DNA of 39,711 bases from contig CAOKNO010000020.1 of assembly GCA_948470065.1 (NCBI GenBank), forward strand, positions 1-39,711, read 5' to 3'. How positions within the stretch are numbered: position 1 is the first letter of the stretch; each line of letters starts with the position of its first letter. Below, piece after piece: positions 1 through 39,711 of this stretch. The position numbers were made by a program, and so were the translations under genes. The notes under the pieces are model-generated. The model was given only the letters and a program-made list of their open reading frames with translations, searched no databases and was not told where the DNA came from. This DNA comes from an uncultured Eubacterium sp. (GTDB lineage Bacteria > Bacillota > Clostridia > Lachnospirales > Lachnospiraceae).

Positions 1-387
1 CCGTATTTTCAAGCATTGTAGCGATTCTATTTTCCCTCAACTGTCAAAAACAGGAGTATACCATATACTTTTCATAAAATCAACTTTTCCCAAATCATTT
101 CCTATATTTATTTGTTCATATATTCTTTACATAATTCTCATATTATGAACACACGCAAGTCACATTTAACGCCTATACTACTAAACATAACAGAAAACAA
201 TTGTTGAATCGTTGTTTCTCATTAATCTTTTTCATAACCTTGCCGAAAGGCAAGGTCCTCCCGATAACACAGTGTATCCTCACTTTTTTTATATAAATTA
301 TTCATAGGAAAGCCGGCGCTAAACGCACCGGCTTCTTCCATGTGGTATGCCCGTTTCCATATAGGCGTTATTGCCCAATAGGCCTAT
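1..387. other. Non-coding stretch before mutY stop
   Basis: I see no convincing gene here. The first 230 or so bases are AT-rich. A 7-bp hairpin with a GAAA tetraloop lies at 238-255 (CCTTGCC/GGCAAGG), but neither strand has a T-run after it, so I do not call it a terminator. The mutY terminator-like hairpin is at 310-334. Confidence 0.6.
310..334 (-). terminator. Terminator-like hairpin after mutY
   Basis: On the minus strand AAGCCGGTGC pairs with GCGCCGGCTT (10 bp with one G-U) around a 5-base loop, about 55 bases past the mutY stop. Only three T follow, so the U-tract is weak. Confidence 0.5.
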
Positions 388-1482
388 CTAGGTTCGTCCA
401 TGATCAAATTTTTCATTCCCAAGGCGTATCTCCATATATTTCGTATATGCACGGAATGCCGCCGGGATTGGGTATCGTTCCTCGGAGTCGGCCGTTTCCA
501 CAAATAAAAATCCCCCTTTGTCTTCTGCAAGTTCATCCACACGGATGACGTACCCTGTCATATGCCATTCCACATGGGAAAAAATGTGCTTTGCAGGCTC
601 TAATTCCTGGATGCGGATTGGAAGAAGCCCTTGCTCCTTTACCCACAGCAGCGCTTCTTCTTCGGACAGATGGCCGTCTATATTCGGAAACTCATACATC
701 CCTGCCAAAAGCCCTTTGGATGGCCGCTTGCGGATGGCTACCTTATCCCCGCCCTGGATGACAAATACCGTTTTCTTCTCCATGCGCCTGGGCTTTGCCT
801 TGCTCTTTACCGGAAGCTGCTGCCATTTCCCATGAGCCTTCGCCTCGCAAATCCCATTCCATGGGCATACGCTGCACTGGGGGGCGCCGTTTGGCAGGCA
901 GACGGTCGCGCCTAACTCCATAAGCGCCTGGTTAAACGCGCCCGCCTGATCCTTGGGCATCACCGCTTGTAAGGCATGTTCTACCTTCGTCCGTACGGAT
1001 TGTTTCATAATATCGGAATCATCTGCCGTAACGCGTGAGATCACACGTAAGACGTTCCCGTCCACTGCGGGGACTGGGATTTGATAAGCAATGGATGCGA
1101 TTGCCCCTGCCGTATAGCTTCCAATGCCCTTTAAGGTTAACAGCTTTTCATAATCCGCCGGAAACTCGCCGCCGTAAGATTCCATTACCGTACGTGCGGC
1201 AGACTGCATATTCCTGACGCGGTTATAGTAGCCAAGGCCTTCCCACAATTTCATCAGACGTTCCTCTTCACAACCTGCCAGATCACGGATGGAAGGAAGC
1301 GCCTTGATAAAACGTTCAAAGTATGGCTTAACCGCCTCTACACGGGTCTGCTGCAACATAATTTCCGATACCCAGACACGGTATGGGGTGGGTTCTTCAC
1401 GCCACGGAAGGATCCTGGCGTTCTCCTCAAACCATTGCAGCAGGGGAGCGACAATATCAGAAAGCCTGTAATTCTCTAACAT
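388..1482 (-). CDS. mutY: A/G-specific adenine glycosylase MutY
   Basis: This base-excision repair enzyme removes adenine mispaired with 8-oxoguanine. The 364-residue protein has the expected order: an N-terminal helix-hairpin-helix glycosylase domain (LPWR near residue 24, IMLQQTRV near 41, hairpin LKGIGSYTAGAI near 117 and the conserved AVDGNV), then an iron-sulfur cluster loop, then a NUDIX-like C-terminal domain with FSHVEWHM for 8-oxoG recognition. The cluster loop reads CLPNGAPQCSVCPWNGIC, so the first spacing is seven residues rather than the six of E. coli MutY. The ribosome site GAGG lies six bases before ATG. It follows the van-like genes on the same strand after a 119-base gap with its own hairpin, so co-transcription is uncertain. 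The length is normal for the family. Confidence 0.95.
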   Translation of the reverse strand: MLENYRLSDIVAPLLQWFEENARILPWREEPTPYRVWVSEIMLQQTRVEAVKPYFERFIKALPSIRDLAGCEEERLMKLWEGLGYYNRVRNMQSAARTVMESYGGEFPADYEKLLTLKGIGSYTAGAIASIAYQIPVPAVDGNVLRVISRVTADDSDIMKQSVRTKVEHALQAVMPKDQAGAFNQALMELGATVCLPNGAPQCSVCPWNGICEAKAHGKWQQLPVKSKAKPRRMEKKTVFVIQGGDKVAIRKRPSKGLLAGMYEFPNIDGHLSEEEALLWVKEQGLLPIRIQELEPAKHIFSHVEWHMTGYVIRVDELAEDKGGFLFVETADSEERYPIPAAFRAYTKYMEIRLGNEKFDHGRT

Positions 1483-1531
1483 AGAAAACCTCGCTTTGTA
1501 GTATGATTTTGCGCGGGTGTTACTCCGCCAA

Positions 1532-1557
1532 ACGGCGCAGCTTAGGCGCTGCGCCGT
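1532..1557 (-). terminator. Perfect 10-bp hairpin between racemase gene and mutY
   Basis: ACGGCGCAGC pairs perfectly with GCTGCGCCGT around a 6-base loop. On the minus strand it is followed by TTTGGC, so the U-tract is poor. It lies about 45 bases past the racemase stop and probably ends or attenuates that transcript. Confidence 0.5.
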
Positions 1558-1601
1558 ACCTTAACCATTATTTTACCACAAAGAGGGCGGTTTGGGAATT
1601 G

Positions 1602-2723
1602 CTATTGTGCGATACGTTCCAGGCGGCTGCCCAGACGGCTTAGTATTTCGTTGCTGATCGTGCCCGCCCATTGCGCCATATCCTCTGCGCGGATTTCATG
1701 CGTACCTGATTTCCCAATTAAAACCACTTCATCCCCTGCCTGTACCTCTCCTGCTTCCGTAAAATCAGCAAGCATCTGATCCATACAGATCCGCCCTATA
1801 ATCGGGGCTTTTTTGCCATTGCAGAGCACATAGCCGCAATTGGAAAGGCTTCTCGGGACGCCGTCTGCATAGCCTATGGACAACGCGCCGATCTTTTGGT
1901 CTTTGGCCGCATGGTAGGAAAGGCCATACCCTGCCGCTTCGCCCTGGTATAGCATCCGGACGGTCTGCACCCTGGCCTTTAAGGTGAGGACAGGGCGTAA
2001 GTCAACCAGTGCATTGACCTTGTCTTCTTTTCCACTTAAGATCCCATATAAGGCAATCCCTGCCCGGGCATAATCGAAACATAGCTGGGAATAATTCAAA
2101 ATGCCGTAGCTGCCCTGTAAATGGCAGCAAAACCCGGAAATGCCATTCCGATGGAGTTCTTCTATCACCGTTTCAAAACGCCGGATCTGCTCCAAGGTAT
2201 ACATCTGTTCCTCTTGCGACATTCCATCCGACACACATAGATGGGAGTAGATTCCTGTGACTTCTAGGTTCGTCATACGGAAAATCTTTAAAACCTCCGG
2301 GATATTGTCCCACCGTTCCCCTAAACGGTGCATCCCTGTGTCAATCCCGATATGCGCCTTCAGCTTTTTCCCGCTTTGCTGCATCTTATGGGCATACGCC
2401 CCGTCCACAATGGTCTGGGTCAGCCCGTATTCCTCAAGTTCCCCAAACTGGCTGGGATTGGTGTAGCCAAGCACCAGGATTTCCCCTTGGATCCCTGCCT
2501 TGCGCAGTTCAATCCCCTCTTCCGCACAAGCTACGCAGAAATCACGGATCCCCAACTTCTGCAGCGCCTTTGACACCAAAACAGCGCCATGCCCATACGC
2601 ATTTGCCTTTACGGCAGGCATCAAGGTACAATCCTTGGGAAGCAGTAATTGGAACTGCTGGGCATTATGCTTTAAATTTTCAATATCCAGTTCGATCCAT
2701 GCCCTTCCCTTTGCATCCATCAT
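1602..2723 (-). CDS. vanT: PLP-dependent serine/alanine racemase, VanT C-terminal type
   Basis: This 373-residue fold-type III racemase interconverts L- and D-amino acids. The PLP lysine is K39 in AVKANAYGHG and the catalytic tyrosine is Y266 in AAGYGLS. The tail reads GTISNEILSRLG, with Asn358 where ordinary alanine racemases carry a tyrosine (TIxYE). Asparagine there is the known mark of VanT serine racemases. The rest also resembles VanT closely from memory (ILVLGYTNPSQF, HIGIDTGMHRLGER). In VanT this domain is fused behind a membrane domain; here it is a separate gene. It starts at ATG 2723 after GGAAAGGAG, with an in-frame TAG directly before the ATG, so it is not a simple frameshift product. 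Upstream lie the membrane half and the VanG-like ligase. A plain biosynthetic alanine racemase is the alternative, but the Asn argues for serine activity. No biochemical proof is visible. Confidence 0.85.
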   Translation of the reverse strand: MMDAKGRAWIELDIENLKHNAQQFQLLLPKDCTLMPAVKANAYGHGAVLVSKALQKLGIRDFCVACAEEGIELRKAGIQGEILVLGYTNPSQFGELEEYGLTQTIVDGAYAHKMQQSGKKLKAHIGIDTGMHRLGERWDNIPEVLKIFRMTNLEVTGIYSHLCVSDGMSQEEQMYTLEQIRRFETVIEELHRNGISGFCCHLQGSYGILNYSQLCFDYARAGIALYGILSGKEDKVNALVDLRPVLTLKARVQTVRMLYQGEAAGYGLSYHAAKDQKIGALSIGYADGVPRSLSNCGYVLCNGKKAPIIGRICMDQMLADFTEAGEVQAGDEVVLIGKSGTHEIRAEDMAQWAGTISNEILSRLGSRLERIAQ

Positions 2724-2918
2724 CTACCCATACTCCTTTCCAACCCAAGTCAATAGGTAATTGCGAAACCCCCTCTGGGACAGACGCGTCTGTCCAATCC
2801 ATACAAAAGCGGGCTCCGGATGCCGTCGCAAGTCGCCCTTTTTTTGTACAGATTGTACATCCGCTGTTTCTAGAAAGGGAGTTTTGCAATCGCCTAAAGC
2901 TGCAGATGGGCGATCGCT
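2724..2918 (-). other. Spacer separating the two VanT halves
   Basis: This 195-base gap lies between the membrane-protein stop and the racemase start. It holds an 18-bp perfect palindrome (2778-2795), a repeated TGTACA pair around 2846-2860 and a possible 9-bp hairpin with one mismatch near 2887-2918. I see no VanT-like linker sequence in any frame and no convincing promoter. The racemase ribosome site is at its downstream end. Confidence 0.6.
2778..2795. repeat. 18-bp perfect palindrome
   Basis: GGACAGACGCGTCTGTCC is fully self-complementary. It lies about 55 bases before the racemase start codon. It could be a protein-binding site or a scar. No function is known. Confidence 0.6.
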
Positions 2919-3953
2919 TCACCTTGCATTTGATTTCAACCGCCGCATCCCGTATGCCAGCATAAGGGATAGCCCAACCGACAACATGCTGACTGCAATG
3001 TAATGTACCAGCGACTGTCCTACCAACAGCTTCTGCATGTTCGTTACACTGGCTGCCCCGCGTACCAGGATAATGCACAAGGGATGGATGATATAAATAT
3101 ACATAGATACATCCCGTGCCGCCCAAAACGCTTTTCCTTTTACAGAAAGCAGGAGCAGGAACAAAAAACACATCACAGGCAACAGGAACAGATACATGCT
3201 ATTGTGTTTCTGCCACTTCATCTGATACGTCAGGTAGCCTTCCGCCAGCATCCCCGCTAGGGAAACAAGAAACCCTGCGGCCGCATGGCTAGCAGGCATC
3301 CTGATGTTTTGGTTTGCAATCACCGCCCCAATCCACAGAAATACAGGGGCGAAAAATATACCGTTCCTAGTATAAGCGCTAATGGCAAAAATCCCCTGAT
3401 AGCACGCGCCTATCACCGGGATATGTTCTACTAGGTGATAATAACTGTCGCCAAATACTCCGATCAGGTACAGCACGATAGTAACCAGAAAGCCTGTAGA
3501 CGGGCTACAAGTTTTCATCAGCGCCATAACTAGCAGGCAGCCAAGGAGAACGGCAGGGAGATACCAAAGGTGGTAAAACGTCCCGTCAAAGAAGATCTCT
3601 TGGATACTTTCCCATATTCCTCCCAACTGCTTGGAATAAACTTTAACGGGCAGGTACAGAAGTGTCGCCGCTACATAGAGCGCCGTTGTCCGCTTTAGGA
3701 ATGTACCCGTTTTCCGGAATGCCTTCCTGCCAACGGCAGGCGTTTGGAACAACGCGCGCTCATACGGCGCGAGCACAAAGAAACCTGTTACCAGAAAGAA
3801 AAATGGGACTGCGATCCTCCCAAAACAATACGTTACCAAATAATCTGCCGTAGCGTCAAAGGACTTCAACGGCGCCGTATGGATGGCGACAATCAACAAC
3901 GCTGCAACCAGCCGGAAATTGTCAATTGCCCCATAAGTTTTTTTCTGTTTCAT
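2919..3953 (-). CDS. VanT-like membrane domain protein (acyltransferase-3 fold)
   Basis: This 344-residue integral membrane protein has about ten hydrophobic segments. The start, AIDNFRLVAALLIVAIHTAPL, and the following FGRIAVPFFFLVTGFF are typical of the acyltransferase-3 family membrane half of VanT, which is proposed to import L-serine for the attached racemase. The end YIYIIHPLCIILVRG fits the same family. In known VanT proteins the chain continues into the racemase; here it stops at KSNAR, 195 bases before the separate racemase gene. The two lengths together (344 + 373) are close to a whole VanT (about 700). It sits 44 bases after the ligase gene, with AGGGGG before the ATG. A general O-acyltransferase role is the alternative, but the neighbours favour VanT. 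Confidence 0.85.
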   Translation of the reverse strand: MKQKKTYGAIDNFRLVAALLIVAIHTAPLKSFDATADYLVTYCFGRIAVPFFFLVTGFFVLAPYERALFQTPAVGRKAFRKTGTFLKRTTALYVAATLLYLPVKVYSKQLGGIWESIQEIFFDGTFYHLWYLPAVLLGCLLVMALMKTCSPSTGFLVTIVLYLIGVFGDSYYHLVEHIPVIGACYQGIFAISAYTRNGIFFAPVFLWIGAVIANQNIRMPASHAAAGFLVSLAGMLAEGYLTYQMKWQKHNSMYLFLLPVMCFLFLLLLSVKGKAFWAARDVSMYIYIIHPLCIILVRGAASVTNMQKLLVGQSLVHYIAVSMLSVGLSLMLAYGMRRLKSNAR

Positions 3954-3997
3954 GTAATCCCCCTGCCATCGCCTTATGTTCCATCACCTTTTGCTTC

Positions 3998-5050
3998 CTA
4001 AACCCCTGCCAACAGCCGTTCTAATATCTCTTCAAATGGGATTCCTGCCGCCTTCATCATATTTGGATAACGGCTATGGCAGGTAAAGCCTGGGATGGTA
4101 TTGACTTCGTTCAAATAAACCTCTCCCTGCGGGGTTAAAAACATATCTACCCTGGCAAAGCCGCTGCATCCAAGCTTTCGGTAAATCAATGCCGCCGTTT
4201 CTTTGATTTCTTTGGCCTTTTCTTGGGAAATCCGGGCCGGCACATGGATGCTTGATGTCTTCAAGGTGTATTTTTCCGTATAATCAAAGAAGCCCTGCGA
4301 CAATTCAATCTCATCCACTTCCCCAATCAGCAATTCTTCTGTCCCTAAGACGGCGCATCCCACCTCAAACCCTTCGATCATCTCTTCCATAATGACATAT
4401 GAATCGTGCGCAAACGCCAGATCGATTGCCTCTTTTAGGTTCTCTGGAGATGCCACCTTCGTAATGCCGAAGGAGGATCCGGCGCGCACGGGCTTAACGA
4501 ACAGTGGATAGCCCAATTCCTGTGCATATGCTTCTGCCTGGCCTGATTCTTTCGCCGCTTCAGAAAGCGTAAAAGATTTAGGCGATTTTACACCGCATTC
4601 GTTCGCCAGGCGGTGCGCGATATCTTTATCCATACAGACCGCAGAGCTTAACGTATTGCAGCCAACCAACGGGATCCCAGCCAATTCCAACACGCCCTGC
4701 ACCGTGCCATCCTCCCCGTTCTTCCCATGAAGCACAGGGAACGCGCCGTCCAAAGGAAGCCTTCCCGTCTCCTGCCCATGGAACAGCAGGAGCCCATGTA
4801 GCTTTTTATCCGGGGAGACCACAACCGGGGTACAAGTCTTTTCACTGTACCAGCGATCCTCTGGGATGGATGCAACGTCTCCCTGGAACAGATACCAGTT
4901 CCCATCCTTGGATATCCCAATTAATACCAATTCATAACGGCTGGGATCTATATGTGTGATTACTGCATGGGCAGACTGCAAGGAAACTTCATATTCACTG
5001 GAGCATCCGCCAAATAAGATTGCAACCCTTTTTCTATTTTCGAATGACAT
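3998..5050 (-). CDS. vanG: D-alanine--D-serine ligase, VanG-like (ATP-grasp)
   Basis: This 350-residue ATP-grasp ligase joins D-Ala to a second D-amino acid for the peptidoglycan stem. Motifs run in order: ILFGGCSSEYEVSLQSA (11-27), FPVLHGKNGEDGTVQG (104-119), VKPVRAGSSFGITKV (185-199), EIELSQGFFDYTEKYTLK (247-264) and NEVNTIPGFTCHSRYPN (314-330). The FFDYTEKYTLK substrate-loop region and the overall wording resemble VanG rather than housekeeping Ddl. If so, the product is D-Ala-D-Ser, which lowers vancomycin affinity. The racemase and membrane genes downstream would supply D-serine. The ribosome site AGGAGG is six bases before the ATG. No D,D-peptidase (VanXY) follows, so resistance cannot be inferred from these genes alone. 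A Ddl with D-Ala specificity is the alternative. Confidence 0.85.
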   Translation of the reverse strand: MSFENRKRVAILFGGCSSEYEVSLQSAHAVITHIDPSRYELVLIGISKDGNWYLFQGDVASIPEDRWYSEKTCTPVVVSPDKKLHGLLLFHGQETGRLPLDGAFPVLHGKNGEDGTVQGVLELAGIPLVGCNTLSSAVCMDKDIAHRLANECGVKSPKSFTLSEAAKESGQAEAYAQELGYPLFVKPVRAGSSFGITKVASPENLKEAIDLAFAHDSYVIMEEMIEGFEVGCAVLGTEELLIGEVDEIELSQGFFDYTEKYTLKTSSIHVPARISQEKAKEIKETAALIYRKLGCSGFARVDMFLTPQGEVYLNEVNTIPGFTCHSRYPNMMKAAGIPFEEILERLLAGV

Positions 5051-5148
5051 CTCTATCCTCCTACATCTTATGATACTTTTTGTAAACGTAACCCTATCTC
5101 TGTATGTTTATCTTACCTCCAAGGCGTGACAGCCTGGTGACTTCTATA

Positions 5149-5162
5149 TGACAAAACTGTCA
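5149..5162. repeat. Inverted repeat upstream of vanG-like gene
   Basis: TGACAAAACTGTCA has 5-bp arms (TGACA/TGTCA) with a 4-base spacer, about 100 bases upstream of the ligase start. It is a possible operator, unproven. Confidence 0.35.
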
Positions 5163-5357
5163 GATTCCCCTTTTCTTTCATTGTAAAGATTTCATCCGCC
5201 GCATGTCTTAACAATCTATAATGATTTTCCTAAGAAAGTCTTAAATTCATTGTTCCCAAATAAAGTCACTGCCCAACCCAAGCTTTGGCGACAACGGAGC
5301 TTTACAGCCCAAACGCCTGCCAAAACGCAATTCTCGCATGAAAACAGTGGTAATTTA

Positions 5358-5366
5358 TGGTATAAT
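5358..5366 (+). promoter_or_regulatory. Extended -10 promoter of the ATPase gene
   Basis: TGGTATAAT is a full TGn-TATAAT extended -10. No good -35 is seen, as expected for this class. It lies 97 bases upstream of ATG 5464 and downstream of the in-frame ATG at 5338, which supports the shorter start. Confidence 0.55.
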
Positions 5367-5463
5367 CCCTGTAGAAACGCCCCAACGAAACAAGCAGCCC
5401 GGATCACATCTTCCGGTTCTGTTTCTGGCTGGGCTGGTACAAAAGACTTGGGAAGGATACGAA

Positions 5464-6975
5464 ATGTTTGTTGGAAGAGAAGCAGAATTGGATTTTTTAG
5501 AAACGAAATACCATGCCAAAGGACGTCAATTAATTGCATTCTATGGCAGGCGCCATATAGGGAAAACGGAAACACTAAAGAGATTTTGCGCGGATAAGCC
5601 TCATTTTTTCTTCTCTTGCAGGGAATGCAGTAACAACATGCAGCTTAGAAGCTTTTCCAAAACGCTACGGCAAGCCTGCGCTTCCGGCCCGCTAGACGGC
5701 GCTTCTTTCGACGGTTCACACCATTACTTCCAAAACTGGACGCCCGACGAAGGCTTCACATCCTGGGAAAACGCCCTCTATGGGATGCTCCATCTTCCGT
5801 TTGGAACCAGCCGGAAGCTGATTATCCTAGACGAGTTCCCTTATATCTACAAAGATAACCCCCGTATCATTTCCACCTTACAGAAGTTCTGGGATACGCT
5901 GCACAGGGATTACAATATTATGCTTGTGCTTTGTGGGAGTACAATGAATTTCTTTGAAAAAAAGATCCTCAGAAACAGCAGCCCTCTTTTTGGCCGCCTT
6001 ACTGGGGTGTTTAAGATGGATAATCTTAGCTTTTTCGACGCTGTAAAATTTTTCCCCAATTATTCGGACCAAGATAAAATAATAGCATATGCCGTGTTTG
6101 GCGGGAGTCCGCATCACCTTCTCCAGATCGATCCTTCCTTGTCCCTTGCTGATAACATCAAACAGAACATCTTGTCAAAAGGCTGCGCCTTATACAATGA
6201 AGTAGATTTCCTGCTGCGCCAGGAATTACGGGAAACGCTTCATTATAACACCTTGCTAGAAACGATTGCCCGCGGCAGCGGAAGGATTTCTGAAATCAGC
6301 CGTGATTCCCTGATTGATGAAACCTCCAAAACAGGCGCTTACTTATATAACCTTCTGGAATTAGAGGTCGTAAAACGGGAACCTACGCTGGTGATAGGCA
6401 GCGAACTAAAGGGAAGCGCCAAACGCAGCCTTTACCGCCACACCGATTACTTCTTCCACTTTTGGTATGCCTTCGCATACCAGAATTATGCCGCCCTAGA
6501 AGAAGGGGACGTCGATAAGATGTACGATACCATTGTAAAACCCCATCTGATGGAATATGCCTCTAAAATCTTTCCAGACATCTGCAGGCAGTACCTAAAA
6601 GAACTGCAAGGCAGCCATGCGTTGCCCTTCCAGTACGCCCAACTGGGGCAACTCTTTGGGAAAACTGTGTTCAAAGACGGCGCATCGTCTTACAGCGAGC
6701 AGGCAAACCTTGATATCTTGGCAATGTCAGAAGATAAAACCAACTTCCTGCTGGGGGAATGCCGCTTCAGCGGAAACCCGGTTTCCTACTTTGAATACCT
6801 TGCCCTGCAAAAGAAACTGATCCCTTTAAGAAAAAGAGCAAATTTCTACTATGCCTTATTCTCAGGGTTTGGCTTCGAGGAAAAGCTATGTAAAATCGCT
6901 GCGCAAAACCACAACCTGATCCTGTACCCGCTGGAACAGATTGTGGCTAAAAAAGCGCCCGATCCCACGCTTTAA
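5464..6975 (+). CDS. Archaeal-type AAA ATPase with DUF234-like C-terminus
   Basis: This 503-residue protein starts with the family signature FVGREAELDFLE. It then has Walker A GRRHIGKT (28-35) and Walker B KLIILDEFPYI (118-128), followed by a winged-helix-like middle and a C-terminal part with FWYAFAYQN and NLDILA...LGECRF, which looks like the nuclease-like DUF234 tail of this family. The cellular role of these ATPases is not known. The reading frame extends upstream to 5338, but the first 42 residues read like non-coding DNA, the promoter at 5358 lies inside that extension, and GGAAGG precedes ATG 5464. It stands alone, transcribed against its neighbours, and converges with fbp with only 15 bases between stops. 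Transfer is possible but not shown. Confidence 0.85.
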   Translation: MFVGREAELDFLETKYHAKGRQLIAFYGRRHIGKTETLKRFCADKPHFFFSCRECSNNMQLRSFSKTLRQACASGPLDGASFDGSHHYFQNWTPDEGFTSWENALYGMLHLPFGTSRKLIILDEFPYIYKDNPRIISTLQKFWDTLHRDYNIMLVLCGSTMNFFEKKILRNSSPLFGRLTGVFKMDNLSFFDAVKFFPNYSDQDKIIAYAVFGGSPHHLLQIDPSLSLADNIKQNILSKGCALYNEVDFLLRQELRETLHYNTLLETIARGSGRISEISRDSLIDETSKTGAYLYNLLELEVVKREPTLVIGSELKGSAKRSLYRHTDYFFHFWYAFAYQNYAALEEGDVDKMYDTIVKPHLMEYASKIFPDICRQYLKELQGSHALPFQYAQLGQLFGKTVFKDGASSYSEQANLDILAMSEDKTNFLLGECRFSGNPVSYFEYLALQKKLIPLRKRANFYYALFSGFGFEEKLCKIAAQNHNLILYPLEQIVAKKAPDPTL

Positions 6976-6990
6976 GTATGCGCTTGCGTC

Positions 6991-8943
6991 TTATTGCCGT
7001 TCCACAACCGTACCCTCCCGGTATGCGCACAACAGCTTTTCTAAATCCGCGATATTTTCCTTGATCTCTTTTCCAATATCCGTATCCGCTACCGTAATAC
7101 GTTTGTTGGAATAATGCACGAGCAGCATATGGGAGTGGATATCCCTTCCATCCTGGACGGCCTTTTCCACAGACTCAAACGGCTCATGGGCAGCCAGAAG
7201 CAACCCGTAGGAATTGTAAATCAAGGTATAGCCTGCAATGCCTGTCTTGGGCTGGTATGCCTTAGAAAACCCGCCGTCGATAATCAGAAGCTTGCCACCG
7301 CATTTCACCGGGGATTCCCCCCGCTTCGCCTCTACCGGGACATGGCCGTTGATAATATGGGAGTCCTGCGACAGCCCAAATTCCTCTAAGATCTTATTGA
7401 CAATCTCCTCCTGCTCCAACAGGCGGTAGTAAGGATTCTTCGGCTCCTTGTGCGTTTCCTTATCCGCAATAAAATACCGTTCAAACGTCGTCATCTTGGA
7501 TTTCCCAAATACCGGGGAATTGGCGTTTTGCCAGATAAACCACAAGATATCCAGGCCTTTCTCCTTCTCTGCCGGATCAATCGAATAATAGCCCTTCCTT
7601 GCGTAATTTTCCAGCACGTCGTATAATTCTTTGCCGCAGTATTCCCGCTCAAACACCTTTACCTTGCAAAAGCTGCCGTCTTCGTGGAACGGCACGCAGC
7701 CATGGTAGAGCAGGTTCCCGTTGTATACCTTATACAAGCTGCCCTTCGAATACAGGAAGCGTACATGCTTTTGCAGCTTCTCACAATTGATAAACGCCGT
7801 TGTCAGACGCTCCATCACTTCCGCTTCTTCCAATGTAAGTTCATAGGGATGCTCGGGATCCAATGTGGGGAAACATGTATCCTTTAACGGGTATGTCTTC
7901 CCTTCCACCCAGACCGTCCCCTTCTCCAAGTCTATCTTATCCAGCAGAAGGCGGTGTTCCATCTCAAACTCCGGCCGCTTCTGAATCAGCTTCCCTTCCA
8001 GCTTAAACTGTATGATTGTAATCGCCTTATGCATTTTCTCATCCAGTTGGGCGTCTTTTACATCGTATTCATCTTCCCGGTAATCCAGATGGAACGCATC
8101 GCAAGTATCCTCGGCATACGTAGCCATTGCAAATTTTGCCAATGGGATCAGGTTAATCCCATAGCCGTCCTCTAACGTATTCAGGTTCCCATACTTTGCC
8201 GAATTACGTATTACATTCGCAATACATGCCTGGCTGCCTGCCGCAGCGCCCATCCACAGCACATCGTGGTTCCCCCATTGGATATCCACAGAATGGTATT
8301 CCATCAGCGTATCCATAATCAGGTTCGGGTACGGTCCCCTGTCAAAAATATCCCCCACTACATGAAGGTGATCCACAATCAGGCGGCGGATTAAATTACA
8401 GATGGCTACAACCAGCTCGCCCGCCATCCCTGTATGGATTACAGAATTGATGATCTCATTGTAGTAGGCCTCCTGATCGGATTCGTCTGGACGCCCATTC
8501 AACAGTTCCTCCATCACATAGGCAAAATCTTTCGGCAATGCCTTGCGTACCTTGGAACGCGTATATTTTGAAGACGCGCTTTTGCAGATATGGATCAGAC
8601 GGTATAAGTTCACTTTATACCAATCTTCCATATCGTCTTCCTGGCTGCGGACCTGCTTTAGCTTCAGTTCGGGGTAATAGATCAATGTCGCGATTGCCTT
8701 CTTCTCCGTTATGGACAGGCTGTTGCCAAACTCTTCTTCAATCTTGCGTTTGATCGCCCCAGATCCATTTTTCATAATATGCTGGAACTGCTCGTACTCC
8801 CCATGGATATCCGTAATAAAATGCTCCGTCCCCTTCGGCAGGCTTAAAATCGCCTGCAGGTTCACGATTTCCGTCGCTGCCGACGGAATGGACGGATACC
8901 GCTTTGCCAAACCCTTTAAATACCTAATCTCTCCTGCTTCCAT
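6991..8943 (-). CDS. fbp: Fructose-1,6-bisphosphatase, class III
   Basis: This gluconeogenic enzyme hydrolyses fructose 1,6-bisphosphate to fructose 6-phosphate. The 650-residue length and the N-terminus fit the Firmicutes class III family, a calcineurin-like metallophosphatase. Metal-binding motifs are visible in order: DIHGEYEQF near residue 44, GDIFDRGPYPN near 197 and WGNHDVLWMG near 223. It follows dapB by only 10 bases with GGAGAAGCGT before its ATG, so it is very probably the third gene of the dapA-dapB-fbp transcript under the lysine riboswitch. A carbon-metabolism gene in a lysine-biosynthesis operon is unusual. It ends 15 bases from the convergent ATPase gene. Confidence 0.95.
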   Translation of the reverse strand: MEAGEIRYLKGLAKRYPSIPSAATEIVNLQAILSLPKGTEHFITDIHGEYEQFQHIMKNGSGAIKRKIEEEFGNSLSITEKKAIATLIYYPELKLKQVRSQEDDMEDWYKVNLYRLIHICKSASSKYTRSKVRKALPKDFAYVMEELLNGRPDESDQEAYYNEIINSVIHTGMAGELVVAICNLIRRLIVDHLHVVGDIFDRGPYPNLIMDTLMEYHSVDIQWGNHDVLWMGAAAGSQACIANVIRNSAKYGNLNTLEDGYGINLIPLAKFAMATYAEDTCDAFHLDYREDEYDVKDAQLDEKMHKAITIIQFKLEGKLIQKRPEFEMEHRLLLDKIDLEKGTVWVEGKTYPLKDTCFPTLDPEHPYELTLEEAEVMERLTTAFINCEKLQKHVRFLYSKGSLYKVYNGNLLYHGCVPFHEDGSFCKVKVFEREYCGKELYDVLENYARKGYYSIDPAEKEKGLDILWFIWQNANSPVFGKSKMTTFERYFIADKETHKEPKNPYYRLLEQEEIVNKILEEFGLSQDSHIINGHVPVEAKRGESPVKCGGKLLIIDGGFSKAYQPKTGIAGYTLIYNSYGLLLAAHEPFESVEKAVQDGRDIHSHMLLVHYSNKRITVADTDIGKEIKENIADLEKLLCAYREGTVVERQ

Positions 8944-8953
8944 ACGCTTCTCC

Positions 8954-9715
8954 CTATGCTCCTGCGATCACATCGCGCATTTCATATTTCCCCGCTGGCT
9001 TCCCCGACAGATATTTTGCCGCCTCTATGGCTCCTTTGGCGAAAATAGCCTTGGAATATGCCGTATGCTTTAACTCAACCACCTCGTCCGCCCCGGCAAA
9101 AATAACTTCATGTTCCCCGACGATACTGCCTCCCCGTACGGACTGGATCCCAATCTCATACGTTTCCCGCTTCTTACGTTCCTGGCTCCTGTCATACTTG
9201 TACTGGTACTCCCGATCCAAGGAATCCTGGATGGCGTCAGCCAAAGCCAGGGCCGTGCCGCTTGGCGCGTCGACCTTCTGGTTATGGTGTTTCTCCACGA
9301 TTTCCATATCAAACCCGGCCGGAGCCAACACCCTTGCCGCTTTCTGTAACAGATCCAGCAGCATATTGACGCCCAGGGACATATTTGCCGATTTCAGCAC
9401 CGCCGTCCGCCTGCTGGCCTCTTCCACCTTAAGAAGCTGCGCCTCGTTTAGCCCTGTCGTACATAAGACCACTGGCAGCTTATGTTCTGCGCAATATTCC
9501 AGCAGCCCGTCTACCGCAGGCGCCGCTGCAAAATCCACTACCACATCCGCATCTATGGTACATTCTCTGATATCAGGAAATACTGGATACGGGTTTTCCT
9601 TCCCATCGTAGGGATCCACCCCAGCTACAATTTCAATCCCGGTATCTTCCTCGCATAAACTGCTAATCACTTGTCCCATTTTTCCATTGCATCCATGCAT
9701 AATCATCCGGACCAT
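8954..9715 (-). CDS. dapB: 4-hydroxy-tetrahydrodipicolinate reductase
   Basis: DapB catalyses the second committed step of the diaminopimelate/lysine pathway, reducing the DapA product with NAD(P)H. The 253-residue protein opens with the nucleotide-binding HGCNGKMGQVI and has the catalytic EKHHNQKVDAPSGTAL. GGAGG precedes the ATG. The gap from dapA is 156 bases with no promoter I can defend, so it is probably co-transcribed. The pathway feeds both lysine and meso-diaminopimelate for the cell wall. Confidence 0.96.
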   Translation of the reverse strand: MVRMIMHGCNGKMGQVISSLCEEDTGIEIVAGVDPYDGKENPYPVFPDIRECTIDADVVVDFAAAPAVDGLLEYCAEHKLPVVLCTTGLNEAQLLKVEEASRRTAVLKSANMSLGVNMLLDLLQKAARVLAPAGFDMEIVEKHHNQKVDAPSGTALALADAIQDSLDREYQYKYDRSQERKKRETYEIGIQSVRGGSIVGEHEVIFAGADEVVELKHTAYSKAIFAKGAIEAAKYLSGKPAGKYEMRDVIAGA

Positions 9716-9871
9716 TATACATTCCTCCTATAAGTAAAGAGAGCGCCGCATGCAAGCAATCTACAAATGCGGCAGCTCCAGATTTTATTTCTATTTCCAA
9801 GTAGTAACCCTGCGCCCCTTCCCCGCATAGGCCTTCTGCCTTACCAAAAATTATCCCCCCTGCTCTTCCGC

Positions 9872-10762
9872 TTAAGCCAACGTAATCCCAAACTCCTCCA
9901 TTGCCTTCGCCAGGTTCTTTACGTGTTCCGGCTCCATATCGCTCAAAGGCGCGCGCAAAGAGCCTACGCCCCATCCCATCAGGTTCATTGCCGCCTTAAC
10001 TGGGATTGGGTTTACCTCGCTAAACAACGCTTCTACCAGCGGGATTGCCTTAAGCTGCATCTTAAGCGCCTGCTGCTGATCCCCTTCTAGATACTCCATG
10101 ACCATATCGTGGGTAAACTTCGGCGCCACATTCGCAAGGACGGAAATTACGCCAATCCCTCCACAGGCAAGAAGCGGGATCACCTGCCCATCTTCGCCGG
10201 AATACAAATCAAAATCACCTTGTACCTGTTCCATCAGCTTCAAGGTATAAGCGATATCCCCAACCGCATCCTTCATCCCTACAATCACATCGACGTCACG
10301 CGCTAACCCCGCTGCTGTTTCCGGCGCAATCTTACAGCCAGTCCTGCTTGGCACATTGTACAGAAGGATTGGGATATCTACCTGGCTGGCAATCTTCGTG
10401 TAATGTGAGGCCAGCCCTTTTTGCGTTGCTTTATTGTAATACGGCGTTACGATCAGCAAGCCGTCTGCGCCTGCCTTTTGCGCCTGGACAGAAAGCGAAA
10501 TTGCCGTCTGGGTACAATTGGAACCCGTGCCTGCGATCACTGGGATCCTCTTATCCACCATCGAAACAGCCGCGCGGATCACCTCCACATGCTCTTCCTC
10601 CGTCAACGTAGACGCTTCCCCAGTCGTCCCGGTAATAATGATGCTGTCTGTGCCATTTGCAATCTGATCCTCTAATACCTCAGCCAGCTTGTCGTAATCC
10701 ACTCCCAAATCCTGCTTCATCGGCGTAACAAGCGCAACGCCTGATCCTTTGAAAATTGCCAT
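9872..10762 (-). CDS. dapA: 4-hydroxy-tetrahydrodipicolinate synthase
   Basis: DapA condenses pyruvate with aspartate semialdehyde, the first step specific to diaminopimelate and lysine. The 296-residue TIM-barrel aldolase shows TGTTGEASTLT (substrate loop), YNVPSRTG (catalytic tyrosine) and VGMKDAVGD (Schiff-base lysine). The ribosome site AGAAGGAGG is strong. A terminator hairpin at 10823-10846 and a lysine riboswitch at about 11001-11196 precede it, so expression should fall when lysine is plentiful. dapB and fbp follow on the same strand. Confidence 0.97.
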   Translation of the reverse strand: MAIFKGSGVALVTPMKQDLGVDYDKLAEVLEDQIANGTDSIIITGTTGEASTLTEEEHVEVIRAAVSMVDKRIPVIAGTGSNCTQTAISLSVQAQKAGADGLLIVTPYYNKATQKGLASHYTKIASQVDIPILLYNVPSRTGCKIAPETAAGLARDVDVIVGMKDAVGDIAYTLKLMEQVQGDFDLYSGEDGQVIPLLACGGIGVISVLANVAPKFTHDMVMEYLEGDQQQALKMQLKAIPLVEALFSEVNPIPVKAAMNLMGWGVGSLRAPLSDMEPEHVKNLAKAMEEFGITLA

Positions 10763-10822
10763 ATTCGTTCCTCCTTCTAAACTGAAAACTAACTATCACT
10801 ATTATGATATGCAACATGGCAA

Positions 10823-10846
10823 AAGCCGGCTCAGATAAGCCGGCTT
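10823..10846 (-). terminator. Riboswitch-controlled terminator before dapA
   Basis: On the minus strand AAGCCGGCT and AGCCGGCTT form a 9-bp perfect stem with a 6-base loop followed by TTTT. It lies about 60 bases before the dapA start and downstream of the lysine aptamer, the expected place for the expression-platform terminator. Confidence 0.7.
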
Positions 10847-11000
10847 AAGATTTCCCATATATGCAAAAAATATACTTTCTGCTCCGCAAATCCCTGATAG
10901 CGCCCCATCCAAAAGCCAAATCCCCGGCAGCAAACCGCCGGGATATGGAACCCTCACGGCGACGCCCAGACAGGCAGGCTCCCAGCAGTATCCAGATATC

Positions 11001-11196
11001 CCAAGATACCCTTCACGGCCGCTCCGCCTATTGCTCGCAGGAAATCAAGATGACAGTCATATAATTATTCATTATATGCCCAAGGATCCCTCTACAGGAA
11101 ACGAATCCTTTCGGCGTCCTCCCCTTTCAGCCCCTTCCCCTGTGCCTGCCACATCCGGCAGCCTACTGATGAATCACGCAACCTCTATCAATCATA
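11001..11196 (-). promoter_or_regulatory. Lysine riboswitch (L box) aptamer
   Basis: The minus strand shows the conserved L-box elements in order: GATAGAGG (P1), AGTAGGC, GGCTGAAAGGGGAGGACGCC, GCCGAAAGG, GGGCATATAATGAATAATTA leading into GACTGTCATCTTG, and GGGTATCTTG at the 3' side. These match the arrangement of the B. subtilis lysC leader as I remember it. It sits between a good promoter and the dapA terminator hairpin. Exact ends are approximate, and the P1 closing pairs are not perfectly clear by eye. A second GC hairpin lies at about 10923-10943. Confidence 0.85.
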
Positions 11197-11211
11197 TTTT
11201 TTTCTTAGACC

Positions 11212-11240
11212 AATATAGCATTTTCCCCATGCAAAGTCAA
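11212..11240 (-). promoter_or_regulatory. Promoter of the lysine riboswitch / dapA operon
   Basis: TTGACT (11235-11240), a 17-base spacer and TATATT (11212-11217) form a good housekeeping promoter on the minus strand. Its -35 overlaps the stop codon of the upstream adenosyltransferase gene. The predicted start near 11205 lies just before the aptamer. Confidence 0.75.
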
Positions 11241-11734
11241 CAGCATTCTCCGCTATTCTCATGGATTTCATAAATTTTCCCGGTATATTTACGCAAAGCG
11301 TCATTCATCACCCGCCCGGTAAACATAAGTTCCGTATCCTCTGACTTCGCATTCATCAGGATTTCCAATTCCTCCTCGCTCACAAGCTGGCTATTCAAAA
11401 GCCCCAGAAAATCATCCAGTACCAACAGGCTGCATTCCCCAGTCACCAGGACTTTCTTTGCAAAATTAAACCCATTGCGGATATTCATCCCCTCTTCCTG
11501 CTGTTCCTCTTTTGAGAGTTCCGAAAAATCCCTTCCCAGCCTGGAAAAACTAAATACCTTAATCTCCGGCTCCAGCCTGCGCAGGAATTCCATCTCCTCA
11601 CTCTCTTTCCCCTTAAAAAACTGGACGATGATTACACTGTCACCATGGCTCGCCGCCTGGATTGCATATCCCAGCGCAGCAGCCGTCTTGCCTTTCCCTT
11701 CTCCGCAATAAACAGTAACTTTTTCCTTACACAT
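11237..11734 (-). CDS. cobO: Cob(I)yrinic acid a,c-diamide adenosyltransferase (CobA/CobO/BtuR type)
   Basis: This enzyme transfers the adenosyl group of ATP to cobalt to make the adenosylated corrinoid cofactor. The 165-residue protein has the family P-loop YCGEGKGKTAAALG (9-22), VIIVQFFKGK, and SLLVLDDFLGLL as Walker B. The central part (FSFSRLGRDF) is more divergent than typical CobO, and the protein is slightly short. No other cobalamin gene is next to it, so it may serve salvage. Its stop codon lies within the -35 of the dapA promoter. Confidence 0.88.
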   Translation of the reverse strand: MCKEKVTVYCGEGKGKTAAALGYAIQAASHGDSVIIVQFFKGKESEEMEFLRRLEPEIKVFSFSRLGRDFSELSKEEQQEEGMNIRNGFNFAKKVLVTGECSLLVLDDFLGLLNSQLVSEEELEILMNAKSEDTELMFTGRVMNDALRKYTGKIYEIHENSGECC

Positions 11735-11829
11735 GCCATTTTCCTTTCTCTAACCAACTACCCCTAACATACCACAAACCCCCGGAAAATGCAAATGTGG
11801 TTTTCCAAATCCAGCAGCTTCCTTGCCGC

Positions 11830-12456
11830 CTACTCCAAATACTCAATCTTACTTACAGATACCTCATAAGCAACCCTATGCTCCACTTCCGTTTCTGAAA
11901 GCTTCTTCACATACTCCCTGCTCTGTATCCTCCCATGCACCTGCACATGCCCGCCTATGTCAAACCCAGAAGCGTACCTTGCATTCCTTCCCCAGCAGAT
12001 ACACGGTATGTAATCCGACTTCCCATAGGAGCGGTTCACAGCGATCAACAGGTCTGCGATCTCCCTTCCCAGCGGCGTCTTCCGGTAAATAGGTTCCTTA
12101 CAGATATACCCATCCAGGAAAATCTGGTTGCTTTTATCACCCTCGGGGATTTCTTCTACAAATTCCAGCTCCCTTACAAATACAGAAAGCACCAACCGGT
12201 TCCGTTTCTCCTCATGCCTGTTATAAGACCGGAATTGCCCTTCCACCCGGATGTAACGGCCAATACAGCTCTGCGACGTGTCAATCAGACGCTCCGAAAC
12301 CATCAGCGGGATTGTATCTGCAAAATTACTCAAACGATTTACCGATACCTCCACAATATAAAAGCCTTCCCCAAAAACCTCGTGGCTATACTGGAAATCT
12401 GAAATGATTTCCCCTGTGATTGTAACTTGGTTGTTCTCAAAAATTTTATCTGCCAT
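11830..12456 (-). CDS. ssb: Single-stranded DNA-binding (SSB-like OB-fold) protein
   Basis: This protein of 208 residues from ATG 12456 carries OB-fold SSB features: NQVTITGEIISDFQ at the start, a FYIVEVSVNRLS strand and, in a second half, IFLDGYICKEPIYRKTPLG and SYIPC-type segments that resemble another OB-like unit. It lacks the acidic DDDIPF tail of housekeeping SSB, ending KIEYLE, so it may be an accessory paralogue. The frame runs upstream to 12561, but AAAGGGGA sits properly before ATG 12456 and the upstream residues do not look like protein. It is divergent from the cyclophilin gene. A primosomal PriB-like role is possible. Confidence 0.75.
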   Translation of the reverse strand: MADKIFENNQVTITGEIISDFQYSHEVFGEGFYIVEVSVNRLSNFADTIPLMVSERLIDTSQSCIGRYIRVEGQFRSYNRHEEKRNRLVLSVFVRELEFVEEIPEGDKSNQIFLDGYICKEPIYRKTPLGREIADLLIAVNRSYGKSDYIPCICWGRNARYASGFDIGGHVQVHGRIQSREYVKKLSETEVEHRVAYEVSVSKIEYLE

Positions 12457-12800
12457 GAATCTTAATCCCCTTTCGTATATCGACGGCACATCGATGAAGT
12501 ATAAGTTTTTCCAAAAGGATAGCATCCCTCCCCACAAATTGCGCGCACTTTTTGTCGACAAACCCGCTTCTTTCCTGACTTTTGCCGCCCTTGGCCATAG
12601 CCCAGAACAGGCTTTCTCCGCCCCTGATAACGCCGCAAGGATGAACCGTAACCTGAAATTTATATATCAATGCAATAAAATCAATCTAACTCTTTACGTA
12701 TCCTAATTTCTGCGGTACACTATGAAGAGGGCGCATAACATGGCTGCTTGTCTAAGCGCCCGCAGGAAGAAAACGAAAACCACAAGAAACGGAGGCAATT
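12457..12800. other. Divergent intergenic region ssb / cyclophilin
   Basis: This 344-base gap contains the cyclophilin promoter at 12693-12721. I see no gene, repeat or convincing riboswitch in the rest. Confidence 0.5.
12693..12721 (+). promoter_or_regulatory. Promoter of the cyclophilin gene
   Basis: TTTACG, a 17-base spacer and TACACT. The start would be near 12728, some 70 bases before the ATG. Confidence 0.5.
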
Positions 12801-13319
12801 ATGGCACAAAATCCAATTGTAACAATTGAAATGGAAAACGGGGATATCATCAAAGCAGAGCTCTACCCCGAAACCGCACCAAACACTGTCAACAATTTTA
12901 TCAGCTTAATTAAAAACGGATTTTACGATGGGCTTCTCTTCCATCGAGTGATCCGCGGGTTTATGATACAGGGAGGATGCCCGCAAGGCACAGGGATGGG
13001 CGGTCCTGGCTACAGCATCCCTGGTGAATTTACCCAAAACGGATTCCCAAACAGCTTAAAGCATACGGCTGGCGTCCTCTCTATGGCGCGCGCAATGGAT
13101 CCGGACTCAGCGGGATCCCAGTTCTTCATCATGCACCAGGATTCCCCCCATCTTGACGGCGCGTACGCCGCGTTTGGGAAAGTAATATCCGGTATGGACG
13201 CGGTGGACAAAATCACGGAAATCACGACTTACGAAGACCGTCCAATTACACCGCAGGTTATGAAAAAAGTCACGGTAGATACCTTTGGGGAAGCGTATCC
13301 CGCGCCCGAAAAGATCTGA
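12801..13319 (+). CDS. Peptidyl-prolyl cis-trans isomerase, cyclophilin type
   Basis: This 172-residue single-domain cyclophilin speeds cis-trans isomerisation at proline. It has FHRVIRGFMIQGG with the catalytic arginine, then GPGYSIPGEF, GVLSMARAMDPDSAGSQFFI and AAFGKVISGMD. No signal peptide is present, so it is cytoplasmic. GGAGG lies five bases before the ATG. It is a monocistronic unit converging with the ATPase gene at 13336. Confidence 0.95.
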   Translation: MAQNPIVTIEMENGDIIKAELYPETAPNTVNNFISLIKNGFYDGLLFHRVIRGFMIQGGCPQGTGMGGPGYSIPGEFTQNGFPNSLKHTAGVLSMARAMDPDSAGSQFFIMHQDSPHLDGAYAAFGKVISGMDAVDKITEITTYEDRPITPQVMKKVTVDTFGEAYPAPEKI

Positions 13320-13335
13320 CGCAGCGTACCGTCTG

Positions 13336-14190
13336 TTACTCAATTGCGCCTGCCCGTTTCAAAATCAAACGGGCAGCCCGCGTCAGTTCTTGTTCAAATT
13401 CCACGCTCTTCCCGCGCATCCCGTCGTCAAGAAACCTACGGATCCCACGTTCTGCCATTCCGCTATCTGCGGCTGCCTGCATCTGCGGATTGTATGGGAT
13501 TGCCCCTAGCATATGCTCTTCAATGCGGTAAATCCGTTCAATATCCCTTCTGGTGTAACGGCCGTTCCTATAATAATTCCCAACCAGGAAAAACGTCTTC
13601 TGCCGAAGCCCTGGGAAATCCCTGAGATAATCCCCTATCTGCTCCCTTCCCTGAGCCATATTCAGCACGCACAGATCTGCTTCATCCAGCAAGGCCTTGG
13701 CAAGATCATCCCTTTTGCTCCCACAGTCTATAAATACAACATCAAAATACCGATCCACCGCTGCAATGGCCTGGCGCAGCCGTACCAGGCAGCCAACTTG
13801 CCCACCCCACGCACAATCTGCCTTACGGCTGGCGGGCATACAATACATCCTGCCCTCCACCACTTGCCGCATATTCGCCTTCACCAATTGCCGCGTCATC
13901 TCGTGCGGCCTTTCCTTGCGCATCAGGCAGCCAAGCCCGCGTTCTACATAATACCCTGGCTGCTCCGCCGCAAGATCCTCGGGCGGGCATTCCTGTCCCC
14001 TATCCTCCCAGGGGATGGTGCAAGCGTCCTGTTTCCCTTGCCAAAACTTCCGCTCCAAATCCCTGTTTCCATATCTGCCGGACACAACCGCAGCCGTTAA
14101 CGGATACAGCAGCACCGAAGCACACGCGACAACCGCCGTATTAAACGTAGTCCCTGCCTTTTCTTGGCCGCTCCAAAAAGCTATTTTCAT
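13336..14190 (-). CDS. MinD/ParA/TadZ-like P-loop ATPase with degenerate Walker A
   Basis: This 284-residue protein has the layout of the SIMIBI MinD/ParA group: an N-terminal MKIAFWSGQEKAGTTFN in the deviant Walker A position, VVFIDCGSKRDD in the Walker A'/B position (about residues 151-162), LCVLNMAQGREQ, and GAIPYNPQMQAAADSG near the C-terminus, which resembles the TadZ/CpaE switch region. The Walker A reads EKAGTT, so the usual KGGxGKT signature is altered and ATP hydrolysis may be weak. No tad pilus genes are near, so the link to pili is only by family. The ribosome site AAGGAG lies nine bases before the ATG and a promoter is at 14253-14281. Confidence 0.7.
   Translation of the reverse strand: MKIAFWSGQEKAGTTFNTAVVACASVLLYPLTAAVVSGRYGNRDLERKFWQGKQDACTIPWEDRGQECPPEDLAAEQPGYYVERGLGCLMRKERPHEMTRQLVKANMRQVVEGRMYCMPASRKADCAWGGQVGCLVRLRQAIAAVDRYFDVVFIDCGSKRDDLAKALLDEADLCVLNMAQGREQIGDYLRDFPGLRQKTFFLVGNYYRNGRYTRRDIERIYRIEEHMLGAIPYNPQMQAAADSGMAERGIRRFLDDGMRGKSVEFEQELTRAARLILKRAGAIE
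13350..13376. terminator. Possible hairpin for convergent ends, inside ATPase 3' end
   Basis: CTGCCCGTTT and AAACGGGCAG make a 10-bp perfect stem with a 7-base loop, about 30 bases past the cyclophilin stop and within the last codons of the ATPase gene. No U-tract follows, so it may be chance or coding. Confidence 0.3.
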
Positions 14191-14252
14191 CGTATGGATC
14201 TCCTTACTTTTACAAAAGGCTTCCCTTCTGGCGCCACCAGGACGCGTCCTAT

Positions 14253-14281
14253 ATTATATCGCAGTATCAAACGCCCCGCAA
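14253..14281 (-). promoter_or_regulatory. Promoter of the MinD/TadZ-like gene
   Basis: TTGCGG, a 17-base spacer and TATAAT on the minus strand, about 63 bases before the start codon. Confidence 0.55.
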
Positions 14282-14448
14282 GGCGCAGACCGTCCGTACT
14301 GTCACAATATTTGCTTGATTAATGGGAAATGATGCAGATTCTGCATGGACAATGAAAAGAAGATGCTTCTATCATACAGAAACCTGCTGCAAAAGTAAAT
14401 ACTATTTGGTAAATTTATACTTTTTTAATAATTGAAAAACATCAGGCG

Positions 14449-15207
14449 TCACAGGCTCACAATCAATGTATCGTATCCATCCTGGCGTAGCTGCGACTGC
14501 AGTTCGGCTGCCCCTTCCAACGTCGCTTCCCGCCCTACCACTACCGCATAATAAGGTTCCTCATAACGCACCATGGCGTCATATCCCTGTTCCTGCAGCT
14601 CTTCCATTTGGTAACGTGCATTCGATTCATAGCGGTACAACCCAACCTGCACGCCATACTGTTTCGCAGGAGGATTCAGCGGAAGCGCCCGTTCCACTCC
14701 CGTCACAATTGCATCCACCATTTCATCAAACCGTTGGTCAAACAATTGGTTATCCCCATCATGATTGATAAAACCAAGTTCCATCAGAACCGCAGGCATC
14801 TTAGTGCGCCGAAGCACCACAAGCCCAGGACGCTCATCCAGCCCAAGATCCTGGAACCCGAACCTCACCAGTTCATCATTGATGGATTCCCCAAGCCTTG
14901 CCGCCTCAGTATTTGCTTCATAGACCAAAGCCTGCGTCCCATGGTACGTATTGGGCGCTATCCCGGAGTTGCGGTGGAACGAGATAAAATAATCCGCCCC
15001 AGAACGGTTGGCAATCTGTGCTTTCTCCAAAGGGGAATCGTACCGGTCTGTGGTCCTTGTGTACAGCACATGATACCCCGCGTCTTCTAACTTCTGCCCA
15101 ACTGCCAAGGTTACCTTCAATGCATCGTCTTTTTCCTTCCTTCCAGCATAAGAAGCGCCGTTATCATACCCGCCGTGACCAGCGTCCAAAATTATTGTCA
15201 CAGCCAT
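14449..15207 (-). CDS. N-acetylmuramoyl-L-alanine amidase with SPOR-like C-terminus
   Basis: This 252-residue protein begins MAVTIILDAGHGGYDNGA, the amidase_3 zinc-site start. It continues with the zinc histidine in FISFHRNSG and the catalytic glutamate in AVLMELGFINH. From about residue 180 (YGVQVGLYRYESNARYQMEE) a SPOR-like sporulation/cell-division repeat follows. There is no signal peptide, as in spore-cortex or lysis amidases released by other means. The start is ATG 15207 with GGAGGAGCT; the longer frame to 15261 lacks a ribosome site. It cleaves the amide between MurNAc and the stem peptide. A near-copy of its first 13 codons with the leader occurs at 17084-17176. Confidence 0.9.
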   Translation of the reverse strand: MAVTIILDAGHGGYDNGASYAGRKEKDDALKVTLAVGQKLEDAGYHVLYTRTTDRYDSPLEKAQIANRSGADYFISFHRNSGIAPNTYHGTQALVYEANTEAARLGESINDELVRFGFQDLGLDERPGLVVLRRTKMPAVLMELGFINHDGDNQLFDQRFDEMVDAIVTGVERALPLNPPAKQYGVQVGLYRYESNARYQMEELQEQGYDAMVRYEEPYYAVVVGREATLEGAAELQSQLRQDGYDTLIVSL

Positions 15208-15231
15208 AGCTCCTCCATTATTTTTTCTTTT

Positions 15232-15261
15232 ATAGTATGCAGCGGAACCAAAAGCGTTCAA
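15232..15261 (-). promoter_or_regulatory. Possible promoter of the amidase
   Basis: TTGAAC, an 18-base spacer and TACTAT on the minus strand, 25-54 bases before the amidase ATG. The homology with the duplicated copy near 17180 stops at this -10, so only one copy keeps this -35. Confidence 0.35.
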
Positions 15262-15334
15262 AGCGCGCCTGCAGCCATAGCAATGCCAATGGCCGCAGAG
15301 AATTTACACCCCTAGGGCGCTTATCCTCATCTGA

Positions 15335-15478
15335 AACGTTCCCGCCCGATCGAAGAAGATTGTCCAGACTACCTACATAGCGCAGGTTCATTTCAACAAG
15401 ACCAGCAGGGACACCATGAGCAGCAAAATCAAACGTATGCTTAAAAATGAGCGTCTGGCACATGTGAAAAAACAATAA
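15335..15478 (+). pseudogene. TnpW-like transposon protein, 5'-truncated
   Basis: An open frame after a TGA reads ...IVQTTYIAQVHFNKTSRDTM and then SSKIKRMLKNERLAHVKKQ stop. This resembles the C-terminal core of TnpW-type transposon proteins (TTYxVxVHF...S...KIxRLI). No start or ribosome site is found upstream. At 15320-15334 the sequence switches to something matching the 3' end of the Rpn gene (CTTATCCTCATCTGAAA), which suggests a recombination junction. The family call rests on memory of the motif. Confidence 0.5.
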
Positions 15479-15486
15479 CGGCAAGA

Positions 15487-15518
15487 AGCCCGGATTCAGA
15501 AAAACGCCGGCTCTTTTT
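15487..15518 (+). terminator. Terminator after the TnpW-like relic
   Basis: AGCCCGG and CCGGCT form a GC stem (one bulge) followed by TCTTTTTT on the plus strand, nine bases past the relic's stop codon. Confidence 0.5.
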
Positions 15519-15544
15519 TGTAAAATTAGGAAGCCTATGGTAGT

Positions 15545-15879
15545 ATGGAGATACCAAAACAGAAGGGAAATGATGATTTCCTCACAAAATGTTTTGAGGA
15601 AGATACGGAAAACATAGAACTGGTATTGAAGATTGTACTGGAAAAGCCGGATTTAAAGGTGCTGGATGTCCGCACCCAGGTTTTTGTGGAGAATCTTCTG
15701 AAGCGTTCGGTACGGCTAGATATCCTGGCTACGGATAGCACCGGGGCAAAACGGAACGTGGAAGTACGGCGCTCCGACAAAGGAACCAGGGGAAAACAAG
15801 GAGGGAATCGAAATGATGTGCCGAGTTATGGAAGATATGAGGAACCAAACATTGAAAGAAGGAATAAGCCAAACAACTG
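15545..15879 (+). pseudogene. Rpn/PD-(D/E)XK nuclease-transposase gene with internal deletion
   Basis: The first part reads DDFLTKCFEEDTENIELVLK, then VRLDILATDSTGAKRNVEVRRSDKG, matching the nuclease half of the intact Rpn gene at 16038-16841 (FMTIVFDRNTEATELLLN, IKLDIYAKGSDGKVYDIEVQNE). In intact members the nuclease core continues; here the frame breaks after RSDKGTRGK. A neighbouring frame then gives EGIEMMCRVMEDMRNQTLKE, typical of the C-terminal part of this family, ending at TGA 15877-15879. A middle segment of about 150 codons is therefore missing. It is non-functional as a full nuclease and is oriented opposite to the intact copy. Confidence 0.7.
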
Positions 15880-15941
15880 AAAGCTGATAGAAGTGCATAG
15901 GCAAAATTAATGGGAATCCCAGCAGGCGCCCAGTCCCTTGC

Positions 15942-16013
15942 CTACTTGACAATGGGCTGGGCAAATATCTCAATCCTTTCCCTGTTAATTCTTTCCTCCA
16001 TTGCTTTACCCAT
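15942..16013 (-). pseudogene. Second copy of an Rpn C-terminal segment
   Basis: The minus strand encodes MGKAMEERINRERIEIFAQ followed by PIVK and a stop. Its first 16 residues nearly repeat MSKAMEERINRERIETLF of the intact Rpn gene. At the DNA level 15970-16021 and 16155-16205 are near-identical direct repeats. It is a leftover from a tandem copy or unequal recombination. Confidence 0.6.
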
Positions 16014-16037
16014 TTGACTTTAATTTCCTTTCCACCA

Positions 16038-16841
16038 CTAAAATCTCTTAGATAGAACGGCCTTATCCTCATCTGAAATTCTTATCATGGACATTGCCTG
16101 CTCTGCTGTCATCTTCATGGCTTCCATGAGATCCTCAACTACACCAAACAATGTTTCAATTCTTTCCCTGTTAATTCTTTCCTCCATTGCTTTACTCATT
16201 TGACTTCGGCCTCCTTTTGTCTCTTTGAAATGCCTTACCGGCTTTGCAAGTTCCTGATAAAACATATCGACTGCGCTTGTACAGCGGAAATCATGCATCA
16301 GTTTCCCTACGGGGTCACTATCATTTTTATAGCTGCCATTTACGTAAATAATATGCGCGCCATCCCCAAATAACGCCCCTGATTCCTGTATCGTCCGTTC
16401 CACATGATATAGCGGCAATCCCATTTTCATATAGTCATTCTTTGTAATGAATATTACATAGGATTCATGAAGTTCTTTGAATTTCTGCTTTTCTTTCATC
16501 ATCTTCGTATCTAACATACTGCTGTGAAATCTGGCTCTGCGCACGTCCGCCCCAGCATTCTCATTTTGCACCTCAATATCATACACTTTTCCGTCAGAAC
16601 CCTTGGCATAAATATCGAGTTTAATGGAACGGCCTCCTGTGACTGGATTTTTATATTCCCTCTGCTCCACCACTTCCGTGACTTCCATATCGTTCCTGCC
16701 AAGGATAATGTTTAAGAGAAGCTCTGTCGCCTCCGTGTTCCTGTCAAACACGATTGTCATAAACTCGTCATCCAGAAGGGTAAATCCTTCCAACAGTTCT
16801 AAATTTTCTTCCTCGCTATTCAGCTTTACTGTATCACTCAA
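16038..16841 (-). CDS. Rpn family recombination-promoting nuclease / PD-(D/E)XK transposase-like
   Basis: The 267-residue protein belongs to the Rpn/YhgA-like (PDDEXK_2) family, DNA endonucleases linked with RecA-independent recombination and gene mobility. The PD-(D/E)XK core is visible: IKLDIYAKGSDG with D76 and YDIEVQNE with E90 and Q92. It is followed by RRARFHSSMLDTKMM and YVIFITKND. The C-terminal part is charged with an AMEERINRER helix. The frame begins with TTG at 16841 after GAGGGTGAG. Broken relatives lie on both sides, showing repeated insertion or recombination. It looks intact. Confidence 0.85.
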   Translation of the reverse strand: MSDTVKLNSEEENLELLEGFTLLDDEFMTIVFDRNTEATELLLNIILGRNDMEVTEVVEQREYKNPVTGGRSIKLDIYAKGSDGKVYDIEVQNENAGADVRRARFHSSMLDTKMMKEKQKFKELHESYVIFITKNDYMKMGLPLYHVERTIQESGALFGDGAHIIYVNGSYKNDSDPVGKLMHDFRCTSAVDMFYQELAKPVRHFKETKGGRSQMSKAMEERINRERIETLFGVVEDLMEAMKMTAEQAMSMIRISDEDKAVLSKRF

Positions 16842-16939
16842 ACACTCACCCTCTTTCTTGTTATAGGCTTATCCATATTATAACCTCTGCAACAGCTTTC
16901 AGCAACACTAATTCCAATAAGGCTTGTCCTCTCACACAT

Positions 16940-17036
16940 GGGGCTGTTGCAAAGTATTGTTTATATACAATATATGGATGAGTCTATGTGCTTAAAACCC
17001 ATATCTTATATATAACATCTGTTTTGCGACAGCCCC
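16940..17036. mobile_element. 97-bp MITE-like element
   Basis: The ends GGGGCTGTTGCAAA and TTTGCGACAGCCCC are 14-base terminal inverted repeats with one mismatch. The 69-base interior is AT-rich and partly self-complementary (ATATGG/CCATAT). The ends look like insertion-sequence terminal repeats. It has no coding capacity. I could not find a clear target-site duplication. Confidence 0.55.
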
Positions 17037-17083
17037 GTTTCATTATGATACAAGTACAGCAGCTACCTTTCTTTGTGTATTTA

Positions 17084-17149
17084 TTATTTTTTTACCTGCG
17101 CAACTGACGTCCCCCCGTGGCCAGCGTCCAAAATTATTGTCACAGCCAT
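17084..17149 (-). pseudogene. Truncated copy of the amidase 5' end
   Basis: The minus strand reads MAVTIILDAGHGG, identical to the amidase start, then TSVAQVKK and a stop. The shared segment runs about 17114-17176, including the GGAGGAG ribosome site and the leader up to a TATAA box. About 65 nucleotides are nearly identical to 15173-15236. The zinc site is broken, so it is a relic or a 21-residue peptide. Confidence 0.75.
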
Positions 17150-17182
17150 AACTCCTCCATCATTTTTCTTTTATAGTTTCCA

Positions 17183-17211
17183 TTGACAAATCCCCTGCCG
17201 GAGTTTATAGT
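17183..17211 (+). promoter_or_regulatory. Promoter of fabH
   Basis: TTGACA, a 17-base spacer and TATAGT. The expected start is near 17218, about 44 bases before the ATG. Confidence 0.8.
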
Positions 17212-17261
17212 AAAGATGTATTTATTTTGATTGTCAAACTAATAAGGATAAGGTATAAGAT

Positions 17262-18230
17262 ATGAGAGCAAAGATTATTGGGACTGGAAGCTGCCTTCCA
17301 GATAAAACAGCAACTAATGAATATCTTTCCACCATTGTGGATACCAGCGATGAATGGATCCAAAGCCGCACTGGGATTGCGGAACGACATCTGGTTTCCT
17401 CTGAAACGGAGACTTCGCTTTCGATGGCGACGGAAGCTGGTAGGCGCGCGCTTTCGGACGCTGGCCTTGATCCAAAAGACCTGGATCTAATCATTGTGGC
17501 AACGGTATCTTCGGATTTTATTACCCCAAGCTTGGCATGTATGGTACAACGCGGGTTAGGCGCGCCACATGCTACGGCCTTTGACATCAATGCCGCATGC
17601 TCTGGTTTTTTATTCGCACTCAATACCGTAGACGCTTATTTCCAGGCTGGCATATATCAGAACGCGCTGATTATTGGCGTAGAAACCCTTTCCAAAATAA
17701 TAGACTGGGCTGACCGTACTACCTGCGTCCTGTTTGGGGACGGGGCAGGCGCCGCCGCCGTAACGGCTTCTGAGGAAGGGATGATTGCTTCGCTCCAAGG
17801 CTCGGATGGCAGCGGCGGGGATATTTTACTGTGTAAATCCAGGAGCAATAACAACCCGTATATCTCCACAAGCAAAGAGCCTGGCTATCTCTTTATGGAC
17901 GGCCAGGAAGTCTTTAAATTTGCTGTGAAAAAAGAACCAGAATGCATCTTGTCTATATTAGAGCAAGCCGGGCTTACCGTGGAAGACGTCGATTATTTCC
18001 TGCTCCATCAGGCAAATTACCGCATCATCTCCTCCATTGCCCGGAAGCTTAAGCTGCCGCTTGAGAAATTCCCTTCCAACGTCAGCCATTGCGGCAATAC
18101 TTCTGCTGCAAGCATCCCCATCCTTTTAGATGAGGTGAACCGGGCAGGATTGTTATCCAAAGGAGATATTTTATTATTGTCTGGCTTCGGCGCAGGCCTT
18201 ACCTGGGGAGCCGCGCTGCTTCGGTGGTAA
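17262..18230 (+). CDS. fabH: Beta-ketoacyl-ACP synthase III
   Basis: FabH starts fatty-acid synthesis by condensing an acyl-CoA with malonyl-ACP. The 322-residue thiolase-fold protein has the complete Cys-His-Asn set: C113 in NAACSGF, H249 in LLHQAN and N279 in HCGNTSA. The C-terminal GFGAGLTWGAALLRW is typical. It stands alone here with its own promoter; no other fab gene is in the window. The ribosome site is AAGGATAAGG before the ATG. It converges with hflX. A specialised KAS III for a secondary product is possible but nothing nearby suggests it. Confidence 0.95.
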   Translation: MRAKIIGTGSCLPDKTATNEYLSTIVDTSDEWIQSRTGIAERHLVSSETETSLSMATEAGRRALSDAGLDPKDLDLIIVATVSSDFITPSLACMVQRGLGAPHATAFDINAACSGFLFALNTVDAYFQAGIYQNALIIGVETLSKIIDWADRTTCVLFGDGAGAAAVTASEEGMIASLQGSDGSGGDILLCKSRSNNNPYISTSKEPGYLFMDGQEVFKFAVKKEPECILSILEQAGLTVEDVDYFLLHQANYRIISSIARKLKLPLEKFPSNVSHCGNTSAASIPILLDEVNRAGLLSKGDILLLSGFGAGLTWGAALLRW

Positions 18231-18267
18231 GCAGCCCCTGAAAGATACCTACAGGCTAACCCAAGGA

Positions 18268-19530
18268 CTATGTTACCATTTTCATTTCTAGGTTCTTGTA
18301 CAACTCTACCGGGACGAAGGCCTTTACATAAATGCCGTTTTCCCGGTATTCTTCTTCTAGTAATTCCCCAAATTTGCGGACAACCGTTATCTGCCCGCCT
18401 TCTGCATACGGGAATACGCCTTCTAGAAGCTTCTTATCCTCGCGCAAGGTTTCTTCTAGTACCTGCTTTAAGCTTTCTAAGCCTTCCCCTGTCTTCGCTG
18501 CGATTTTCAACGTCCTGTCCGCCTTGAAATCCTTTAGCAGCTCCGGCTCTTTCACCTTATCTTGTTTGTTAAACAGCGTAATGATTTTCTTGCCGCTGAC
18601 CCCTAATTTTCCCAATGTTTCATACACGATATGCATCTGCTTTTCTTTCTGCGGGTTCGAAGCATCTACTACATGCAAGATAAAATCTGCATACTTTGCC
18701 TCTTCCAACGTACTGCGGAAGGCTTCGACCAGATGGTGCGGCAGCTTACGTATAAACCCTACGGTATCTGTAAGCAGCAGTTCCTGCCCGCTTTCTAGCT
18801 TCAGGATCCTGGTGGTCGGGTCTAATGTGGCAAACAGCTTGTCTTCTTCTAGCACAGAAGCATCCGTCAGATGGTTCAGCAATGTGGACTTCCCTGCGTT
18901 CGTATATCCCACAATCGCCGCTACCTTTACCTGGCTGCGGCTCCTTTGCCCTCTGGCAACCTCACGGTGCTGGCGTACCTGCGCAAGCTCCTGGTTCAAT
19001 TGTGAAATCCTGGATTTGATCAAACGCCTGTCCGTTTCCAGCTTCTTTTCCCCAGGTCCCCTGGTGCCAATCCCACCGCCCAGCCGTGATAACGATTTTC
19101 CAAGCCCGGTCAGGCGGCTCATCCTGTATTTGAGCTGGGCAAGTTCTACTTGAATCTTACCTTCGCTGGTCGACGCACGCGCTGCAAAGATATCCAGGAT
19201 CACCAAGGTCCTGTCCATCACCTTTATCCCAAGCGCTTCTTCCATATTCCGTAGCTGTGCTGGGGACAATTCATCGTCGCATACCACCCCGTCGGCCCGA
19301 AGCTGCTGGGTCATCTGGCGGATCTCTTCTAATTTCCCAGTCCCCACATAAGTGCCTGGATGGATGCTGTCACGTGATTGGATGGATGTCCCTACCACCT
19401 GCGCGCCAGCCGTCTGCACCAGTTCCGCTAACTCTTCTATGGAATCCTCTGTATCATCCCCCTCTTGCCGGCTGACCCCTATTAAAATTACTCTTTCTTC
19501 CCTATCTTCTATTACGATTGGCTCTGCCAT
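18268..19530 (-). CDS. hflX: GTPase HflX
   Basis: HflX is a ribosome-associated GTPase that can split stalled ribosomes under stress. The 420-residue protein has the HflX N-terminal domain (VGTGKLEEI), a helical linker with LSRLGGGIGTRGPGE, and the G domain: GYTNAGKST (G1), LTDTVGFIRKLPH (G3) and LFNKQDK (G4). The G5 region is IAAKTGEGLESL. It is convergent with fabH and follows the secreted repeat protein on the same strand after a strong terminator, so it is likely a separate unit. Confidence 0.96.
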   Translation of the reverse strand: MAEPIVIEDREERVILIGVSRQEGDDTEDSIEELAELVQTAGAQVVGTSIQSRDSIHPGTYVGTGKLEEIRQMTQQLRADGVVCDDELSPAQLRNMEEALGIKVMDRTLVILDIFAARASTSEGKIQVELAQLKYRMSRLTGLGKSLSRLGGGIGTRGPGEKKLETDRRLIKSRISQLNQELAQVRQHREVARGQRSRSQVKVAAIVGYTNAGKSTLLNHLTDASVLEEDKLFATLDPTTRILKLESGQELLLTDTVGFIRKLPHHLVEAFRSTLEEAKYADFILHVVDASNPQKEKQMHIVYETLGKLGVSGKKIITLFNKQDKVKEPELLKDFKADRTLKIAAKTGEGLESLKQVLEETLREDKKLLEGVFPYAEGGQITVVRKFGELLEEEYRENGIYVKAFVPVELYKNLEMKMVT

Positions 19531-19556
19531 AACAACTGCCCTCCTTACCGATACAA

Positions 19557-19595
19557 AAGGATGCGTCCCAGGAATGCCCCCTGAAACACATCCTT
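19557..19595 (-). terminator. Strong terminator between repeat protein and hflX
   Basis: On the minus strand a 16-bp stem (AAGGATGTGTTTCAGG with CCTGGGACGCATCCTT, three G-U pairs) encloses a 7-base loop and runs into TTTTG, starting 17 bases past the repeat-protein stop. Confidence 0.7.
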
Positions 19596-19611
19596 GCTAT
19601 TTCATTATTAT

Positions 19612-20274
19612 TTAACGACAATGGCGCTGCCTATGATGCCCGCCGCCTCCGTGATGGCCATAACCGCCCTGCTGGCCGGATGAGCCGCCTGTACAATGGT
19701 CGCAGACACCGTCTCCGTTATCATCTACGTAATACGCGCATTGACCCTGACCGCCGGATCCGGTACAGTGATCGCAGACACCATCTCCATTTTCATCTAC
19801 GTAATACGCGCATTGACCCTGACCGCTGGATCCAGTACAGTGGTCGCAGATCCCATCTCCATTTTCATCTACGTAATACGCACAGCTCCCCCTGCTTGCC
19901 GTCTGCTGGGATTCTGGTTCCACAGGTTCCTCTATGGGTTCCTGCTGGGGTTCTGGTTCCACGGGTTCCTCTTCTACAGGGCTTTGCTGAACTTCTTCCT
20001 GTTCAGGCGCTACAACTGTTTCTGATGGTTCAGCGGCTGTCACAGAAAGCCCTGGCTTCTTTTCAGGTTCTACTTCAGACGCCGTTGCAACGATATCCTG
20101 CGCTCCAACGCCAATCGCCGCAATCCTTCCTGCAAGGCCCATATCCTCTTCTTCCTGATATGATCCAGATTCTTGCTTTGCATTTTCTTGCGCCTGGATA
20201 TAGGAAACAAGGCCTGGGGCAGAAATACAACAAGCTGCAAACAATGCGACTCCCGCCATCCATAATTTTTTCAT
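19612..20274 (-). CDS. Secreted protein with three Cys-rich DxNxDG repeats and His-rich tail
   Basis: This 220-residue protein begins with a signal peptide (cleavage likely after IQA, residue 28). An acidic Pro/Glu/Gln linker (65-125) follows, then three perfect 24-residue repeats starting at C131, C155 and C179: CAYYVDENGDGxCDHCTG. The DxNxDGxCD core resembles calcium-binding loops of dockerin/EF-hand type, with cysteines placed to bridge or bind metal. The end is GGYGHHGGGGHHRQRHCR, rich in Gly and His and likely to bind metal. GGAGG precedes the ATG, 26 bases after galT, so it may ride on the gal transcript. I do not know its function. Confidence 0.7.
   Translation of the reverse strand: MKKLWMAGVALFAACCISAPGLVSYIQAQENAKQESGSYQEEEDMGLAGRIAAIGVGAQDIVATASEVEPEKKPGLSVTAAEPSETVVAPEQEEVQQSPVEEEPVEPEPQQEPIEEPVEPESQQTASRGSCAYYVDENGDGICDHCTGSSGQGQCAYYVDENGDGVCDHCTGSGGQGQCAYYVDDNGDGVCDHCTGGSSGQQGGYGHHGGGGHHRQRHCR
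19669..19884. repeat. Three 72-bp in-frame tandem repeats
   Basis: The three copies encode the 24-residue CAYYVDENGDG repeats of the secreted protein and are almost identical at the DNA level. Confidence 0.75.
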
Positions 20275-20300
20275 AAGAAATTACCTCCACAAATAATTAC

Positions 20301-21812
20301 TTATTCATTAAGCGAAGAAAGGAACCTGTCAAATGCCTTCTGGCCTTCTTCCCCGCGCTTAAACACTCCCGCGTGTTCTAGCACCTTACTGAATACCAAC
20401 GCGATCTCTTTATGGAGGATATCCATAACATCCTCACGGGCCACGTCGCCATATTTCGGCAGGAATCCTTCCACCCAGTCGGCATGCTTTTCAATCGACG
20501 CGTCCTTGCGGATATCCTTCTTCTCCAGGATAGCTTCCGCTAATGTTTCCATTTCATCCTTCAGGCGCGCAGGAAGGACTGCAAGGCCCATCACTTCAAT
20601 TAAGCCAATGTTTTCTTTCTTAATATGATGCAGTTCGCTGTGGGGATGGAATACGCCAAGAGGGTGTTCCTCTGTCGTGATATTGTTGCGCAGTACCAGA
20701 TCCAATTCAAAAAGCCCTTCCCGTTTCCTGGCAATCGGCGTAATCGTATTATGCGGTTCCCCATCGGTTTCTGCAAAGATAAACGCTTCTTCATCGGTAT
20801 AGCTTCTCCAAGCGTCCAGGATTTTATCCGCCAATGCAATCAAGCGGTCTGTGTCCTCTCCTGCAATTCGGATGACGGACATTGGCCATTTGACTACGCC
20901 AGCCTTGACGTCTTCAAACCCCTGTACGGTAAATTCCCGTTCCACGGGCGCTTTTGCCATTGCAAATTCATAACTCCCGCCCTGGAAATGGTCATGGCTT
21001 AAGATAGATCCCCCCACAATCGGCAGATCCGCATTCGATCCTACGATATAATGCGGGAACTGTTTTACAAAATCAAACAGCTTGCAGAATGTCCCATGCT
21101 CGATCTTCATCGGGATATGCTTGGAGTTGAACACAATACAGTGCTCGTTGTAGTAAACATACGGGGAATACTGGAAGCCCCATTTGCTGTCCTGGATGGT
21201 CACTGGTATAATCCTATGGTTCTGCCTTGCAGGATGGTTGATCCGTCCGGCATAGCCCTCGTTTTCCATACAGAGCAGGCATTTGGGGTAACCGCTCTGC
21301 TTCGCATTCTTCGCCGCTGCAATTGCTTTCGGATCTTTTTCCGGCTTAGAAAGGTTGATGGTAATATCCATTTCCCCATAAGGCGTCTGTGATTTCCATT
21401 TGACGTCCTTTGCAATCCGATAACGGCGGATATAATCGCTGTCTTGGCTTAGCTTGTAATAGAAATCCGTGGCAGCCTTCGCGCCCTCCTCTTTATAAAT
21501 CCTCCAGAACTTTGCAATCAGCTCGCTTGGCCGCGGCATCAGCTTTGCCATCAGCTTCGTATCGAACAAATCACGGTATACCACGCCGTTTTCCTCTAAA
21601 ATACCATTCTCATAAGCATAATCCAGCAAATCCTTTAAGACTGGTTCCAATGCAACCTCATGATAATCTTCCATTGGTTCGTCGTATTCTTCGATCTGCA
21701 ACGCTTCTAACAATTGGTTCGTTGTAAAAACCACATCCTCTTCTGATATCAGATTCCGTTCCAGCCCATAACAAACCAGTTTTTTGATCGCCTGATCCAC
21801 CATTTTTGCCAT
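20301..21812 (-). CDS. galT: UDP-glucose--hexose-1-phosphate uridylyltransferase, Firmicutes type
   Basis: This Leloir-pathway enzyme swaps UMP from UDP-glucose to galactose-1-phosphate. The 503-residue length marks the long Firmicutes form. The substrate-binding parts include YPKCLLCMENEGYAGRINHPARQ (split motif CLLCMENEGY), GGSILSHDHFQGG and LGVFHPHSELHHIKKENIGL with the HPH triad. The gene lies downstream of galK on the same strand after 91 bases, forming a galK-galT pair. The ribosome site before the ATG is GGGAGGA. Confidence 0.96.
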   Translation of the reverse strand: MAKMVDQAIKKLVCYGLERNLISEEDVVFTTNQLLEALQIEEYDEPMEDYHEVALEPVLKDLLDYAYENGILEENGVVYRDLFDTKLMAKLMPRPSELIAKFWRIYKEEGAKAATDFYYKLSQDSDYIRRYRIAKDVKWKSQTPYGEMDITINLSKPEKDPKAIAAAKNAKQSGYPKCLLCMENEGYAGRINHPARQNHRIIPVTIQDSKWGFQYSPYVYYNEHCIVFNSKHIPMKIEHGTFCKLFDFVKQFPHYIVGSNADLPIVGGSILSHDHFQGGSYEFAMAKAPVEREFTVQGFEDVKAGVVKWPMSVIRIAGEDTDRLIALADKILDAWRSYTDEEAFIFAETDGEPHNTITPIARKREGLFELDLVLRNNITTEEHPLGVFHPHSELHHIKKENIGLIEVMGLAVLPARLKDEMETLAEAILEKKDIRKDASIEKHADWVEGFLPKYGDVAREDVMDILHKEIALVFSKVLEHAGVFKRGEEGQKAFDRFLSSLNE

Positions 21813-21846
21813 TGTAAAAATCCTCCCTTATCCATAATAAAAACCC

Positions 21847-21872
21847 ATAACAGCATACAATCCAACTGTTAC
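21847..21872 (-). terminator. Weak intercistronic hairpin between galK and galT
   Basis: TAACAG and CTGTTA form a short stem with a 12-base loop followed by a GGGTTTTT run. It is a possible partial terminator or processing site. Confidence 0.3.
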
Positions 21873-21903
21873 CATGTTATGTAATACGTTACCATCCAAA
21901 CAC

Positions 21904-23190
21904 CTATAACACCTTGATCCCGCCAAACGGACGTACCTTCAGCACATGGCAGGAACCCTCGCCATACACCTGATCCAACGCCTTACGGTATTCCTCTACA
22001 AACCCATCTTCCACAAAGGCCTGGATCGTCCCGGCAAACCCGCCGCCATGGACACGGCTTACCCCGTGGCCTGTCAGGATGCTATCGCTAACTGCAAGCC
22101 CAATGGATACGCTCTGGTTCTGTACATCCTTATTCGTATAGATGTTTTGCAGATACTTGAACGAGGAATTGCCCGATTCCTGTACGGACGATAAGAATCC
22201 TTGGAAATCGCCTGCCTGCAGAGACGAAACCTCACGCTCCACACGTTTCTCTTCCTCAAAGAAATGAAGGGCGCGCAATACCGGGCGATCGCCGCATTTC
22301 TGACGGATCTTGTGGAGCTCTTTGTAAAAATCAGCCGGATCCACTTCACGTAAGAAATCCTTTCCAAAGAAAGCTGCAACTTGTTTCATTTCCTGCGGGA
22401 TCCTTGCATAGTCATCCGTTAAATCCGCATGGGAACCTTTCGTATCGGTGATACAAAGGCTGTGCTGGTAAGCGCTGAAATCAACTTCAACCTTTTCCAC
22501 CACAGGTTCCTTGGGATCTGCAAAATCAATATGGATCAGGCCGCCTACGGAACACGCCATCTGATCCATCAGCCCGCATGGCTTGCCAAAGTATTCATTT
22601 TCTGCATATTGGGCAATTTGTGCGATTTCAACCGGGCTGATGGACATATCGTTGTAAAGCCCAGACAGGATCGTCCCTACCAATACTTCAAACGCCGCCG
22701 AGCTTGACATACCTGCGCCGTTTAAAACATCACTGGTGACATACGCCTGGAACCCACCGATCTTGTGGCCGTTTTTCTCCAAGCCGTACGCCATGCCGCG
22801 GATCAGCCCGGCCGACGTACCCTCTTCTTCTTTGGTGGCCTCGAGCCTGCTAAGGTCGGCAGTAATCATCGGGTAGCCGTCGGAAAGCAGGCGTATGGTA
22901 CGGTCCTCTGTCCTGCCTACGACAGCGATAGCGTCCAAATTGATGGAAGCCGCCAAAACCTCTCCATGCTGGTGATCGGTGTGGTTGCCGCCAACCTCGC
23001 TGCGGCCAGGGGCGCTGAAAAGCTCTACCGGGCCTTGGCCATAAAGCCCTTCGTATTGCTGGATGGCTTTCTGGTAACGTTCTGACTGATAAGCCAAAAC
23101 ACTTTGATCCACATAGATTTCTGATAAACGTGCCTCATGCTTGTTGGCGGCAAATTCTTCTAATAATACTTTTGTATCCTTCATATCCAT
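21904..23190 (-). CDS. galK: Galactokinase
   Basis: GalK phosphorylates galactose to galactose-1-phosphate, the substrate of the downstream GalT. The 428-residue GHMP kinase has GRSEVGGNHTDHQ near the N-terminus, LNGAGMSSSAAFEV (ATP loop) and VHGGGFAGTIQAF near the end. I chose ATG 23190 (MDMKDTK) with AAAGGAAGG just before it; ATG 23184 is equally possible. The frame runs up to 23256, but that part lies downstream of the promoter without a ribosome site. Operator-like half-sites flank and overlap the promoter at 23273-23301. Confidence 0.95.
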   Translation of the reverse strand: MDMKDTKVLLEEFAANKHEARLSEIYVDQSVLAYQSERYQKAIQQYEGLYGQGPVELFSAPGRSEVGGNHTDHQHGEVLAASINLDAIAVVGRTEDRTIRLLSDGYPMITADLSRLEATKEEEGTSAGLIRGMAYGLEKNGHKIGGFQAYVTSDVLNGAGMSSSAAFEVLVGTILSGLYNDMSISPVEIAQIAQYAENEYFGKPCGLMDQMACSVGGLIHIDFADPKEPVVEKVEVDFSAYQHSLCITDTKGSHADLTDDYARIPQEMKQVAAFFGKDFLREVDPADFYKELHKIRQKCGDRPVLRALHFFEEEKRVEREVSSLQAGDFQGFLSSVQESGNSSFKYLQNIYTNKDVQNQSVSIGLAVSDSILTGHGVSRVHGGGFAGTIQAFVEDGFVEEYRKALDQVYGEGSCHVLKVRPFGGIKVL

Positions 23191-23199
23191 TGACCTTCC

Positions 23200-23315
23200 T
23201 TTACTAAGATTTGATAAAACAAATTTACTGGCGCATCGTTGTCTGTCTCGTCTCACTCCGCCCTATACGCACATTATAAACTTCCATTAGTAAACGGTCA
23301 ATGTATTTAGTAAAG
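23200..23315. promoter_or_regulatory. Operator half-sites at galK
   Basis: TTAGTAAA-like motifs occur at 23200-23208 and, weakly, 23223-23231 (reading AGTAAA on minus), and at 23286-23295 and 23306-23315 (reading AGTAAA on plus). They match one arm of the 18-bp palindrome at 24297. Confidence 0.55.
23273..23301 (-). promoter_or_regulatory. Promoter of galK-galT
   Basis: TTGACC (23296-23301), a 17-base spacer and TATAAT (23273-23278). A TTTACTAAT half-site (23286-23295) lies inside the spacer and TTTACTAAA (23306-23315) just above the -35. This fits repression by the LacI-family regulator at 24458. Confidence 0.8.
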
Positions 23316-23385
23316 ATTATAAAAAAATATAAATCATAACAAAATAATATAAACTCTGCCCGCGGCACGATGCCCCCTGGACGCC

Positions 23386-24255
23386 CTATTGCTCTTTCAG
23401 ATAATCCAGTATGCTATGAAGCGCGACATTCCCTTCTCCTACCGCTTTTGCATACTGGTATGGACGCCCCGTACAGTCGCCAGCGGCAAAACAGCCCTTT
23501 AAATTGGTCTGCTGCGCACGGTCTACCCGTATATGCCCGTCTTTCATCTCAAGCCCTTTGAGCAATACCGAAGGGCTTACACTGTCCTTTAGACAGAATA
23601 CGCCGTCTACCGGGATCTCCATCCCCTGGAAGACAAGCGCTTCTACCTGCTTTTCCCCCTTGATCTCAGAAGGATAACCTATCGAGGCATGGATATTCCC
23701 GCGCTCTAAGCAAAATCCACGGTAAGTGGTAAATACCGTTACCTCGTCTGCCAGATCTGCCAAAAATGCAATCTCTTCTTCAAATTGTGGGTTTGTACAG
23801 ACTACCGCGATACGCTTCCCCTTATACAGAAAACCGTCGCAGGTAGCGCAATAGCTGACGCCGCGGCCCAACAGGCGTTCTTCCCCTAAGATGGTCTTCG
23901 TTGTTTCCATACCAATTGCCAGAAGCAGCGATTTCGCCTCATACATTTCCCCTTTTACATTGACTGCATAAGAATTTCCCATCGGGTATATGCTGCTAAT
24001 CTGTTCCGTCACCAAAGAAATCCCAGCCTCCTCCACTTGCTGCTGGAAGATATCGCGCATTTCAAGCCCAGTCACCTGGATCAATCCTGGATAATTCCCC
24101 ACCTGCCCTGCTTTTTCAATTTTGGCGCTAAGCCCTTTGCTGCCAAACCAGCAAAATTCCAGATTCCTGTTTTTTGCAGTTAACGCGGCCGATATGCCCG
24201 CAGGACCGCTTCCGATAATCATTACGTCATACATGCCTTGCCACTCTCCTTCCAT
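23386..24255 (-). CDS. Thioredoxin-reductase-like FAD/NAD(P) oxidoreductase
   Basis: This 289-residue two-dinucleotide-domain flavoprotein has the FAD motif GSGPAGISAA, the redox-active CATCDG and the FAD tail GCFAAGDCTGRPYQYAKAVGEG. The partner NADPH loop is weak: after GKRIAVVCTNP no GxGxxA is seen, so pyridine-nucleotide binding may differ from TrxB. No trxA is near. The start at 24255 has AAAGGA six bases upstream; 24234 (MYDVMIIG) is an alternative. It sits between galK and the regulator and may share the regulator's operator. Confidence 0.88.
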   Translation of the reverse strand: MEGEWQGMYDVMIIGSGPAGISAALTAKNRNLEFCWFGSKGLSAKIEKAGQVGNYPGLIQVTGLEMRDIFQQQVEEAGISLVTEQISSIYPMGNSYAVNVKGEMYEAKSLLLAIGMETTKTILGEERLLGRGVSYCATCDGFLYKGKRIAVVCTNPQFEEEIAFLADLADEVTVFTTYRGFCLERGNIHASIGYPSEIKGEKQVEALVFQGMEIPVDGVFCLKDSVSPSVLLKGLEMKDGHIRVDRAQQTNLKGCFAAGDCTGRPYQYAKAVGEGNVALHSILDYLKEQ

Positions 24256-24296
24256 GACGAGTCCTTTCTTTGTTTTTTACAATGTACAAAAATAGT

Positions 24297-24314
24297 TTTA
24301 GTAAATTTACTAAA
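24297..24314. promoter_or_regulatory. 18-bp palindromic operator between divergent genes
   Basis: TTTAGTAAATTTACTAAA is perfectly palindromic and lies 7 bp above the -35 of the LacI-family gene and 40 bp above the flavoprotein gene. It is a typical LacI/GalR-size site and shares its arms with the sites at galK, suggesting autoregulation and control of gal genes. Confidence 0.7.
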
Positions 24315-24320
24315 TATTAT

Positions 24321-24348
24321 TTGCTTTTTCCTGTTTTTTTGATATACT
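24321..24348 (+). promoter_or_regulatory. Promoter of the LacI-family gene
   Basis: TTGCTT, a 16-base spacer and TATACT. The leader to the ATG is about 100 bases. Confidence 0.55.
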
Positions 24349-24448
24349 TTATGAAACGGCCATATGGCCAGCATCTTACGAATGACGGAACGAACGTTAC
24401 TATCTAGTTCATCCGCTTGGGTAACAAGTAACGGATTAAATTATTTAG

Positions 24449-25453
<1,005 letters not shown>

Positions 25454-25473
25454 TCCTTCCAGCAGGCATACCT

Positions 25474-26943
25474 TTATTCTACATTGATTTCCGGCGCATC
25501 CAGGCCGCCCCAATCTTCACCGCCTGACGGCTCTGGCGGCGCTTCCGGTTCGGTAGGCGGAGCCGGCGGTGTTTCTGGCTCCGTAGGCGGGGCTGGTCCT
25601 ACCGGCGGTTCTGGTGCGGGCGGCTCCGGCGTAGCGGGCGTAACCGAAGGCTGCGGCTCTTCCTGCGCAGGCGGGTTAGAAGCCCCTCCATTTTCAGGAT
25701 CCGTACCCCGCGCAGGCGTCTGCGGGCTGTCTTCCGGATCGGACGCCCCACCATCTCTGCCAGGATCCGCCTGGCTTTGCTCCAAAGCCTGAGCTTCCGC
25801 CTCACGCTTTTTTTGTTCCCGTTCTTTTTGTTTCTTCTTTTTCTGTTCCTCCCGTTCCTTTTGTTCCTCCTGTTTTTCCTGCCATACCTGCTCTGCTGTT
25901 TCCAACCCCTGTTCGAATCCGGCGATTGCCTGGGATAGCTGGAATGGATCCTCATACGTCCACGGTGACACCATCTGCCGCCCCTTTTTTTCCCTGCCCT
26001 CATTGCCAAAATAGCCATTCTGAAATGCAATCCCTGCCGCCCCGGCGCCAACAGCAGCCACACCGACTGCAATTGTTGCATAGAGGGCGGCTTTCGTAGT
26101 AAGAATCCTTTTAATCCCTCCAGTTACTGCCCGTGCCCCAGCTAGGCCGCCCACCCCAAAACCAGAACCTGCGGGCGGCTTCCCTCCTGCCTTCCCAGAC
26201 GCTCCCGCTTTGGGCAATGGTTGGCTGCCTGCCTTCCCGGATGTTCCCGCTTCGGCCTTCCCAATCCTTTCGCAGCTTCCTTTGTACAATTCCCTGGCAA
26301 GCCCCTCGTCCATTTCCAATTCCTCCGCCCAAAGCTGGAACACCAGCAGAAGCAGCGGAAGGCTGAGACTGTGGAGTTTGATCCCCTCCCTTGCTTCCCG
26401 TTCTTGGATTGCCTGTTTCAAATTCTTCCTGGCATAATTCAGGCGGCTCTTCACCGTCCCCTCGCTACAGGAAAACACTTCCGCGATTTCCCTCACGCTC
26501 ATTTCATCGTAATAATAAGCCAATAACGCCGCTTTTTGAAGCTCTGGGAGTTCCTCTAACATCTCCTTTACAATCTGCGCCGACTCTCTTTTCTGCAACG
26601 CCTGCTCCGGCTGGACGTCTTCGTCCAAATCCACCAAGGCGCCAAACACGGCCTCTTCCTCCTGAACCAGGACGTCCTTCTGCTTCCGCAGGAGCTTTGT
26701 GGCCTGACGGAATGCAATCCCGCCTAGCCAGGCATAAATCCTTTTGTTTTCCTGCAAAGAATCGATCGAGCGGTAGGCGTTAAAATAGACTTCCTGTACC
26801 AAATCATGTACGTCAGCATCATTTTTCAACAAAGATCTCGCCTGCATCATCACATAATTATGCGTCTGGTCATACAAGACCTGGAATCCCTGCTGCTCTC
26901 CCTGGCGAAGCTGCTCAATGGCATAATCCAACCTTTCATCCAT
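25474..26943 (-). CDS. ECF-type sigma factor fused to a membrane segment and Pro-rich tail
   Basis: This 489-residue protein starts with sigma-70 region 2 (about 20-85, with DVHDLVQEVYFNAYRSID) and region 4 (about 122-180, YYYDEMSVREIAEVFSCSEG), like an ECF sigma factor. After a Gly/Ala/Lys-rich stretch comes one membrane segment (about 286-309, LYATIAVGVAAVGAGAAGIA). Then follow a Lys/Glu coiled coil (385-410) and a Pro/Glu-rich outer tail of about 90 residues ending EINVE. A sigma factor tethered to the membrane suggests control by release or by an outside signal. The start at 26943 has AAGGAG-type purines upstream; longer starts at 27015 and TTG 27030 lack a ribosome site and overlap the -10. 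It follows the secreted protein at 27065. Confidence 0.75.
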   Translation of the reverse strand: MDERLDYAIEQLRQGEQQGFQVLYDQTHNYVMMQARSLLKNDADVHDLVQEVYFNAYRSIDSLQENKRIYAWLGGIAFRQATKLLRKQKDVLVQEEEAVFGALVDLDEDVQPEQALQKRESAQIVKEMLEELPELQKAALLAYYYDEMSVREIAEVFSCSEGTVKSRLNYARKNLKQAIQEREAREGIKLHSLSLPLLLLVFQLWAEELEMDEGLARELYKGSCERIGKAEAGTSGKAGSQPLPKAGASGKAGGKPPAGSGFGVGGLAGARAVTGGIKRILTTKAALYATIAVGVAAVGAGAAGIAFQNGYFGNEGREKKGRQMVSPWTYEDPFQLSQAIAGFEQGLETAEQVWQEKQEEQKEREEQKKKKQKEREQKKREAEAQALEQSQADPGRDGGASDPEDSPQTPARGTDPENGGASNPPAQEEPQPSVTPATPEPPAPEPPVGPAPPTEPETPPAPPTEPEAPPEPSGGEDWGGLDAPEINVE

Positions 26944-27017
26944 TGCTTCCCCTTCTCCTTCCTTTCCAAACAAACCTTTTATTTTCTGCTTAAACGCGCC
27001 AAAAGCCGTTGCCATAC

Positions 27018-27029
27018 CGGAGTATAGCA
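27018..27029 (-). promoter_or_regulatory. Extended -10 of the sigma-factor gene
   Basis: TTGCTATACT on the minus strand is a TGn-TATACT extended -10. The start would be near 27013, supporting the ATG at 26943. Confidence 0.4.
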
Positions 27030-27064
27030 ACAGCTCTTTTGACCTAAAAACAGGTATCAGGCTT

Positions 27065-29515
27065 CTATTTTATCTTTACAGATTTTGCAGCAGAATAAGC
27101 GCTGTAATACGTCTTGCCCTTCGCCTTCTTATAAGCCCTGATCTTATAAAAATATGTCTTTCCTTTTTTCAGCTTCTTGCTGTCTGTATATTTCACCGTT
27201 TTGCTGTTCTTAATGGTCTTAATCTTCTTGTACTTACCATTTTTCCCTTCCGCACGGTAAATCTCATACCCGGCTGCCCGCGGCACCTTCGACCAGGTAA
27301 GCTTTACCTTCTTCTTGCTGACCTTCTGCAGCTTCGAAGAGGACGGTCCTTGTGCATTGATACCAAGCTTGTATTTCCCTTTCGCAGAACCTGAGATTTT
27401 AATATAATATGTATGGTATCGGCTTAACTTCAGCGTCGCCTGCTGTGCGCTTACCGACCGCTTCCCGCCGACATATGCATACATTACCCTCTGATCCCAT
27501 ACCTCATTCTTATTCTTATAAATATTGATTTCCATATAGGAATCCTTACTTATATTAGAGAATTTAAGCTGGTACGAGGTATAATCTGTCGTTGTAAACT
27601 TAAACCAATCCACATCCTTCTCATTTTGCAGCCCATACGTCTTCGTTTCATTCAAAGACAGCTTCTTGGCAGACAAAGCCGTATCCTTGACGTCATCCTT
27701 TGTGCTGTTCAGCTTCATGATATACTTTACTTCCTTCTTAAAGCTGTCATATGGATACCGGAACACTTTCATATAATAGGTATGGTTTGATTTTAATTTC
27801 TGAAGGTTAAACGTATTGCTCCTTTTTCCAGAAATGGATTCATCTAATGATCCCGCTCCGGCAAACTCCTTATTGTCCCAAATCTGGATGCTTATGGTAC
27901 AATCCCCAGTATTATCAAAGGACAGTTCATAGAAATTCTCATCCTTTTTCGTCGTAAACTTATAGTAATCCACATCGCTTGAGTCCTGGATCCCCCGCTT
28001 CAATGATTTCCCTATATTAAGCGTTGTAATATTTTCTAATTTATCATCGCCGTTATTCACCTTATTGTTCATATCGTCCAACAAAGACGTGACAGAAAAC
28101 GTATAGGCGGAAGAACGTCCATAGTAACTATACCAATAATCATAGTGGAATACCTTCAGATAATAGGTATGCTTCCGTTTCAGCTTGCCCATTGCGTGTT
28201 TCCCATACTTTTTTTCATCTTGCGTCGCATCAATGATGCGGTTCCCCGCAAGTTCCTCATTATCATAAATCTGATATTTGATCTTTGCATCATCGCTCAG
28301 GTTCGTTAATTCAAACCAGTAGAACGAATCGGTATCTGGCGTAGTAAATTTGAAAATGTCAACGTCATTCCTGTTCTGCAGGGCTTTCGTTACCTTTTTC
28401 CCTACCTGGAACACCGTGGCGCGCCCCGTATCATCCATCACATCATCTTCCACGCTGTTAACCTTGAAGTAATACGGCGCCGTTTTGGAAAGCCCAGAAT
28501 ACTTGGTGTATTTCACCTTAATATAATACGTATGGTTGGGCAAAAGCTTCGACAGGTTCTGGTCGAATGACTTCCCTTTATCTGCGTTGCATTCCGGAAA
28601 ATCCTTGACAAAAAACTCATCCTCATATACCGTGACATACATACTGCCCTCTGTCCCGCCGTGGGTAAATTCCAGATCATAAAACGTTTCCGGATTGCTG
28701 GACGTCGTAAATGAGAAGTAGTCCACATCCCCCGCATTCTGTAGCCCTCTGGTAATCTTCTGGTTCAGGGGAACTGCCTCCGCCTCTAACACGGTATCCT
28801 TTACATCGTCCTCTACCGTGTTCATCTGGAAAAAATACGGAGCCGGAGCGGAAAGCGTCTGACCCGTATACTTTACCTCAAGATAATACACCTTCCCTCG
28901 CTGCAGTTTCTTCGCCAAATCCCACGAGATGCTTTTCTTCTTTACTACCTCCTCCTTCGCTATTGCGTTGCCGGCAAATTGCTCATTATCGCTTATTGTA
29001 ATATACATATTAACATCACTGGCATTGGTACATACAAAACTATAAAACAACTCCTTATCCTCTGCCGTAATGACATAAAGATCCCTTTTTTTCTCATTCT
29101 CCAGGCTCCCCTCCACCCGTGTGTTAAAGGCAAACGAACCATTCCTAGAAACCGCCCCATCCACTGGCAAAGCTTCCAGGCTCTGTTCCTGAACCCCATT
29201 TATTTCCGGCACAGATTCTCCCACTTCTAAACCCGTTCCCTCGATCCCATCCGCTTCTTCTACTATGGAATCTGCAGAAGGCGCTTCTATGCCTTCCTCT
29301 GCCACTATTGTTTCCTCTACGGCATCCTCTGCTCCAAAATCCACGCTTTCAGCCGGCAGTTCTTCCCGCTCCTCTGTACCTGCCACGCCTTCCTCTGCCA
29401 TTGTTCCTGTCCTAGGCAAATTTCCAGCATATACGCTACTCCCACCAAAAGATGTAACCGCAACGGCCGCTGCCAAAATAACTGCAAATAACTTATCCCT
29501 TTTCCTCTTTCCCAT
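27065..29515 (-). CDS. Secreted multidomain surface protein: five beta repeats and a fibronectin-III-like end
   Basis: This 816-residue protein starts at ATG 29515 with AGGAAGGA upstream and a signal peptide (cleavage likely after VYA, residue 30). A Glu-rich linker follows. Five repeats of about 110 residues then share the core LQNxxDVDxFxFTT and end with YYxKV...DDVxD; these look like pre-peptidase C-terminal-type beta domains. The last 95 residues form a fibronectin type III-like domain (VKLTWSKVPRAAGYEIYRA ... YFYKIRAYKK). It is very Lys- and Tyr-rich. It has no sortase motif or catalytic domain, so it is probably a cell-wall-associated adhesin or scaffold. The sigma factor gene follows by 121 bases. 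Confidence 0.75.
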   Translation of the reverse strand: MGKRKRDKLFAVILAAAVAVTSFGGSSVYAGNLPRTGTMAEEGVAGTEEREELPAESVDFGAEDAVEETIVAEEGIEAPSADSIVEEADGIEGTGLEVGESVPEINGVQEQSLEALPVDGAVSRNGSFAFNTRVEGSLENEKKRDLYVITAEDKELFYSFVCTNASDVNMYITISDNEQFAGNAIAKEEVVKKKSISWDLAKKLQRGKVYYLEVKYTGQTLSAPAPYFFQMNTVEDDVKDTVLEAEAVPLNQKITRGLQNAGDVDYFSFTTSSNPETFYDLEFTHGGTEGSMYVTVYEDEFFVKDFPECNADKGKSFDQNLSKLLPNHTYYIKVKYTKYSGLSKTAPYYFKVNSVEDDVMDDTGRATVFQVGKKVTKALQNRNDVDIFKFTTPDTDSFYWFELTNLSDDAKIKYQIYDNEELAGNRIIDATQDEKKYGKHAMGKLKRKHTYYLKVFHYDYWYSYYGRSSAYTFSVTSLLDDMNNKVNNGDDKLENITTLNIGKSLKRGIQDSSDVDYYKFTTKKDENFYELSFDNTGDCTISIQIWDNKEFAGAGSLDESISGKRSNTFNLQKLKSNHTYYMKVFRYPYDSFKKEVKYIMKLNSTKDDVKDTALSAKKLSLNETKTYGLQNEKDVDWFKFTTTDYTSYQLKFSNISKDSYMEINIYKNKNEVWDQRVMYAYVGGKRSVSAQQATLKLSRYHTYYIKISGSAKGKYKLGINAQGPSSSKLQKVSKKKVKLTWSKVPRAAGYEIYRAEGKNGKYKKIKTIKNSKTVKYTDSKKLKKGKTYFYKIRAYKKAKGKTYYSAYSAAKSVKIK

Positions 29516-29563
29516 CAATCTTGTCCTTCCTTTCTTACCTTTCTTCCCTTGCATCCTCTTTTC

Positions 29564-29664
29564 TTTCCATACTTGCCCTTTTTACCCCCTACCCTGCACT
29601 CCCTCTTATTTCCATACTTGCCCTTTTTACCCCCCTACCCTGCACCCCCTCTTATTTCCATACT
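29564..29664. repeat. 45-46 bp tandem repeat upstream of the secreted protein
   Basis: TTTCCATACTTGCCCTTTTTA recurs (shown by TTTCCATACTTGCC at 29564 and 29609, and partly at 29655). It is pyrimidine-rich on plus and has no open gene on either strand that looks real. Confidence 0.6.
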
Positions 29665-30104
29665 TACTCCCCTCCAAATACGCCAGCCATGTCGTCTGGC
29701 CCTTCTTTCATATAATACGTCCCCTTGTTACATTTTGCAAGTTTTATCGTAGATTTCTGCTTATTATATTCATCCGCCTCCACTATCCCTCCCTTTTCTT
29801 ATGTATTTTTATTTCCTTTTACTTATAAGTACCACCTACCAAGCATTCGGTTTTATTTTTTTCAAAATTTTTTTAATTTTTTTATTTCCGCACAAACTCA
29901 TAATCTGCCCCACTTGTACATAATTTCTAACCCAAAACACCACTTCAAAATTCCAACCGCTTTCTATTCTATTATCGGAAGATACATCCATCTTGTCAAT
30001 CAGCTTCCCTCTTATTTCTTCCGAAAGCCCCATCCTTAATTCCGTAAAATATTTAAAAAAGAAAATGTCCATGCCGCAGCACCAAACATTCCCCTATCAT
30101 AGTT

Positions 30105-30205
30105 GATTTTTCCATCGTCCACCAACCTCCAGCACCTATGTCCGGAAAATAACAGATTTTTCCATTGCCCGCAACCTCCGACACCTACGTTCAGAAAACG
30201 TATCA
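30105..30205. repeat. Imperfect 50-bp direct repeat, two copies
   Basis: GATTTTTCCATCGTCCACC starts at 30105 and GATTTTTCCATTGCCCGC at 30155, and both continue with AACCTCC..CACCTA.GT.C.GAAAA. Identity is about 75 percent by eye. Confidence 0.5.
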
Positions 30206-30218
30206 AATTTTCCTTAAG

Positions 30219-30320
30219 ATGCTGAGAATGGGCAAATTGACAGTTAAGGAGATTGCAGAATATACAGAACTTAGTATTTTGGAAGCGGAGCAGCTTGCCA
30301 AAGTTAAGGCTGTGCAATAA
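30219..30320 (+). pseudogene. C-terminal relic of an Rpn/transposase-family gene
   Basis: The frame MLRMGKLTVKEIAEYTELSI then LEAEQLAKVKAVQ stop looks like the small C-terminal helix-turn-helix-like end (GKLTxxEIAxxTxLS) of Rpn-family proteins. No nuclease domain is upstream. The frame is open a little further up (TYQIFLK) but is not recognisable. Confidence 0.4.
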
Positions 30321-30425
30321 TCGTTTTATAATCAGCCATTGTCAACCGCATTTTTATCCCACGGTTGCAAAGCGCGGATTTTTCACACTGGAGCAAAGTA
30401 ATATTCCGCACGCCAGGAACCAGCC

Positions 30426-30600
30426 GCAGGAGCCGGGGGCAGGCTATGGAAGGACATTCCAGGGCGCTTTTTGCGTAGGTGAAATCCACTGTTTACGTAG
30501 ACTTGGGAACGAAGGCTCTCCTGAGTTCCCTAGCCGAAGTTAACAGTTAGTTCACCGAAGCTTTGCCCCAGTCCTACCAGAGCCTGCCCCCGGCTCCTGC
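30426..30600. repeat. 175-bp long inverted repeat / candidate structured RNA
   Basis: The outer arms GCAGGAGCCGGGGGCAGGCT (30426-30445) and AGCCTGCCCCCGGCTCCTGC (30581-30600) are a perfect 20-bp inverted repeat. Inside, further segments pair in nested order: AGGAC/GTCCT, GCTT/AAGC, GGTGAA/TTCACC (30478-30483 with 30551-30556), ACTGTT/AACAGT (30488-30493 with 30542-30547), ACTT/AAGT and GGGAAC/GTTCCC (30505-30510 with 30525-30530). The whole element folds into one irregular rod with a short terminal loop. It contains no plausible gene. It may be a non-coding RNA (a 6S-like rod is one idea) or a mobile DNA hairpin. Confidence 0.55.
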
Positions 30601-30606
30601 AGCGTC

Positions 30607-30677
30607 CGTCCCGCCGCTAATTTCCGTCCCCCCGCTAATTTCCGTCCCCCCGCCAATTTCCGCCCTCCGCCAATCTC
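30607..30677. repeat. 18-bp tandem repeat, about four copies
   Basis: Units CGTCCCGCCGCTAATTTC, CGTCCCCCCGCTAATTTC, CGTCCCCCCGCCAATTTC and a degenerate fourth lie between the inverted-repeat element and the stop codon of the TPR lipoprotein. Confidence 0.75.
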
Positions 30678-30678
30678 C

Positions 30679-31668
30679 TTACCTCGTCTGCAAAAATTGA
30701 TGCTCCCTCTGCGCTGCCTCATCATCTGGATAATCCTCAATATATGCCGCCATCTTCTCCTTCGCCGTACTAAAATCCAGCAGATTCTCATATGCAATTA
30801 TCTCATTGCGCCGGATCTGCTGCTCCTGCCCAGTATTTTTGCCGTCTAGGATCCTCTGGAAAAATTCCAACGCCTCTTTATACTTGCCAGAAGCCATCTG
30901 CGCTTCCCCCATTTTTACCATAATGGAGGTATCGTCCTTATTCTCCTGCATATAAATTTCATATAAATTATTCGCCTTTTTTGCCTCCCCATCCGCTTCA
31001 TACACCTGCGCCAGATAAAGCCTGGCCTTCGAATCCTTCTCTTTGATTGCCTTATCCAGTTCCTTCTTGGCAGATTTGTAGTCCTCCATCAGATAGTAAA
31101 TATGGCCGCGTTCCCTATAATCCTCTGCGCTATTCCCTTCCAGCTTCAATGCTTTCTTCAAGGTTTCCGTCGCCTTGTTCTCATAACCGATTGCTAACAG
31201 CCCTTCATACACGGAAATATACACCTCATAATCCTTCCCGCAATACGCCAGTGCATTTTCAAAATCACCCAAAGCTTCTTTGCCTTTTCCCTCCTTGAGG
31301 TTCATGCATCCTCGCAGGTAATACGCTCTGGCGTCCTTCTTATTGTAATCCAGCAATGCCCCGCAGGTTTCCATCGCCCCTTTTGTATCGCCGCTGTTGT
31401 ACTGTGCAACCGCCTTGTAATAACAGATATCCAATTCCGTCTCACCGACTACGGCTTTGGACTGATCCAGAGCCTTCTGGAAAAACTCTACCGCTTCCCC
31501 ATATTTCCCTGCATTCATCCGATGGATCCCCGTCTTACGGAACGACAATTGATCGTTTGCCTCTTCCTTTTTCTGGCATCCAGCCAGGCTTCCCATAGCC
31601 AGCATTGCCGTCAGTATCAGTAACGCGCTCCTCTTTTTCCGTACCTGTCCCATTGCATTCCTACCCAT
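30679..31668 (-). CDS. TPR-repeat lipoprotein
   Basis: This 329-residue protein has a lipoprotein signal peptide with the lipobox LAGC (cysteine near residue 31), so it should be anchored outside the cytoplasmic membrane. The rest is tetratricopeptide-like helical repeats with recurring A.Y..G....A...F..AL patterns (for example GKYGEAVEFFQKALD, GKEALGDFENALAYC, GKYKEALEFFQRILD). Such repeats bind partner proteins; the partner is unknown. It starts at 31668 with AAGGG upstream; ATG 31653 is an alternative. It lies after the EamA gene on the same strand, with a gap of 75 bases. Confidence 0.85.
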   Translation of the reverse strand: MGRNAMGQVRKKRSALLILTAMLAMGSLAGCQKKEEANDQLSFRKTGIHRMNAGKYGEAVEFFQKALDQSKAVVGETELDICYYKAVAQYNSGDTKGAMETCGALLDYNKKDARAYYLRGCMNLKEGKGKEALGDFENALAYCGKDYEVYISVYEGLLAIGYENKATETLKKALKLEGNSAEDYRERGHIYYLMEDYKSAKKELDKAIKEKDSKARLYLAQVYEADGEAKKANNLYEIYMQENKDDTSIMVKMGEAQMASGKYKEALEFFQRILDGKNTGQEQQIRRNEIIAYENLLDFSTAKEKMAAYIEDYPDDEAAQREHQFLQTR

Positions 31669-31743
31669 AAACTACCCTTGCCTTTCTGTCCTCTTAACCA
31701 AGTACGCCCCCAAATCCCGGTTCCTTCCGCAAAACTGTGCCAG

Positions 31744-32700
31744 CTATGTCTCTTCCCCCGATTCCTTTGGGGCAAGCTGCGCCAACAGGATTGCCGCAAA
31801 CATCAACATACAGCCCAAGGTTTCCTGCCAGGACAACGCCTGCCCAAGCAGGATCATCCCTGCTAAAACCGAAATGACAGATTCCAGGCTTAAGATCAAA
31901 GACGCAACCGTCGGCTGCATCCCCTTCTGCCCTACAATCTGCAACGTATACGCCACCCCGCAGGATAAGACGCCCGCATAGCCGATTGGCTTCCATGCCG
32001 CAAGGATCTGCGCAATCTGCGGCTCCTCTGCCAGAAACATTGCAGCCCCTGACAAAATACCGCAGACAAAGAACTGGATACAAGACATCTTTACCCCGTC
32101 GACCCGTTCTGTAAAATAATCAATCACCATAATATGTGCGGAAAACAATAGCGCACAGATAAATACCAGGAAATCACCCTTCCCAACTGGGATCCCCCGC
32201 CATATCCTGTTTTCTACCTCAGCAGCGCCGCCAGCCCCCGCCATGCACAAGAAATACAGGCCTGCAACTGCCAAAACCACGCCCAGCCAAATCAAAGGCC
32301 CGCATTTCTTATGGAAAAACAATCCGATGATTGGGACAATTACAATGTAAAGCGCCGTGATAAACCCTGCCTTGCCTACCGTGGTATACGCAATCCCAAC
32401 CTGCTGGAAATTTGTCGCCAAACAAAGCAGCACGCCGCAGGATACGCCTCCTGCTATTAATTCCTTGTCAATCCCACTCTTTTTGCTGCTGGCAGCTTGC
32501 ATCCTTTGTCCTTTTGGGCTGCTTGTTCCACGCAGCAAGATAAATGGAATTAATACCGCCCCGCCCAACAGGGAACGGATGCAGTTAAAGGTCAACGGCT
32601 CTACATAATCCATCCCAACGCTCTGCGCTACAAAAGCCACGCCCCAAATCCCTGCCGTCAGAAACAACAGCAGGGAACTTCTGATTTGTGTTTTTTTCAT
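31744..32700 (-). CDS. EamA/DMT-family transporter
   Basis: This 318-residue membrane protein has ten predicted hydrophobic segments arranged as two EamA repeats. It begins MKKTQIRSSLLLFLTAGIWG with FVAQSVGMDYVEPLTF, and the second half contains VLSCGVAYTLQIVGQKGMQPTVASLILSLESVISVLAG. This is typical of drug/metabolite exporters; the substrate is unknown. I chose ATG 32700. The frame runs upstream to 32898, but those 66 residues are Arg/Cys/Trp-rich and do not look like protein, and a GGTGG lies just before 32700. Confidence 0.88.
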   Translation of the reverse strand: MKKTQIRSSLLLFLTAGIWGVAFVAQSVGMDYVEPLTFNCIRSLLGGAVLIPFILLRGTSSPKGQRMQAASSKKSGIDKELIAGGVSCGVLLCLATNFQQVGIAYTTVGKAGFITALYIVIVPIIGLFFHKKCGPLIWLGVVLAVAGLYFLCMAGAGGAAEVENRIWRGIPVGKGDFLVFICALLFSAHIMVIDYFTERVDGVKMSCIQFFVCGILSGAAMFLAEEPQIAQILAAWKPIGYAGVLSCGVAYTLQIVGQKGMQPTVASLILSLESVISVLAGMILLGQALSWQETLGCMLMFAAILLAQLAPKESGEET

Positions 32701-32939
32701 TCCTACCACCATGTGATAAAGCCATGTAATGAAGAGAAGGCTGCCACATGGATGATGAAATGTACAAGGTACGGCATCCGCAAGCCCTGTCGCCCGATAC
32801 CACGCGTACCATTTCCTCCATGTAGCAGCCCCCTTCTTCCCAATACAACGCCGCGCCATCTGAACACAAACGCATGCCCGACGTCTGCGCCAGCGCAACG
32901 CTGCACAAGCGAACTCCTGTTACCTGGTCTAGCTTCTCC

Positions 32940-35405
32940 TTATTCTGGCATTGTTACTTTTACTTTGTCAAGATGCCAAATATCATCCACATATTCCTGG
33001 ATGGTGCGGTCAGAACTGAACTTCCCAGCATGCGCCACATTCAAGATCGCGGTTTTTGCCCAGCCCTTCTCATCCCGGTATGCCTTTTCTATCCTTTCCT
33101 GCGCCTCTGCATAGGAACGGAAATCCTTCAGGATGAAATACGTATCTGCATACTGCGTTTCCCGTGTATTCAGCAGGGAATTGTACAGCGGGCGGAACAG
33201 TTCTGAGTCATTCCTAGAATACATGCCATTAATCAACTGCATCAGCACCTGGCGGATCTCCTGATCGCTGTTGAAGATCTGCATCGGATCATAGTCACGC
33301 TTCTTCTCATGCTCAATCACTTCCTGCGAGCTCATACCGAAGATCACTGCATTCTCTTCCCCGACTTCTTCCACAATCTCAACATTCGCGCCGTCCATCG
33401 TCCCAAGCGTTACCGCGCCGTTAAGCATAAATTTCATATTCCCAGTGCCGGACGCTTCCTTACTAGCAGTCGAAATCTGCTCCGACACATCGGACGCTGC
33501 AAAAATCTGCTCTGCAATGGATACCTTATAATCTTCGATAAAGACTACTTTAATCTTCCCATCAATGGAAGGATCGTTGTTGATCACATCCGCCACGCTG
33601 TTAATCAGCTTAATCGTCAGCTTTGCGATCTTATAGCCTGCCGCAGCCTTTGCGCCGAAAATAAACGTCCTTGGGTAGAAATCCATATCCGGATGCTCTT
33701 TCAGCTTGTTGTACAGATACATCACATGAAGGATATTCAAAAGCTGGCGTTTATATTCGTGTAGCCGCTTCACCTGCACGTCAAAGATAGAGCGCGGGTT
33801 TACCTCAATGCCATTGTGCTTCTTGATATACTCAGCCAGACGCAATTTATTCTGGTATTTGATATTCATAAATTCCTGCTGCGCCTGTTCATCCTCTGCA
33901 AATACAGCCAGCTTCTCAAGATGCGGCAGATCCGTTACCCAGTCGTCCCCGATACGTTTGTTGATCCAATCGGACAAAAGCGGGTTCCCATGGTATAAGA
34001 ACCTTCTCTGGGTAATGCCGTTCGTCTTATTGTTGAATTTCTCTGGGAACATCTCATAGAAATCATGAAGCTCCTGCTCTTTGAGGATCTCAGTATGGAG
34101 CCTTGCCACGCCGTTTACCGAACAGCCTGCTGCAATTGCAAGATGCGCCATCTTCACCTGGCCGTCGAAGATAATCGCCATCTTCTTCACCTTGTTATAG
34201 TCGTTCGGGAATTTCTTCTCAATATCCTTAATAAAGCGGCGGTTGATTTCTTCTACAATCTGGTAAATCCTAGGCAGCAGGCGGGAGAAAATCTCAATCG
34301 GCCATTTTTCCAATGCCTCGGACATAATCGTATGGTTCGTGTACGCGCAGGTATGCGTCGTGATTTCCCACGCTTCATCCCATTCCATATTTTCTTCATC
34401 CAACAGGATGCGCATCAGTTCCGCTACCGCAACGGTCGGATGGGTATCGTTTAACTGGATTGCCACTTTTTCCGGCAGCTTGTGCAGATCGTCATGGTAT
34501 TTCTTGAAACGCTCTACCGCGCGCTGCACGCTTGCAGACACGAAGAAATACTGCTGCTTTAAACGCAGCTCCTTCCCTTGGATCTGGTTGTCGTTCGGAT
34601 ACAGGACGTTCACCAGGTTCCTTGCCAGGTTCCCCTGCTCCACAGCCTTGTTGTAATCGCCTTTGTCAAATGCATCCAGCTCAAAGTATTTCTCCGGCTC
34701 TGCATCCCAGGCAATCAATACGTTGACCATATTGTTGTTGTAGCCTACTACGGGCATATCGTAAGGCACGGCGCGGATGGTCTGGTATCCCTCGTGGATA
34801 AACCGTACCTTGCCATCCTTATCTACTTCGGAACGCACGTAACCGCCGAATTTAACCGGGAAGGTATGTTCCGGGCGCCTCAGTTCAAACGGATAGCCAT
34901 CCTTCAGCCAATCGTCTGCTTCCTCATACTGGAAACCGTTTCTGATTTCCTGCCGGAATAAGCCGTAATGGTAGCGGATCCCACAGCCGTACGCTGCATA
35001 CCCAAGCGTAGACAACGATTCCAAAAAGCATGCTGCAAGCCTTCCCAAACCGCCGTTTCCAAGCGCTGGGTCTGGCTCCTGGTCTTCAATCACATTCAGA
35101 TCAAAGCCGATTTCTTCTAACGCTTCCTTTACTTCCTGGTACGCCGTCAGATTAATCAGGTTATTGCCCAAAGCCCTGCCTACTAGAAATTCCATGGACA
35201 TATAATACACAATCTTCGGATCTTGCTCCTGGAACGACTTCTGGGTTGCAAGCCACTGGTCGATAATCACTTCTTTTACTGCCTGGGACACTGCCTGGTA
35301 CACTTCCTGCTGGGAAGCTTCCTCTAAAGTCTTACGGTACAGGTTCTTGACATTGTCCTTAATCTCCTGGATAAACTTATCCTTTTCAAACATCTTGTTT
35401 TTCAT
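32940..35405 (-). CDS. glgP: Glycogen/starch alpha-glucan phosphorylase
   Basis: This enzyme releases glucose-1-phosphate from glycogen or maltodextrin. The 821-residue protein has the family hallmarks: YMSMEFLVGRALGNNLINL near residue 70, GNGGLGRLAACFLESLSTLG, IQLNDTHPTVAVAELMRIL, DVQVKRLHEYKRQLLN, and the PLP-lysine segment EASGTGNMKFMLNGAVTLGT. It starts 13 bases after the ileS stop with AAGGAAGGAG, so it is very likely co-transcribed with ileS from the T-box-controlled promoter, an odd pairing. No other glycogen gene is in the window. Confidence 0.97.
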   Translation of the reverse strand: MKNKMFEKDKFIQEIKDNVKNLYRKTLEEASQQEVYQAVSQAVKEVIIDQWLATQKSFQEQDPKIVYYMSMEFLVGRALGNNLINLTAYQEVKEALEEIGFDLNVIEDQEPDPALGNGGLGRLAACFLESLSTLGYAAYGCGIRYHYGLFRQEIRNGFQYEEADDWLKDGYPFELRRPEHTFPVKFGGYVRSEVDKDGKVRFIHEGYQTIRAVPYDMPVVGYNNNMVNVLIAWDAEPEKYFELDAFDKGDYNKAVEQGNLARNLVNVLYPNDNQIQGKELRLKQQYFFVSASVQRAVERFKKYHDDLHKLPEKVAIQLNDTHPTVAVAELMRILLDEENMEWDEAWEITTHTCAYTNHTIMSEALEKWPIEIFSRLLPRIYQIVEEINRRFIKDIEKKFPNDYNKVKKMAIIFDGQVKMAHLAIAAGCSVNGVARLHTEILKEQELHDFYEMFPEKFNNKTNGITQRRFLYHGNPLLSDWINKRIGDDWVTDLPHLEKLAVFAEDEQAQQEFMNIKYQNKLRLAEYIKKHNGIEVNPRSIFDVQVKRLHEYKRQLLNILHVMYLYNKLKEHPDMDFYPRTFIFGAKAAAGYKIAKLTIKLINSVADVINNDPSIDGKIKVVFIEDYKVSIAEQIFAASDVSEQISTASKEASGTGNMKFMLNGAVTLGTMDGANVEIVEEVGEENAVIFGMSSQEVIEHEKKRDYDPMQIFNSDQEIRQVLMQLINGMYSRNDSELFRPLYNSLLNTRETQYADTYFILKDFRSYAEAQERIEKAYRDEKGWAKTAILNVAHAGKFSSDRTIQEYVDDIWHLDKVKVTMPE

Positions 35406-35418
35406 GGTTTCTCCTTCC

Positions 35419-38400
35419 TTATACCTTCTCTACGCCAAGCACGACGGTCTCTCCGTTGATATTCCACTCCTTCTCATAGCCTTTTCCTTTGCCGTCTTCC
35501 ATGCTGTCTGCCAGGACTTCTGAGCAGATCTGGCTTCCATAATCTTTGAAAATCCGCCGGAGCCTTTCCCCTGCCTGGTAAGAAACACAGATATGATCCA
35601 TTACTTCAAACCCGGCTTCCTTACGCATGGTCTGGATTTTGCTGATTAATTCACGTACAAAGCCTTCCTCGATCAGTTCCGGCGTTAAATTCGTATCCAG
35701 TACAACGGTGACCTCATTATCACCTTCCGTCACGTAGCCTTCCTGCTGCGTCATTGTGATAAGAAGATCCTCTTCATATAATACAACGTCTGTATTTACG
35801 CTGTCAAGGACAATACAACCTTTATCCTTTAGTTCTGCCATTGCCTTGCCGCCGTCTAACCCAGCCAGGGCTTTTTGGATCTGCCCTAGGAATTTCCCAT
35901 ATTTAGGCCCTACGGTACGAAGCTGCGGCTTGAAGGTATAATCGGTAAAGCTGCTGACGTCGTCGGTAAAGGTTACCGCCTTTACATTCAGCTCTTCTTT
36001 GATAATATCAGCAAACAATTCCGGCAAGCCATACGGCGCTTTCACAAACATATTCCCTATCGGCTGGCGGTTCTTGATATTTGCCGTATTCCTGCACGCC
36101 CTGCCCATTACGACGATTTTCAGCACGGCGTCCATATTCTTCTCAAGCTCTTTATCGAACCATTCCTCCCGCACCTCTGGGAAATCGCATAAATGCACGC
36201 TTTCAGGCGCGTCCTTATCAACGCTGCATACCAGGTTCCTGTAGATGTCTTCCGTCATAAATGGAATCATCGGCGCCGCCGCCTTGCTTACTGTGACCAA
36301 GGAAGTATACAGCGTCATATACGCGTTGATTTTATCTTGCTCCATGCCCTTTGCCCAGAACCGCTCGCGGCTCCTTCTAACATACCAGTTGCTCATATCG
36401 TCTACAAATGCCTGCAGCGCCCTTGCAGCCTCTGGGATCCGGTAATTGCCCAGATCATCGTCTACCTCCGCTACCAGCGTATTGAGCTTTGACAAAAGCC
36501 ATTTGTCCATCACAGACAGCTTCTCATGCTCTAGGGAATACCTTGTAGCGTCAAACTGATCAATATTCGCATACAGCACAAAGAACGCGTACGTATTCCA
36601 CAACGTCCCCATAAATTTACGCTGCCCTTCTTGTACGGCCTTTCCATGGAAACGGTTTGGCAGCCATGGCGCGGAATTGACATAGAAGTACCAGCGGATT
36701 GCATCCGCGCCGTACGTTTCCAACGCATCAAACGGATCGACTGCATTCCCCTTGGACTTGCTCATTTTCTGCCCATTTTCATCTTGTACATGCCCCAGCA
36801 CGATTACGTTTTCATACGGCGCCTTGTTAAATAACAGCGTAGACTCCGCGAGCAAGGAATAGAACCAGCCGCGCGTCTGGTCTACGGCTTCCGAAATAAA
36901 CTGAGCCGGGAACTGCTGTTCAAACACTTCTTTATTTTCAAATGGGTAGTGATGCTGTGCAAACGGCATTGCCCCAGAATCGAACCAGCAGTCAATCACC
37001 TCCGGCACGCGGTGCATTTCCCCGCCGCATTCTGGGCACCGGATGGTCACAGCGTCAATATACGGACGGTGCAGCTCGATCTCATCCGGACAGTTGTCAG
37101 ACATTTCCTTCAATTCCGCAATGCTGCCGATGGAATGCATATGGCCGCACCCGCATTCCCAGATATTCAACGGAGTTCCCCAGTAACGGTTCCTAGAAAT
37201 CCCCCAATCCTGTACGTTTTCCAGCCAGTCTCCAAACCGCCCCTTCCCAATGCTCTCCGGGATCCAGTGGATCGTATTGTTGTTGCGGATCAGATCATCT
37301 TTTACTTCCGTCATCTTAATAAACCATGACTCCCTCGCATAGTATATCAGCGGGGTATCGCAGCGCCAACAGTGCGGGTAATCATGCTCAAACTTCGGCG
37401 CGTCAAACAACAATTTAGCATCTTCGAGATCCTGCAAGATCACTGGATCTGCTTTTTTACAGAAAATCCCTTCGTACGGCGTCCCTTCTGTCAGTTCGCC
37501 TTTGCCGTTTACAAACTGCACAAACGGCAGATCGTATTTCCGCCCCACCTGCGCGTCGTCCTCGCCAAATGCAGGCGCGATATGCACGATCCCTGTACCG
37601 TCCGTCATCGTAACGTAAGTATCACACGTCACAAAATGCGCCTTTTTCCCCTGTTTTGCAGCCGCTTCCCCCGTAAATGCAAACAGCGGCTCATATTCCC
37701 GGTATTCCAAATCTGTCCCCTGGAACGTTTCCAATACTTCATAAGCCGCTATCCCGGCTTCCTGCTGCTCCTTATCCAGTAACGTCCCTAACACACGATC
37801 CAACAACGCCTCGGCAAGGTAATACGTATAGCCGTCAACCGCCTTTACCTTGCAGTACGTCTCCTGCGGGTTTACGCAAAGCGCCAGGTTCGAAGGCAGC
37901 GTCCAGGGCGTCGTCGTCCATGCCAGGAAATACGCATCCTCGCCTTTTGCCCGAAACCTTACAATTGCAGAACGTTCCTTTACCGCCTTATAGCCCTGGG
38001 CAACCTCCTGGGAAGAAAGCGGCGTCCCACAGCGCGGGCAGTACGGCACAATCTTAAACCCTTTATACAACAGTTTTTTGCTCCAGATTTCCTTGAGCGC
38101 CCACCATTCAGACTCAATAAAATCATTGTGGTACGTTACGTATGGATTGTCCATATCCGCCCAAAAACCCACCGTACCAGAGAAATCTTCCCACATCCCT
38201 TTGTATTTCCAGACGCTTTCCTTACACTTATCAATAAAAGGCTCCAAGCCATATTCCTCAATCTGTTCCTTGCCGTCTAACCCCAGCAGGCGTTCCACCT
38301 CGAGCTCCACCGGAAGCCCATGGGTATCCCATCCAGCCTTCCTCGGCACCATCTTCCCTTTCATCGTCTGATACCTTGGGATCATATCTTTGATTACGCG

Positions 38401-38583
38401 CGTCAGCACATGGCCGATATGCGGCTTCCCATTTGCCGTTGGAGGCCCGTCGTAGAACGTATACGTTTCCCCCTCCTTGCGCTGTTCCATACTCTTTTTA
38501 AAAATATCGTTGTCCTTCCAGAATTGTTCGGTCTGTTTTTCCCGATCCACAAAATTAAGATTTGTTTCGACTTTCTGATACAT
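35419..38583 (-). CDS. ileS: Isoleucyl-tRNA synthetase, long form
   Basis: IleRS charges tRNA-Ile with isoleucine. The 1054-residue protein has the class I motifs PHIGHVLTR (HIGH, near residue 54) and KMSKSKGNAVDPFD (KMSKS). The editing domain has LAWTTTPWTLPSN and GTGIVHIAPAFGEDD. The C-terminal anticodon-binding region has NIKNRQPI and RKEAGFEV. The length and wording (GWDTHGLPVELEVE) fit the longer type, IleS2-like, found in many Clostridia, which is often less mupirocin-sensitive than the short type. A T-box leader precedes it. glgP follows directly. Confidence 0.97.
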   Translation of the reverse strand: MYQKVETNLNFVDREKQTEQFWKDNDIFKKSMEQRKEGETYTFYDGPPTANGKPHIGHVLTRVIKDMIPRYQTMKGKMVPRKAGWDTHGLPVELEVERLLGLDGKEQIEEYGLEPFIDKCKESVWKYKGMWEDFSGTVGFWADMDNPYVTYHNDFIESEWWALKEIWSKKLLYKGFKIVPYCPRCGTPLSSQEVAQGYKAVKERSAIVRFRAKGEDAYFLAWTTTPWTLPSNLALCVNPQETYCKVKAVDGYTYYLAEALLDRVLGTLLDKEQQEAGIAAYEVLETFQGTDLEYREYEPLFAFTGEAAAKQGKKAHFVTCDTYVTMTDGTGIVHIAPAFGEDDAQVGRKYDLPFVQFVNGKGELTEGTPYEGIFCKKADPVILQDLEDAKLLFDAPKFEHDYPHCWRCDTPLIYYARESWFIKMTEVKDDLIRNNNTIHWIPESIGKGRFGDWLENVQDWGISRNRYWGTPLNIWECGCGHMHSIGSIAELKEMSDNCPDEIELHRPYIDAVTIRCPECGGEMHRVPEVIDCWFDSGAMPFAQHHYPFENKEVFEQQFPAQFISEAVDQTRGWFYSLLAESTLLFNKAPYENVIVLGHVQDENGQKMSKSKGNAVDPFDALETYGADAIRWYFYVNSAPWLPNRFHGKAVQEGQRKFMGTLWNTYAFFVLYANIDQFDATRYSLEHEKLSVMDKWLLSKLNTLVAEVDDDLGNYRIPEAARALQAFVDDMSNWYVRRSRERFWAKGMEQDKINAYMTLYTSLVTVSKAAAPMIPFMTEDIYRNLVCSVDKDAPESVHLCDFPEVREEWFDKELEKNMDAVLKIVVMGRACRNTANIKNRQPIGNMFVKAPYGLPELFADIIKEELNVKAVTFTDDVSSFTDYTFKPQLRTVGPKYGKFLGQIQKALAGLDGGKAMAELKDKGCIVLDSVNTDVVLYEEDLLITMTQQEGYVTEGDNEVTVVLDTNLTPELIEEGFVRELISKIQTMRKEAGFEVMDHICVSYQAGERLRRIFKDYGSQICSEVLADSMEDGKGKGYEKEWNINGETVVLGVEKV

Positions 38584-38650
38584 ACGTATATTCTCCTTTC
38601 CCCCGCAGGGATCCGCCTTCTAGGACACAAGTCCCCGAAAAAGCAAAAAA

Positions 38651-38675
38651 ACTCCGTCCTGTAAAAGGACGAAGC
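38651..38675 (-). terminator. T-box terminator of ileS
   Basis: CTTCGTCCT pairs with AGGACGGAG (one G-U) around a short loop, followed by TTTTTTT. It is the expression platform of the T-box. Confidence 0.75.
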
Positions 38676-38947
38676 TAATCATTGCATCGTTTACCACCTG
38701 TTACCTTGTACTTTGGCGCCGCCAGCATACACGATCCCCATAACGGAGGGATACCCCGTCCCAGCCTACTTCCACCTATGCCGCCACCCATTAAAACAGG
38801 ATCCGGCATACAAATTCAGCGGGCAACTCAGAAGTGATCTTCGGGCAACATCCGCCGCGCCGGCTTCCACCCACCCGGCTCGCTGTTGCAGCACAAACCT
38901 GCGCCCTACTGTCTTCGTCCTTGTCTTTTCCTGTAGCGTTTCTGTCT
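38651..38947 (-). promoter_or_regulatory. T-box leader (tRNA-Ile riboswitch) of ileS
   Basis: The minus-strand leader shows Stem I with GAGCCGGGTGGGTGGAAGCC (38861 region) and a specifier-like ATC codon at 38836-38838 in GAAGATCACTTCTGAG, which reads isoleucine. Near the 3' side is a T-box-like AACAGGTGGTAAACGATG (38685-38702). Its TGGT can pair with the ACCA end of tRNA-Ile, although the usual TGGTACCGCG is altered. The terminator follows. Uncharged tRNA-Ile should allow read-through into ileS. Confidence 0.85.
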
Positions 38948-38953
38948 GTGAGT

Positions 38954-38982
38954 ATTATAAGGGGTGTTTTTTTCCTTGTCAA
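38954..38982 (-). promoter_or_regulatory. Promoter of ileS
   Basis: A consensus TTGACA (38977-38982), a 17-base spacer and TATAAT (38954-38959). It overlaps an imperfect palindrome at 38961-38996 (GGGGTG ... CACCCC). Confidence 0.85.
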
Positions 38983-39033
38983 GACAAAATCACCCCGAAA
39001 CACCCATCCATGCACTTGACCCCACACACAAAG

Positions 39034-39050
39034 ACAGCCTTTGAGGCTGC
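39034..39050 (-). terminator. Short terminator-like hairpin after the QGY protein
   Basis: GCAGCCT and AGGCTGT form a 7-bp stem (one G-U) with a CAA loop, then CTTTG. The U-tract is weak. Confidence 0.4.
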
Positions 39051-39109
39051 CCTATGGCAAACATAGCAATCCCCGCTTCCCCATAAGACAGCCCCCACAG
39101 CCACCAAGC

Positions 39110-39711
39110 CTACTGCATATTGTTAAACTCATACATAAATTCACGCATTATCTCATCGTAAACCCCGCTGCTCTGAAGGAAATTGCCATAAATCGTCAGG
39201 ACAATAAGAAGCAAAATCCCAACTACAGAACAAATAATCCCTGCAATAGCCATTCCCTTAGCCGTTCCCTTTTGTAACTGAAGCACACCAAATACAATAG
39301 ACAGCACTCCCAACGGCACACAAGTACACCAGATACAACAACTAATCAATGCCAAGATCCCACATACCAACGATGCAACCCCAAACCCATAACTCTGGTT
39401 CTGCTGCCCATAATAAATACTTCCTTGATTATCCTGGCCATAATGACTCTGCCCATACTCATTCTGCTGGTTATAATAACCAGACTGATCCCCATACCCC
39501 TGCTGCGTATTATAATCCTGCTGCCCATAACCTTGCTGGCCATGATATCCCTGCTGCGTATTGTAACCCTGCTGGCCATTATACCCTTGCTGGTCCCCAT
39601 ACCCCTGCTGCGTATTGTAACCCTGCTGGCCATTATACCCTTGCTGGTCCCCATACCCCTGCTGCGTATTGTAACCCTGCTGGCCATTATACCCTTGCTG
39701 GTCCCCATACC
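39110..39711 (-). CDS. DUF4190-like small membrane protein with QGY-rich N-terminus (partial)
   Basis: The start lies beyond the window. The visible part begins with a Gln/Gly/Tyr/Asn low-complexity stretch built from an 18-residue unit [18 protein letters not shown]. It then has [19 protein letters not shown], two hydrophobic hairpin segments (about the last 86 residues) and a short amphipathic tail ending YEFNNMQ. The two-helix core with GxxxGIxxxxLGxxxLQ spacing resembles DUF4190-type proteins. The Q/G/Y region resembles prion-like sequences. The function is unknown. It is followed by the ileS promoter region. Confidence 0.75.
39551..39711. repeat. 54-bp in-frame tandem repeats, nearly three copies
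   Basis: CTGCTGCGTATTGTAACC recurs at 39551, 39605 and 39659, period exactly 54 bp, encoding the QGY unit. The array continues past the window end. Confidence 0.85.

Follow-up and report, generated by a model that had tools for sequence, protein, structure and literature searches.

Does a vanG-type locus that pairs a VanG-like ligase with a VanT divided into two genes, and that lacks a recognizable vanXY, still belong to a glycopeptide resistance system? The question arises from three neighboring genes in a window of 39,711 nucleotides, the whole stretch of DNA analyzed here. As described in PMC4405338, vanG, vanXY, and vanT are each strictly required for resistance in Enterococcus faecalis, so that this gene set should not confer VanG-type resistance.

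Gene identities and layout of the locus

The locus is a reduced chromosomal vanG operon of an apparent Lachnospiraceae member and represents a conserved form of an already described type. Its three genes are intact, lie on the same strand in separate reading frames of the ORF list (Table 1), and are separated by 195 bp (racemase/membrane half) and 44 bp (membrane half/ligase), with purine-rich stretches resembling ribosome binding sites, judged by eye, ahead of the three ATG codons. The first-pass annotation had taken these ORFs for a VanG ligase and the two halves of VanT, a reading with which the model scores agree.

Table 1. Features of the vanG locus and its surroundings within the window.
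Feature	Position	Strand	Description
mutY	388..1482	-	next gene downstream of the locus; TIGR01084, 324.5 bits (cut-off 286.5)
vanTr	1602..2723	-	free-standing PLP racemase half of VanT, predicted serine racemase, 373 aa
MITE-like repeat	2753..2897	-	145 bp, between vanTm and vanTr
vanTm	2919..3953	-	free-standing VanT membrane half with Acyl_transf_3 (AT3) domain, 344 aa
vanG	3998..5050	-	predicted D-alanine--D-serine ligase, 350 aa; NF000091, PDB match, tree
Promoter-like hexamers	5180..5209	-	AAGACA-18-TACAAT beside the repeats, 9/12 matches
VanR-box-like repeats	5206..5249	.	11-bp phase; TCYTAA at 5206, 5228, 5239 on the + strand; 5217 degenerate

The ligase scores 556 bits against the NCBI VanG model NF000091 (cut-off 495) and 314 bits against the VanL model, below the cut-off of 750. 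Its best PDB match is 4fu0 (437 bits), with which it has the loop GFFDYTEKYTLK in common, followed by VanA (311 bits). The racemase reaches 553.6 bits with NF033131 (vanT-G-Cterm, cut-off 460) and 317 bits with the VanT-L catalytic model, under the cut-off of 750, and its best PDB match is 4ecl, named "Serine racemase" (355 bits; next 229 bits). A grouping of the ligase with housekeeping Ddl, or of the racemase with Alr, had been named in advance as evidence against the VanG/VanT reading. In the trees, which like all those used here are quick ones without bootstrap, the ligase stands with VanG-type loci, apart from the Ddl of its own genome and from VanA/B, and the racemase lies apart from the genome's own Alr, which falls inside a group of 11 Alr rows. 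Ddl is present in the genome, and likewise in the relatives checked.

The alignment points in the same direction. VanTr retains the PLP Lys and the catalytic Tyr, and its Asn358 occupies a column that holds Asn in 63/63 split and 37/38 fused racemases (one gap) and Tyr in 10 of 12 Alr rows, including the own Alr. We take this column to be that of Asn696 of VanTG, which would set serine specificity. VanTr is predicted to act on serine, and VanG to join D-Ser to D-Ala. The Alr control L141, the sole one with Asn, falls among the VanT rows, outside the 11 Alr rows.

Of 80 related loci, 11 likewise have mutY downstream of the VanT genes; the downstream genes of L062, L063, and L068 score only 40-46 bits and were not counted as mutY.

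The divided VanT and its membrane half

The halves of VanT had been described as separate genes with their own starts, and this description stands: instead of one fused chain of about 700 residues, two ORFs encode 344 and 373 residues. A sequencing frameshift was rejected in view of the 195-bp separation, the separate starts, and the split state of 54/81 loci classified, a set from which five loci without an assignable VanT state were dropped. The split is not specific to this genome, since a divided VanT recurs often in the Lachnospiraceae loci seen and is known for VanL: vanTm and vanTr of VanL type are defined in the Fig. 1 legend of PMC11597547, and NCBIfam includes separate VanT-L models for the membrane and the catalytic part. 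Fused and split states interchange 6 times on the ligase tree and 10 times on the racemase tree (starred branches force at least 4 per label), a count that depends on the tree chosen and, like the vanXY count below, does not separate gain from loss.

A MITE-like insertion accounts for the wide gap between the halves. The 195-bp gap has 51 matches in its own genome including itself, 38 of which span it end to end (84-98%, the self-match aside), and the repeat carries terminal inverted repeats and forms a strong hairpin; several other copies are flanked by duplications. The repeat was rejected as cause of the split because VanT is also divided in relatives that lack it, and a search of the 28 other genomes of the genus gave no match to it.

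The product of vanTm aligns to positions 3-330 of the VanT model NF033132 with 276 bits, under a cut-off of 900 set for the whole protein, and scores 91 bits with Pfam Acyl_transf_3 (PF01757, cut-off 31). From the list of AT3 motifs in PMC12423673, DxxRx10H of TMH1 (residues 11-25), FxxxxG of TMH2 (52-57), and SxxxY of TMH9 (283-287) are present; the D, R, and H of TMH1 are kept in 97, 93, and 98 of 99 VanT membrane halves. In the alignment of these 99 sequences, the TMH3 motif RxxR was not found in vanTm: the column of residue 88, taken from its context as the equivalent of the first RxxR position, holds Lys in 89/99 and Arg in 5/99, vanTm itself having Arg, and the second position (residue 91) is variable. 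An ordinary AT3 acyltransferase was rejected on this ground, and the missing motif slightly lowers the odds of acyltransferase readings. The AlphaFold2 model has a mean pLDDT of 92.6, and its top Foldseek match in the PDB is HGSNAT (8vli), with a probability of 0.99 yet an E-value of 0.1. VanTm is classified only as the membrane half of VanT, carrying an AT3-type domain that has most, not all, AT3 motifs.

Missing vanXY and displaced regulators

The reported lack of vanXY was borne out by the ORFs of the locus and by the own draft genome, in which no match appeared at E <= 0.001; as the draft is 85.5% complete, absence is probable rather than proven. In 23 of 26 relatives' genomes, picked because the locus seemed to lack vanXY, the search returned nothing or weak matches of 29-122 bits; XY-positive controls (7/7) scored 178-216 bits. 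Strong matches adjoin the ligase in L070, L091, and L104, which were coded XY-positive, and L051, L077, and L120, with XY state unknown, were left out of the coding. On the ligase tree, at least 14 changes of XY state are required. Among cultured relatives, locus L055 of Petralouisia muris NM01_1-7b has vanXY, and loci L042 and L046 of Lachnospiraceae bacterium A2 and 3-1 are without it. Within the genus, vanXY is absent from 16 of 26 assessable loci (ligase-to-membrane gaps up to 229 bp were taken as XY-less; L201 and L211 were not assessable). VanG itself occurs in 28/29 genomes of the genus, 27 above the cut-off, and the vanG locus is thus core to the genus and intrinsic. Sister pairs without vanXY display dN/dS values of 0.04-0.21 (four pairs for ligase and membrane half, three for racemase), resembling one XY-positive pair, with several dS values above 1 or undefined in this comparison. 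A protein with a VanY domain on contig C24 (L010) was rejected as an unlinked VanXY because it matches no vanXY model.

The lack of nearby vanRS, also noted earlier, is true locally but does not extend to the genome. No VanS match was obtained on the window's contig, so the linkage of a complete vanG operon is missing; a vanRS pair is located on contig C19, behind purD, and is orthologous in trees to the linked vanRS of relatives, its VanS scoring 385 bits, just below the model cut-off of 400. In the relative L059, the order is purD-vanRS-vanG-XY-Tm-Tr, followed one gene on by mutY. The genome encodes two VanS-like kinases; the VanRS pair on C3 was discarded as the cognate pair as it groups elsewhere in the trees, though on long branches.

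A putative VanR-box-like operator precedes vanG. The repeat there is the sole TCYTAAN5TCYTAA of the window and the best match, on both strands, of a matrix trained on the arrays of four relatives; the 11-bp repetition of the window alone is not significant in a self-repeat test (p 0.15). Upstream of vanG, the published VanR consensus occurs more often than expected, with 27 sites at one misfit or fewer (1.75 expected) and 83 at two or fewer (28.7 expected), but these counts include near-identical loci, so that the operator reading rests on the sole repeat and the trained matrix. For the upstream comparison, dropping near-identical or short upstreams reduced the set from 81 to 66. The adjacent promoter-like hexamers belong to a class found at chance level, with 6 sigma-70-type sites in the scanned stretch and 7.6 expected. 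Homologous upstream DNA may preserve operator-like sequence by descent alone.

Proposed function and its alternatives

The operon probably constitutes an intrinsic D-Ala-D-Ser branch beside Ddl, likely regulated in trans and providing at most low-level glycopeptide protection. VanTr would racemize L-Ser to D-Ser, VanG would couple it to D-Ala, and MurF would build precursors with D-Ala-D-Ser ends, while VanTm, produced as a protein of its own, would be the membrane partner of VanT. The ancestral VanRS, now elsewhere behind purD, probably switches the operon in trans via the repeat upstream of vanG. With Ddl present and no VanXY, D-Ala-D-Ala precursors would not be cleared, and a mixed precursor pool is expected, allowing at most low-level protection or envelope tailoring. 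The annotation had suggested such a branch, as opposed to a full resistance cluster, or a fission variant; as to the branch, the genus-wide locus and the missing vanXY support it, whereas the D-Ala-D-Ser chemistry is a prediction.

It is unlikely that the locus is a functional resistance system with some other D,D-peptidase in place of VanXY. The two VanS-like kinases and the VanY-domain protein would fit it, as would Clostridioides difficile, where one of the routes by which vancomycin resistance has evolved involves a putative D,D-carboxypeptidase under a dedicated two-component system, dacJRS (PMC11326576); the C24 protein, however, weakly matches peptidoglycan hydrolase models and none for vanXY or vanY at E <= 0.001, and vanXY has no match in the draft genome. 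That the cluster is cryptic and decaying, having lost vanXY and vanRS linkage as the operon ceased to work, is quite unlikely as well. Repeated XY changes and unlinked regulators could be signs of it, and PMC5073890 describes incomplete vanG and vanD operons in Clostridium bolteae and C. clostridioforme, terming the vanG operon non-functional. Against decay stand the intact genes of the window, the low dN/dS values of sister pairs without vanXY, the conserved racemase residues, and the retention of VanG across the genus and of vanRS.

It is very improbable that the locus mainly serves something other than wall precursors, with D-Ser for another use or VanTm acylating an envelope substrate and VanG accessory. 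The conserved TMH1 residues leave room for this, and published accounts describe the function of the AT3 half of VanT as unknown or leave it unconsidered (PMC9558356; PMC12423673), but the missing RxxR motif and two loci without a membrane half beside the racemase (L088 and L114) count against it. A speculative and improbable extension sees reduced operons as envelope-tailoring modules of commensal Lachnospiraceae, for which vancomycin is not the reason: VanG and VanTr would put D-Ser on some stem peptides, and the freed VanTm would use an AT3-like mechanism, with Lys for Arg in TMH3, to acylate a substrate on the outer face. If so, the three-gene module would be the older form, and vanXY-bearing resistance operons one of its elaborations.

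Compared with known systems, the intrinsic branch preferred here shares with the vanG operon of E. faecalis BM4518 the VanG-type ligase and VanT-G-type racemase (model, best PDB match), and its 11-bp-phased repeats and TACAAT recall the direct repeats and -10 reported for its resistance promoter (PMC4405338). It differs by lacking vanXY, by VanT in two genes, by unlinked vanRS, and by being core to a genus; no vanW, vanY, or vanU was seen near the locus. Separate membrane and racemase genes also characterize the E. faecalis vanL operon, whereas ligase and racemase are here of VanG, not VanL, type, and vanXY is missing. C. difficile is likewise a gut anaerobe with VanG-type genes, and how far these contribute to resistance was uncertain for a long time; unlike here, its vanR, vanS, vanG, vanXY, and vanT form one cluster (PMC11326576). 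C. bolteae also has a reduced vanG set in a gut clostridium, without racemase according to PMC5073890, whereas ligase and racemase are kept here and vanXY is gone.

Split and fused VanT, with or without VanXY, coexist in one family, and the XY state varies inside one genus, a natural experiment on which vanG parts need each other. With VanTm free-standing, whether the membrane half of VanT is a serine transporter or an acyltransferase can be probed with no racemase attached. Resistome surveys should not take a VanG ligase match in gut Lachnospiraceae, often without vanXY, as resistance, and a genome that has no vanRS beside the ligase may still carry the pair elsewhere.

Identity of the ligase and racemase

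The three genes proposed by the first-pass annotation lie where it had placed them, all on the minus strand. The host's closest relatives with a name belong to the Lachnospiraceae. The ligase reaches 556 bits against the VanG model (cut-off 495) and the racemase 553.6 bits against the VanT-G catalytic model (cut-off 460). The best solved relative of the ligase is 4fu0 (437 bits; runner-up VanA, 311 bits), named D-alanine--D-alanine ligase 7 in structure tables and presumably the E. faecalis VanG. That of the racemase is 4ecl (355 bits; runner-up 229), listed as 'Serine racemase', which we take to be the VanTG catalytic domain.

Neither enzyme groups with its housekeeping counterpart. In a ligase tree of 88 rows built by a quick method, the window's neighbours are VanG-type loci; the genome's own Ddl, E. 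coli DdlB and a Monoglobus Ddl lie at the opposite side of the tree, and VanA/VanB stand separately. In a tree of 102 racemase rows, the window falls inside a starred set consisting of 18 split VanT racemases, and the own Alr is placed in an 11-row Alr group. Every one of the 113 aligned rows keeps the PLP Lys and the catalytic Tyr. At the column where 4ecl has Asn, all 63 split racemases and 37 of the 38 fused ones also have Asn (the remaining one has a gap). Of the 12 Alr rows, 10, including the own Alr, have Tyr there, one has His and one Asn. This last row (L141) is placed among VanT rows, its 453.7 bits being just below the VanT cut-off.

Features located in the window and in related or own-genome loci
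Feature	Position	Remark
vanTr	1602-2723(-)	racemase half
MITE-like repeat, 145 bp	2753-2897	within the vanTm/vanTr gap
vanTm	2919-3953(-)	membrane half
vanG	3998-5050(-)	ligase
TACAAT hexamer	5185-5180	upstream of vanG
TCYTAA	5206, 5228, 5239	upstream of vanG
ATPase gene	5338-6975(+)	PF01637 and DUF234 domains; divergent from vanG; true start probably downstream of ORF start
Lysine riboswitch	10999-11195(-)	Rfam RF00168, 80 bits; ordinary; upstream of dapA-like gene
L114 VanG locus	6995-9192	VanT racemase, membrane half not found beside it
L088 VanG locus	7001-10012	VanT racemase, membrane half not found beside it
L104 VanT genes	2649-6601	halves in swapped order, racemase gene ahead of membrane gene
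Second VanRS-like pair (own contig C3, L130)	7281-9087(-)	beside GTPase gene resembling hydF

The two-gene VanT and its membrane half

The division of VanT into two genes is real in the window but is no peculiarity of it. Over 81 loci (80 retained from one ligase scan, plus the window), VanT is split in 54, fused in 20 and left uncalled in 5, and in two the racemase lacks an adjoining membrane half, a natural case of AT3-type domain loss or absence. VanT is likewise split in VanL: a figure legend of PMC11597547 defines its vanTm and vanTr, and NCBIfam holds VanT-L membrane and VanT-L catalytic models. A racemase search of 299 genomes of the family gave 38 above the cut-off; their open frames fall into 21 of 708-853 aa, 16 of 373-488 aa and a single one of 546 aa. 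Fused and split states alternate with 6 changes on the ligase tree and 10 on the racemase tree. VanT fission is recurrent, not new.

The membrane protein aligns with the membrane portion of the VanT model and also matches Pfam Acyl_transf_3. DxxRx10H, FxxxxG and SxxxY, among the AT3/TmAT motifs listed in PMC12423673, are all present; across 99 VanT membrane halves, of which 61 are split and 38 fused, the residues of DxxRx10H are conserved in 97 (D), 93 (R) and 98 (H). The RxxR of TMH3 is not kept in these 99, its aligned first position being Lys in 89 and Arg in 5, the window included, and its second variable; this counts against vanTm as an ordinary AT3 enzyme. The predicted structure is confident (mean pLDDT 92.6) and its top PDB match is HGSNAT (probability 0.99), a fold match that is supportive only because E is 0.1. 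PMC9558356 describes the AT3 domain of VanT as having an unknown role and mentions a proposal that it is a serine transporter.

The 195-bp sequence separating vanTm from vanTr has 51 matches in its own genome (self counted), 38 of them end to end. The repeat nested in it has inverted-repeat ends and a long hairpin fold, and finds no match across 28 other genomes of the genus. Short flank duplications accompany several other copies, and none is clear by eye at the window copy. This looks like a recent MITE-like burst in which one copy inserted between the two halves.

Regulators and the region upstream of vanG

The first-pass annotation saw no vanRS nearby. The pair is indeed unlinked to vanG, but an orthologous one is present behind purD on C19, another contig of the genome. 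Against the VanS model, this genome yields 36 kinase matches, the top two at 385 and 365 bits and the third at 165; the model cut-off is 400, so that neither leading kinase passes. Ahead of the 385-bit gene on C19 stand a VanR gene, purD, purN and more purine genes. The C19 VanS clusters with its linked counterparts in L042 and L059 (SH-aLRT 100), and the C19 and L059 VanR share 85% identity. The gene order is purN, purD, vanR, vanS, vanG, vanXY, vanTm, vanTr, one ORF and mutY in L059, and purN, purD, one ORF, vanR, vanS, vanG, vanTm and vanTr in L057. Orthologous vanRS also lie downstream of purD in seven more genomes (L214-L217, L219-L221), close in six and at 5.6 kb in L214. From coordinates, the ligase is ~6 kb from vanRS in L221, ~8 kb in L219, ~11 kb in L220 and ~62 kb in L214, and on a separate contig in L215-L217. 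Hence purD-vanRS and vanG-T once formed a single region, since separated. In the own genome, the two lie on separate contigs, and both contigs continue for >34 kb on the side that formerly faced the other region.

The second VanRS-like pair has a relative in L218, 63% and 75% identical. In G302, G325, G299 and G326, several VanS matches span only model positions ~2-220 of 293, in frames >400 aa.

Upstream of vanG, 11-bp-spaced repeats are in excess over 66 non-redundant loci (449 vs 165 in shuffles), as are those at 21 and 22 bp (293 and 357 vs 158 and 192). Such 11-bp direct repeats are typical of PhoB-class regulators. The VanRG motif given in PMC4405338, (T/C)CGTANGAAA(T/A)T, occurs there as three direct repeats ahead of a promoter whose -10 hexamer is TACAAT. 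TCYTAAN5TCYTAA occurs in the window solely at the vanG upstream repeat, in 7 of the 66 upstreams, and 13 times in the 1.36 Mb of DNA searched (duplicates counted). With a matrix from four relatives, window excluded, 5228-5249 is the window's top score (19.4 vs next 15.8); by itself, the 11-bp repetition in the window's upstream falls short of significance (p 0.15).

The operon lacking vanXY

The reported absence of vanXY probably extends to the whole genome (85.5% complete draft), in which the vanXY model finds no match. The 26 relatives whose loci were initially scored as lacking the gene were searched genome-wide with 7 positive controls, all of which returned it at 178-216 bits. A strong match adjoins the ligase in 3 of the 26 (L070, L091, L104), 6 have weak matches only (29-122 bits) and 17 have none. 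At least two D-Ala ligase matches occur in 32 of these 33 genomes, and a single one in G328, home of L059. To judge by shared contig coordinates, Petralouisia muris and the Lachnospiraceae bacteria A2 and 3-1 are probable members of the window's genus. In this genus, 28 of 29 genomes carry VanG; among its 26 assessable loci, 10 have vanXY, and in 16 the membrane gene follows 18-229 bp behind the ligase.

Over 78 ligase-tree rows, vanXY state changes at least 14 times, vs 19-22 in the ten shuffles listed. In sister pairs lacking vanXY, the ligase has dN/dS of 0.04-0.11 and the membrane half 0.07-0.21 (4 pairs each), and the racemase 0.04-0.08 (3 pairs). One vanXY-positive pair gives 0.085, 0.129 and 0.074 in that order, and mutY, the gene downstream of vanTr, gives 0.046-0.058 over three pairs. 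All these values are rough, since many dS exceed 1 and several comparisons with the window are undefined. The reduced operon looks maintained rather than decaying.

The component parts are all members of known families. As far as searches of open-licence literature show, what is new is their combination, namely a VanG-type module with a split VanT, a recurrent absence of vanXY with low dN/dS, and a vanRS left at purD.
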